Translations under genes and position numbers: made by a program
Source: Lineus longissimus
Lineage: Eukaryota; Nemertea; Pilidiophora; Heteronemertea; Lineidae
Reading direction: 5' to 3'
Assembly (NCBI RefSeq): GCF_910592395.1
Contig: NC_088313.1
Coordinates: 16,880,437 to 16,944,436, forward strand
DNA: 64,000 nt
Part shown: positions 1 to 64,000 of the stretch, in pieces
How positions within the stretch are numbered: the first letter of the stretch is position 1
Layout: every line of letters begins with the position of its first letter
The notes under the pieces: generated by a model
Seen by the model: only the letters and a program-made list of their open reading frames with translations
Told to the model about the DNA's origin: nothing
The model's database searches: none

Positions 1-662
1 AGGCAATCCATTAAATAAGCCAATGAAAGAACGAACAGAAATAGCGGTAGCATTTTCTGCACGTAAAACAAGGACTATGAAAGGTACAATATATACTAGT
101 AATTGGCAATTCAATATTTTTGTTCGTTTTAAAAGGTGAATTAATGGGGCTACCGCCAGGTGAATGAGGTTTTCTGAAACATCTTGAAGATATATCGGAG
201 GTAACTCATGAACAAGTCTTGTCTGCGATCTTGCCACGCATTTATACGTCAACTGAAAAAGTGCAATCACCTAGCAGACTGTTGCACAGCACAGGTCGAT
301 TCACATTATCTAAAGATTCGGAAAGAAAAGTAAAGTCCAACAAATGGTTCAAATGGATTTTGTTGTAAAAAGTACAAAGTACTTTAAGAACTTAAGACAC
401 CTGAAAGAGTGAATTGCGTCTGTCTGGATTTTTATTTTCAGTCCCGGTACTGAATTGCGTCTGTTGAATCTTCCAGTTAAATTATTTAAATCATGGGATT
501 AGACGTATGAAGAATCAAAAGATTAGATAATTTCTTTCATAGCGGCACTTCAGGGAAGGGAAGTCAAAGTTGGAATGTTATATTCAATGAATATCTCCCT
601 ATTTGTTCATTTGACGTTAAAGCAATTTTTTATGTCCTTTGCTAAATGAGTTACTCATAAGG

Positions 663-832
663 CCGGTGTGACAGCGGATATAGTCCCCCTGGAGTCATAG
701 TCCGGTAGCATTGTATTTGACCAATTAAGCAGCATGATCTATTGTACCGCTAACCCTAACCAAAACATTTAGCAATGCGGACTATTGTTACACGGACTAT
801 CAGCCCTAGGACTACTATCCCCGTCACACCGG
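663..832. mobile_element. Short MITE with CCGGTGTGAC terminal inverted repeats
   Basis: The left end reads CCGGTGTGACAGCGGATATA and the right end is its near-complement, finishing GTCACACCGG, with about 25 bp of matching arm on each side and a 170-bp body. Motifs related to 'tagtcc' and 'ggacta' recur inside. There is no coding capacity. This is the form of a non-autonomous DNA transposon. I could not identify a clear target-site duplication, so the family is unknown. Confidence 0.65.
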
Positions 833-842
833 GTCTATTTGG

Positions 843-1075
843 CAAGCCGCTCGCCGAACAGGCATCTTTTTTTGTCCTGTTTGGAGAGCCGCTTGCCAAA
901 CAGCACTAAAAAACCACCCTGTTCGGCCAGCCGGGCTGGCCAAACAGGTAAAAAATCTACCCTGTTTGGCGAGCTGGAGACTTTACTTTAATATTAATGA
1001 GTTCGGCTCTCCATTCAGGACAAGAGAAAGTCGCTGTTTGGTATTAGCCGGGCTTGCCAAATAGTCACTTCCTAC
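843..1075. repeat. Cluster of palindromic CTGTTTGGC-type repeats
   Basis: At least six copies of a 14-16 bp word (CTGTTTGGC followed by an AGC-containing tail) occur here in both orientations. The clearest is 919-947, an almost perfect 29-bp palindrome centred on AGCCGGGCTGG. A second pair around 849-893 forms a stem with a T-rich loop. The cluster directly abuts the MITE at 663-832. A short ORF through it is an artefact of the repeats. It may be a compound foldback element or a dispersed hairpin repeat; function is unknown. Confidence 0.55.
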
Positions 1076-4000
1076 TTTATAATCGGTAATATGGTTTTGG
1101 AACCGTCCTTATATATACATATATATACGCAATAAAAATATATGTAAAGAATTCGTGCAACAATATATACTTCATTTCTTCTGGATCATTGATTCTTAAG
1201 TGCTTTTTTATATTTTTTCATACATACACTTCCTCAAGTCAAACCATATTCAGAACAAAATAGCACATCATGTCAGTGCACTGCCTTTCTAACTACATGT
1301 AGTTATATCTCTACATCTGCCTCAATTGATCGCAAGTAGACCACATAATGCTCTTCAGACCAGACCCAGAAATATCGTCTATGATGTTCTTATATTAAAA
1401 TAAAGAGTTCTATCTGTGCAATGTATTATCAGAGCGCGTGCTTTGTTCCCCGGACATTCTATCCTCAAATTGCTACGCCGGCATTATATCCTGGACGCTC
1501 CCCTTTCAATACAATGTACATGAAGTGTGGCTTGCGTTCATTCTACGCTACCTGGATTTCAATTGATAGTCATCTTATAAAGATCAAGACAACAATGTGT
1601 TTGACATGTGTAAAGCAAAAACGCTTCTTGCCGAGATCATTGCTTGTCATTTTGCACAATATTGCACAAGAGCCATCAAATGTGACCTATATACCGTACA
1701 TGCATAAGCAATATGGTATTAAACCATATATCTTTCATTGAGTTATGGTTAATAGGTATCTCGCCTGTTCAGAATATTCGCTCACAAAACTGATAATGGG
1801 CCGCAAATAATGATATATTATCATTGGGCTATGACTTTTGTGAAATATTACTTACAAGTATGTATACCTTGAAAGTAAAAAGCACTGCTATGGTCGTTGC
1901 CCCACATTTTTCATTTTGATGGTAAAATTGTAGGCCTCTGCGCTGTTCCATATCATTTTGCTAATCTTTCTCAACGTATGACTGATACCACTGAAGTTTT
2001 AAAGGACTATTTTACATTATTCTTTTCAATTGGAAGAATCCTCTGCTGGATTCTTTTGAAGACAAACCGTCTCTTGCTTAAACCAGCAAGGCGCCGCGCG
2101 CAACCACTTTCTTCGTTTTGAAAGAAGTGGCATCAATCACATCACACATCACACACCGCCTTTCGTATATCTGTGAGAAAAACCTATAGCTGTCTGCGCA
2201 ATGCGTTCGTTCCATCAAAAAAGCGTGGGGCATTGATATAAGCGTTGAAATTATCATTACCAAGTATTATGATATCAAAAAATCTTCAATACGCACGTAC
2301 AGAGCTAATCATTCATCTTAGTCTATAAAGACATAATATTATTTTGTGATGAAATAGAACACGAGATGCATTTTCCTTAAAAAAGAGAACGTTCTCGAGT
2401 GTCAATTTAAGAATACTTTTTGATATGCCACTGTGGCCTCCCGTGGTGAAAAAGGTTTATATTTTAAGTGTGCAATCAAAGAAATAATACCAAAATTGTG
2501 TAAAGCTTTTTTAGATTTATATTAAAATTTGAGAGATATCTTTTACTTGGACCAGTGCCCCTCATGTTCAAAACAAGTTTAGTAACTATGACTCGCTGTT
2601 ATCTTCTTCACTGAGAATTTTAAAGCAAAGCACTGACATTACGGTAAAAAGTAAGTGTCATCGCAAACTTGTCAGCAACCCAGCGATGGTCTTCGCCCAC
2701 AGTTACACTTTTCATGTAAAGGGCCTGGCCGATATCTCTTCATCAAGTATCGGAATTCCAAAATAACCTGATGAATTTTGCCAATAACACCTTAAAACAA
2801 GGGAAGCTTTCATTAGTACGGGGATACGTGGACGTAAGCAAGAGCAATCGGTCTAAACAACTCTAAGAGATTGATGGCATGCTGATAACCACCGCAAGGT
2901 ATTTCCAAAGAAAACGAATGGACGTCTTCAATGCAGCCCCTCTCGGTTTGATTGATGGCAGCGCTTAGAACCGCATCACTCGATATTCGCGACGGTCATG
3001 TTACAGTATCTTATTCAAAAGGGTTGACACCGCATCAACGATATATAACATTCACTCAGAAAGCGAACCACTACTTCGTGAGGAATGTTAGGTTAATCCA
3101 GCGACAGTAGGCCATAAGCCATGTGAACCCACGTGTTTTGGTGGTTTTTAAACCACAGGATGACAATTTTGATACTTATTCTATTGCTGGTAATATGTCG
3201 GAACAAATTTTTTGCAAGATGATATCAAGGTGATGATTGAGTTAAACTTATCAGGTTGTTGGTCATTACATTTTTGTTTTGGCATTTCTCGATGTTGCTT
3301 TGGTACTACGATTGGGTAACGCGATCTTTATCGGGTTAAGCAGACAACCTTGCCAGGCAATTACTGTATCATAAGGCTGGTCAATATCCCTAATCATTAA
3401 GTTATACAGCAATGCCGTTTGATCAATTATTTTATAAACATCATCTCGCAAAGCAGTTGGTCAATAGGACACCGACAACGCCACTTGATTTGATTATTGA
3501 TACTGTTCTGGTCGGTGAAAAGGTAGTGGAAGAGGACGATCTACGACACGTATATAGTGAAATATCAAAACTAGTACATGGCCTCTATAGATGATAATGA
3601 TAATATTGTTATTGACAACATTCTGCAGCCTGATGCGTCAATGCCTTTCGATTTTAACAAGCGGCCGCTATCTCGAATCGACTGAAAGCTTGAGACAATA
3701 AACTTCGTTGGTTGTTACTGAGAACATAATCCAAGCGAAATGCTGAAGCCTTGAAGCAGTTTACCTATTGCTCTTAATTATAGTTAAGCAATTTCTTTAC
3801 CTCAGCGCAAGATTTGGTTACCACTTGTCAAACTATAGTTACATTTTCTGAGGTGGTTGGCAGAAACTGAAGAAGTCAGACTGAGGTTAACACCACTTGT
3901 AAATTTGATAGATCGATAATAAGCTTAGAGCGCTACTGTTTTGGAAAGTTGTATACATGTACTTCTCTATGGCCATGGGCTGTAGGGAAAAGCCATGGAA

Positions 4001-7000
4001 TACGATAGATGAAAAGGCCAAATGTTTCCAACATTACGTACTAATGGCATTAATGGGGGTAAATGAATAATGACCTATGCATAACTTTAAGATAAAGACT
4101 TAATTTGATCACGGATGTCTAAACTGTATGTATAGACGTCCATGATTTGATAATTACGCTCTCAGTGGCTACATATTGTGAAAGAAAACATTTGCAATCA
4201 TCCCGTATCTTAAAGTCTAGATGACTGATGTGGTATTAGTAGTCCTGTAAATAACTTATCTATCTACATTTTTAAATATACGACCTGGGATTTGCCAGAC
4301 AATCTGGAATGCCGCTGGCAGCTGGTTAACCGCTCGTTTGAGGTTTCAAGACAGATGGACAGGTTCCTGTGTAAGCAATGAATACTTTCCTCTCAAATTG
4401 AGCAAGCAATATCTTTGTACAGGTGGTTCACACTTTTTGTTCAACCTTGACTCCGATCACTTGACTGAAAAAAATAATGAAATCATCATGTTTGTTCTCA
4501 AAAAGGAGCAGAGCCCCCATACAATTTCACATTTTACAGCAATTGTATACGATGAAAACAGAAAAGGACTATGGTTACTTTGAAGAACTGTAGGAGTTAG
4601 GCGCAAACGTATGAATATGTTCTGCTTTTGCTGTAGAATTTCTTCATTAGTTGACTAAATGCTACAGGACTTAAAAACTGTGGGTCGTATTCGCGACTGA
4701 GGAGGTTTGTAACATACTTTGTCTTACCGAAAGAGAGGCGATGCATCTCATATGCTGTGACGATAACACCAGGCTGGGTCTAGTTGCAGCATTCATGTGT
4801 AATAAGTGTATGCTTATAATTGTTCTTTTGTATACGTTTTGTTCTATACCTTCGTATTGTCTGTCGTGATCAATCAAGTTGTACGACTAGACAGGTGCCA
4901 AATTGTATGTTCTTTGTTCAAAGTACCTCAACTTGAAGTCAGAAGATGATAAATAATAATGAAACCAATAAACATCTGTGTGGCCTGATCAGTGCGTTGC
5001 CTTATCAAAGTGATCCTGGAACAACAAACTTCTTAAAGCGTCAATGTTTGCAGAGACTTTCGAATGCTGGGGAAGAACATTGCACAGCAGAGGAGCACAG
5101 GATGAGCTGCGGCGAAAAAATACCCAATTTATCAACCCCCAAATATAATCACTAACCAACCTAAATCGTTTTCCGGCCACCCGACTAATGACTGCTCCCC
5201 ATAAACATTTTGATATTTTCCTTTCTTTAACAGTCGCAGAACTGCGGTTCGAGTCTTGGTGATCGGCTTTCAGGAAACTGTACGCCGGTAGGTCTTTCGG
5301 TTAAGCCACGCAAGAAACCCCTTTCCGCGGCATGGTTCAGAGTGTTGTTCAAAAATCTTCATACTGTCATCAAGGTTCAGTTATCCTCTACCTGTCGAAG
5401 ATCACTGGAGACTTCCAATCAGGTTTCGACCAATCGGAAGACACCTACCATGCAATGTCGGCTCAGAATTCACGTGACCTTCAGGCTTCTGATTTGTCAA
5501 TACCCGAGTTGATATTCATGACACCATGCACGGCAAAACCATGACAGAGGGTATTCTTAATTTCACTAACACCCACAGCATAGCATGGAACCACGTCATG
5601 TATTAAATGAATCGTTTTCAGCCATGATTGAAATTCATCAAATGCATATAAGGGACGTGAAACATCCGAGTATCATTTTCAAAGCAACTAACTTTGCCTT
5701 GCGTTAATTAACTGCCAGCTTTGATAGAGCGACTCCAACCCTTAAACGATGCAGAGGCAGAATGATAGACATGATTCATTGAACGAATTGCCGACTCGAC
5801 TAAACTAGCTTCGTAACTTTTCTATCAGTTATAAACCTGCGCAAAAAAGTTCCTTGCTTTTGCGAAGTTGGTTGTATGTTTCCATCTTGAGAAAAGGCCT
5901 ACTCAGCAAATGCCATCGGTTTCCTCGGCAGAATATCGTTGCAACTCAGCTTTGTCAGGACACAATATATAAAGCAGCTGAATATACACCCTTGGCTTAT
6001 ATTTTTGGATGATTTCTTAATGTTCTGTCATCTATAATGTCCTCAGCGGTTTTGTCATGTGTTGTGTGTACCGAGTGTGCAGGATTGTGCTTGTCATTGA
6101 CGAATCGTGAAGTCAGATGCTTCTCTTATAAATGTTTCACTGTTGATTCGTCTGTCGATTTCAATGCTTTACATAATGCACGATTGTTCTGCCTTCATAA
6201 CAATTACATTAATATGATAATACTGGAATTACATGTATCTACATTACATCTCATCCATACAAACATTCGCTCTCTTTTAGACCACACCGCCTTCATGCCA
6301 ACTACAAAACAATCTGAACCTAGTCGTCAAGGGCTGTTCACCGGTAGGTCCAGCATGACGTGTTTGGCGTGTACAAATCCAATGCAACTTAGATTTCCTC
6401 ATAGTTTTGATGCGAAATTCTGTTTGCCTGACCCCTTGTTGATCCATTACCTTTAGATTTCCTTTGAGTATTTTAGTACTGCTCTCTCATCTTATTTCAT
6501 TATTAACTAGGATTCATTAAGGGCATTTTGATTGCAATACAAGTCAAAATTTAACCCGCAATTGACAATTATTTTCCTTCAGAATTGAAATTTAGCTTTT
6601 TGTGCTCGAGTAAATTTTGAATTTTGTTCTGTTCATTCATCATACATGCGGATTCTACAGCTTACATATTTAGTTTTTTCTCTGACTCTGAGGACTGATT
6701 ACTGAGGAATGCGGTTCGCCGTCGCTAATGGCCCACAGCAAAAATTGTGCACCCAAACCAAAACCCATTTCTGGGATAAAGATGGTTTACTTCTAAAGCT
6801 CCGCACAGGCGGGCGATTAGTCGCTTGGACCTGCGACAGCCACGACAACAAGACGGGCCAATCGGCGGCCGCATTCCAGCTGCCATTATCATGTTCCAGG
6901 TCGCATCGAATAAATCACTCGTTTTATACAGTCCTCAAAGTTCGTTCCTGCATCCATCGCCTATATCTTCCCTATTCATCAACAGGTTGTTTACCTACTT

Positions 7001-8768
7001 AACCATACAAGCCCAGTAAGTTTCAGGAGGAGATTTCATTAATCCTTGTCTTTGTCTTATTTCCAAAATAACTCATTGAGGACCCAGTTGGATGAGAAAC
7101 TCAGAACAGGCATGGTAGAGCTCCCACAAGCGAAGTCGAACCGAGGCCATATTAGATCTCACAGTCCAAAGATCCGAAAAAGAGCACTCCCCTTGATCTG
7201 GTTATAACGCCTAATTTGTATTTTAGCGTTGTTGACACGGACTCTTATTTGCAGCTAATTTGCATACTGACTGCTGACAGCTAAACATGCTCGCTGCAGC
7301 GTCACTGTGACTTTCTTTTCTGTGTAAGCTCCTATTACCAGATTCATCGAATATGGTCAGAATGCAAATTTGGTAGCGACCTTATGCCAGCAGGTAGATC
7401 AGGCCTGAGTTAACCAATATCAAATCGGGGTTGTCGTTTATCGTGCTGTCCCATCCTTTAATGAGTTGTTGAAAGTCTTCGCGGTCCTTAAAGGGTTAAC
7501 AGAGTAGATTAGGTTGTATGTACCTGCATGTATTTTGATATATGTTTGTTTAATATTGTACCGTTATTGACATACTTTTTTATACATGTAGATGCATACA
7601 CAGATTTCTGTGTAGTGGTGCATGCCATCCTTGTATCACGTGTTGTTTCACGTGCAGTAGTAGAACGCCAAGAATAGTTAATGGCATGGTAGTCATAGCA
7701 GTTTTTTGATGAGCATGATCGTCATGTTACCGATTTGGTAGTTTAGTACAGATTTCCCGATGAGCGGGCCTTATCGTCAAGATTGGCTATTCTGTTGGGA
7801 GATCATACTGATCGGATGATAAGTGAATTTTTCAGACAAAAATGATTCAGTTGCAATGTAACGCTTGCGTGATTTCCTCCTCATTTATGCCTTGGTCCTG
7901 ACATATCCCATACACTGTTTGTGCCAGGATGGTGTGACTGGATAAAATGGTATTCTTGGTCACGGTATAGGGTGTCTAATAAAACATTCTTGAGGCTTGA
8001 AGAGGCGTAGGAAGTTTGTTTATCTTGATACAAGTGTATCAGAAGTCCTGCAAAAAAGCGAATTCCTTCCCATCAGGCGTGTGGCGAGGTTAATGATGTC
8101 AGATTCTTCAGCAAGTTTTTTTCTCAACAAAGTGAAATGTCACTGGATGCGTATTGGCTGAGTGTCATTTGAGTACTGTCTGCTGCTCTGCAAGCCGTGA
8201 GGTTGTAAAAGGAAAATTGCAGTTTTCTGAAAAAAATTGAAAGGTACATGTATAACCATAATACGCACGGCATATAACACGATATCATGGCACAAAAGAC
8301 GGCTGTTCGTCCTGTGACATATGTATAATGACCAGCAGCTTCTAGGTCAGTGATCTCAAGGTGACCTTATACGACAATTCAATGATTTCTAGAGGGTAGA
8401 AGGACATACAAGCAACAAATCACACTTGTTTGCGCAGGTACTTTATTACCAGTCATCTGGAACGATGTTAGCACATACAATAAAAGGTATAACCTGTATT
8501 TGATTACTTCTACAAATCCACAAAATTTCAAACCAGCTTTGCCAAACTATCTACATGTGTCCTTCTCAGTAAAATTTCTGCAGGCTGCTGAAATTTCTGC
8601 TTTGATGCCCTGTCTGTCTGGTGTAAAAGGCGTGTTCATGACTGTTGCTCACAGATATCATTACTAACCTTTGGTATTTACCACAAAGCGTTATCATTCA
8701 TAACCAGCATTCTTTGCCTTTTTTTATCATGACCTTATTTTCACACATTCTTTTTATTCTATTTTCAG
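1076..8768. other. Long AT-rich spacer, no supported gene
   Basis: ORFs here are at most about 140 codons, without recognisable domains, splice-consistent extension or signal peptides. The longest (6037-6456, +) is Cys- and Leu-rich but has no family resemblance. A GC-richer patch at about 6710-6900 is open in several frames on both strands and could be a decayed exon, but nothing in it is recognisable. The 5' exons of the VWA gene presumably lie in or beyond this stretch. Confidence 0.5.
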
Positions 8769-8784
8769 GAGGATGCTGCTCAGG
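8769..8784 (+). other. Candidate 16-nt microexon upstream of the VWA gene
   Basis: A strong pyrimidine tract and AG (to 8768) are followed 16 nt later by a good donor (GTATGT at 8785). Read in phase 0 it would encode Glu-Asp-Ala-Ala-Gln plus one base, and that base is the phase needed to join the first VWA exon at 9490. No signal-peptide exon ending in phase 0 was found upstream, so this is only a consistent possibility. Confidence 0.25.
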
Positions 8785-9489
8785 GTATGTAAACCATATT
8801 TCAAATCTCTTAACGATATCGTGCAGATACAAAAAAACTAGATGATCATACTACTGTATACCTGCAACGTTCTTGGGCGTACTTATTTAATGCTCTCATC
8901 ACTTACGAACTTGTTGGATCGGAAGTTGCTTAATAAGTTGAAGTTACGACTTCCCAGACGTGTGCCAGTGAATATAATTAACTCTGACGATAACCTTGTT
9001 ATCTTATTCTTATTTCAACCGATAGTTAAAGTACTTCGTATACTGTAATTTACATAACCCAGAGTTATATATCACGGCATACCTGACATTTTGTTGATGT
9101 ATTGTTCATTTTGATTGTGTCAAAGTATTGTTTATTGTGGTGTCCGCCTGGGGTTCCCCATCTCTAACCAGTGTCTCCATCTCTGTTGGCTTCGTTTATG
9201 GTCTTGTCCCGGAATAAGATAAACTAAAATCTGCTGTTCCGTGACAGCTGCTGCTGGTGACCAATGACCAAGTGTTATCTATTTTTGTGCACCTCCTGCC
9301 ATTACCGTGTAACAAGTGGTCATTGCTGGTTGGTCTGAGCATCCTTTTGACTACCACAGTAGCTGATTGACAAACTGAATATTGAGTTCAAGTAAAGTAG
9401 AGACGTCGGAGGAAATCTACACGCGGTAGAAGAGAATGGCCTAACTAGCACTCATATCCGAATAAATACCAAATTTCTGTGCATTTCAG

Positions 9490-12400
9490 GAATATGCGTC
9501 CGCCAGAAGTTGGATCTCGTCTTCATGATGGACGAATCGGCCAGCATCTACCCGCGTCAGTTTAAACAACAGAAAGACTTCGTCAAACAGATTGTCGAAG
9601 GATTCGAAATAGGGCCAGAAGACACCCAGATAGGCCTCCTGACGTTTGGATGGGGCGCCAAGGTCCGTTTCAATATGAACTCTTACAAGCGAAAATCGCA
9701 TGTTCTTCAGGCGATAGATTACGTTCGACAGCGAGGCGGAGACACGGACACTGCTGAGGCCCTCCGAGTGGTCCGTGAATATTGTTTTGATGATGATCAT
9801 GGAAGCAGGGCGAAATCAGGAGATGTCCGTCAGGTTGCAGTGATTATTACCGATGGAATATCCTTGGATGGTGGTAAAACAATCGAAGCTGCCAAAAAGA
9901 CTAAGGAAAAAGGGATCATCATCATAACCATTGGTGTTGGACAGAAGATCAAGTTTGAGGAATTAGAAGAAGTAGCCTCTCGGAAGGACTACGTATTTGC
10001 AGTGGATGACTATGACGAGTTAGCTTCTCTTGTCAGTAGAATTGGACCAAGTGCTTGTCGACCCATACAGGACCAACCTCAGGCCCCCCGAGGCCCAACA
10101 GACCCTGATGCGCCAGGGGACCAACCACAACTCCCGGCAAGCCACGCGGACTCTCTTGGTCTACCTACCCGGCCTCTGGCTGTAGTGGCCTCTGAAGCAA
10201 TGACCATAAGTACAAAGGGTAAGCGATCCCATTTGAAATACGAATATGACTAAAAATACTCTAGATCAGAATATGCTGTGAAGAATTTCGGCGTGGGAAT
10301 CTCAAGAAATAATCAACGGTAAAAAACTGTCTTTTCTTAAGGGGAGATATTAAGAATACTTCAGTGTACATGTCCTACACGTGTTCCTTGATAAATAGGG
10401 GCAATATTGTCATCTGATCACAATCCGTATCCATAATAGAGGAGGCAGATTACATGTTCCGCATCAGATATTCCTGCGCAGGGAGGCCAATTCATAAGTC
10501 GTTCAACGGTGTGTTTTTAGGCTGAGAGATACCACTGAGATGGAATGAATCTAAAATATAATTTCTTTTTCAGGATGTGAGAACAAGGTCCTCGATCTTT
10601 TTTTCATCCTCGATGTATCATTGGGGTACTTTGATATCCGGCGTATGATGGGCTTCGTGGCCTCCACGGTCTACGCCATGAACGTAACCGGGTCAAAAAC
10701 GAGAATCGGTCTGATCACCTACAGCAATAACGTTCACGTCTACTTTGAGTTGAACGAGAATATGGATAAGCAAGAGGTGTTACAGGCCCTACGAACTGTT
10801 CGGCGGGTCCCGAAGCGGACGCGGAATGCAGCGAACGTCCACGAAGCCTTAAAGACGGTGCGAGCGCATCTCTTTGACCAGAAGTACGGCGCGAGGAAAT
10901 TTGCTGCCAAGGCTGTTGTTTTGATCAGTGATGAATCCGAACCGGACAACGGCACCTTCAACGAAGCTGCGAAGATCAGGGAGCTGGGAGCAACGATATT
11001 TGCCTTCGGAGTACGGCATTGGGTCAGAGCGAAGGATATCTTACCACTTGTTGGCTTGAAGACGCCTGAGTATATGTTCCTTGTGGACAGTTATAAGAAG
11101 CTAGCCGATAAACGGGCACAGCTGAATGACATGCTCTGCAAGGTTCAGGCAGCATTAGGAGTAGAAATGGGTAAGTGAACAGAAGTCTTTTTTGAATTTC
11201 AAGTGATGCAAGCGCTTGTTGCATCGACAGTTTGCTTTTTTTCAGGGGAGTTCACCTCATGACTTCTGTCTTTCGGGCGGCCGAAAACGACCGTCCATAC
11301 CGTATTACGGTAGAGCAAGAGAGTCGGATCGATGCTTTTTACCCCAGGATATACCCAAACGTCACTGATATATTTCGATATTTGAGCACTAGACTAGACC
11401 TAGCTTTAAGATCACTATATTGTTATGACTACATGTATGCTGCAGTCAGTATATTTGAACCTTTCTCTCCTAGATTCCTGCAACAAACCAAACCCAGTAG
11501 ACTTGGTATTCATCCTCGACGAGTCCTCCAGCATCCCGTACAAGTCTTTTGTAGAGGAAAAGGATTTCATGAAAAACGTCGTAAACCAGTTCAAGATCGC
11601 CCCAAAAAGGTCGAGAGTTGGCTTGATAAGCTATTCGACCAATGCTACTGTTCAGTTTTACCTAGATACGCACAAGACGAATGCTGGTGTTACGAGTGGC
11701 GTGGACGAATTGAGGAGGGACGGCGGAGATACGAGCACGTGGGAGGCACTCCGTGTGTTGCGCACTTTTGGTTTCCGTGACGGCGTCAGGTATGTAACTA
11801 TTTGGACGCTTCAACCAAAAAGCAGTTCGTGCCAATATATTCTCTGAATGAAAGTCTTGAATGGAGATGAACCTTGATCGCTTTATCACATCCTGACTCT
11901 TTTAGACTTGCACCATCTCACACCTCGCTAGTGGACGTATCGTAGGCACACTGCAACTCATTGGTGGCCGAGGTCATTCCTTCTGGTCAGAGTACTGTGT
12001 AAAAGCTTATACTGTAGTTTGTGAACATTTCACAAAGGCAACATGAGGTAGTCCCGAGAGACATTTTTCTTGTGTTAGATGTATTACCGGCAGAACAGTC
12101 ACGCCTATCACGGATCTTTACCTAAGTTGGTCGATGTACTGGCAAAACGGCTGGTCATTTCACGGACATTTAACTTAAATCATTGCTATCATCATTTTAT
12201 ATTCAAGGCACAGGAACCGACGAAGGCGGCGAAGGCGACACGGAGAGAAACCTAAAATCGGCATCGTGATCACAGACGGGAAGTCGCAGCGACCATGGGA
12301 GACCGCCCGGGAGGCGCTGAAGGTCCAGAAGACTGGCACGATCCTATTCGCAGTGGGCATAGGGAACAACATCAGTTTCGATGAGCTGCACAGCATCGCC

Positions 12401-14391
12401 TCCGCCGACGACTTTGTCCTGACTGTGGATAGCTTCCATGACCTCCGAGATATTGTCGACCTTGTCAGCATATTGCTTTGCAAAGGTACGTTTTCCGACT
12501 CTTCTACAATTTACAATAATTATGACTTTTGGTACACTGTAGATGACAGGTTCTTTTGAAATTATTCGTTGCATACCACAAACTCTAGTAGAAGTCTATT
12601 GAACATTGTCACGGCGTAGTCCTATTTAGTGCTAGATGGCCTGGAGTCAATCTTCTCTACAACGCAAAAGAACACTTAAAGTCATTATTTGGCGTCAACT
12701 ATAAAATACATGTATTGTATCATCAAGATTTCCTATCATTTTACAGTCAGCCACCGCCAAATCAATATCCCTCTCCCTGGCCCACCCCTTGACTTGAGAA
12801 AGGAAACCTACAAGAAGGGCGTAGATGTGGTCTTCGTGATGGATACTAAGAACGCCGGACAGATGGATACGAGTAAAGTGGCAAAATTCGCCAAGAAGGT
12901 CGTGGAAAGGTTCCACATTGGAATAGATGGACTACAGGCAAGTTCGTCATCTTTTTGCTTTCAGGTTTTAGTTCTTCTTTTGAGTATGCTGAAAGGCGCG
13001 GGAGAGATTTGTATCATATATTTACACCGTGCTAGGGTGCTAATCCAAGAATTGTCTTATTCACTAGAAAGATATATAGTGATTAAAAAGTAGCGTATCC
13101 ATAGCCATGGTCAAAAGTAGCTAACATTATAATCGATTTGATATTGACTGTTTGTCCTCGTTCATGTCACTGCAGGTTTCAGTCATTCCATGTGGTTGGA
13201 CGGCCATCCCCAGCTTTAACCTCAACACGTACCAGACTAAGGAAGAGGTCATCAACAAGTTGGAGATGAACTTGGATCATGATCTGAAGACATTACTCGC
13301 AAAGGTACGGTTTTCTATCTTTTAGTACTTACCAAACTATCAAAATGATAACTTGACTTGTGACAGTGTAACATTAGAGTGTCACTTCGTTTATCTTCTT
13401 GTGCAGGGATGTTTTATACGCTAGTGTAACAACAGGAACAGCAGAAACTCACATTTAGCCAGAAGCACTTTGCTGCATCAGTTTTGATGGCTACACAAGC
13501 TGTTACAATCGATAGTGTCTTCATCCACTGAAACTACGCCTAACCTATGGCCGTTTCCACTGTCTCTGGGGTACAGAGTATGTAATAGTTATTATTACAA
13601 TAACACGACCACCAAGCTTTGTTGATCTTCTCATGGTTGCCACCAAGACATAAACTTAAGAGCCGAGCTTGATGTCACATGTGCAGGGTGCATTCAATCG
13701 GCGGGGCAAGTCCTGTACTAATGATATAAGTCTTCTTGATTCTCCAGGTTGCCGGAAGATCGTTCAGCGCGGACCACGGCGCACGACCGCGGGGCCAAGC
13801 GAGGAGGATCGTGGTGGTGATCACGGACGAACCGGTCATTGACCTTGACAGTGTACAGAAGGAAGCTTACAATATCAAGGCGCAGTCGGCCCACGTGTAC
13901 GTCATCGGCATTGGAAAAATGGTGCGGAGAAGGTAAGTTATGCCTAAATCAAACACTTTGTAACAAATGTTTGCCTACTGTTTGAAAATGGCGTGATAGA
14001 CCAATTTGTGCTATATTCGTTCTTATAGTTGGCCATTTCAGTTGCCACCTTATGATGAATAGGACAAGTGAATAAGTTATCGTCCTGAACTTTGCAGAAA
14101 TCTTACCAACGACAATGACAATAACGGTAGGAAGTAAGCAGTAAATCTACTTTTGTTTCAGGCAACTGGAGATGATTTCGAGCGACCCCATTGGCCATTA
14201 CCTCATCATGTTACCTAACTACAAACAGCTGATCAATGATCAATCCATCTACAGGCACATTGCGCACGCAATCTACAAAGGTAGGTCTTACAAGGATCAG
14301 CGAATCGAACGAATAGACTTTCAAAAGATGATTCATCAACGTGAATCGTTTTATTCTCGTTTCAGAGTATTCCATGCGAGACAATGCGTGA
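9490..14391 (+). CDS. Four-VWA-domain protein (matrilin/collagen VI-like), 5' end missing
   Basis: Nine exons join in frame: 9490-10218, 10574-11170, 11474-11789, 12208-12485, 12747-12937, 13176-13304, 13748-13932, 14162-14280 and 14366-14391 (TGA). They give about 856 residues. VWA1 (exon 1) has the MIDAS motif DESAS, the Thr of GGDTDT and ITDG. VWA2 (exon 2) is degenerate (DVSLG). VWA3 (exons 3-4) is intact (DESSS, GGDTST, ITDG). VWA4 (exons 5-8) has DTKNA instead of DxSxS. A Pro-rich linker separates VWA1 and VWA2. Exon 4 could instead start at 12214, which is also in frame. The intron after 12937 uses a GC donor. VWA domains of this type bind matrix ligands through a metal ion, so a secreted or surface role is inferred. 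No signal peptide or start codon was found, so the gene begins upstream of 9490. Confidence 0.85.
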
Positions 14392-14518
14392 TCTCACGTG
14401 ACGAGAAAAGGAACAGTTAGTGCTCCTAAATGTCATGCATGTCTCCATGCTATTTTTCTTACCAAACGGCCGCAGCAAAATCACTGTTGTCTTCAAAAGG
14501 TTTTATGTGCTTCCAGAC

Positions 14519-14524
14519 AATAAA
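14519..14524 (+). terminator. AATAAA polyadenylation signal of the VWA gene
   Basis: A canonical AATAAA lies 128 nt after the TGA stop of the VWA gene and supports 14389-14391 as the true end of translation. Confidence 0.6.
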
Positions 14525-14685
14525 CTACACGTTCCATGCTTTTTGTTTCGTCGATCCCGCTAAGCACTGCTGAGTAGAAGTTGGCAGCTTTTTCATCCCC
14601 GAGTCATCGAAATCAATCCAAACATAGTCATCTTGAACTGCATTTATTCAGAGAAAAGATTTAGAAAGCTTTTTGCATGGTGATG

Positions 14686-14745
14686 CTTATGTCACCAACA
14701 CTTATGTCACCAGCACTTATGTCACCAATACTTATGTCACCAACA
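14686..14745. repeat. 15-bp tandem repeat (x4) next to a poly-G tract
   Basis: Four head-to-tail copies of CTTATGTCACCAACA, with one or two changes each, are followed at 14750-14790 by a G-rich stretch that includes a run of 13 G (14772-14784). The run could form a quadruplex. It lies just beyond the VWA gene's poly(A) signal. Confidence 0.7.
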
Positions 14746-14790
14746 CTGACCGGAGGAGGGGTGGGGATGGCGGGGGGGGGGGGGCTATGG

Positions 14791-17726
14791 GTTGAAGTAG
14801 CAAAACGATATGACTCGTTCTCTCCTGCTTGAAAGAGACACGAGATCTTAGTTTCGAATCATCATTTAACTAACCGAATGGTGTGCTCGTCATCATGATC
14901 CAGCATAATTATCAAATTCCTCATCATTTCCAACATATTTTCGAAAAGTTTTGGTCTACATGTGGTATTTCTTCCCCACATTAGGACTGGGCTGACGTCA
15001 CTGCACCACACAATTTATTATATACACAGCATCTTGTTGGTAATGGCAAAGTTCTCAGTTCTCGTTTCAGCTACATCTGTGGGAATTTTAAAGCGCTCTT
15101 TTTGATTTAGATTAATACCTTATCATCGGGCTTATCTTTCGTGGCTGTGGCACTGTGTTTAAGTATATTTAAACATAAAGAAACTTGAATGGTTTCGGAT
15201 TATGATTCTTTTTTGATGTTGTGTGATAGACATCAACTTCGGAAGTAGTTTGCCGTATTTTTGATTTACACATTCTTTAATTCAGGTCTCCATGATCAAC
15301 CTGCCATTACGTTTAGGGCCTAAGAGAGACGATGATTGTGATTGGTTGTTTTTTAAATCGGTTCAAACTGAAAGGTTGATGACGATTGGATGACGATTTC
15401 TACCAGACATTCCTTACGCTGTGATATGGTGGGGCATGGATGTACCCAGTATGAAGGAAGTGGTGTAGATGACATCACAATAAAGGAACCAGTGTAAATA
15501 CATGTTTATGAGTATTATTATATAAAGATATTATAAGGACGGACACAATTCGGGTCAATAGCCATCACTATTGAAGAGGAAACGTTGGTTAGTACTCAAG
15601 GATGGTGTTGTTCAAGAGTGCAGAATTGTTGATAAATGTTTAGAGTGTGTGGGATCTAGTGCAATTCATAAGCTGAAGAACTATCATCACGAGATACTAG
15701 AATATGAACTGTGAACACTAGTTATAAGTACCAAGGATACATTCGTAATGCATCCTTGTGAATTAAATACAACTGTAGCATTTGGAGGTTTTAGGATGTA
15801 GAATTATATTTAATGATGACTAATGAATGGTCCAAAAGACCAAATGACATATTCAAAGTTCTTGGGTTCAGTTCGACCTATAATTCATTTTCGCCCCGCT
15901 GTTCGAGATATACATATTCACATATGATAGCAAATATTCATCCAAAAACTTTAAAAACCTTGTGAGACTCCTCGATTCGCCCGTCTCCAGAGCTCCTCTT
16001 GTGAATATTTCATTTATATTCAACAGAAATCGTATCTGTCCATGTTGTCAATAGCTTTAATATATCTACATACTTATTTATGAAATACTTGTAACATGTT
16101 CGTGTACATAATGAAACATCGAAATACTTCTGATCTCACTCATGGCCAAAAAAATATTTGTATAGGACTGTCAATTTATAAGCTGCGATAATGCTCCTCT
16201 TCAGTTCCGGCGATAGTTTCACGAGGTTGAAAATTCTATGTACTGTGAGATTGGAGAGACCCCTTTTTGCGACTTGTGTAATAACTCAATATGAACTGCC
16301 AGGCTCCTGCGAAAGCTTGTTGAGGTTACGGCAGTCATAGTTTTCACTGATTCCCTTACTGTTCTTTACACGGCAGGATTTTGGCTGATAATGTTTTGGA
16401 GATATAGTATAATATAGAGATGTTGAAAAATCAACACTGGGGCCGCCTTTTCGTGCTTTCATCAGTTCCAAAATAATTGGGCCCCATCGAGTGGATCTTT
16501 GATCTACCTCGAAGCGCCAAATGTAGAAAGATGATACTCAAGACAGGTCGGCTGACCGCATAACGAAATATGCACGTCTTTCGAAGGATGCACGTATGTT
16601 GGTTGCATGACTTGGTTGGTTTATATCATTGTTCATAGTTTGCTTTCAGTGCAATGCAACTGACTGGTGAATAATAAAGGGACTGAACACCAAGGTTCAG
16701 ACATCTCGACGTTTGGCAAATCGGTTTTGTGTTCAACAAAATGGTAAGGCAATGCTTTTTGTCAATAAGTGACCTTCGATCGGCGTACGTATTCCCTTTT
16801 ACGGTCTTTCCTGACCTTGTCAACCATACAGATATAGTGCACAGTTTCATTTTCACGGTGTATTTGTTGTGTTCAGGTTATTTATATACAGTGTATATTC
16901 TAATAAATTACTCATTTACCACGCGAGGGTTTTGTTCTTTTAATTTCATAGCAGGTGACCACGACCGGGAGTACTGACAGCGACCCTGCGTTTTAAAAAA
17001 CCCACCTAACTAAGCTATAAGCTAGGAATCGTTACACGTTTTGAAGGAGTTAACATTTCATGGCAGAAATGTTTCCCAATCGAGACAAAAGTGATCATAG
17101 TCATCTTTGGGATGATTGGGACCGGTTCTGGATGGGCTTCACAAGGAAATAACTACTGATGTTTTGAAACATATTTAATGCCCACTACATTGAATTGCCA
17201 GATACATGCATACGATTTAACAGTGCCGTTAACTGTTGCACAATTGACTACACATATATGGACATATACATTCTTCTTATGGCCAGCTATCGTTAACGGA
17301 TGCAAACAGAAATGCACACCCTCGACCAGTAGATTCGGCAACCCGGGTTAGATCAAGTTTGACTCATTGATTCGGGAGCTTGTATTTGGCTTGACATCCA
17401 AGTTTGCCTGAATGCATATCTCGGACAAACCAACTCGCCTGACCAAACCTACACACTAATCGCTCAGTCCAAAGCCTGACAATATAATTTTCCCGGCCTG
17501 TGGCAGAGGAGGGGCGAAGTACATCTTTTTGCCCTCAAAATGCTACACATCTCAGCAAGGCTTGTGCCCCTGCCTTTCTCTTGCTACGGCCCTGGTTTCC
17601 GATAAGCCTTCGTATCAGAATTGAATATTGAGTCTAAGGCCAAATCATGCACTGGGTGTTACCAAAACGTTGCTATATGAGAAAGATTATAACTTACTGG
17701 TATAACGGATTGGTGCAAGCGAAGGT
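14791..17726. other. Intergenic spacer
   Basis: No ORF with family resemblance or exon-like borders on either strand. The sequence is AT-rich and unique at the scale I could inspect. It separates the VWA gene (+) from the 3' end of the large VWDE-like gene (-), so the two genes are convergent. Confidence 0.5.
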
Positions 17727-17732
17727 TTTATT
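17727..17732 (-). terminator. Probable poly(A) signal of the VWDE-like gene
   Basis: TTTATT on the plus strand gives AATAAA on the minus strand, 143 nt beyond the TAG stop at 17875-17877. Confidence 0.5.
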
Positions 17733-17874
17733 AAAAATATCCCACTATAATACGCCACGATAAAGGTATGATTGGCAACTTGCAGTAAAGCGGTATTGTG
17801 CAGACTATATGTCCACTTAGAGTAATGTCAGTATAATGATAGAATCAGTCTCACTCTCAATCCCGGTGTCCATC

Positions 17875-20700
17875 CTAAACCATTTCGTACACGTACTCCT
17901 CAACGTTTTCAGCAGGAATGTGAAGCTTATCAAGGCCATTCGAGGACACGAAATAGTATTCGTCATCGTCCAGGTGACTAGGCAGGTTTGACACTTGCGA
18001 AGCCCGTTGGTTGTCCATATCCCGCCTCAGACGAGCTGCAGCCTCTCGCAGGAGTAAGCCACGGCTGCTCTGAGTGGCGTAGCGACTCGCCCCGGGAGTG
18101 AGCAAGGATGTAGCACTACTAGCCCCGTATGAGGCGTTACTGCCAGCATACGCTGACTGCATTTGAGGTTGGTAGATGCGTCTGACCTGGGGACTCAGTG
18201 AAGAATCCATGGCCATCATATAGGGCTGATTCTGGGCGTAGTACGCTGGTTGCTGCATGGTTTGGGTTGGCGCCTGGACCATCACATGTGCTCCGGGTTG
18301 CACGAAGGTTGGTCCCTGGTCCATCATAACCTGCTGCATTGGCATAGACCCCTGTATTGGTACGGAAGCCTGCATAGGTGCCTGTATTTGACTGGAAGAT
18401 ATCGTCGAGTACATTGGGACGTTGGTGTTGTAGGCTGTTCGCGAAAACTCGTAAGGTGACCCTTGTGAGATCGTCTGCCCAGATGGCATGACATCGAGGT
18501 AGCCATAGTCTGCAGCACGCGCTCCGTCATCATCAACAAATAGTGGATTGATGTTCATATCGTTGGGATGAGGGTAGGTATTGTGCAACGGCACTTCATC
18601 GTGACGCGCACGTTTGATAAGTTTCCCTGCCACCAACCCACCGAGGAAAACCTTGGCGTTGTTAGACGAGGGTTTACCATTAATGTTTGCCTCGTAGATA
18701 GAGGTCGCGTTGCTGAATGAGTTATCTAGGTCCATGGCATCACCGATTTCATCAGTTGTGCAGGGCTTTGAGCGTCTGGAGTTGGTGTCCGTGTTGTATT
18801 CATCCAGGTAGCCGTACTCCGAACTTACCCTCCCAGCAAATGAATCATTGGGATGCGAGACTGCGATGTTTGGTAACGGGCTCAAGACACTCCGGCTGCT
18901 CAGTGTCACTCCGTTCTGTGCCACATTATCCCCGACAGTATTGGGGTCGCCGTGAGCCCAGTCGTCGTTTTGCAAATGATCATTGTTCTGACGCACAAAG
19001 TATTCAAAGTTTGTTTTGGGCTCCATGTAGTCCGTTGTATGGCGTTCTGGTTTACCATAGGATTCTGGCCAATTAGCTGATGCACCGCCCTCTCTTGCCG
19101 CAGCCACATTAGAAGAATCAACGCCTGGCCTGACAACATCCAAGTCACTGGTTGGTCCATCCTGTCGCCCTTCGCTGTACAACCAAGTTCGACTGTGAGG
19201 CACCTGCTCTGCTACCTCTTCTCCAAAGCTTTCACTCCTTGCAACGAAACCACCTCCACCACTGTCGACACCCTGATAATAGTCAGACTGATCATAATCA
19301 TCGGGGTAACCTTTTAAAGCTGACGTCCCCACTCTGGCATCTGCTATACAAACACCTTCACCATCGCCGTATCCACCAGCACTTCCAGCTCCTTCATAAT
19401 TGGCACCTCCTCGACCGCCAGCCCCAAACGTTCTCACGGTCACAGCTGCAATGCTATCCGGACCACCAGCCACAGCGGCACTCCTAGTTCCACCACCAGC
19501 ACGAGCACCACCAGCGGTTCCTCCACCGGCACCATCCGCCCCTCTACTTCTTGTTCCGGCAGCTCTAAACGTACTCATGGTCTCAGCTGCAATGCTGCCT
19601 GGACCACCAACCACAGCGGCACTCCCAGCTCCACCACCAGCACTACCTCCACCAGCACCACCCGCCCTTCTACTACCTGTTCTGGAAGGTGTAAACGTAC
19701 CTGTGGTATGAACATTGATGGCACCATGACCATCAACGCCACCACCAACCGCACCACCACCAGCACCTCCACCTCTTCGTCCGGCAGCTCTTAACGTACT
19801 TGAGGTCACTGCATTAATGGCACCAGGGCCACCAACACCACCACCGACTGCATCTCCACGAGCTCTAAACGTACTTGAGGTACCAGCATTACTGTCACCA
19901 CGACCACCAACGCCACCACAGACTCCATCTCCACCTCCTCCCCCGGCAGCTCTAAAGCTACTTGAGGTAACAGCTGTGATGTTGCATGGAACGTCGACCG
20001 GATTTTGGTAATCTGCACTGGATTGATGATCGCTTCCAGGAAACCTGCAAAAAATGAGACAATATCCTACTTGTTAAACATACTGTAAATAATACAAGGG
20101 GCCCTCCTTGATCATAGCACCAGCTGCAGCTTTGTCTTGCAGTGTCTTCAGATTCCCTTTACGAATATAAAGAAATACCGAACTTTTTCTCGTTTGCTCA
20201 AAGTACAGCTGTGCCCAGCATTCAGACCCAAGGCCTTCCGCCTTGAACGGAATGTTGAACACAACTAAAGGTCTTAGGTGTGCCTTACATAATGCAATTA
20301 TAGGGGTTGACAAAAGAACAGTCTTTCATTGTTGACGGTATTTGACTTGGGCTGGCATTGTTCATGGACATGCTTACTTTCCAAACAGTGTAGCCCGGAT
20401 TAGTGAACAGTGGCTGCAGTTAGTTTTCGGTCGCCAGGAGTTCCAAGAGACTGTAGATATGTTTCCAACTAAAAAGTAGCTGGATTTTGTGTAATTCAGC
20501 TATTTCACATTCAGAAACCAGAACAAGTGAACTCATCACAAGTGGAGATGTTCACATACCGTACTCTTGCTTGTCCGGTTGGCGTTATAAATGTCTGGGC
20601 TCCCTGGGTGGAACAACCTTCCGTACTGGCCATGCTGGCTGCGCCGACTCCCATCGAGCTTTTCCCGGACTTAGTGTAGTCAGTGCAGTACAACGGCGTA
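17875..20700 (-). other. VWDE-like gene exons 50-51: cytoplasmic tail with Gly-rich repeats
   Basis: Exons 20560-20700 and 17875-20044. Exon 51 is 2,170 nt. It begins with about six tandem units, each opening with a TSSTFRAAG-like word followed by a poly-Gly segment and GG(P/H)G(A/S)I. Acidic, Tyr-rich sequence (YPDDYDQSDYYQG) follows, then a Met/Gln/Pro/Tyr-rich low-complexity region, and finally a Tyr/Glu-rich end (VEEYVYEMV). The frame is open throughout. Opposite-strand ORFs in the repeats are compositional shadows. Confidence 0.75.
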
Positions 20701-23700
20701 CTATAAAATACAGAAATACTTCAAAAACCTAAACCAGGAAATCCAACTCTTGAAATAAATCATTCTCCTCGAAGGTAAAGAACCGGGTAACATGTTGGAA
20801 GCCAGCGATACAAAGCTTTTAGTGCCCGACAGTTGCTTAATGACATTAAGGTACGGCGTTAAAACAGACTAAGATGCATTGCCAAGCAAATAGTCCTCCT
20901 GTCGGAGGTACAACGCTAACATATCCCCTACGCGTAACATACATGTTTTAGTTTATTCTACTTACATTCCTGCAAATATAGATGATTTTTCAGCTGCTAC
21001 ACCTCCTGCTGCAGCTGCTGCAGGCTTTTCATCTTTCTTCTTCCTTTTCCTGGAAATGGATCACGTAGAGATATATAACACAAAAAGTTTCAGACACAGT
21101 TTTTTTGCCTCGGAGTTACCAAGTCTCGAGGAAGCAGTCAGGGAAACCGGTCTGCAGCAACTGCCGCATCGTTGCGTCACCGATGTCGGTCAATCCAGTC
21201 GATGCCAGGGTTGATGAATTCTAGTATTAGTGCAGTGGTTTTTGTTCTCTACGTTTCTTCTTTCCATGGCTGCATTAAGCCGAGTGGAATAAAAAACAAA
21301 TCCTCATATGTCCGTCAACTATCACAATGTAACAAGGGGTGACAGGCTATGTATAGCACTTGAATGATAGAAAAAACGAAATAAATGACAAGAACGAGAA
21401 AATGCCGGTGAAACATAATATACATGATCTCTAAGCATAGCACTCACTTGCAACAGCAGCACAGAAGACACAGTAGAATGAGGGCTGCAAGGAGAAGGAT
21501 TGCCAACAAAATCAGCAAGATCCACCAGGCGAAGTCCTCTTTCTTCTTCTTGTCATAGCCACTTTCGTTCAAGCCACCACACCCTTGCGCTGTGAAAAGA
21601 AGATGTTATTGCATATAATGCATATAAGAACAAGGATTGTTAGTCCTCCTGGCCAAACGGAACTGACCACCCTTGATAACAATGAAGATGGTCAATGGAC
21701 TCGTCTTCCCTGTAATATAATAACTGTGTGATTGTCGACAGTGCTTTCTGCGACTGTAGTGCAATTTTTGTATCACCATGCTTACCTTTATTTGGCACGA
21801 GACGATAAATGGAGCTAGCCGGATCACACACAACACACTTCTCTGGAACGCCTTCTCCAGGGCCAAAGCATTTGTCATACGTAAAACAGCCTTTTTTCTG
21901 AAATCAAAAAAAATTGATAGACGTTACTGTATTACCAATACCATTTTTACATCATACTTCACAGAAGATTCTACTGGTGCTCAAGAAATCTCGTAGATGT
22001 AAACGCAGTACTGTACAGTAGGATGTCGTCTTATTGTAAGGGTTGAAGAGTTGTTCATTATTCGTATATTTCTTGATGTCGCAGAATGAAACATGTTTTC
22101 CTGGGTAAAGATATCTTACCTGTCGTTTGCATGTTACATCCTTCGGATTACAATCGAAGCAGAGAGAATCAAACGGCATGTGGGCTGGCCCGACGTGCAG
22201 CCAGGACGGACTAGGCGTGGTACCCGGTAGAGGAAAGAGAATCTTATCCCTGGATATTCCTTGTGGATATTTCTTCAGGAGTTCGCTAGTTGGTGGGTGA
22301 ATGAATCCTGGTTTAGCTGGGTCCTTTCCGAGGCATGTTATTTCATTCTTGCTGTTGACGACGGCTGGTAGTAGGGAAATGCTTCCTGTCTTTTCGTACT
22401 TTTTGTGCTCAAATACCTGAAAATAACAAACTCAAGTAACAGTATTCAAATATAGGTCTACATTAAATAATTCTCAATCAATTTTTATTAAGGGAGAAGC
22501 AAAGGCGAAGTCTGCCAACATGTTAAACAAAAATTTAACATAAGTGTGTGTCATTTTGTTTTACGATACGAAGTAATCAACTCTGTAAAGAATCAACCTA
22601 CCTTAATTCCCTCAAATACACAAGACGAATTCGGTCGAATGTTCTCGCCTTGAACAGTGAAAACGGAACAGTTCTGCTTCCTTGTGTCGCAAGTGCCATT
22701 CCTGTCCATCCGAATGAACTTAGTTGGGTCTGTAGTTTTGATGGAGCAGTCGTTGTATTCATATCCAGCGTCACATTGACATTTTGCTGGAATTCAAATA
22801 CAACAAGCTTACAAGATTATTCTTGACCAGGTTGTTGTGGCGACGAAGTATTGTCGTTATCTAAAGGAGAGCATCACGTTTCTTGTCAACTTTGCTTTGG
22901 ATGAATTACGTTAGCTATAAATGTTGATGATATTGGTCGAATACGGCGCCGCTAGACCAATTAGCCAATTGGCACCAGTTGCACGGAAGAAAGAAAAGGA
23001 TGATGTGTCGTTCAATATCTTACTGATATCAAGATCACAGAAGAGAGAAACATCTGTGTTCCAGGTGAGGAAATGTACTTACCATTTACACATTTGCCCT
23101 TCCCGTTACAATTGGCAGGACATGTCTTCAACGGCTGCGGTACAGGCCATGGCGTGCTGGTATTCGTCGGCATTTTGACGAGGTTGTTGCGACAACTCTC
23201 TATGGCAGAGGCAATGGAGTCCTGAGCGTAGCTCTCCTTACCTGTGCGCTAAAGGAATCGCAGAGAAGGGTGAGCTATGAAATGCTGTGGCAATCCACAT
23301 GTCTAAAGTATAACATTTAAAACCCAAGATAAATGTGTTCAAGTACATGAAAATTGGGATTGAGATTACTTAACTGACGCTACCTCACCTTAATACTATT
23401 TGTGCAGGGGACCACTATATCCTTCTCGGTCGACCCCGGCACGTCCTTACAGCGCTGAAGGGTGTTCTTGTAGGCAACGTTGTTCATTAGGGTTTTGCAG
23501 TAATCGATGACATCTTGTTCCTTCTTCCATTTACCATTCGGTAATTTCATGTCCTGAAATTAATTAAGCCCGAGTACTTAAGTTAAAAATGCGTGCATTC
23601 AAGGTATAATTGCGTGAGTTCAGAAAATAAATGGCAAGGGTCATTGTTTCCCTACTCTCCCACTTACGGAACTTATTATCATGAAGAGCAAGTCCATTTC

Positions 23701-26700
23701 GTTATCAGACTACGCACTTTCGGTTGCCATTGCTGGGTGGCCTAAGACATTTTGACATCGACAGCCATAGACAGCAAAGAGTGACTTCACTGAACAACTT
23801 CATGAAACCTTGCCTATACATACACTTGGTGGAGGTGGCGTCGTCGTGACATTTATCTGCGGGTTCGTTGGGTGTATTATAGTGTGGTAACCACTCCCTA
23901 AATGGACGGTTCCCGATTTAGGTGGATCACTCGTAGCGTTGACAAGACTGGTGACATCCTTAAACGTTTTATCTATAAGGAAGTAGAGAAGATCGTAGAC
24001 ATTGGGAGAAGTAGGTAATCAAATACAGTAAACTTGCTGCTTCAGATTGTAGCGCCAGCAAACCAGAATTTAAGAAAGATTGGTAGCTGCTCTTTATGGC
24101 AATTTCCATTTGGTCCATGGAGCTCAGCTGCACACGTGCCCAATTTTGAATGATTTCATCTCAAGAATAGTAGGAGCACCACGGACAATCATTGCTGATT
24201 GAATGCCTCAGTCAGTGTCGTATCGCCCTGTCATGATTTTCTTACCCCAGTTGACATATTTGTAGCTTCCAGGGCTCGTTGTGCAATCAGGAGTGACTAT
24301 CGTCCCAGTCAATGAGCAGCTACAGTAGGTCTCGTCTCGGTGAATAATCGGAGCCACTCCATAGAAGATACTGTTCTTGTCACTAGGAAGCCTGAGAAGA
24401 AAATGAAGATACTATCTCAGAATCACGTTTCTTGCGGAAAACAAATACAAAAACTTAAATAGTCTCAACGCCTCTGTGGTACTTAATCTATTGATAGGCT
24501 ACTCATATGGACAAGACAGAGGCATTCGGTTAGGTTTGGGAACATGTTTGGAGAGAGGGCGGCTTTTGGGAAGCGTTGAGGAACAAGATGGTTTCTGCAA
24601 ACTTACTTCCATGATTCAATGAACTTTTTTGGTTCACTGCTGCTTGACCAGTTTCCATTGATCGGTAGGGTCGTTCCGCTTTTTTCAAGGAAGTCATTGG
24701 ACGTTTTCTCATCGTAGAAGCCGCAGAGGCCTGGAATATATTGTAATGGGAATTCAGAGGCTGGTTGTATAATAATCTTAGGAACGGGACTTATATATCA
24801 TATACCGTTGTCGGCACCAACCTTCGACAGAGGTGTGGAGAAGGGGAGCCCATAATTGACGTGGCGACGCTCGATCTGCCGAGGATGGCGCCACTTTGAC
24901 AAGTACATGTAGTTGTTCTGTCGAGGCCATACGAGGGTAAGGCTGAAGTTAGTCAGCCATCAAAATTTCAAGATTATGAAGCGGTCGGAAAGAAAATGCT
25001 TGCATTTGAATGTATCTTTGTAGTTGTAACTCTACAATTCGTGAAGTATGGGGAAGATTCCACAAACAAAAAATTAAACACAAAATGATTTTTGTTGGTA
25101 CCAACCTTGACTATTTGCCATATCCTTCGGCGATGGGTTGATAATAAGATTCAAAGCAGTCTCCGTGACAAGGATATCCACTGTCATAGTGGTCGGCAAG
25201 ACCACTTTGTAATCATGACCACCTTGCCTATTCAATATCTTGGTCCACGGCGTCAGTAAACCATTCCTGAACATCTTCGTCCGCAGTAGAGGTTTCGTTG
25301 CACTTGGGCATGGCCCGGGGCTGCAGGCTCCACCATAGACTCCCGCGGGCTTCCTGCATCGGTCGACCACGTACACGTCATCCTCGGATTGCACAGCTAC
25401 GGCGCATATGCAGGTGGTCTTAGGTTCGCATTCTGTAACTGCTATTTGCACCTGATACGGCAACGTCTTGTGCTTGTAAGCAACGAAGAATCCCGTCTGG
25501 AAGTTAGTATAAAACCTGCAATTGATGAGGAGAAGGAACTCACTGTCAAAAACGTCTGTCGTTCTCGAAGAACTAGACGAATGGGTTGGTCAAGAATCAT
25601 TATGCTAAAGAGCGATAAAAGTACTTACAAACCATCAAAGGTTCTTGTGTTCATATCGCCAACAATCTTACAAACTGCCTTCGTGTCCACGTTCTTGGCA
25701 TTTATCTGCAAGAAAACGTACAGGGTGTATAAGGTGATCAATCTAGGGGGAAGGGAACAAACACTTCCAACATATTTACAGGAATCTGTTACCGTTTCAA
25801 TTCTTGAGACAATGAAACTTTAGAATGAATTAACTTAAAATCTAGTGACACCGAACTGGCTTCTTCTAGCCAGCAGCGTCACCAATCAATTACCTGCACT
25901 CTCCCTATTTCTTCCGACGCCACTTCCTTTCCTCCGATCCTCTTTTTATATCGCACCACAACATGGCGGGTCTTGGTTTGATCGTACAACATATCCATAT
26001 TTGAATAGATAGGGAAATGCATCTTTTTCCAGTTTGTTGCTGTGACTGCCTGAGCGCAACCACCATCTTTTGGAGGTGGCGACGATGGCCAGGCTATCTT
26101 GGTCTGTGGAATGGTATTTTCTATTCGCCTGTAATAAAGGGCGGTATTATGACTTTCATGGCTGTTACCAGAAGAGGAAAGGCAAGTGATTTCATGCCAT
26201 ACTGTCGACCACGTGGATTGCAATTTGGTTGCCGGTGGACTTCAGTAATTTAGGATGGTTTACAGGGCAACTACTGACAATCGAAAGATCATGTGGGTCG
26301 GCGGTAAGCGATCAACCAACGGTTTGTTTTCGGTCAACCTACGGTACACTCGGATCCGTGTGAGACTTCGGAATCCCAACCTCCACGACCAGAGAACAAT
26401 CCTTAGCACTCCCGCACACAGTAGCTGGATCTTTCTTCCATTTTACAACGACGCCGCCAGAACTTTGCTTTCCCTCTTCAATCGTAATGCCAGGGAGAGG
26501 TGGTGGCTCAACTGTCACCTGAAGGAAATTGCAAATACAATATGACAATACTCTTGTCTACCAGTACTCCTATAGTAGTACTAGTTATAATTTCTCAGTA
26601 AAATGTGTCCGTAAAATGTACAATATGGCAATGAGACACTCTTCACCTCTCTCTGTTGTACATTAATTTTCAGATACCAGTAAAAGAGGATCTCCGACAG

Positions 26701-29700
26701 AGAACATTCTTGATTTTTTGTTTAAGTTGAATCTTATTCTACGTACCAGGTTTGCCGTTCGATTCACAGGCCAAGGAACAGGAGAATAATTTGGACAGGA
26801 TTGAGGCAGCAGCATCTCATTATCATACTTGATGGTGTCGTCTAAAGCTTGCTTTGATTGGCTGGAACAGGTGGACATCTTCTGTTTGGCACCAAGGTCC
26901 GCTGTGACGTAGTTCCTGTCAGAATGATCGAGTTTGGAAGTGAGACGTAGAATTGCATGAATAATCTTACATGTTTGAAAGCGTACGTGTTATATCTCTG
27001 AGTTAGGTGTTTTTATGGCAAGAAAGTTCAAGACTGGACGAAGATGCATATTGAAGGGCCGATATGATGCCTTTGTGCACAGAACAGTTGATCTTCCAAA
27101 GCACCCTTTCTGTCACGGCTGCTAGTATAATAAATGAAAATGGTATACTTACATACAGAGTTTATCTTTATTCCTTTCATTAACCAAGTCGTGGGTGACA
27201 TTATGGAGGGCGTTTGACAGCTCTGCAGCGGCCTCCTTGACATTACATGTTGACGGCTCCGTTAGGGGCCTTTGATTCGTAGCTGCACATTTAGCAGCAA
27301 GGGCCTTCTGTGTCGCCTTGCCCATCTTCGTGATAGTGGCCATCTGTGTGGCGTTACACATGGACGTGTTCTTGAGGATAGTTGCCATATCGGGTGCATA
27401 TTTGCTTCAGGCAAGACATAAGACAGAGTTTATGAATATGATAGATACTATTTCAGGGTCCAGTTTTTCAGAATAGGTTAGTCGCTGTCGTACGTTATCC
27501 ATCACTTCTGCATACCGTGAGGTGAACTGACAGTGATCTCACTGATTGTCTTGTTGGCACCTACTAGTATTTGATCAAGTTCGTAAATATTGGTGATTCT
27601 GTCAATCTACCCTCAATAGCTCCAGTGGCCAATGTATCAAATCAGCGGTACCTACCTACATATAGTAGTCCAGTCATACGTTTTATCTGGCATGATGTTA
27701 TTCAATGTTCTAGTGTAATTCTGCAACAACTCGTAGTTATCGCTCACTTGACAAAAGTCTAGTTCCTGAAATATTAGTAGAGTTAGAAACTCGTTTACCG
27801 ACGAAGTCATATTCCTCTTACAGAGTAACAAAAACTGCCTTCAATGCTACTTTGGTTACATCACTGTAGGTTAACTTGTCGAGCAACAAGTTGACTAGAC
27901 CTCCAGAAGCAGACACAATGTGAATGATAATGGGAAGTATCATTTGTTTATACAAGGACTGATGGAATGCGAAACTTAACTCTTCCAGTTGCTGTTAAAT
28001 GAACACCGGTTAGCTACATGTAAGTGCTTTTGTCTCTTAAAATAATCTGCAGGCAAAAGTACGACTTTGACTTCTGGTGGTCATAAAACAGAGAATAATG
28101 GAATCAAACTGTATTTACCATGAGTGTTTTCCACTTTGGCCACTTCAGAGAAGAACAGGAACTGTTAAAGATTGCCCTCGGGTAGGTGAGAGCCTGTGCC
28201 ACGCGGGCCTTAGTCACTTCTTTACAAGGTTCTACCATGGGTTCAATGTATTTAAGGATGTCTTCGAATTTCCTTGAATGAAGAAGATTATGCCATTACC
28301 GATTGCTCAGGTAGCTAATTGTCATCTCTGGTAACTGTGTCAAACATTCATATTCTAAGATGCTTCAAGTGGTTTTAGAAATCGAGAGAAACTTCATCAC
28401 CCATTTATGTCTTACTTGCAAGCTCCCTGAGATGGCTTCCCGGAAGTAGTCCGGGTGAGAAGAACCTTGTACTCAAACTCTAGATACTTGTTTAAGAGAT
28501 CTGTAGCCTTCTTTGGGTTACATCCGGCAGGCCCTAAAGAATTAAACAGTAAAATGAAGTTTATGTCCTGCAAACGTGACGTCTCAAAACAATTGAAGTT
28601 GGGGGTTGAATTCGAAGTTGTTTTGGCTCTCACCAATTGCAGCAAGGCGTAGGTTACTTAACTCTTCTTTCAGTGTAGTGTTAAAATGCTGCAATTTGGT
28701 CATCTATGATGAACAAGGCTGGTATATCGTTGAGTTTCATTTTCAAAATAACATTACCCCATTCATTTGGGGAAATTCGGAATATTAAGGGTTGACGTAC
28801 TTGTTTCGTTGTCTTTCATGATGCTGTAAAACCGATCTTTACATGTCACCAGTACGTTATTCTCAAGAGCAGAGAAGTGCGAATTCATACGGGCTATCTG
28901 TTCATTGGTGCAGTCCTTCGTTGCGATACTCAAGCATTGCTTCTTCTTTGTTTGATCACTGAGAACAAGAAAACAATATTTTACTTAGAAAATAAAGACC
29001 TCTTCCCGTATGCACACGTACAATCTTGACATGATTCTTGTGAGATAAAGATCTTAGCTAAGAAGAATCGTGAAGAATGTACATGCATATGTACACGAAA
29101 TTGAATAAGGTCTTAACTAAGAATCTTATAAGAATCACATCGGCGTTTCCAACCTGGACGCCTCCTTCTCCATACGCGGCCCCCTCTTCAAATTTAGCAA
29201 AGTTGGTACAATTGAGTATTTTCTTAATTAGCTCTTGCTCTATTTCTGTAGCTCATCAATGTCAAGAAAAAGTATCAATCAATCATTCTCACCCACATGC
29301 GGCTTTGTAAGCATTCACATCCGTAGCTATTGAGGATAGCGTCGTATTACTATACCCGATAAAGCATTTAGCATTCGGCGTTTTGAGGCAAATGTCCTAA
29401 GGAAAAGGTAAATGAGAAATAAAAGCCAAGTTCGAGAACACACAACAAGAAAAATGAATGTTGTTATTGCCAAATTCACCGCACATCCTGTTAATGCCGA
29501 GGTGCAATGTACCGCATACAAAGGAGGATGACCAATGTGGGTTTCTTTTAGCAAGCTCTTGCCTTAATAGCTTAACGTCAATGTCAGTGTTAATCTTTCT
29601 ACACACTTCGAGATATATTAAAAAAACATGGCTGCTGACTTTCATCCAGGCAGTATCGTGTCTGTAGGCCCTTTTTTACGAGCATTACATATTTCTTGTT

Positions 29701-32700
29701 CGGGAATAACATTGACGACGGACCCACCTTGGATATACAGATGCCCTGTGCAGGAAAACAGTCCTCGGTTGTAGAGTTATATACCATGAACGGAAGCGAT
29801 GTTCCGTATGATTTCCCTTTGTCGTTGCTTACGGCAACGATGTAGCTACTTCCGGGCTCTGGGACATCAAATGAAGCTTCACTAAATGAGTTAATCTTTC
29901 CAGGGACTGTTTGGATTTTATTTGTACGATTAGGACCAGAACTTGTCCACTGAAATAATGAAGAGATTGCAAACACATGGGGTTCTAATGGTCTCAACGT
30001 CCCAAAGAGAATAAGAATTGCCAAAAAGACTTTTGAAATTTTCGGTGCAAAATCTTCGAAAGGAGCAAACTCTACTAATTAACTTTACAAGACTGATATG
30101 TAATGTGTTAATGTGTGTATGCTCGTAATAACTCTCCCTATATTTTTATTTTAACTTACCGTCACCTTTTCCAAAGCAACTGTTAGATCCTGATTCTGTT
30201 TCAAGCCGCCGCCATAGAGCTTCCACGACTTGCAGGCCAGCTTGTTGATGTCACACAGCCCTAACTTCTCCAGCTGGGCATTATACGGCAGGAGCTTCAG
30301 ATTTGCCGAGCAGTCTGCGTTTGTCCACGGAGAGTTGCAGTTACATTTACCTGATGAAATATGATGAAATACATGTAGATAGATGTTACCATGGTCGACT
30401 TTAGCATATATAAAGTTGAAAATGCGTAACACTCACATGTACATGTATTTTAGAAGACTGAGGGTAAGAAGTTCACATACCATTGGCACAAACTCCGTGA
30501 CCTGAACAGTCCCTGAGGCAAACCCCCTGCTGGATACCGTTCATCACTGTGACCCCAAGGACGCTCTCTGTTAGAGTGGAATTCGTTGACACCACATTAG
30601 AACACTGTTGGGTATAGGCCGCCAGTGAATCGTAGGAGAAGGTCGTACCACCGGAGAGCTGAAACAAGATTGATGTGGGTTGGTGCAAATGCGCCAGATC
30701 TACGGATCGTTATCAAACATACATAATTTCCGGAAGAAGATATCGTTAAGTAATAAACCTTTTAACGTTAAATCTAAAGAAAAGCAGTTAACAGACCGAT
30801 CATTACACATGATGCAACTCTGCCAGGTTATTGGCAAGTATAACGTCGCCAATCCAAGAATTTCGCCCACTTTTTATGAGACTTATCCCTTAATGAGCGT
30901 CATCAACATATCGGGTATATGTTCTTGTGTTTGACAATTCTGTCGGTTTTGCGCGTGGCTGAGTGAAAAAGCTCAAATTAGAAAGAAACCACAATTCTAA
31001 CAGTACCTTTATATCTTCAATACAGCTGGTCATAGCATCATTAATCAAAGTGACTTGCATGCACGTCTTGACGTAGTTTTTGCCCTGGAGGTATTTATTA
31101 CAGTAATCCTTGGCCTTCTGTTCGGTCCAGCCACCGTTTCCCCACTGTTGTGTCTGAAATATGATTTCCCGTACATATATCAAAATTGCTCGAAAATCTG
31201 TCGTCAGAAACCAAGGATATTGAAGGTTTTCTGCGTCGACCACGATGACGTGTATGATAACACTGGCCATGGTAGTGCGATCAAAACTGCTTACAGGCCT
31301 TACTTTAGTTTCGATACATGCATAGATACCAGCGTCATTAGAAATACTTCTTCTCTTGCAAAAGGAATTAACATCGAGGCATAAGTAATGTTACTTGGTG
31401 CGGGTCAAAAGCCCGCATTCAGATGAAGCAACGAAAGTTTCAAGGCTTGAAGTGTCCATCACCGTAACGGAGAGAAAATCAACATCAACTGTTGGTTGCT
31501 TGATTACTCACTGTTGGTGCGAAGCTCGGGTCGATGACTGTCGCTATATAATCCTGGACGGTTGTGATCTTTCCAAATTTCTTTTCGTAGTCGTTCGTCT
31601 GCGTAATCAAGCTTTTGGTGACGTCCTTCATGTTAGAATCTATCAAATGTAATGGAATCTCCAATAAAACGATATCCAAACTATATGATTCCAGATCAGG
31701 CATTTCCTAACTCGTACAGTTATCGAAATGCCATTAGTAGATTAACTTCTCCGGAAATTAAGACATATGAGTCCCTGGAGGTCACGTAGATTGCTTATAA
31801 GGTATATCCAGTTAGCACGAAACTAATATTGCAGGGAACCGCCCGACGCGCTATACCTCCTAAGATTCCGATTTTCCTCTCGGGACCCATTGGATGTCTA
31901 TTAAACCCCGAAAGTTAATTGAACTGTCGTCTACCTACCCCAGTGTATGTCCTTGAGCATCATCTGGCCACGCGGACCGCAAACAGACGTTTTGTCAACG
32001 TCACACACACAATACGTTGGGTCTGTATCCTTCAGTGTGCCGTCTTGTGGGACACCCTTGAAGATAGCCTTGTCTGGTTGAACCCTGACAACACATGAAA
32101 TATTTACTGCATACAGGCCCTAAGTAGAATACAAATGCGAATAAGAAATCAGAAATTAAATTGGATAGGAAGATGTGACAAATTATTATGCTTGGAGATT
32201 TTTTTTTGCAAGAACCTGGTGGTCTGGTTAAGCTAAATCTGATGACTTTCCGGTGCAGTCATTAGAAATGAATCAAATTATCTTGAGGAGACCTCTTATC
32301 GGTTTTGGTTTAGGGCTGATATTAGTTCCGAATTTTACGGTCTCATTTGCATATCAAACTACCTCAGTGATTGTATGAAGTCAGTCGGATGAAGACTATT
32401 GGCTGGCAATGGGGCCATTTTCCCATCTGGTTTTTGGAGATCGTCATCTTGTTTTCCAGAGTATTTGCCGCACAAACCCGAGGTCTGGCCAAAATCATTC
32501 GCAGAGGGTTTGATTTGTACGCCCATTGTGTTGCTTTCTACTGTGACTGTCACAACAGTGCCTTTGGGAAGGACAACCTGGAGCAAATCGAAAAGATTTC
32601 ACCTTCCGAAGTCCCTGTGGAAATATTGAGGTTGTTCCAAAGTTTCATTCCAAAGAAAATCTATTTTCTTCGGATGAATCAATTTTTCTTAGTCAACAGT

Positions 32701-35700
32701 TTAGACTTAACACGTATAGCAGTATATGACAAGATAAGACAATTCCGTTTTTCCTCTTTAAAAGTATTTGTTTATGTCTTATGTTTTTGTGTTTTTGCCT
32801 GCAAAGAGAAATAGTTCCTCACTCGAAACACTAACTGACGTACCTGCATTCGGCGGCCGAAGTTCTGCTCATAAACAGTCGTTCCTGTGGTCAAATTTCC
32901 TTTGACGAACGCCCATCGCTTAAATGGGAGAGTTTCGTTAAATTCCGTGGAATCTGGTTTTGAATTCGGCGCACTGAACCTCTTGACGTCACCACCTCCG
33001 GGGATCTTGCAACGGTCAAAAACGATGACGTCATCCCCAGATTTAATGGCCACCGCGCAAATGCAGGTTGCAGATGTCTTACATTTGTTGGTAACGATTT
33101 GAACCTGTAATCGAGCGTATAAAAGGTGGGTAAGATGATGATAATGACTCTCATTTGCCTTTCGCTTTAGTTTCCAATAATTACAAAAGTAAGGTCAATT
33201 CTGATATATGAAGTTCGCTATTTTTGTCGACTACAGACCAAACGGACGAATTCCTTTCGGACATCAGACCCGCTCAAAATATAAACAAAGAAGTTAATGC
33301 TGAAATTTACTGTCCAAAGCAAGTCGAAAATGTTCATGTAAGAAACTGCAATAGTGTAATATTGTGGAATGAGTTGGATGACATGAGCCAGTATAGCGTT
33401 AGGAAGGGATAGTAGAAGAAAACTGCATGATAATGATAAGAGCATATTCGTAACCTTCCTGATCTTCACCTCTTTGCCTGAGTTTCGTTCCATCTTTGGG
33501 CGACATGTTATTGAGGAAACAGTGGCAACACTCAGGATTAAAGTAAAACCTACTGGCGTGTTGACGACAATTATTCCTGCTACGACGTAATGAGATGTTT
33601 GGTGATGTGCCTCCATTGCACATCCTATGCCTATTATGTATTTTGTTTGCCAGAAATGGTAACATTGCAAGAGAAATGTACTGACATGAAGTATACAAAT
33701 CTGGAGGTTCGCCGCTTTTTTCGTACATATATTCCTCCCCGTGATAGGAAACGTAATAACGATGAATCGTTCTAATGCAACCAACACAACCAACCAACCA
33801 CAAATTGTGTGGACGGATGTGACGAGAAACTCACAAAGAATACAAGCAACATCAGATGTCAATGCCATAAAAATATCAACACCATTTACCATTGCCATAA
33901 AGTTGACGTACCCGAGAAAGCGAACAGTCAACGCTAAATTATCATACACTGCTAAAGTAGCTAAGAACGAACTATACGATGTCTTCCGCATCTTAACTGA
34001 TACCATGATAAAAAAAGAACATATGTTTCCGACGATGCCACACAAGATACAGGGAGGAAGAAAACATATGCGTATCGTCCTTTCCCATTTTTGAGTGAAG
34101 AGTTGTATTTTACTCTCGAAAACCTGCGCCCAATAATTAGCTTGCCATGATTCCGATATCCTACACGATGCCTTTCGAAGGCCATCACTGTTGCAAGTGA
34201 AGGTGTCTACCGTATTCTTCTCAATTTGTGCCGATGAATCGGTAAGGACACTTCCATAGAACAATGATTGCTGCGAAAATGTGTCTGAGTTTGTGGCGGT
34301 TGTCATGCCATGAACACTTGCGGAACTTGGAGTCGCAACGCACAACGCGATGACCCAAGCCACTATTAACCCCCGAATCATTCCGTTGTGGAGCCAAATT
34401 TGGATCAATATTATTGACACTGTTGAGGATGAACGCTCTTCACTCGTATTCTCATTTAGGAGCAGGCTCGCTTCCGAATATTCTGATCGCGCACTCAACT
34501 CTTCACTCTCATGATCGAATCATCTTTGAGCAGAGCCGTTTTAAGTTGAGAAGACGAAGCTCCTCTCCCAATGCAATGTGCTTTGATATTCGTGCTATTG
34601 CAATTGCTATTTTGCGATTTTACTGGTATCGCGTGTGTTTATCATTATCATCTCGCATTACATGTATCATGAACATAATAACGACAAAATTACGATTTTT
34701 TTTCCAATACACACTACTTTAGCGTCGGCACACCCTTCTGTCGCAATGTGCTACGGTGGGTATAACACGCGTTATATTGTTACTTCTGAAATTGTAATAC
34801 GATAGAATAAAATTAATTTACCTCCGCGTTGTCTATTGAATGCTTGTACATGACGAATATCCCTGAGAGATAGTTCTGATAGTACCTGTAACAGAAATGA
34901 TATTTTAGTTTTCGGACGAGGTTAATTGTCGGAAGTGGTTGGTCCACAGGACTGTGATAGTTTTCATAAACAACTCGTGTACCCCTACCGCACGTATTGT
35001 TGAACCTGATCCGGTACCATGACATAGCGATATCTCAAATAGGTTCTTCAAAAAGCGTACTCAAATGGGTTTTTCGATGACAAATATGGCATATAAGTTA
35101 TTACACCAGAATGTACAATAAATGCTCCTTTTAATTACGTGCAATATCTTTTAGCTCACCTCTGTCATACGGTTCAACAGTATCTTTGAGAATGGAAGTT
35201 GCTTATTGCAATGCTACAGTACTTACAGGCCGTCAAATGACGTCATATGGGGATCCCCAACTGCTTGGCATAAACCAATGGCATCCTTGTCTATGACAGT
35301 TGCTTCTTTGCTGCTGATGTCACGTGATGCAATGACCTTCCCACCAACGACTTGCTTGTACTTCAGAATAAAGTTCCTTTTCTGTTGGCCATCCATCTTG
35401 CCGTCAATAGAGGCCACCACTGGTACTGTTTGTTCTGTCTTGTAGGTAGCGTTGGTCAATGTGAAGGAGCAGTAGTCACTGGCGTTGGCGACGCTATATT
35501 TTCCTATGACCGCCTGCGGAATTGGCTGCTTTGTTGTTATAAACCTGAATTAAGGTGAATGAGGAAACGCTTATGTGCAGGTGTTATCCGATGTTGTACC
35601 GACTGCGACTGATGTGATTAGTAATAGACTACGGCAAGATAGAAAGACGAGGCAACAGATTTGTGCATAAGGTACCTCAATGCATCCTTGTGCTGCATGG

Positions 35701-38700
35701 TAACGAATGAAGAGGTACAGTACAATGCGAGTCTGTATAATTATATCAATCGAAGACATTGATTCAAAATGGCCAAGAATTAACAGATAAGCTTACTTGG
35801 GAGGCAAATTGTTCTGTATTGCAAGATTGATATCAATCTTGCAGTCTTTGATTGTGTAGCAGAGAGCGACAGGATTGGTCAGGAACCTGACGGGAATGTT
35901 GGAAGCGTTGCCTCCTTCAGCCATGCTGATGTTCATCATGTTGATATGAGCCTAGAAAAGGAGATATCGGTTGAGTATTGTAATCACAGGTTTTTGATGA
36001 TGTAATCGAATCGAGAGTGAAATCGACGGGAAACCTTCATAGGAATCCTACTTGCCTTCAGCGCAGATGGAAAGTTTGGCCATGTCCATCCGACACATTT
36101 ATTCTTCAACAATGACTGGTACACAGTCATAGCATCCTTAGCTCCGTTGAGGTGGTCGTCAGTACATATCTTCATTGTGCCGTAGGCCTTGTTTAGAGCG
36201 AGAGCAAGAGCACTAAAGAAAGGAAAAAATCAACGTTATTTCTAACTTTCATACGAATCCCGTTATATTCTGAGGGGGGGGGGGCGGATAAACATCATTA
36301 CTTGATGTATCGTTATCATGAAATGTGTTAGACTTGACAACTGACAATTGAGAATGAGAATTGAGAATTCATTGCTTACCTACAAAGCTGCGCGAGGTCA
36401 GTTTTCCCTGTAATGCCATCGAAAAGCGATCTATCTGCGAAACGTACCATCCAGTCATTAGCAGCTTTCGTGGAGCATAGCGGGTGTTCTGATGATGAAA
36501 CAAAGCTTAACTCGAGAACAACAGTTCATACATCATAAAATAATAGAGTGAAGAATGATACAAGCATTGACTGTAATCCTTCTATTGAACGCGAACAGAT
36601 GATCTGTGCGTGAGTAAAAAGAAGGGGACGTGTATGGAGAAGGAGAAGGCGACGGGACGGTTTTTCGACGAATAAAATGACGAAAAATTCCAATTCCTAC
36701 GTTTTCTTGTTATTCATCAGAAATACAATATGGAAAGTGTTACTTACGAACTGACATTGCTGTCGCTGAAAAAATATTGAAATTAAATGAAGTTAGAAAA
36801 TCAAGGCATAAAACTTTAACTTCAGAATTGTTAATGTCTGTAGCTTTACGCTTTACGCATTACAGATTAGTATGCTACACGACTGTTTTGATATCAGAAG
36901 GAAACGTTAGTAAAATATGTTTTAGTTTCTAACGATGATTTACTGTTGCAGTAAAGGACTCTGGGAGGGCTGAGGGTAGGACATACATAACTAAACGATA
37001 AGAATGGTCGCATCACTTTTAAATTTATCGGATCAAAACAGCCACTTGGAATTTCTCCAGGTGAAAACTAAATTGATAGCTTACCACTGCAGGCTTTCTT
37101 GGCTCCATTAATGAGTTTGCCCTCCTCCGCAGACATTGAGCTGTAGGCAGCGTCAGCCTTGCAGGCAGCAGTCGCTTTAGAAGTGCACATTCCGGCCGCG
37201 AATGCGCCAACTCCCCTGAACACAAATTATCGAGAAACAGTAACATATGATGTTAAACAAAGCCAACCTTCATTACAATAAATTTAATGCGCCGCATCTT
37301 AATTTATATATTTTACCAACGAACTAAATTTTGCTCTGTGTTCATTTCTAAAGAATTCTATTTGTTATATATTTTTTCAAAATTTGATCTTACTTGATTT
37401 TTTTGTATTACACTTGTATCGTATGAAAATGTTAGAATTGAATCAGTGCAGTATGACTGACGTCTCATTGATCTTGATAGTCCTATCAAGAGTGTAACAC
37501 CAATGGTCTCACCCGCAGAATGTCGCACTCCCTGCTTTATTCAAGTAAGCTGTAGTCATATCAGCTGAAAGCTTCCTGATACAGCCCATGGCCGGATCCT
37601 GTCCACACGCGCTCATGCCTGCAACGAATTTCATTTCAAATAAATACTTTACCATGTCAAAGCAAAGCGCACTTTACCAACCAACGAAGTGCAATAGCGA
37701 ATAGTTTATAATGCGTTCTTACTTGGTGAACATTGATAATTAGTCGATGCGGTATATCCATCCAGTGAAGCTCTCACACCCTGTACGACGTCTGGATGAC
37801 AGCCTGCTGTCAAAGACATGCTAGCTGTGGCCATGTTTTTCACCCCTCTGAAAGAAAATGGAATTTCATAATTAAGATTATCAGCTTTTATCCAAAACTC
37901 GGCTTTTATGCAAACTATTCCTTAGAAGTTAAGTATCGGTGCGATTTTTTCTTAAATAAATCTCAAGTCATAAATCTGAATGTACTTGCACTCACCCACA
38001 CACGGAAGCCGTGGGTTTCACAGTTTTCATGGCCGCCACGGAAGCAATGACGTCATCGATACTCTTCCGGATAGCCGTGATGTCACATGTTTCCGTGTAG
38101 GCACCACACCCACTTATCTTACTAGCAGTTTGCGACGTGAGGCTGCGAGAAGTCGACCTGTAGATCTCAGGACACCCAAGCACCTGGGATTCTGTGCAAC
38201 CGTATGCCATTCCCCGTTGCCTGTAAAATAGATCCATCATTTTTATCAATCAATCACTAACTCCTTCCAATCGATCAGCACCAAATGTTTCAAATCCTTG
38301 TAATGGTCCTTTGATGAGTTGAATTCTAATTCCAGAGCAGTTGGCCCGCAAAAATTCTATATGTGCATCACCATCGCCACGCACTTTAAACCAAATTATT
38401 ACGACATCAAAACGAGATTGATATTTGTTAACTTACGAGCATCCAGCGGTTCCTTTGGTGGGGTCAAGGGCAACGGCCTTGAACTTTGACAGACACGACC
38501 CAATCGCCCCTTCGTCGGGGCTACACGGTCCCAGGATGGTATTCTTCATCACGGCGGGGCAGGCCGTGCCTATGGCGTTCAAGTTCACCATGTTTTGGTT
38601 GTAAGCGTATGCTTGCATTAATGTTGGACACGTAACCAGTTTCTGTGTGAAGGCACTGATGGCCGCTTGAAGGGCACTGTAAAAATGTGTTAGACGTCAT

Positions 38701-41700
38701 CTGTTTCTGTTGATGCTGGATGATACAAGTTTGATCGAGCGTACACTCTCAGAAATAAAGGTTTTTGGGCTTCTGAAGAATCATTAAAGATTTTTTGGCA
38801 CTCATCGGCACACATATGCGCTTCGTTGATATGGTCGAGGCTTTTCAGCGTTTTTTTTAAAGAAAAGAAACCATTACAAGAGTTTTTACTAGAAAAACAC
38901 CGGGTGGCATGTGTTGGACGAAAAAACTTCCAAATGCTTAAAAACCTTTCTAACAATATACATTTATAGTATTATCATTATTATATTATATGACAAAATG
39001 CAATACAAAATAGACGAATATATTTCTGCATAATATTTTGCCCATATAGTAATGGAATGTTTGCCGATGCTAAACGTTAGTCCTCACCTGCAACCCTGAG
39101 GTGAAGGGTTCGCATCCTTCACAAGATTCACAGCTTGGCTTCTCATGTCTTCTATGGACTGCAGCACATCAGCTTCTACACAACCTGCTGGTAAGGTGAC
39201 AGCGCCAGCAGTTGTGCTACCGCCACTACCAGTGCTGCCTCCACTACTGCTGCCGCCGCCACTGGTACTACTACTACTTGAGCTAGAGCTGCTGCTACTG
39301 CTACTACTGCCCCATGACACCCAACCTGAAAATGACAAGACAACAGAAAATGAAAAGAACAATGGGCTGAACTATGAAAGAAAACCAGAAGTGCGACAAT
39401 ATAAACTTGAATCTGGCTACAAAATGGATACCGCCTTTGGTTAAAATAGTATATGGATAATCAATGCTAGGGAACGTCTCGGAATAAGTCAAATGTCCTC
39501 TGGTCGTAATTCGTTTTCGGTTGCAAGAACATTGATGTAAACCGGCACTGCTCGAACCTTACACTGGTGTCTGCATCATTTTATTAGATGTGACCAGATG
39601 TATTGTTATCGTTACCTTCTTTGGTTACGCATAGCATGTTCGCCCTTGAAATGTAGACTTTCATGGCAGCTACCATCCGGTTTCTACAGAAAGCTGGTGC
39701 GGTGGCGGCACAGGCTTGGTTAGCGCTGATGGACCCGCAGAGGGTGGCAACATCCGGGTTTTTGGTTGTTAGCAGTTTGATCAGGCTCTTGCTGAAATCA
39801 TCAAGGCATTTCGTCGCCTTTCCTGCTGGGCAAGGATCAACTGCAAATAGTGCAACAGACTGGTCATTATATATCATCGACAGTGTATACAGTCATGAAG
39901 TATTTGAAGAGAACTATTGGTGGCCCGATATCGAAATTGGATGTAGGTTGTTTTTTAAAATTATACATGCACGTCCAAATTAACAGAAAAGAGCCAGCGG
40001 AATTTAAATAACATCATCGTATCAACAAAAATGCAACCTACCCTTTGGAAAAGTGCAAGTGCTCGTAGCACTGTTAAATATTGCTTTCTCTTTAGGATCC
40101 ACCAAAGTCGTACACATCTTGCTGACATCCTGCATCTCAATCGCCGATACCGCTTTTAGCGTCATAGCTGGACAACCTTTAACCTTGTACTCGCTTGTCA
40201 TAAGACCGGGGAAGAGCTTGTCTACCTCAGCGCGGTTGCCAAATGCTGTCTTTAGCTTGGTCGAGCATGCATCGAAGTCGGTGACCGTGTCAGACCAGGA
40301 TGCAGCCATGATTAGAAGGGTTAGGGTGGTTTTTATCTGCGAGAGAAAGCCATTAACCTTTTTAAAGTTTTACATATTAACACGTTGTTGAGAAAAGCTG
40401 CCTTTAATCCTGGTTTGATTTGTTCATATGGCCTCCTCCTGTGAAGTATATCACACTTACAAGATGCTTTGGTTTAAAAAACGAACGAACGAACGAACTA
40501 CTCTGTAAAAATGACCAGAATTAGAGTTGAATTTCTATTATCCAGAAACCGTGTGATGCATACTCCATCCAGGTGTTCGAAGGGAAGACTTAACCAGAAG
40601 ACTAAACGTTTTAGACCAATTTTTTTCCACCTACATCAGTAACAGTTCCTCCCATGTCGAACGTCATATGCAGCCATAGAATGTTCTCGAAGGGTTTGCA
40701 TAAGGCACTAGCCGCTGGAAAAGGTATGGAAACGGAAAGTTAGTAAAAAGGGGCTGATGATATTTTACGTTTTCTTGAGAGACTTTACTCGACCCTTGGT
40801 TCATTGAAACCTACTTCGCAGAGCAGTAGTGGTACTTGTCGTTTTTTAAAAAGAAAAACAACAAGTTTAGAATTCTTTCAAACACCAGTTGCTTTAAAGA
40901 GTGCTGCTTGTCGTTGTTCAAAGAAAGACCTCAGCTGTAGAATTCTTTAAATGTTAGGTCACTATCGTCACTCGCCAAAAGACTCAATAAAAAGCTTTCA
41001 AGAGGGCTCAGTGCTTGTCGTTTTTTCAAGAAAGCTGCAAACATTTGGTGCCATCACTGTTATTGCAGGTAGGTAGCTGTTGAAACGGTGTCGACAACAT
41101 ACCTTTTAGATCTTTACCGAGAGCAAAATGTAAAGAATACCCGGCCGTCATCTGACAGAATGCACTTGGGGTGGTTGACGTAGCAAAACTTCCATGGAAC
41201 TTGAGCGTCTTCATGGCGGAGGCAGCATATGTGACTAAAATTCAGCAGATTTAAGAAGCTTTAGGAAGCCATTCTATGAGAATTTGGCAACATTGCAACA
41301 TTTACAGTTAAACTAGCCTTTACAAAAAAGATCGCACAGAATGCGTACCAACTGTATGCTTTAGAGACACATTACTTGCCTGGCGCTCCTCGAAAGACAC
41401 AATTAAAGTCTTTCACGTTATAGGAATAATACTGCGGATTACATGCAAAGTACGAAGCGGTTGTGAACATTCCTGGACTGTCCATGGTAACGTTCTTGCA
41501 TCCAGTTGCGCTCATGACGTCGATTCCTGGCCACAAAACCAACATGTCTTTTTGGCTCGAAAGAATAGGCTCGATGATGTTCAGACACTTTGTCATGTCC
41601 TCCCTCTTAGTTCCACTGATTTGTAACTTGTTGCCAGTCATGACCTGAATGTACGAAAGTGGAACTTATCAAAGTATATATTTTGGAAAGCCAAGAGGGG

Positions 41701-44223
41701 TCTATTAAACAATTTGTATCAGTTCCAACTCATCATTGGCGTCACCAGATAACCAAAATCCGTGTGCGCTTGTCTTTTTCTTGAAACAATATTTATACAT
41801 GTAGTTTTCTTTTATATACAGTTTTTTTGGTGAGCTTACATGTACCTAATATCTAAAAAAGATGTGTTAATTTGACTGGTGGATTTGTAATAAACATATT
41901 TACCCAGGCCTGAACCAGCCGGAACTGTGTGTTGGCGGGCGGGGTAATCCATGATACAGTCACAGCAAGACCTTTGTCCGTACAGAATCTTTGAAGATTG
42001 GACCTGAAACATCACTCGTAGGCAAATCTCTGGTAACGACTTATGCGGGGTATCTTATTGAGGAGCAGTTGCAGATACTTCCATGGATAAACTTTCTGGA
42101 TTGTTGTGATACTGTGGCGGTGACTACATGGAATTTCTTTCAATATCGCTTGTTTGCAGTTAAAGACCTCAATGATCCAAATAATTTCATTGCTTGTCAA
42201 TAATACTTTGTCTATATTTGGCCTCAAAAGGCAAGAGAATATGCACATGCATTACAATATATATGAACACACCCCTACCCCCTCTCGCTACGGGGACCTT
42301 TAAAGTGTTAGGTCCTGCTACAGGCATACTCACGTGCTTGTAGCTACAGTCACAAACGTCGGCTTCCAGGCATCGAAGAGCTTGGTTCCACAACTCTTAT
42401 TGATCAATTCGTCGCTGACCCATGATCCACGAATGAATATCACCAACTTGGGTATTTCGACGGTAGTGGCCTGACCAACTTGATAAAAAAAGAGGCGAAC
42501 ACGAGGTACATCAGTGACAACATGCTTTCGTAGTGGAAAGTGACAATGAATCTTTCTGATTGTATTGCTACAGAAGAGAAAATATGTCATGCTCTTCTGC
42601 AGTAGTCAAAATAGAAGAAAAGGGGAATTAGCATACACTATAAACGAAACATCGGATTACACATCTCCGACACTCACAGACATAAAGCTTTTGAAAAACC
42701 TGTCATGCTTTTTGGCCAACGAAAAATATATATATCCCGCAGAGGTTTTTCAGCGAAGTGAAGAACTGTTAGAGATTTTTCAGAATCTCAAACACCATCA
42801 GGAGTATTTCATTTCACCAAACGAACTCTATGGAGTGCATATTGCGTTGGCCGAAAAACCTTTAACGATTTTTCATCAGCTCAAAAACCTTTGTTTTTCT
42901 GTGAGTCTATCGACCGAAAATCATGAATCATAACTGTTCTTTATTTTTACAAAAACTTCTCATGCGCCAAAAAAGGTCCCTGAACGACCCCCTTTTGATA
43001 ATCATGAGTGTACACAAGCCATCGGTCAACAATTCAGAAAAAGAATATTCTATACTTGCTAAGACATATAGCGTGGATACAATGTGCACAACTGTTCCAG
43101 GTCAAACCGCCTACCACAATTTGTAAACCGCTCGTATCAAGACCTATCGGTACTTCAACCAAGCTCTTCCAAGTAATTGAGGACCAGAAGTGTAGGGCTA
43201 CATGGCTTAGTTGTAAACACTTGGGAAGAGCTTCATATCGGATTTGAAGTGTGATAGAGGGCTATACTTGGACGCCAATTTGGTGTGCGTGCGCATACCG
43301 AATTCGCCTTTTACCACTCTTCGTGCTCTTCATGCCTTGGTGTCGTCGTCATGGTCAAAGATGCCTGGTTAGAACGTTGTCTTTGTACCAATATATTTCC
43401 AATAATTCTTTCCTATCTTCATATCGGATTTGAAGTGTGATAGAGGGCTATACTTGGACGCCAATTTGGTGTGCGTGCGCATACCGAATTCGCCTTTTAC
43501 CACTCTTCGTGCTCTTCATGCCTTGGTGTTGTCGTCATAGTCAAAGATGCCTGGTTTGAACGTTGTCTTTGTACCAATACATTTCTAATACTTCTTTCCT
43601 TGAAAAATCCTTCACGGTTCGTTTGACTCTGATCGACCTGATGTCCCTTTTTTCCTCTTCAACGAATCGTTCCTTGCTGATGAATATTCTTATGAATAAG
43701 ACTTTTCGAAATATGTTCCCAATGAAATACACATTTTGTATCAGTCTCTCACAGCCCATTTCCGTTTTGTTCTTCCTTTTGCATGCACCAATTTAGATTA
43801 TGGATGGGTTGACATTTCCCCCAGGAAAACGCGAAGAAGCTTCGAGAAGAGGAAAGCGATGCCAACACTGAATTGAACTCATTTCTTTTTTTGGGTAAAA
43901 TCTGCCCGTTCTGTTAAAATATTCTGCAGTCCTCAAGGAGCGTTCTGGTGCTGGAATCTCACATACTCTCGATGCTGATTCAAATTAATATCCCTGTTAC
44001 GGGCCAGGGAAATTGTGTCTTTGACTCATAGAAAGATCTTTTGGCAAAACATTTTGGCAAATTTAATGTGTCTATGTTAATTTGAGTCACCAACGCGAAA
44101 CTAGGTTACTCAATGCCCCAAAGCCAGTAATAATACTCCAAAGAGAAACTTACCTTCAGAAGAAACCAACATTAATATACTGCTAAAGAAAACCAAAATC
44201 GAATATTGCTTCATCGCAGTCAT
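17875..44223 (-). CDS. Giant VWDE-like membrane protein, 51 exons, duplicated VWD/EGF module
   Basis: I fixed every exon border by splice consensus plus reading phase. The 51 exons sum to 10,530 nt, exactly divisible by three with no internal stop, giving 3,509 residues. Order: signal peptide; unknown N-terminal region; helical Cys repeats; VWD-A (GDPHMTSFDGL); EGF-A; further Cys repeats; VWD-B; EGF-B; Cys-rich stalk; one transmembrane helix; and a cytoplasmic tail of about 800 residues. Each VWD carries the CICAVA(I/V) and DDV pattern, and VWD-A has GLCGKYSGKQDDD. Together with the EGFs these point to the VWDE family, although two VWD modules plus a membrane anchor are not its usual layout. 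It could instead be two adjacent genes read as one, but the continuous phase and absence of a stop or anchor between modules argue for one. Exon coordinates are in the module entries below. The start may be Met at 44223 or 44214. Confidence 0.8.
20966..21589 (-). other. VWDE-like gene exons 48-49: transmembrane helix and basic stop-transfer
   Basis: Exons 21448-21589 and 20966-21049. A helix of about 25 residues starting at WWILLILLAILLLAALIL runs into a Cys cluster (CLLCCCC), a probable palmitoylation site, and then KRKKKDEK. The positive-inside rule puts the long C-terminal tail in the cytoplasm. An Ala-rich stretch follows. Confidence 0.85.
21786..23553 (-). other. VWDE-like gene exons 43-47: EGF-B and Cys-rich stalk
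   Basis: Exons: 23389-23553, 23083-23248, 22602-22786, 22120-22416 and 21786-21897. They contain CPANCNGKGKCVNG joined to KCQCDAGYEYNDC (EGF-like), then CDTRKQNCSVF, DSLCFDCNPKDVTC and CFTYDKCFGPGE with EKCVVCDPASS. The last resembles the CxIxGxC...CxxCxP motif seen in the C-terminal part of VWDE proteins. It precedes the transmembrane exon. Confidence 0.75.
23824..26518 (-). other. VWDE-like gene exons 36-42: VWD domain B
   Basis: Exons: 26343-26518, 25894-26128, 25629-25705, 25106-25515, 24607-24730, 24246-24391 and 23824-23972. This is a second VWD. The opening is GDMNTRTFDGL, so the GDPH signature has changed to GDMN. FYTNFQTGFFVAYKHK, CICAVAVQSEDDV, VDRC and GLCGFYDEKTSND follow. Exon 39 covers what is three exons in module A. 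Exon 41 is 146 nt with the same phases as its module A counterpart (31939-32084). Confidence 0.8.
26747..29396 (-). other. VWDE-like gene exons 29-35: Cys-rich helical repeats (B)
   Basis: Exons: 29293-29396, 28801-28958, 28416-28533, 28119-28272, 27656-27765, 27153-27404 and 26747-26915. These helical Cys-containing segments, such as KKKQCLSIATKDC, ELDFCQVSDNYELL and KALAAKCAATNQR, sit before VWD-B as repeat array A sits before VWD-A. The exon 35 acceptor is the AG ending at 26916; the AG nearer the 3' side gives a premature stop. Confidence 0.7.
29728..31153 (-). other. VWDE-like gene exons 25-28: EGF-A and post-EGF region
   Basis: Exons: 31007-31153, 30481-30658, 30160-30350 and 29728-29949. 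The segment contains YCNKYLQGKNYVKTCMQ, then an EGF-like core (CSGHGVCANG joined to KCNCNSPWTNADC), then CDINKLACKSW and PFMVYNSTTEDCF. The same order recurs after VWD-B, with matching intron phases. Confidence 0.75.
31512..35951 (-). other. VWDE-like gene exons 18-24: VWD domain A
   Basis: Exons: 35797-35951, 35227-35544, 34822-34885, 32844-33104, 32363-32577, 31939-32084 and 31512-31639. A beta-rich pre-VWD segment ends in GDPHMTSFDGL, the classic VWD opening. Then come YYQNYLSGIFVMYKHS, CICAVAIKSGDDV and FDRC, and the closing GLCGKYSGKQDDD. VWD domains fold with internal disulfides and bind calcium. Exon 22 must start at the AG ending at 32578, because the AG further upstream leads into an in-frame TGA. 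The 1.7-kb intron between exons 20 and 21 contains the GPCR gene. Confidence 0.85.
33218..34498 (-). CDS. Class A (rhodopsin-like) GPCR, intronless, nested in an intron
   Basis: A single 426-residue ORF. Seven hydrophobic segments lie at about residues 143-167 (GN in TM1), 177-198 (LAVYDN in TM2), 216-241, 265-283, 303-329, 347-370 and 384-408. The DRY position reads ERF (243-245). TM7 ends NFSINFFVYILSG, a variant of NPxxY. Cys 219 and Cys 293 can form the usual loop disulfide. The overall pattern resembles invertebrate neuropeptide-type receptors, but the ligand cannot be named. Met 40 (34381) begins a strong signal peptide (GLIVAWVIALCVATPSSA), so translation may start there. The gene lies on the same strand as its host, between host exons 20 and 21. 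Confidence 0.85.
   Translation of the reverse strand: MSARSEYSEASLLLNENTSEERSSSTVSIILIQIWLHNGMIRGLIVAWVIALCVATPSSASVHGMTTATNSDTFSQQSLFYGSVLTDSSAQIEKNTVDTFTCNSDGLRKASCRISESWQANYWAQVFESKIQLFTQKWERTIRICFLPPCILCGIVGNICSFFIMVSVKMRKTSYSSFLATLAVYDNLALTVRFLGYVNFMAMVNGVDIFMALTSDVACILCEFLVTSVHTICGWLVVLVALERFIVITFPITGRNICTKKAANLQICILHVSTFLLQCYHFWQTKYIIGIGCAMEAHHQTSHYVVAGIIVVNTPVGFTLILSVATVSSITCRPKMERNSGKEVKIRKVTNMLLSLSCSFLLLSLPNAILAHVIQLIPQYYTIAVSYMNIFDLLWTVNFSINFFVYILSGSDVRKEFVRLVCSRQK
36056..40336 (-). other. VWDE-like gene exons 7-17: array of helical Cys-rich repeats (A)
   Basis: Exons: 40042-40336, 39616-39840, 39088-39325, 38437-38676, 37996-38220, 37723-37847, 37513-37618, 37085-37215, 36748-36765, 36380-36488 and 36056-36212. 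They encode about 600 residues of Ala-, Lys- and Ser-rich helical-looking sequence with Cys every 10-35 residues and exon ends at or near a Cys-Gly or Cys-Ser (SVCG, TFCG, TAGCS, KKACS). Exon 9 begins with a run of about 14 Ser followed by Gly/Ser. Exon 15 is only 18 nt. Exon 17 uses a GC donor. The layout recalls repeated extracellular helical Cys modules, but no named family fits with confidence. Confidence 0.7.
38745..38945 (-). repeat. Intronic repeat with AAAAACCTTT/CTCAGA end, copy 1
   Basis: Read on the minus strand, its end (GCCAAAAAATCTTTAATGAT onward, finishing in TTTCTGAGAG) matches the copy at 42690-42912 read on the plus strand. It lies in the intron between exons 9 and 10 of the VWDE-like gene. 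Confidence 0.5.
40829..41040. repeat. Degenerate CTTGTCGTT repeats in an intron
   Basis: Three partial units begin with CTTGTCGTT followed by an A-rich and then AGAATTCTTT segment (about 40829, 40907 and 41013). They lie in the intron between exons 5 and 6 of the VWDE-like gene. Confidence 0.45.
42690..42912 (+). repeat. Intronic repeat with AAAAACCTTT/CTCAGA end, copy 2
   Basis: This is the opposite-orientation relative of 38745-38945, with the shared end CTCAAAAACCTTTGTTTTTC. It lies in intron 1 of the VWDE-like gene. The 122-codon ORF overlapping it is not considered a gene. Confidence 0.5.
43231..43602. repeat. 186-bp tandem duplication in intron 1
   Basis: Two head-to-tail copies start CTTCATATCGGATTTGAAGT at 43231 and 43417 and differ by only a few substitutions. 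This indicates a fairly recent duplication. Confidence 0.9.
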
Positions 44224-44859
44224 CCTTATCCAGCCGCCTCTCTGATGCCAGTTATTTATCCTAATTCCATAAAACAATATGAAATATATAATCAAATAAG
44301 AAATAGATTGTAACGTTAAGGTGTTTGTAATCTAGTAAATGTGTTCGTTTCTCCAACATATGCATTTATTCCGTGTAGACCTGCAACACACTCCGACAAC
44401 ACACTCCGACATCATTGCTCTTTTGTATTCATATGATACAAAATATATAGCCTCGTCCTTGCTCTCTGAGAATACGTCTTGTACGTTGAATATGGGCGTT
44501 TGTTTCTTAGTAATAGCTAAGCATCTGCGTCTTTGGTTCCATAAAAGGCCGTGGGATCGTCAGCCAAAAAACATCAAAGGCCCTCAAGTCTGAAGTGGAG
44601 TGTTTACAATATCGTTTGAAGTATAAGTTCCCATCCTTGCTCATGGGGAAACATCTTAAATGTCATTGCCTTTATTGTGCCATAGGCTGGTTGGTGTCAG
44701 ATTCAAGGATATTGAGTTCGACATTTAGATTCTGGATGCACTAACTGATGTACTTATGTAATTATCAGTATATCAATGGATATGATCCAATTTCCTTTTA
44801 TATATAAACACTGTGAATAAATACGGTGTCCAAACCTGGCAACCCAATTTGATTTAAAC
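44224..44859. other. Region upstream of the VWDE-like gene
   Basis: This should contain the promoter and 5' UTR of the minus-strand gene. I see AT-rich sequence and a short direct repeat (AACACACTCCGAC, twice, near 44390), but no convincing core promoter motif and no coding region. Confidence 0.4.
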
Positions 44860-45115
44860 TTTTCAAGGATGCAGCAGGTCTCAAAACAGCTTTCTGTCCG
44901 AGGTTTTACCAAAGCCCAAAGTTTCATTTGACCCAAATCCCTGCTGTCAGGTTTTTAACTACGACCGAAGGCGAGACCATATTACACCATTTAAAAGAAA
45001 TCCACTGGACTCCGTATAAGGCTCTTCTTATCGCAAATATCTTCCTTCACCAGATTGGCAGACTTAGCTACCAGAGTACTGGGTTTGTTTGTCGGAGGTT
45101 CACTGTCTGTTTATT
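44860..45115 (+). pseudogene. Remnant of a non-LTR retrotransposon reverse transcriptase C-terminus
   Basis: A DHITP word in one frame is followed, after a frameshift, by LKEIHWTPYKALLIANIFL. This matches the widespread HITP...LKxLHWLPVxxRIxFKIL pattern found at the end of the reverse transcriptase domain of non-LTR elements. Stops and the frameshift show that it is dead. Confidence 0.5.
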
Positions 45116-45566
45116 AGTACCCATGTTCCCCGCTGACTCCACATCGAAAACAAACTTGATTTGTTTGTCGAAGTAATCACTCTTCACATTGATGTGATAA
45201 CCCAGTTGTCAGGTTTTATACTTACATCGGGCGTTACTGTCCGCAATCATTAAGGGCTTGGTCATCACCCAATCAAAGGACTTTTTCGGATTATTTGTTT
45301 TCTTAGTGAGTATTCATGGACTCCTTGATTATATCATATATATAAATTGTATTTTAAACAGATTTGAGCACAATAACTAGCCTGCTAGTTAGTGCTAAAC
45401 ATTTCGGAACATCTGTGATATAGGGACGCCGGGCCGACTTGTTTCTGTGAGGGATGGGGCCTGTCTTTCTACTTGCATTGAGTTCATGTGGAAAAACACA
45501 ATAAAAAACTGCTGAAAGCTCTGTAAAATTGTCTCCGGGACATTCTTTTTTACGGCAGCAGATTAG

Positions 45567-46043
45567 TACGGCAGCAGATTAGTGCCATAAAAAATAAAAT
45601 ATTATCTCATTATTACGAGATCATTTCTCGTTATAACGAGATCTTTTCTCGTTATTACGAGATCTTTTCTCGTTATTACGAGATGCGAAAGTGCACGCAA
45701 CATCGAGGATTAAAGCTCAGGATGAAGCGCGGGCCGAAAAAGGTCCGTACTTTATAGACCCATATACCATCGTCGTGTCCTAACATGCCTAATATGAGGG
45801 AACTTCTTGTACGGTTCTATTTCAATCTTGGACTGAACAATGGTGAAAATAACGAGAAAAACATCGCGTAATAACGAGATAACATCTCGTAATAACGAGA
45901 AAAGATCGCGTAATAACGAGAAAAGATCGCGTAATAACGAGAAAAGATCTCGTAATAACGAGATAACATCGCGTAATAACGAGAAAAGATCTCGTAATAA
46001 CGAGATAATATTTTATTTTTTATGGCACTAATCTGCTGCCGTA
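45567..46043. mobile_element. MITE built of palindromic TCTCGTTATTACGAGA units
   Basis: The terminal inverted repeats begin TACGGCAGCAGATTAGTGCC and continue through a TAAAAAATAAAATATTATCTC block, perfect or nearly so at both ends. Each arm then contains tandem 20-22 bp units around the self-complementary word TCTCGTTATTACGAGA (about four on the left, about eight on the right). A unique centre of about 150 bp separates the arms. An extra copy of TACGGCAGCAGATTAG abuts the left end (45551). ORFs on both strands through the units are artefacts. Confidence 0.8.
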
Positions 46044-46394
46044 CTTTTTGCCTAAGACAAGAATAATCTTTTTTCAGGGTAATTGCCTGCTTTGTAACAA
46101 GGTTACTTCCCAACCATGGCAAATCACGATGACACTTTTGAGATGGCGGGGGATATGACGTGGACTTCCGATATCGATTTTGTAAATATACATGCAGGCC
46201 TACTTTATTTCTTGGTCAACTGAACTGATGTCAGGTGCAAGTTCAAACCCCATAAGACCCAAAATTGAAGTCCGCACGCAGTTAAATTATTGGATTACGA
46301 CTCAAACTAAACCCTCTTATTTGTGCGGTGTCCTTTGTCGTTTCAGGATTAATACAAGATTTGAAATACAGCTTGGTCGAATTTGGGCGACGAC

Positions 46395-47075
46395 ATGGGC
46401 GAAGTTGAGTAATTTCTTGGAACGCTCCATGGACGGGTAGTTTTGAAAGAAGATGCAGAAACGCAGAAACAAATTACAGAAACGCAAAAATATAGAAACG
46501 AAACGGAATAGGTTTCCATAAGCCTTGGAATGATTTGCAAACATTGCGGTAGCCATAGGGCCATGGTTCATACGAGATGGTGGGGTGCATGGTGCTTTGG
46601 ATATGGGGTTCGATTCTCACAGCATGTCTTTTGAAATTGTGTAGAGCGCACTGATTGAATTCTTGAGATGGTGGTGTCGTTCTTTGTCTCGGGCTGCAAT
46701 TTACAGCCGTTCACTGCGTAAGCAATGTAAAAGCGAGCCCTACACTTCAACCCATGAACGAGCGCTAAGCCCCCATTTCCAAAATTGAACCCATGACCGA
46801 TCACTTCCCCATCTCAATAGACAGTTGTAAGAATCGCACACATGACCAAAGCACTACACCACCATCTGACCTCGGAAGACTGAATAATGGCCTCAAAGCA
46901 CTTCACCCATGGTCACATGAACAATCTCATTGAGGCACCACCTTGTGTGCACTTCGATATCAAGGTTTTATGAAACTGTTCTGTTTCGTTTCTGTGTTTC
47001 GTTTGTGCGTTTTTGCTACTTGTTTTACAACTACCCCGCGTATCGTAACTAGTTTCTCTCAACTTTTGCGTCTAT
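46395..47075. repeat. Large imperfect foldback (inverted repeat)
   Basis: Matching arms can be followed inward from both ends: GGGTAGTT words, then CAGAAACG/AAACGAAAC words (46440-46505 against 46975-47020), then GTTTCATAA-like words, then GATGGTGG...GCTTTGG...CGATTCT (46571-46624 against 46827-46878). All pairs are centred near 46730. The arms are strongly diverged. It is probably an old foldback transposon; coding capacity is absent. Confidence 0.5.
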
Positions 47076-47695
47076 TTATAGACGCTGGGCGCGCATACAG
47101 GTCAATCTGGTTCATAGACGATACTGCAGTGCAGACCCGGGCCGGTAGCCACTGAGTTGAGACAAGTCCATAGTATTGGTCCTGATGCATGCCTGATGAT
47201 ACAGATCAGTATGGTTTTTTAAGGCTAAGGTTTCATGACCTACTTCGTTAAATACCACGTTACTGTTTATTTTCGATTTTTTTCTCGGACGAAATTGTGT
47301 TTTTTGTCAGGATCATTGATAATCAATTGTGTAATGATAGGCGACTTGAATTGCGGAGAAAGGAATTATATATTGTGGATTTGTGATATCTTGTACTGAG
47401 TTAACTTTCGTGAAGTTGTGTAGATCACTATCGCTGTGGACACTGTACTTGTACTAGCATTCTCCTTAGTATTACCTGTGTCTGTGATCTTGACTTCAAC
47501 GGCCCACATCAAGATATTGGATCGTGGCGCAATTTGGAAATGAATCCAAGATATTTCGGTGAGTAGGTTTTAAGTTTTGAATTCGTAGAGCGATAGTATA
47601 AAGCTCAACAAGCTCTAAAGGCTCTACGCCGTTCATTTTTACTCTAAAATTTGCCATAAAAATTGAATTTGATAATTTCCAATTGCGTACATGTA

Positions 47696-48742
47696 AGGTA
47701 AAATGGGGTAATTGTAGCCCCTTTTTGGCTCGCCGTAGGGGAGTCTATACAACACCGCAGTGTCCGTCGTCCGTCGTCCGTCGTCCGTCGTCGTCGGCCG
47801 TCGTCGTCGGCCGTCGTCGTCGTCGTCGTCCGTCGTCGTCGTCCGTCGTCGTCGTCGTCGTCGTCGTATCCTGTTTCAAAAACAGTGGCACGTTTCTTAA
47901 CCGCTGGGGCTATGAACTTGAGACTTTGTACACAGGACACCCCCTCCCCCCCTCACCCACCCAGGTCAGGTGACCTCTGACAATGAATTTCGGTCCTATC
48001 TTATTCTTGACTTGGCCACCAGGGGGCCAGAAGTGGAAACCTAGAAAGTGTGATATCTCTCTGATGAGTGACTCGTTTTCGATAACATTTTTATGGTAGG
48101 TTCTCCTAGTAAGGATACATCACATATCATACGGGTTTTTGATTTGACCTAATTTTCAAGGTCTCAGAAGTCAAATGGCGTAAATTGTCTGTTCGAGTGT
48201 AACTATGGCACATTTCTTAACCGATAAAGCTATGAACTTGAAATTCAAACTTGAAACTTTGGTTACGCAAGAGATTTCCTGACAGATTCACTAAAATTAG
48301 CCTGCATCTTGTAGTGGCACCTCTTCCAATTTTACAGCCTGCAATTTAGGGCACTTAATCTAAAACAATGCTTCTGAGAGACAATGCAAGACTCGTGGTC
48401 AGGGGCTACAAATACGTTGGGGTATTTGTAGCAACATTCTCCACACTCAATACTGATCACCTGAACCAAGTTTCAAATTGCTCTGCAAGTGTGGAAAATT
48501 CAGACTTGTGAAAAGTCCGATCCCAACTTTTTTTGTGCATGTGGCTGATTTGTTTACTTCTTATAGCCAAAGCTCTTACATAACATGTTCCATAATCCAA
48601 AACTATGTTGTGATACTCAAGAATCACCTCTTTCATATCCATGCTTGGGTTGGCTGAATAATTCCATGGTTACCGGAATATGAATCAAAAACATTGCCAG
48701 GGGCTACAATTAGACCGGGGCTACAAAAACTCCATTTTACCT
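47696..48742. mobile_element. 1-kb DNA transposon-derived element with TA target sites
   Basis: The left end is AGGTAAAATGGGGTAATTGT with AGCCCC following; the right end is the inverse (GGGGCTACAAAAACTCCATT then TTACCT). Both ends are directly flanked by TA, as expected of a Tc1/mariner-type target duplication. Extra GGGGCTACAA words occur near the right end. The body holds a CGTC microsatellite (47761-47869) and no transposase ORF. Confidence 0.7.
47761..47869. repeat. CGTCCGTCGTC microsatellite
   Basis: An uninterrupted array of GTC/CGTC words. The ORFs over it (poly-Arg, poly-Asp, poly-Val) are compositional. Confidence 0.9.
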
Positions 48743-49990
48743 TATATACGTACTAAAATTTAAAAAAAATTACATTGTCGTTGTCTAGACAAATATATGA
48801 TTACTATTGATACCAAGTTTCGGCGAAAATACATGCATAATTACTGCAGTACGGCATTGTGTATGACTACAGTACGGCATGTGTATGACTGCATTACTAT
48901 TTCCTGACTCACGACTTGTAATACGAAGGGCGTACCCCTATTTAAAGACGAGTTGAGCACGTGGTCCATGGGCGATTTTATAACAATGAAGTGTTGATTT
49001 AAAAGTACAGGTCCGAGTCCTTTTTGGTTCAAAATTAGATTAGAGAAACAACTTTAAAGAAATCCGTTCTGGACTTCTCAAATAAAGTCTCAGTGCAGTG
49101 TATTTCTAAAAGAGAATCCACATTCCGTGATGCAATGATTGCCTTTTTTACAATCGAAAAAGTTGAATAGTGCAGCATCTAATTTATTGCACTGTGTCAA
49201 ACCTAGACGTGCTAACGGAACCGCCGATACGCGGCATCAGAACACAGCCAGTGCTTTGGTATGCTTCGTAATGTAGGTGATTTGGTGATGTTTGTTCACG
49301 ATAATGTTGTAAACTCTTTCACCAGTCTCCCCATTCACTCATTACAGAGGCTGGTAGCCTACTTGACGGCATTTCACTCGTCATGAACTAGATTTGGGGG
49401 CGTCGGCTTCCGGTGCCAGGTCACATGTTTTTCACGAAGATGGGTAACCTCGAGCCAATTGAAAAACCAGGAATACCAGAGTGCTCAGTATTGACAGTGC
49501 ATCCACTGTATGCTCTGAAAATGTACGGCTCGCATCGGGTAATCAACGAGGCCTCCTCGAGCCTCCACTGCGCGTCGGATAGGGTCGAGGTTACCTGGAC
49601 TATATGTCGACACGATTGTTTCATTGTTGATAGTGACTTTTTTTTCACCAGGCGGGGGAAGTCACTGCTGGCCAAAACAAAGATAAAATCGATACCCCAA
49701 GAATAATGTTTTTATCGTCTTTAAAATGATACCATGTAGCAAATATACAATCATAGCTAAATCGTGAATCAACAACTAAAGTGTACCCACTGACCAATAT
49801 TGCCTTTCAAGCTATGCAACAAGATATCATTTAAGTTTTATTTGCATTGTCTCGAAGATCGGTATTGAAAAACATCAGTTCTTTGAACATTTATAAGGTT
49901 TAGAAAATCTGAACGAAATTTCTCTGTGACTACAAGTCTAACTCTTTTTGCAAAGGCTGTAATGTTTTCGAGCGCAGTGTCTGTCATGCA
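48743..49990. other. Spacer without recognisable features
   Basis: A short near-repeat of 'actacagtacggcat' occurs at about 48842-48885. Overlapping ORFs on both strands at 49413-49706 lack family resemblance or splice support. Confidence 0.4.
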
Positions 49991-50096
49991 TCTTCGTCTG
50001 CTGTCGTCTGTCGTCTGTTCGTCGTCGTCCGTGGTCCGTGGTCCGTGTCGTCCGTGGTCCGTGGTCCGTGTCGTCCGTCGTCGTCCGTCGTCGTTC
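49991..50096. repeat. CGTCGTCCGTGGTCC microsatellite
   Basis: A second array related to that at 47761-47869, here mixed with GTGGTCC words, directly before the 2.7-kb tandem units. Confidence 0.85.
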
Positions 50097-50202
50097 CAAT
50101 TTCAAAAGCGTCCGCGTTTACAAAATATATTTTTGCAAATTGTAAATTTTTTTACCGCAAAAAATGTGTAAAATGATTAACCACAAGGCAATCGATAAAA
50201 AA

Positions 50203-52919
50203 TTACGAATTAGCAGCCACCCAAATGTCAACAATAATAACTAACAGAAACAAAAAACGAAATCATTAATCTTTTTTTGCGTATTTTCTGCAACTTTTTA
50301 AAACTTCTCAAAAGAAATTGATGGACAATTTATTTCCCAAATTTTCAACAACACATAATGACAATTATGAATATATTGTAGTATGCCACAGTCTGGATGA
50401 CTCACTTGAGAAAAATCATTATAGTTTTAAATGTCATCCGCTCAATGTTTGAAAACTACAGTCGATACCAACACCAACCTTTTAAAGGACGTGTACCAAT
50501 AGTGCTGCCAATGCATGAACCTGGTCCACAAGATTAATCTTTTCCCAAATAATCAAGCAACTTTTTTAATCAACTTTTAAATGATGATTATAATTATTAT
50601 GACAATGATAGTGATGATGACAATGATAATAATAAAGATAGTGGTGATGATAATGATGATAATAATGATAATAATGCTAATAATATCGAATAAATACCGA
50701 TAAAAATTTAATACAGCCACATTTTCAGCTTTTTTCACTTTCACCTATGTCGCATTTTACCAGTCTGTTGGTTTCTTTAATTAGACTAAGATCTGAAAAA
50801 CTGAGCCTTAGATATGAAAACAAGAAGGAAATGTCAGAATCCAAACTCATTATTCATGAATTTCGAATTCTATTAATGTTTACAAAAGAAATTGATATAA
50901 AATGAGTGGACCAAAAACATTTGAACTATCATTTGTCTGGAAGTAATAATTTGAAATGATAAAAATATTGAAACCTTGCACAAAGTATGAAGATAATTAG
51001 TCGCCAAAAAGCCTGACACTCTGTTGTAAGTTAAAACTAAATACTGGAATTAATGATAAATTTGAAATAATGTATTTTGCTATCTTTGCAAAACTTTTCA
51101 ACTCCATGTTTTTTTAAAGATTTCATTTTCATTTTGCCACCATCAATAGTAGCATGTTACCAGAATTATAAAAACACAGTCATAAATACAAATCTATCAT
51201 TAAAGTCTCAATGATGAAATATATAAAAAAGAAAACGATCATCTGTCTAATATTCGAATTAAATAGCTGCAGAAATTTATTTTTCGAAGATAACCAACAT
51301 CTGTCCCATTTTGATTTTTAAACAACAGTGATCTGGTTAACGTGCAGTGAAATCGATGCAAGAAATGCCCTTTATGATAAGAGAAGGGAGGCATAATTGA
51401 TTTTATGAAGCTCAGCCGGATGTCTCGCGCATGTTTTTAGTATCCTAATTGAGGCGGGGCGCAATGACGCATTCAGTTACGTACAGTATTATTTTTAGTG
51501 TAGTTATTTCGTGTGATAGATAGCTCTAGTCTATTCTTTCCATCCTTGGCTAATTCTCGTAGTGCCCCATTTGGTATTTTCCTACAAATATTGCACTTTA
51601 ATGCATACCGCGTGACTGTGCCGAAAGTAGTGCTGTAGATATCATAATTGTGTATTGTGACAATGGCGGCGTCCAATGTCCCGATAAAAGTTGCCATCAT
51701 CGGTCATAGCAAGTATGGATTTAAGAATCCAATCCTGGTCATAGCTATGTTCGCCGACTCAGGGATTTCTCTCAGCCGTCCCTCCCCGATTTTGCGTCTA
51801 TTACGCCAACCCAGCCTTGGCCCAACTTAATAGATTTAGACAACTGTGTCATTAGTTGGTACTTTATTGATGGGGCGCCGTGGAGATTGCGAGGTCGTCC
51901 TAGGCTATCGGACGAAGGCTGCAGCTTCGAGCCGGACGTCATCTTTCTCCAAATCGGTCTCAGCGATTTGGATAGTCACGAGTCTGACTTACGCCATTTC
52001 AGAGTTGTTTGTTTGTATGTTTAGGTGATTTAGAGGCATGTCGTGCATGCCTATACGTAGGACAGCTCGTATCTCGTCGCGTTACTTGGCTTATTCCCTA
52101 GAGGACTAGAAACTAATCGCTTCCTCAAGGATTTCTGCAACCCAAACGGGCCAGTTATTTTCTGTCAACACAAAGGCCTAACCTAGCCCGAACAGAATGT
52201 ATATGGCACGGACATGGTGCCTTTAAACAGCTTGGGCAATCTCAAGCTGTATCGCAGTATTCGGGCTGCTGTCCGCTCCGCGGTGATTGCTCGCCAGGAT
52301 TAGGGTATATCTCGGAATGTAGTTTTTGCGCCTCGGGCGCCAGCTCTGCATAATAGGTATTGTGTGTTTGTACACAAAGGTTCAGATGAATTTTTCTGCT
52401 TCGCCAGTCAATCTTCTAAACCGTCCCTTATATTTTTGACAAAGATTCTGAGGCCAACAGGCCAAATTAGAAATCTCAACAGTGCTCTAAGATAACTTCT
52501 CAAGAAATCGTACTTGAAATTATTCATTATTATTATTTTCAGGGTCATACGAACTGAGAGATGCACGTACCATCGTAGGCGGGCCCATTCAGTAGGAGGG
52601 ACACAGTCATGTCATTGTTTGGTTATCCACCTGATCTCTGTGTTCCGTTTGTACCACCGTACTTTAAGGATGCGCCAGCCTCGTCTCAAGTCGCAATTCC
52701 TGACGCACGATTTGATTGTCGCCACGTTTTTCAATGTCTTGACGAACTCGCAAAATCGCAGCATTCGGTCGCCGCCAAAGAAGAAACGTTGGCCGGAGCG
52801 ATCAACCGCCCAAATATCGCGAGATCTCACAGGGAGGCGCGTGGTTTTACCATGCGGATGCCGCGCAGGCATTTGCAGTCGACAGCATCAAGACATTTCT
52901 ACTCAGTCTGAAAAAAATA
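50203..52919 (+). repeat. 2.7-kb tandem repeat unit, copy 1
   Basis: The unit begins near ACGAATTAGCAGCCACCC and ends at CTACTCAGTCTG. Its order is an AT-rich 1.2-kb part with a GAT/AAT-rich simple repeat (50580-50692), a dead SGNH-like gene, and a splice-acceptor-like TTTTCAG followed by an exon-like end. Only this copy has about 230 bp (52575-52805) inserted before CGCCCAAATATC. A 100-codon ORF (52609-52911) spans that insert; its product is unrecognised. Confidence 0.85.
51663..52293 (+). pseudogene. SGNH/GDSL hydrolase-like pseudogene, copy 1
   Basis: It starts MAASNVPIKVAIIGHS, the Ser-containing block I of SGNH hydrolases. The sequence YVRRLRDFSQPSLPDF then resumes in another frame after a 35-nt segment that repeats GGTCATAGC. 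Later pieces include IDGAPWRLRGRPRLSD, FEPDVIFLQIGLSDL (block III, where active enzymes have GxND), and, in shifted frames, VIFCQHKG and SLGNLKLYRSIRAAV. The usual C-terminal D-x-x-H region reads DMVPLN, so the His is lost. Several stops and frameshifts show that it is not functional. The family assignment rests on motif order only. Confidence 0.6.
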
Positions 52920-52922
52920 GAA

Positions 52923-55347
52923 AATAACGAATTAGCAGCCACCCAAAGTAAATAACAATAACTAACAGAAACAAAAAACGAAATCATTGATCTTTTTTGG
53001 CGTATTTTCTGCAACTTTTTTCAGTTTTTCAAAATATATTGATGGACAATTTATTTTCCAACCTTTAAACAATACATAATGACAATTATAAATATATTGT
53101 AGTATGCAACAGTCTGGATGACTCACTTGAGAAAAATCATTATAGTTTTAAATGTCATCCGCTCAATGTTTGAAAACTACAGTCGATACCAACACCAACC
53201 TTTTAAAGGACGTGTACCAATAGTGCTGCCAATGCATGAACCTGGTCCACAAGATTAATCTTTTCCCAAATAATCAAGCAACTTTTTTAATCAACTTTTA
53301 AATGATGATAATAATTATTATGACAATGATAGTGATGATGACAATGATAATAATAAAGATAGTGGTGATGATAATGATGAGAGTAATGATAATAATGCTA
53401 ATAATATCGAATAAATACCGATAAAAATTTAATACAGCCACATTTTCAGCTTTTTTCACTTTCACCTATGTCGCAGTTTACCAGTCTGTTGATTCTTTAA
53501 TTAGACTAAGATCTGAAAAACTGAGCCTTAGATATGAAAACAAGAAGGAAAGGTCAGAATCCAAACTCATTATTCATGAATTTCGAATTCTATTAATGTT
53601 TACAAAAAAAATTGATATAAAATGAGTGGACCAAAAACATTTGAACTATCATTTATCTGGAAGTAATACATGTAATTTGAAATGATAAAAATATTGAAAC
53701 CTTGCACAAAGTATGAAGATAATTAGTCGCCAAAATACCTAACACTCTATTTTAAGTTAAAACTAAATTCTTGAATTAATGATACATTTGAAATAATGTA
53801 TTTTTTGATACTTTGCAAAACTTCTCAACACCATGTTTTTTTTTTAAATTTCATTTTCATTTTGCCACCATCAATAGTAGCATGTTACCAGAATTATAAA
53901 AACACAGTCATAAATACAAATCTATCATTAAAGTCTCAATGATGAAATATATAAAAAAGAAAACGATCATCTGTCTAATATTCGAATTAAATAGCTGCAG
54001 AAATTTATTTTTCGAAGATAACCAACATCTGTCCCATTTTGATTTTTAAACAACAGTGATCGTAGATAACGTGCAATGAAATCGATGCAAGAAATGCCTT
54101 TTATGATAACAAAAGGGAGGCATAAGTGATTGTATGACGCTCAGCCGGATGTCTCGCGCATGTTTTTAGTATCCTAATTGAGGCGGGGCGCAATGACGCA
54201 TTCAGTTACGTACAGTATTATTTTTAGTATGGTTAGTTCGTGTGATAGATAGCTCTAGTCTATTCTTTCCATCCTTGGCTAATTCTCGTAGTGCCCCATT
54301 AGGTATTTTCCTACAAATATTGCACTTTAAGCATACCGCGTGACTGTGCCGCAAGTAGTACTGTAGATATCATCATTGTGTATTGTGACAATGGCGGCGT
54401 CCAATGTCCCGATAAAAGTTGCCATCATCGGTCATAGCAAGTATTGATTAAAGAATCCAAACCTGGTCATAGCTTTGTTCGCCGACTCAGGGATTTCTCT
54501 CAGCCGTCCCTCCCCGATTTTGCGTCTATTGCGCCAACCCAGCCTAGGCCCAACTTAATAGATTTAGACAACTGTGTCATTAGTTGGTACTTTATTGATG
54601 GGGCGCCGTGGAGATTGCGAGGTCGTCCTAGGCTATCGGACGAAGGCTGCAGCTTCGAGCCGGACGTCATCTTTCTCCAAATCGGTCTCAGCGATTTGGA
54701 TAGTCACGAGTCTGACTTACGCCATTTCAGAGTTGTTTGTTTGTATGTTTAGGTGATTTAGAGGCATGTCGTGCATGCCTATACGTAGGACAGCTCATAT
54801 CTCGTCGCGTTACTAGGCTTATTCCCTAGAGGACTAGAAACTAATCGCTTCCTCAAGGATTTCTGCAACCCAAACGGGCCAGTTATTTTCTGGCAACACA
54901 AAGGTCTAACCTAGCCCGAACAGAATGTATATGGCACGGACATGGTGCCTTTAAACAGCTTGGGCAATCTCAAGCTGTATCGCAGTGTTCGGGCTGCTGT
55001 CCGCTCCGCGGTGATTGCTCGGCAGGATTAGGGTGTATCTTGGAATATATTTTTTTGCGTCTCAGGCGCTAGCTCTACATACATTTATTTGGGATTGTGC
55101 GTTTGTACGCAAAGGTTCAGATGGATTTTTCTGCTTCGCCAGTCAGTCTTCTATACCGTCCCTTATATTTTTGACAAAGATTCTGAGGGCCAACAGGCCA
55201 AATTAGCAAGATAACTTCTCATGAAATCGTATTTGAAATTATTTATGATTATTAATTTCAGGGTCATACGAACTGTTTATAGATGCCCGTGCCATCGCCA
55301 TAGACTGCCCAAATATCACGAGATCTCACAGGGAGGCGCGTTGTTTT
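52923..55347 (+). repeat. 2.7-kb tandem repeat unit, copy 2
   Basis: Nearly identical to copy 1 from ACGAATTAGCAGCCACCC onward, but without the 230-bp insert. It is cut at its 3' end in the CACAGGGAGGCGCG region, where copy 3 begins abruptly. Confidence 0.85.
54391..55022 (+). pseudogene. SGNH/GDSL hydrolase-like pseudogene, copy 2
   Basis: It has the same architecture and the same frame-breaking repeat of GGTCATAGC after the Ser motif as copy 1, plus a stop within that insert. The open piece 54444-54752 encodes GHSFVRRLRDFSQPSLPDF through LQIGLSDLDSHES and stops. Sharing of the lesion means the gene was dead before the unit was duplicated. Confidence 0.6.
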
Positions 55348-56240
55348 ACCAGGCTGGATGTCTCGCGCATGTTTTTAGTATCCTAATTGAGGCGGGGCGC
55401 AATGACGCATTCAGTTACGTACAGTATTATTTTTAGTATAGTTAGTTCGTGTGATAGATAGCTCTAGTCTATTCTTTCCATCCTTGGCTAATTCTCGTAG
55501 TGCCCCATTAGTCATCTTTCTCCAAATCGGCCTCAGCGATTTGGATAGTCACGAGTCTGACTTACGCCATTTCAGAGTTGTTTGTTTGTATGTTTAGGTG
55601 ATTTAGAGGCATGTCGTGCATGCCTATACGTAGGACAGCTCGTATCTCGTCGCGTTACTAGGCTTATTCCCTTAGAGGACTAGAAACTAATCGCTTCCTC
55701 AAGGATTTCTGCAACCCAAACGGGCCAGTTATTTTCTGGCAGCACAAAGGCCTAACCTAGCCCGAACAGAATGTATATGGCACGGACATGGTGCCTTTAA
55801 ACAGCTTGGGCAATCTCAAGCTGTATCGCAGTGTTCGGGCTGCTGTCCGCTCCGCGGTGATTGCTCGCCAGGATTAGGGTGTATCTTGGAATATAATTTT
55901 TTGCGTCTCAGGCGCTAGCTCTACATATTTGGGATTGTGCGTTTGTACACAAAGGTTCAGATGGATTTTTCTGCTTCGCCAGTCAGTCTTCTATACCGTC
56001 CCTTATATTTTTGATTCTGAGGGCTAACAGGCCAAATTAGCAAGATAACTTCTCATGAAATCGTACTTGAAATTATTTATGATTATTAATTTCAGGGTCA
56101 TACGAACTGTTTATAGATACCCGTACCATCGCCATAGACTGCCCAAATATCACGAGCTCTCACAGGGAGTTGTTTTACCAGACTGGATGCGGCGCAGGCA
56201 TTTGCTGTCGAAGGCATCAAGACGTTTCTACTCAGTCTGA
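55348..56240 (+). repeat. Truncated tandem repeat unit, copy 3
   Basis: It starts inside the unit at TGGATGTCTCGCGCATG, lacks about 400 bp between TGCCCCATTA and GTCATCTTTCTCC, and then continues to CTACTCAGTCTG. The included pseudogene fragment (55511-55867) carries only the block III part and the C-terminal part of the SGNH-like gene. Confidence 0.8.
55511..55867 (+). pseudogene. SGNH/GDSL hydrolase-like pseudogene fragment, copy 3
   Basis: It begins within the block III region and ends at the LYRSI(R)-like C-terminal region. The N-terminal Ser block has been deleted. Confidence 0.5.
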
Positions 56241-57304
56241 TAAGAGACCTATGTCTCTGCGGCATACAGTAGCGTGGAAATTTTCAACAATGAGTTTAAG
56301 GGCATTATAACTATTCGGAGTTCTTAACAAATCACTATGAACGCTAGATCTCGGAAAGCGTTGAAAACGTCTCACGAAAATGCACAGGATCGGTCAAACA
56401 TCGAAATCTATTTAACCCCGTCACAGCACATACATGTATTTCCTTGTTTATATTACACACTATTTGATCTCATTGACACAAAAAGACGTTATAAATGGTT
56501 TTGGGAAATATTCTGGCAAGCCAGGAGCTATAACGGATGGAAATTATATATCTTTGATATCATCTGCTAGTTCGGTTCCGATAGACAATGTTTCTGCAGT
56601 TTTACGCCCAATTGATGACAACAGATGTCGCCCTTCAATAAACCGAATTTACAGGATGCAAAGTGTTCAATTTAAACTATAAGGTAACACAAATAGGCAA
56701 TGTACATCTCGTCGACTCCGGCCTCCTTATAGTCCAGAACATATTTGAAATCTCCCAGTCAGTTATCAGAGTTATCCTTGTTAACATCGAGTACATCTCC
56801 AAGTACTCACTATCATTGTTGTAAAGAGGCCATGTGGATTTTATTCAGCCTTTAGTGCTATTTTATCTTACTTTAAAATGTTGCTTTATTGGCAATATCT
56901 AAAGAAATATAACGAATATAGAGCTTATACTATAGGGAATTTAGAACTCCATCTCGAGATGCACATTAAATCACAGAAGTTAGGTTCAAGCATGTCAGGT
57001 TTTATCTATTTATCTATGAAAATTACAACATGATATATCTTTTATGGCATGTGTATTTTCGGTAATAAAGAGTTCTTTGTTCTTAAGATCAGCGGTGATT
57101 CCGCAAAGAGCTAGGACGCATGCGCATTGACACCATTTCTGCCTTTTTCTCGGTGGCCATTTATATCTATCTACCCCGGTTACATGCGTTTTTCAAACAG
57201 GCCGAAGTATTCCTAGTAGCGAATCAAAATCAAGTGTTAGCCACTTGTTACATAAAGATATTGTGGCAGACGAATAGTAATGCTCAAAGTCTAATAGGAT
57301 TATA
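56241..57304. other. Spacer between the tandem repeats and the cGAS-like gene
   Basis: No convincing gene. TTTATT at 56885-56890 (minus-strand AATAAA) is a possible, rather distant poly(A) signal for the cGAS-like gene. Confidence 0.4.
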
Positions 57305-59815
57305 TTACTCTAATTCAGTACTTGATGCGCCAAACGTATCCACAGGTTCAAAACGGTATGATCTTCTGACCAAAGACTCCATTTGTCTCTGCTCCTCCGC
57401 ATTTAGGCCCGCTATTTCTTTTTCGTCCTCCAACTTCTCAATTCTCTCGCGGCAGAACGGGAACTCGAAGAACAAGACGTCATATCCGGAACAGGAATTC
57501 TTTTTCATTCCTCTGTAGTAGGCAGTACTACTGATACAGGAGATGATCAGTAGGATATAGGGGACGAGGGTTATAAACATGGTGACACCAGCCACAATTT
57601 GGAGAGCGGTGCTATTCCCGAGACGTGTACACGTATCGTCCCGAAAGTAATCAATAACCAAGAAGATGTCGAAGATGGCGATAATCAAAGAGGCGATCCC
57701 CGTCAGCAAATAGACATACCGGAGATTTGGAAGCACTTTGAAGATGTCCTTCCTCCATTTGTGCGTGACTATGGTGACGAGGAAGAGTCCGGCCATGTTG
57801 GCCAGGGCGGTGATCCACGCTAGGACGGAGAATACGAACAGAAATGGAAGGTCCATCGGGAATGGCGGATCGCCATCTGTCTGATTGAAGCAGTTCCGTT
57901 CTAGATCCGACCAATCTGTCTGCGCCCATGCGACTGCCTCAGCTGCCAGTAACCCTGTTGAAGCGAGCATCAACACCAACCAGATGACGCAGTTTACCAG
58001 AGCGTAATGCTTATGACTAGTGGAGATGCTTTTCAATTCATCAACGATGCGGCGACTCTCCAAGTAAGATTTATCCGACTCGCCCATGATGTTGTCATCG
58101 CGAACGAAGATACCATGCATCTTGTGGTTCTGGCCGTCATAGTCTACCGCCTTGGCTATCTTGATCACGTTCTTTCCGACCTTTTCTTTTGTCCATTCAT
58201 TGGCATCGGTTCCTTGGATGTACGTGTGCAGCGTCTCCTTCATATGGGTAACTTTGATCGGGTAGGAGGCAAGGATACCGTCACCAAGCGTATCCTGAAC
58301 GTCTACGGCATCTCTCAAAATCTGAAATGCATAATATTTCAAACAATTATACATTATCTGATCTTCTCCGAACCATTTCTCAAAATCGGGAGCAGGGGAC
58401 AATTTCCTTTTTTCCTTTTTGTTTGCCCTCAATGCCACCCTTGATGGTCACCAAATTCTAGAAAAAAGAATATGAGCCAGTAACTACTCTCGTCATTCAC
58501 AAGCTAGTAAATATTATTTTTTCCAGCCTCTTTTCAGTCAGTTGATCTGAAATTTGCGGATGCACCAAAAACCTTTTCGATTTCATATGCAGCATCACCA
58601 CACATATTTAGAATAGGTTTTACTTGAGGGCGATAAGGCACATAGACCTTGTGGACTAAAGAGAAAACTTGTCACCCTGTCCGTAATGGCTCATATCCGT
58701 ATGTGCGCCGTGTAAAGTGGAAAACGCTTCACGCAGGGATTACTTGTGAAATGGAGGATAGATGACAGTATTACCTTGATCGCCCTGTAGCATACACCTT
58801 TATAGTTGACAGCCGACACCTTATTCATCAGTTCCTTCTCATTCTTGGTGAACGACAGCTTCCAGAAGTCATGAGCCGGGATGAACTGGCACTGAAGCTG
58901 ATCCTGGTCACGGAGAAACTGCGCATAGGAGCGCAATTTAACTTCGTGGAAGAACGAAGACTTTGGGCTAACATTGTAAGCCATAGTCAGGTCGACCTTA
59001 ACATTCCGATGTGTTTGTGGCTTGGTCCCATTCCTCTGATTCTCATACGGAATCTTCAGGACGAATTTGACTGCTGGGCCAGCTTTCTTTGTCATAATCG
59101 ATTTGTCTGTTCTGAATAGATCCTTCAAGATTTCATCAATGGAGGATTTAAAGGCATCATGTTGATCTTTTGCGAGGATTTCCTCATGCTTACCACTTTC
59201 GGTTTCGTAAAGTTTGAAGAACGTCTTTGATTCCAAGTTACTCTGCTTAGCTTTAATCTTGCTCATTTGTGCAACCTGCGCATCATAGTTGTTCAATGGC
59301 ATTATATACTGAAAGTCGAATTCGTGGGGATCTCCGACCTTCGTGTTCTCGTAGAAGCTTCCACATTCAACAATTTCACCCTCGCTAAACTGGGTATGCT
59401 GTAATCCCTGTTTAATCATATCAATGCACTTGATCACAGTTTCTGCAACACTACATCGGTCATCGTTTCTCACCCTTTTCTTCCTGTCCATGTACAGCAG
59501 GTACTGTGAGAGGTATTTCTCTTCGGATGGAGAAAATTTGACACCAGCCATATGCTTCTTCTCTAGGTCGACGTACTCACTTTCTAAAAGTGGGGACACA
59601 TTTTGTGGGAACCATTCCACTTGGGGTGGCTTTTCAGATTCACCATTTACTGGTTGGCCACCTGCAGGGATTTCCTCGTCATGTTGTTGTTGTTCCTGGT
59701 CGGTGTTATTGTCCTCCTTGGCCGCGCGATTCTGTTCACCGCCATGCATCTCCGGATCACCCACGGCCTCTTGGTCTATAAGGCATTGGGCGATATCTTT
59801 ATCTTGATCCGCCAT
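57305..59815 (-). CDS. cGAS-like (Mab-21) nucleotidyltransferase fused to a four-helix membrane domain
   Basis: Two exons, 58775-59815 and 57305-58321, meet in phase 0 (AAG|gtaata ... cag|ATT) and give 685 residues. The start Met follows an in-frame TAA. Residues 1-70 are acidic and Gln-rich. The NTase core has Gly152-Ser153, Glu165 and Asp167 (HEFDF) 12 residues after the Ser as in cGAS, and Asp275 (VKVDLTMAY). WKLSF at 318-322 begins the C-lobe, which continues across the intron (CYRAIK|ILRDAV, ASYPIKVTHMKETLHTYI). No cGAS-type zinc-thumb Cys/His cluster is visible. Hydrophobic helices lie at about 454-478, 504-531, 548-571 and 586-612. Loops 1 and 3 carry Cys and N-glycosylation sequons (NQTD, NSTA), so both protein ends should be cytoplasmic. 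Known cGLRs sense nucleic acid and make cyclic dinucleotides. The activity and membrane location here are inferred. Confidence 0.82.
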
Positions 59816-61320
59816 ACGTTTGAGTTACTCCTGCGTCAATCTGACAGTATTTCCCTGAAGAAAAAAACCCCTCAAGTCGATGAAAAGGTTTGAAACCAAT
59901 ACGGGTAATAAAGCCAATTTGTAGTGGAGCATGAGGTTCCTAGCTAGTTTTTCACCACATTTCGCCAGTTTTACCCTGATCAGAGGGATAACTTTTCCAG
60001 ATTATTTTGTTATCTTTGCTATATAAAAGCCAGCGCCAAAAAATGCAGCACCGCCGCCTATACTGTCCATTACCCTATTAGTACCATAGATGTACGCATT
60101 ACTAAGACCTTGAATATGACCAATGCAGTCACTATTATTCGCAGTAGGTAGTACAGTTTACAGTTCTGTTAAAAATTAAAAGGTTTTTAAACATGAAAAT
60201 TAAAAAATCAATCAATGTCGCACAAAAAAATGAAAGTACATGTACCTGGATAGATATTCCGTGTGTTATTTTGCGGAGTGCTCTCAAAGAATGACCTGCA
60301 AGTATGCCTACATCCCTCCTACTGACCCGCACTACATGTATTACGAAAAATGGGGTCATCCAGGAAGTTTTGTATCCTGAGTGCATTTTTATGTTTGTGT
60401 CGCAGTCTATAAATTAATGCCGTACAAAATGATTAACGCATGTACGCGCGCGCATACGCGCATGTAGATAAATTTTATACATGATTGTCTAGCTTTACAC
60501 GAAAATGGGGTCGAGGCATTTCATATCATAATAATAGATTCGTCCCACATGGTTATCTTTCGCCATTGCTGGGTTAAGTGTGTCAACTGTGATAAAAATA
60601 AAACCACGTAGGAAATAGAGTGCAAGAAATATGACATCTATTTTTTTTCTGACTTGTCTTTCTGACTTGTCTTTTCGAGTTAGTCATTACTTGCCGGAGG
60701 GTGGGAGGGGGGGGGGGTGAACTCCTACGGTTATGCAGGCAATGAAACCTCATGATTATGATTGTTACCGGTCCAAATACCTTGGATGGGATTACCCCTG
60801 GGCGCTTTTCGACTCACAATTTCGCCTGTGGCACTTTGTGAAAATACGAAAATGCCTGCCAAACAGTGTTCACTTTTTTGTGCGGCTTGTCTCTTTCGGC
60901 CCATTTTTCTTCAGAAAATTAGAGGATTTAGCATAGGTATATCATCATGAATACAGTACTACGAATTGAATTGAATTGAATAGAATTGAAAATGACCACT
61001 TTTGATAAGACATATATAGTTGACTTTTCTTCGTGTAAAGCTTACAAAAATATACTCCACCTTTGTGAAAACGTCAATGTTATTACATAAGACTCCAGAC
61101 CCAAACAAATAACAAAAGACCGATTTGGCCGTGTTAAGGATTATAGTAGAGATAGTCATATCAAAGTATTACCAATAGCTTTGCCTGATTCCGTTCCACA
61201 AATTACCTGGCCTGTTGTATTCTTTTTATTAATCATGCAGGTTTACTTGTCTAGATATCACGTGGAACGGTTTTGTTTGTTTCAACTTTCACGGAATTAG
61301 TGACTGGTCTGAACAACCAG
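59816..61320. other. Spacer between divergent genes
   Basis: It should hold the cGAS-like gene's promoter (-) and upstream sequence of the next plus-strand gene. It contains TATATAAAAG (60020-60029, +) without a gene just downstream, an alternating purine-pyrimidine GCGCGCGCATACGCGC tract (60436-60466), and a G run near 60700-60717. No coding region is supported. Confidence 0.4.
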
Positions 61321-61328
61321 TATATATA
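61321..61328 (+). promoter_or_regulatory. Possible TATA box of the coiled-coil gene
   Basis: TATATATA lies about 350 nt upstream of the ATG at 61677, on the coding strand. If it is used, transcription would start near 61350, leaving a 5' UTR of about 320 nt. This is inferred from sequence only. Confidence 0.35.
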
Positions 61329-61676
61329 CAGTGATCCACAAGGACTTCGGAAATCATCTGAGAACTGATCCGAGTCGTCTCCAAAATTATTGATGTTCCT
61401 AACTTTCAACTTGGCCATAGCCGCATTTCATCTACTCCGTTTCTTTCTAATGAAACAGATTGGGGCTGGCGTTGTCACTCCGTTTTGGCTGCCTGGATTT
61501 GGGAGATTGTGAGCAGACTTGGTGGTGGAAGACTTTATAGTTTATAATACTTTATAATTAGTTTGAAGGAAGGATCTTCATAAGGCTAAATACTAGATCA
61601 GGAGACTGTGGACTACTCCACTTGTGGACCAGGGAATTTTCTGACGTTTTTCATTTGTCATTCGAGCTATAGAGTT

Positions 61677-62690
61677 ATGAACAATCCATCTGGTGGTGTA
61701 ATGAGGAAGGGCGGTGGTTGGTTGAAACCAGGAGCACATGAAAACCTGCATGATTCAAAAGTTTGGTTGGAGAACAAAAGGTTGCAGCATGAGCTAAACA
61801 ATACGAAGAAGGATCTACAGACAGAGTTTAATGCAACTTTGAAGAAACTGAAACATGAGAGATTGGCATTTCAGACGGCCCCGCTCAGACCGCGCACGAA
61901 GAATCCGGCTGTCGTCGTTGGGACCCCGATGTCAGATCAAAACAGGCGGCGGTCCTTGTCGAATCCAGAGAAACCAACCAGTCAGCACAGTCAAGACAAT
62001 GATGACAATATTGCAATCCCTGATACCCTAAACTTCAGGACTAACACGGCAGATCGTTCAGGATCTACTTCAGACAGCGGTCGAACAACGAAACTTGTTT
62101 CCCCTCTTCTTTCCAGACGGACACAGTCGAATCTTCTGACTGTTTTATATCGCCCATGCTCCCTAACCGACGTCAGGCAACCCGCAGTGACTGCGAATGA
62201 AGCACCCCGGCCATTTCGTTTTGAGGAAAGCAACAGTTGCGACGGTAAATTGCCGAAGCTCGCGTTGGCCATGAGGCGAGCAAATCAGTACCGAGGAGAA
62301 TTGGATAAGGATTTACGTTCGGCTGTGCTCGGTCGAAGACGGATGTCCAGATCCATGGACTCTTTGGGTGAGCTGGAGGTTGATAATTTGTCACTGCAGT
62401 CTTTTGGTGACGGGACCCCTCCAGAAGAGCACCGTGGGCGGCGCAGGAGTATCACCATTGACGGAGCCGATGGTCTTTTCGAGGCTATTGCGAGGCGGGA
62501 CAGGGTTACCAACAACACTGGTTCGAAGGAATTTCATGTATCACGGAGGAGAAAAGAAGCTGTTTCTACGATGGACTCTCATCTAGCCGAACGTATGTCA
62601 AGGGCAATGAAGAAGAACTCAGTTCATTCTTCACTCGAAATGGGGACTCGTTTCGATGCAAGGGTTGCTGAAATTCGTGACACATTCTAA
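61677..62690 (+). CDS. Unrecognised basic protein with N-terminal coiled coil
   Basis: A single-exon ORF of 337 residues. I chose the ATG at 61677; the frame is open for some codons upstream, but without an earlier ATG. Residues about 25-65 (KVWLENKRLQHELNN and on) have coiled-coil heptads. The rest is polar, Arg/Ser-rich and probably disordered, with basophilic kinase-type sites (RRRSIT, RRMSRSMDS). There is no signal peptide or membrane segment. I do not recognise a family. The reading frame is long and GC-richer than its surroundings, so it is probably a real gene. Its stop lies about 200 nt from that of the convergent prolyl hydroxylase. Confidence 0.65.
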   Translation: MNNPSGGVMRKGGGWLKPGAHENLHDSKVWLENKRLQHELNNTKKDLQTEFNATLKKLKHERLAFQTAPLRPRTKNPAVVVGTPMSDQNRRRSLSNPEKPTSQHSQDNDDNIAIPDTLNFRTNTADRSGSTSDSGRTTKLVSPLLSRRTQSNLLTVLYRPCSLTDVRQPAVTANEAPRPFRFEESNSCDGKLPKLALAMRRANQYRGELDKDLRSAVLGRRRMSRSMDSLGELEVDNLSLQSFGDGTPPEEHRGRRRSITIDGADGLFEAIARRDRVTNNTGSKEFHVSRRRKEAVSTMDSHLAERMSRAMKKNSVHSSLEMGTRFDARVAEIRDTF

Positions 62691-62892
62691 ACGGAGTCGC
62701 AAGGCCAGCTCCGTTCGTTCGAAAATTTGAAACTGAACTGGAACTTGAAGATCTCCAACTGAGAAAATTAGTATTGTCCTGGGATCGATTGTCAGGGAAC
62801 AAAGGATTCTAGCTGATGATTCTAGTTCAGCTGATGCTGAACCAACGGACAATGTCAATCATGACACTTTAATCGTCACACTGCCAAGGGGT

Positions 62893-64000
62893 TTACTCAT
62901 AGTTATTAGTGGTGCACGGCCTGTGAGACCACTGCGCTACGTAACGAAACCATATGGTGCCAATCCACTTCGATCCAATCTGTACGGGACATCCAGCATG
63001 AAGTGTCCTTGCATCCGAAGTACCATTACGGTGCATGTTCCACCAAAAAGCGGCGCTTCCTTTCACAGCTGGCACACGTGCTTCAGCAGTAGGAAACGCA
63101 GTTGCACCGCCTATATGAACGTCTTCGAGGTAAAATAGCAGAGTTGCGTATCGGTCATCGTCAAGTAAGGTATCCCATGCGATATGATGGTCTGGTGGAT
63201 AGAAAAAGTCATGATGGGGTGTGTAAAAGCCTCCTGGACCGTAGTTTACAACTTGCATGTCCTCGTTATAAGGATGATCTGCCACAGAATTGAGCTCAGT
63301 CCCGAGGCCAGTGATCTCCTCAACCCGGCGGTAAACCTTTTCCATTGTCGAATCTTTGATATTAAACCAGGCATGTCGACTAACGCGCATGTCGCTCGTG
63401 TCAATACCGTCCTCAGCCATTGTGGTTATCTTTGATCGCTTCAGATGTTGCTTCGAGAATTCTTTAATCCGATCTATCTCGTCCTTGTATATTATGTCGT
63501 GGTAAATTAGCATCTCTGGCGTCAGGTTGATCAATTCTACCTTCGTCGGCCGATAGGGTATGGCCGATCTCCTAAAATAACATTTAAGTTCCTTCACCTC
63601 AGCAGGCGGCTTTTCGAGATCTCCCCTGCACAATGCCTCGTATTTGGTATCTGACTTAGCACTCTTATCCGTCAAGGCCAGTGACTGGAGAGCGCCTGCC
63701 TTCTCCTTTAGAGAAGCCAAGTAATTCGTAGCAGCGACATTGGCCGGATCGAACGCTACTAGTTCTTTAGCTACCCTAACAGCCGTTTCATAATCGCCGA
63801 ACTTTTCATGAATCTCCGCCATCTGTCGATGGAATCTATACAAATATATGAAGGCATATCGAAAGTCATCCCCATCCCTTATTATCTGAGCAGTTTCGTT
63901 TAACCACAGTATCGCTTTCTTTGGCTTCCATTTCTCCAAAGCAACCATGGCGATTTCATGCAGCTCGTCGACAGTTAGGGGATCCGTTTTCGTCCCATTC
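62893..64000 (-). CDS. P4HA: Collagen prolyl 4-hydroxylase subunit alpha, C-terminal part (runs off the window)
   Basis: The ORF is open from the window edge to TAA at 62893-62895 with no intron. It begins in the helical peptide-substrate-binding/TPR region (KFGDYETAVRVAKELVAFDP) and ends in the 2-oxoglutarate/Fe(II) dioxygenase domain. The iron ligands are the His and Asp of TPHHDFF (near 63210-63220) and the His of TLHAGCPV (near 63000); the 2-oxoglutarate Lys is in GSKWIGTIWF. RVSRHAWF and GGATAFPTAEARVPAVKGSA are typical of the family. It hydroxylates prolines in collagen-like chains in the endoplasmic reticulum, as an alpha subunit paired with protein disulfide isomerase. The N-terminus and signal peptide lie beyond the window. 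The paralogue number cannot be assigned. Confidence 0.92.
   Translation of the reverse strand, partial: NGTKTDPLTVDELHEIAMVALEKWKPKKAILWLNETAQIIRDGDDFRYAFIYLYRFHRQMAEIHEKFGDYETAVRVAKELVAFDPANVAATNYLASLKEKAGALQSLALTDKSAKSDTKYEALCRGDLEKPPAEVKELKCYFRRSAIPYRPTKVELINLTPEMLIYHDIIYKDEIDRIKEFSKQHLKRSKITTMAEDGIDTSDMRVSRHAWFNIKDSTMEKVYRRVEEITGLGTELNSVADHPYNEDMQVVNYGPGGFYTPHHDFFYPPDHHIAWDTLLDDDRYATLLFYLEDVHIGGATAFPTAEARVPAVKGSAAFWWNMHRNGTSDARTLHAGCPVQIGSKWIGTIWFRYVAQWSHRPCTTNNYE

Follow-up and report, generated by a model that had tools for sequence, protein, structure and literature searches.

I report here that the uncharacterized protein LOC135489631 of the ribbon worm Lineus longissimus joins a cGAS-like NTase of the Mab-21 family, with its catalytic acids in place, to a C-terminal domain of four predicted membrane helices, and that a small family of proteins in this genome shares the enzyme and membrane plan. 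cGAS-type sensors are generally pictured as soluble, with a product that reaches STING by diffusion; the existence of such a family suggests that a cGAS-type immune enzyme may work fixed to a membrane. From the fold match, the conserved pocket, the fusion, the conservation across the family and a STING-type exon in the genome, I consider it reasonably probable that these proteins are membrane-anchored NTases that make a cyclic dinucleotide at the membrane, to be read by STING or another receptor.

Gene model and domain organization

The window analyzed, a stretch of 64,000 nucleotides, was placed at positions 16880437-16944436 of contig C6 in the L. longissimus assembly (391 Mb). On its minus strand, two exons form a joined frame of 685 amino acids, with the ATG at 59815 and the stop codon ending at 57305. 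The features are as follows:

58775..59815, minus strand: exon 1, residues 1-347, with an acidic low-confidence N-terminus (~1-89), the spine helix, the NTase core and the start of the C-lobe
58775..59815, minus strand: catalytic residues within exon 1, GS152-153, E165/D167 and D275
58322..58774, minus strand: intron, phase 0, GT-AG, 453 bp
57305..58321, minus strand: exon 2, residues 348-685 and stop codon, with the remainder of the Mab-21 C-lobe (348 to ~449), then the membrane domain
57527..58003, minus strand: predicted four-helix membrane domain, residues ~454-612
Minus strand: loops of the membrane domain, with C491 and N493 in loop 1, C578 and N583 in loop 2, and FKVLPNLR in the predicted cytosolic TM2-TM3 loop
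57308..57526, minus strand: predicted cytosolic tail, residues ~613-685, with a conserved C...FF..P.C patch, then a low-confidence stretch

An earlier note on this DNA, made from the letters alone, had joined the two exons across 58775/58321 by a phase-0 intron. This junction holds: the intron runs GT...AG (58774-58322), the frame stays intact, and the public NCBI model of LOC135489631 is identical to the joined protein (100% identity over 100% of the length). Chance or mis-joined frames are rejected, because of this identity and because the same junction recurs in eight other loci of the genome. An annotation that fused two neighboring genes, or a pseudogene, would be a conceivable alternative, to which I attach almost no weight, since in addition to the identical public model and the common two-exon junction (with three of the eight joined models letter-identical to public proteins), the C-lobe and the helices both lie within exon 2 alone, and the arrangement is conserved in metagenome pieces.

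The NTase domain

LOC135489631 matches the Pfam Mab-21 family (PF03281) with 28.4 bits, against a curated cut-off of 24.1 (E = 2.1e-6). This cut-off is passed by four of the six public Lineus family proteins, with P0003 and P0004 below it. The Mab-21_C family (PF20266) scores 17.0 bits in LOC135489631, below its cut-off of 24.1, and that lobe is covered by the fold comparison; the profile match to human cGAS also extends from the core into the C-lobe. A full-length structure, predicted from a six-row alignment and of moderate confidence (mean pLDDT 61.4, with the membrane part in blocks of ~46-70), aligns to cGAS over residues ~105-448. The exon junction (347/348) falls inside a predicted helix (338-353) and the cGAS alignment carries on to its end at ~448, in keeping with the earlier assignment of the region after the intron to the C-lobe; the outcome named in the note as its refutation, a fold that leaves this region out of the lobe, is not what the model shows.

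The NTase core with an intact acidic triad, also claimed earlier, could be located in full (GS at 152-153, E165, D167 and D275). The three metal-binding acids and the pocket residues K, S, Y and K are retained in all nine family models. The residue before GS is a cysteine in 10 of 10 family rows, while position 321, the equivalent of cGAS S378, is split evenly between serine and cysteine (5/10 each). The zinc thumb is absent, as had been noted: the corresponding segment of cGAS (H390/C396/C397/C404, a numbering that agrees with the family alignment) is mostly an insertion relative to the family, and its pattern is missing in LOC135489631. Two other Lineus Mab-21 genes (L004 and L008) read CGSAAEGTK..LPDEFD and show no strong hydrophobic stretch in the fetched open frame; the CGS form therefore extends beyond the membrane family.

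To list the 3,020 animal cGLRs of their survey, Li et al. (PMC9980059) required the motif h[QT]GS-X8-20-[DE]h[DE]h-X50-90-h[DE]h. In LOC135489631 the catalytic residues are all present and the first gap, from GS to the first acids, is 11 residues, but CGS stands in place of [QT]GS and 105 residues precede hDh (87-132 across the six public Lineus proteins). None of the seven sequences tested matches the strict pattern, and the screen of Li et al., taken literally, would miss the family. I therefore refer to the protein as cGAS-like, and do not file it as a cGLR. By the AlphaFold-type criterion of the same authors, the predicted model does possess direct structural homology to cGLR/CD-NTase.

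The membrane domain

Four hydrophobic stretches follow the C-lobe of LOC135489631 (~454-472, 513-531, 552-570 and 589-607), the number given in the earlier note, and none above threshold is found before residue 452. The charge pattern suggests that the N- and C-termini are cytosolic, and places outside the two loops (~33 and ~15 residues) in which sequons and cysteines had been remarked on (N493 and C491, N583 and C578). In the full-length model, the last C-lobe helix and TM1 form a single continuous helix, 430-481.

The membrane domain has 49 invariant columns among four sequences from two paralogue groups (five rows, LOC135489631 having been entered twice). Invariant in LOC135489631, P0002 and the metagenome proteins P0008 and P0009 are one cysteine per outer loop (C491 and C578 in LOC135489631), FxVLPNLR between TM2 and TM3, and FF..P.C after TM4; a loop-1 sequon is found in each of the four (NQT, NKT, NGT and NKT, respectively). 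It is possible to read this as the mark of a receptor-type enzyme, in which the membrane domain, or a partner at the outer loops, would sense a signal and switch the cytosolic NTase in the manner of a membrane cyclase, instead of acting as a mere anchor. The constraint on the domain, loop cysteines included, is consistent with this, and the continuous helix of the model would provide a possible signal path. However, loops of this length are small for a ligand-binding ectodomain, and the number of helices differs among relatives, and I regard a receptor-type enzyme as unlikely.

The membrane domain was compared with tetraspan and other families through Pfam, PDB sequences and a fold search with a separate model of the domain (mean pLDDT 62.8), and nothing assignable was found. 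The top Foldseek match, to an archaeal CNNM magnesium transporter, is not significant (E 0.14, rmsd 23.5). In a search of the Lineus genome for a free four-helix domain, the good matches were limited to the LOC135489631 gene and its paralogue on contig C4, P0002; a third match (E 0.425) contains three internal stops. A further alternative is that synthase and effector are combined in one chain: a nucleotide made or bound by the NTase would open a pore or transporter built from the helices, and a separate receptor would be unneeded. All nine modelled members do have several hydrophobic helices immediately after the NTase, and the CNNM match, non-significant as it is, would go in the same direction; but no channel or transporter family was identified at the Pfam cut-off, and with a STING-type exon in the genome a separate receptor may be available. 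I hold such a combined protein to be highly unlikely.

A family of paralogues in the Lineus genome

Searching the Lineus genome with LOC135489631 gave 21 matches, which pair into ten loci. Six of these correspond to public proteins (P0001-P0006), three were newly modelled (L026, L027 and L028), and one (L031) breaks frame. The triad and four to six C-terminal hydrophobic helices are found in all nine modelled loci, and each has its phase-0 intron at one and the same codon; in the eight other than LOC135489631, the intron comes directly after the codon of the lysine that corresponds to K347. The joining procedure looked for this same junction pattern, so that its agreement is by itself no test; independent support is provided by the splice contexts at the tblastn ends, and by the joined models L024, L029 and L032, which are exactly the public P0002, P0005 and P0006. 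The simple models L025 and L030 start later than the public P0003 and P0004 (L030 without the GS), and the public versions were used. The frame of exon 1 shifts in L031 (G000:C12:2261500-2271000, ~2050-4920) a little ahead of the usual junction; this locus either has decayed or contains an additional intron, and was excluded from the counts of modelled members.

As judged by hydrophobicity, the C-lobe is followed by four helices in P0001 and P0002, five in L026, L028 and P0005, and six in P0003, P0004, L027 and P0006. A [KR]W-containing segment precedes a later membrane helix in P0003-P0006 and L026-L028 (for example KWRAPDGELYEFLPE in P0004), and is missing in the four-helix pair. Profile comparison between the four-helix and the five- or six-helix domains aligned 76 columns in the region of the TM2-TM3 FK..P motif (probability 14.8%, P 0.0018), which is no more than suggestive of a common origin.

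A search for the Mab-21 family yielded 25 matches in the Lineus genome at E <= 0.001, exon 1 of LOC135489631 among them, and none in 14 control genomes. Eight loci were fetched from these matches, five of which were included in a tree together with the nine family members; L003 and L005 were not picked up by the motif filter, and L006 is a duplicate, being the same gene as P0002. A branch with support 100/99 separates the nine family members from the other five sequences; as the tool warns, long branches meet there. Within the family, the four-helix pair (99/99), P0003/P0004/L027 (97/98) and the remaining members (96/98) make up three subgroups. On another contig (G000:C17, 285028-911831), five Mab-21 matches lie in open frames of 1038-2561 amino acids, which suggests that very long Mab-21 genes are clustered there.

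Beyond this genome, protein searches that required shared five-letter words, one of them scoring only the 7,994 candidates with most shared words, returned only Lineus proteins and three pieces from JGI metagenomes; given this word-based procedure, absence from other phyla does not follow. P0007 (63% identical to LOC135489631) matches exon 1 and extends to the same junction, while P0008 and P0009, on JGI metagenome contigs, are 57% and 43% identical. P0009 has the C-lobe and the helices in a single frame, and the fusion therefore exists outside the LOC135489631 gene model. Judged by the metagenome pieces, the predicted membrane part occurs in one or more other genomes. Since P0009 is nearer to P0002 (61%) than to LOC135489631, both four-helix paralogues seem to be present in another genome or genomes.

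Comparison with known systems

LOC135489631 shares with human and mouse cGAS the two lobes of the fold, the metal triad, equivalents of the pocket residues K414/S435/Y436/K439, and W375. It differs from cGAS in having no zinc thumb, a cysteine for T211, a lysine for R376, C-terminal membrane helices, and an acidic N-terminus, where that of cGAS is basic.

The membrane helices also set it apart from animal cGLRs such as Cv-cGLR1 (8gjw): according to Li et al. (PMC9980059), 87% of the listed cGLRs carry no extra domain, and their text mentions fusions to TPR, ankyrin and further cGLR domains. The word "transmembrane" occurs twice in the main text of that article, both times for STING; architectures below 0.5% are pooled there as "Other", and the comparison covers those that are named. 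Among the titles and abstracts shown by the literature searches, which covered mainly open-access papers, none describes a fusion between a cGAS-like enzyme and a multi-pass membrane part.

Other Mab-21-fold proteins are tied to a membrane or organelle. ITPRIP/ITPRIPL and MiD49/51 (MIEF2/1) have a single N-terminal membrane segment and a degenerate active site, and the role presumed for MiD49/51 and ITPRIP is that of non-catalytic nucleotide-binding adaptors. LOC135489631, unlike this layout, has several C-terminal helices, no N-terminal segment and an intact triad, which argues against a similar adaptor role at the membrane. Membrane-linked Mab-21 proteins do provide a precedent for that role, ITPRIP being described at the outer nuclear membrane (PMC6550788), and TMEM102 and MIEF1/2 as acting in mitochondrial organization (PMC7718949); moreover, Mab21L1-type proteins are described as retaining the active site with no known product (PMC9980059). 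A structural role alone would not, however, demand that the metal acids and the four pocket residues be kept in nine of nine models, and I find an adaptor decidedly improbable.

With STING, LOC135489631 has in common four membrane helices, a cytosolic nucleotide-related domain and the same signaling axis. STING is, as described in PMC10732462, a receptor whose four helices are N-terminal to the ligand-binding domain, with the four-helix and STING domains combined in most animals; in LOC135489631, in contrast, an enzyme domain comes first and the helices follow it.

A STING-type exon and a proposed mechanism

A single match to the STING ligand-binding domain was found in the Lineus genome (C11:2036599-2036703, 27.4 bits against a cut-off of 27), and none in the 14 control genomes. 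The piece recognized is the 35-position start of the domain. Searched against the PDB, it gave only STING chains, some of them fusion constructs, among the best 60 of 75 matches (best E 2e-5). Two open frames downstream gave no Pfam STING match, nor did the PDB yield one for the single frame compared with it; I therefore limit the claim to an exon of STING type and do not extend it to a complete STING.

In the mechanism I infer for a membrane-anchored cyclic dinucleotide synthase, which extends to topology, disulphide, activity, product, trigger, membrane of residence and partner, the two-lobed NTase domain would lie on the cytosolic side, with its last helix continuing into TM1 of the four-helix membrane domain, and two short loops, probably disulphide-joined, on the lumenal or outer side. 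Once a trigger is bound, a cyclic dinucleotide would be formed close to the membrane from two nucleoside triphosphates at the E165/D167/D275 metal site. STING or another receptor would then read this product, STING being probably its destination. As STING is itself membrane-borne in most animals through its four-helix domain, a signal made at the membrane in which its receptor resides would have less far to travel. The continuous helix 430-481 of the predicted model may also allow the enzyme to be regulated by way of the membrane. More tentatively, and with rather less conviction, I suggest that the ribbon worm family could consist of membrane-embedded cGAS-like synthases with four to six helices, perhaps membrane-sensing or membrane-switched, that produce cyclic dinucleotides and feed STING at the same membrane; this would amount to a membrane-receptor branch of cGAS-type immunity.

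A membrane-built enzyme family would represent a different wiring, with synthesis kept local, sensing tied to one compartment, or the enzyme directly controlled by what happens in the membrane. The nine modelled paralogues with intact triads constitute a small expressible test set, and the genome of the same animal has the STING-type exon.

Other features of the window

Several other features were identified in the window. On the minus strand, an open frame at 62896-63999, which reaches the window end, contains a 2OG-Fe(II) oxygenase domain (Pfam E 5.8e-14) together with TPR matches of lower significance, an arrangement like that of a prolyl 4-hydroxylase alpha subunit. A single open frame at 33221-34519 on the same strand encodes a rhodopsin/Srw-type 7TM receptor (Pfam 7tm_1 E 2.8e-9). 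On the plus strand, neighboring open frames at 9396-10250 and 11410-11844 contain Von Willebrand A domains (E 1.7e-43 and 4.5e-21, respectively). Downstream of the LOC135489631 gene, two near-identical open frames of 75 amino acids (54845-55072 and 55691-55918, plus strand), ~850 bases apart, are probably a duplicated repeat.
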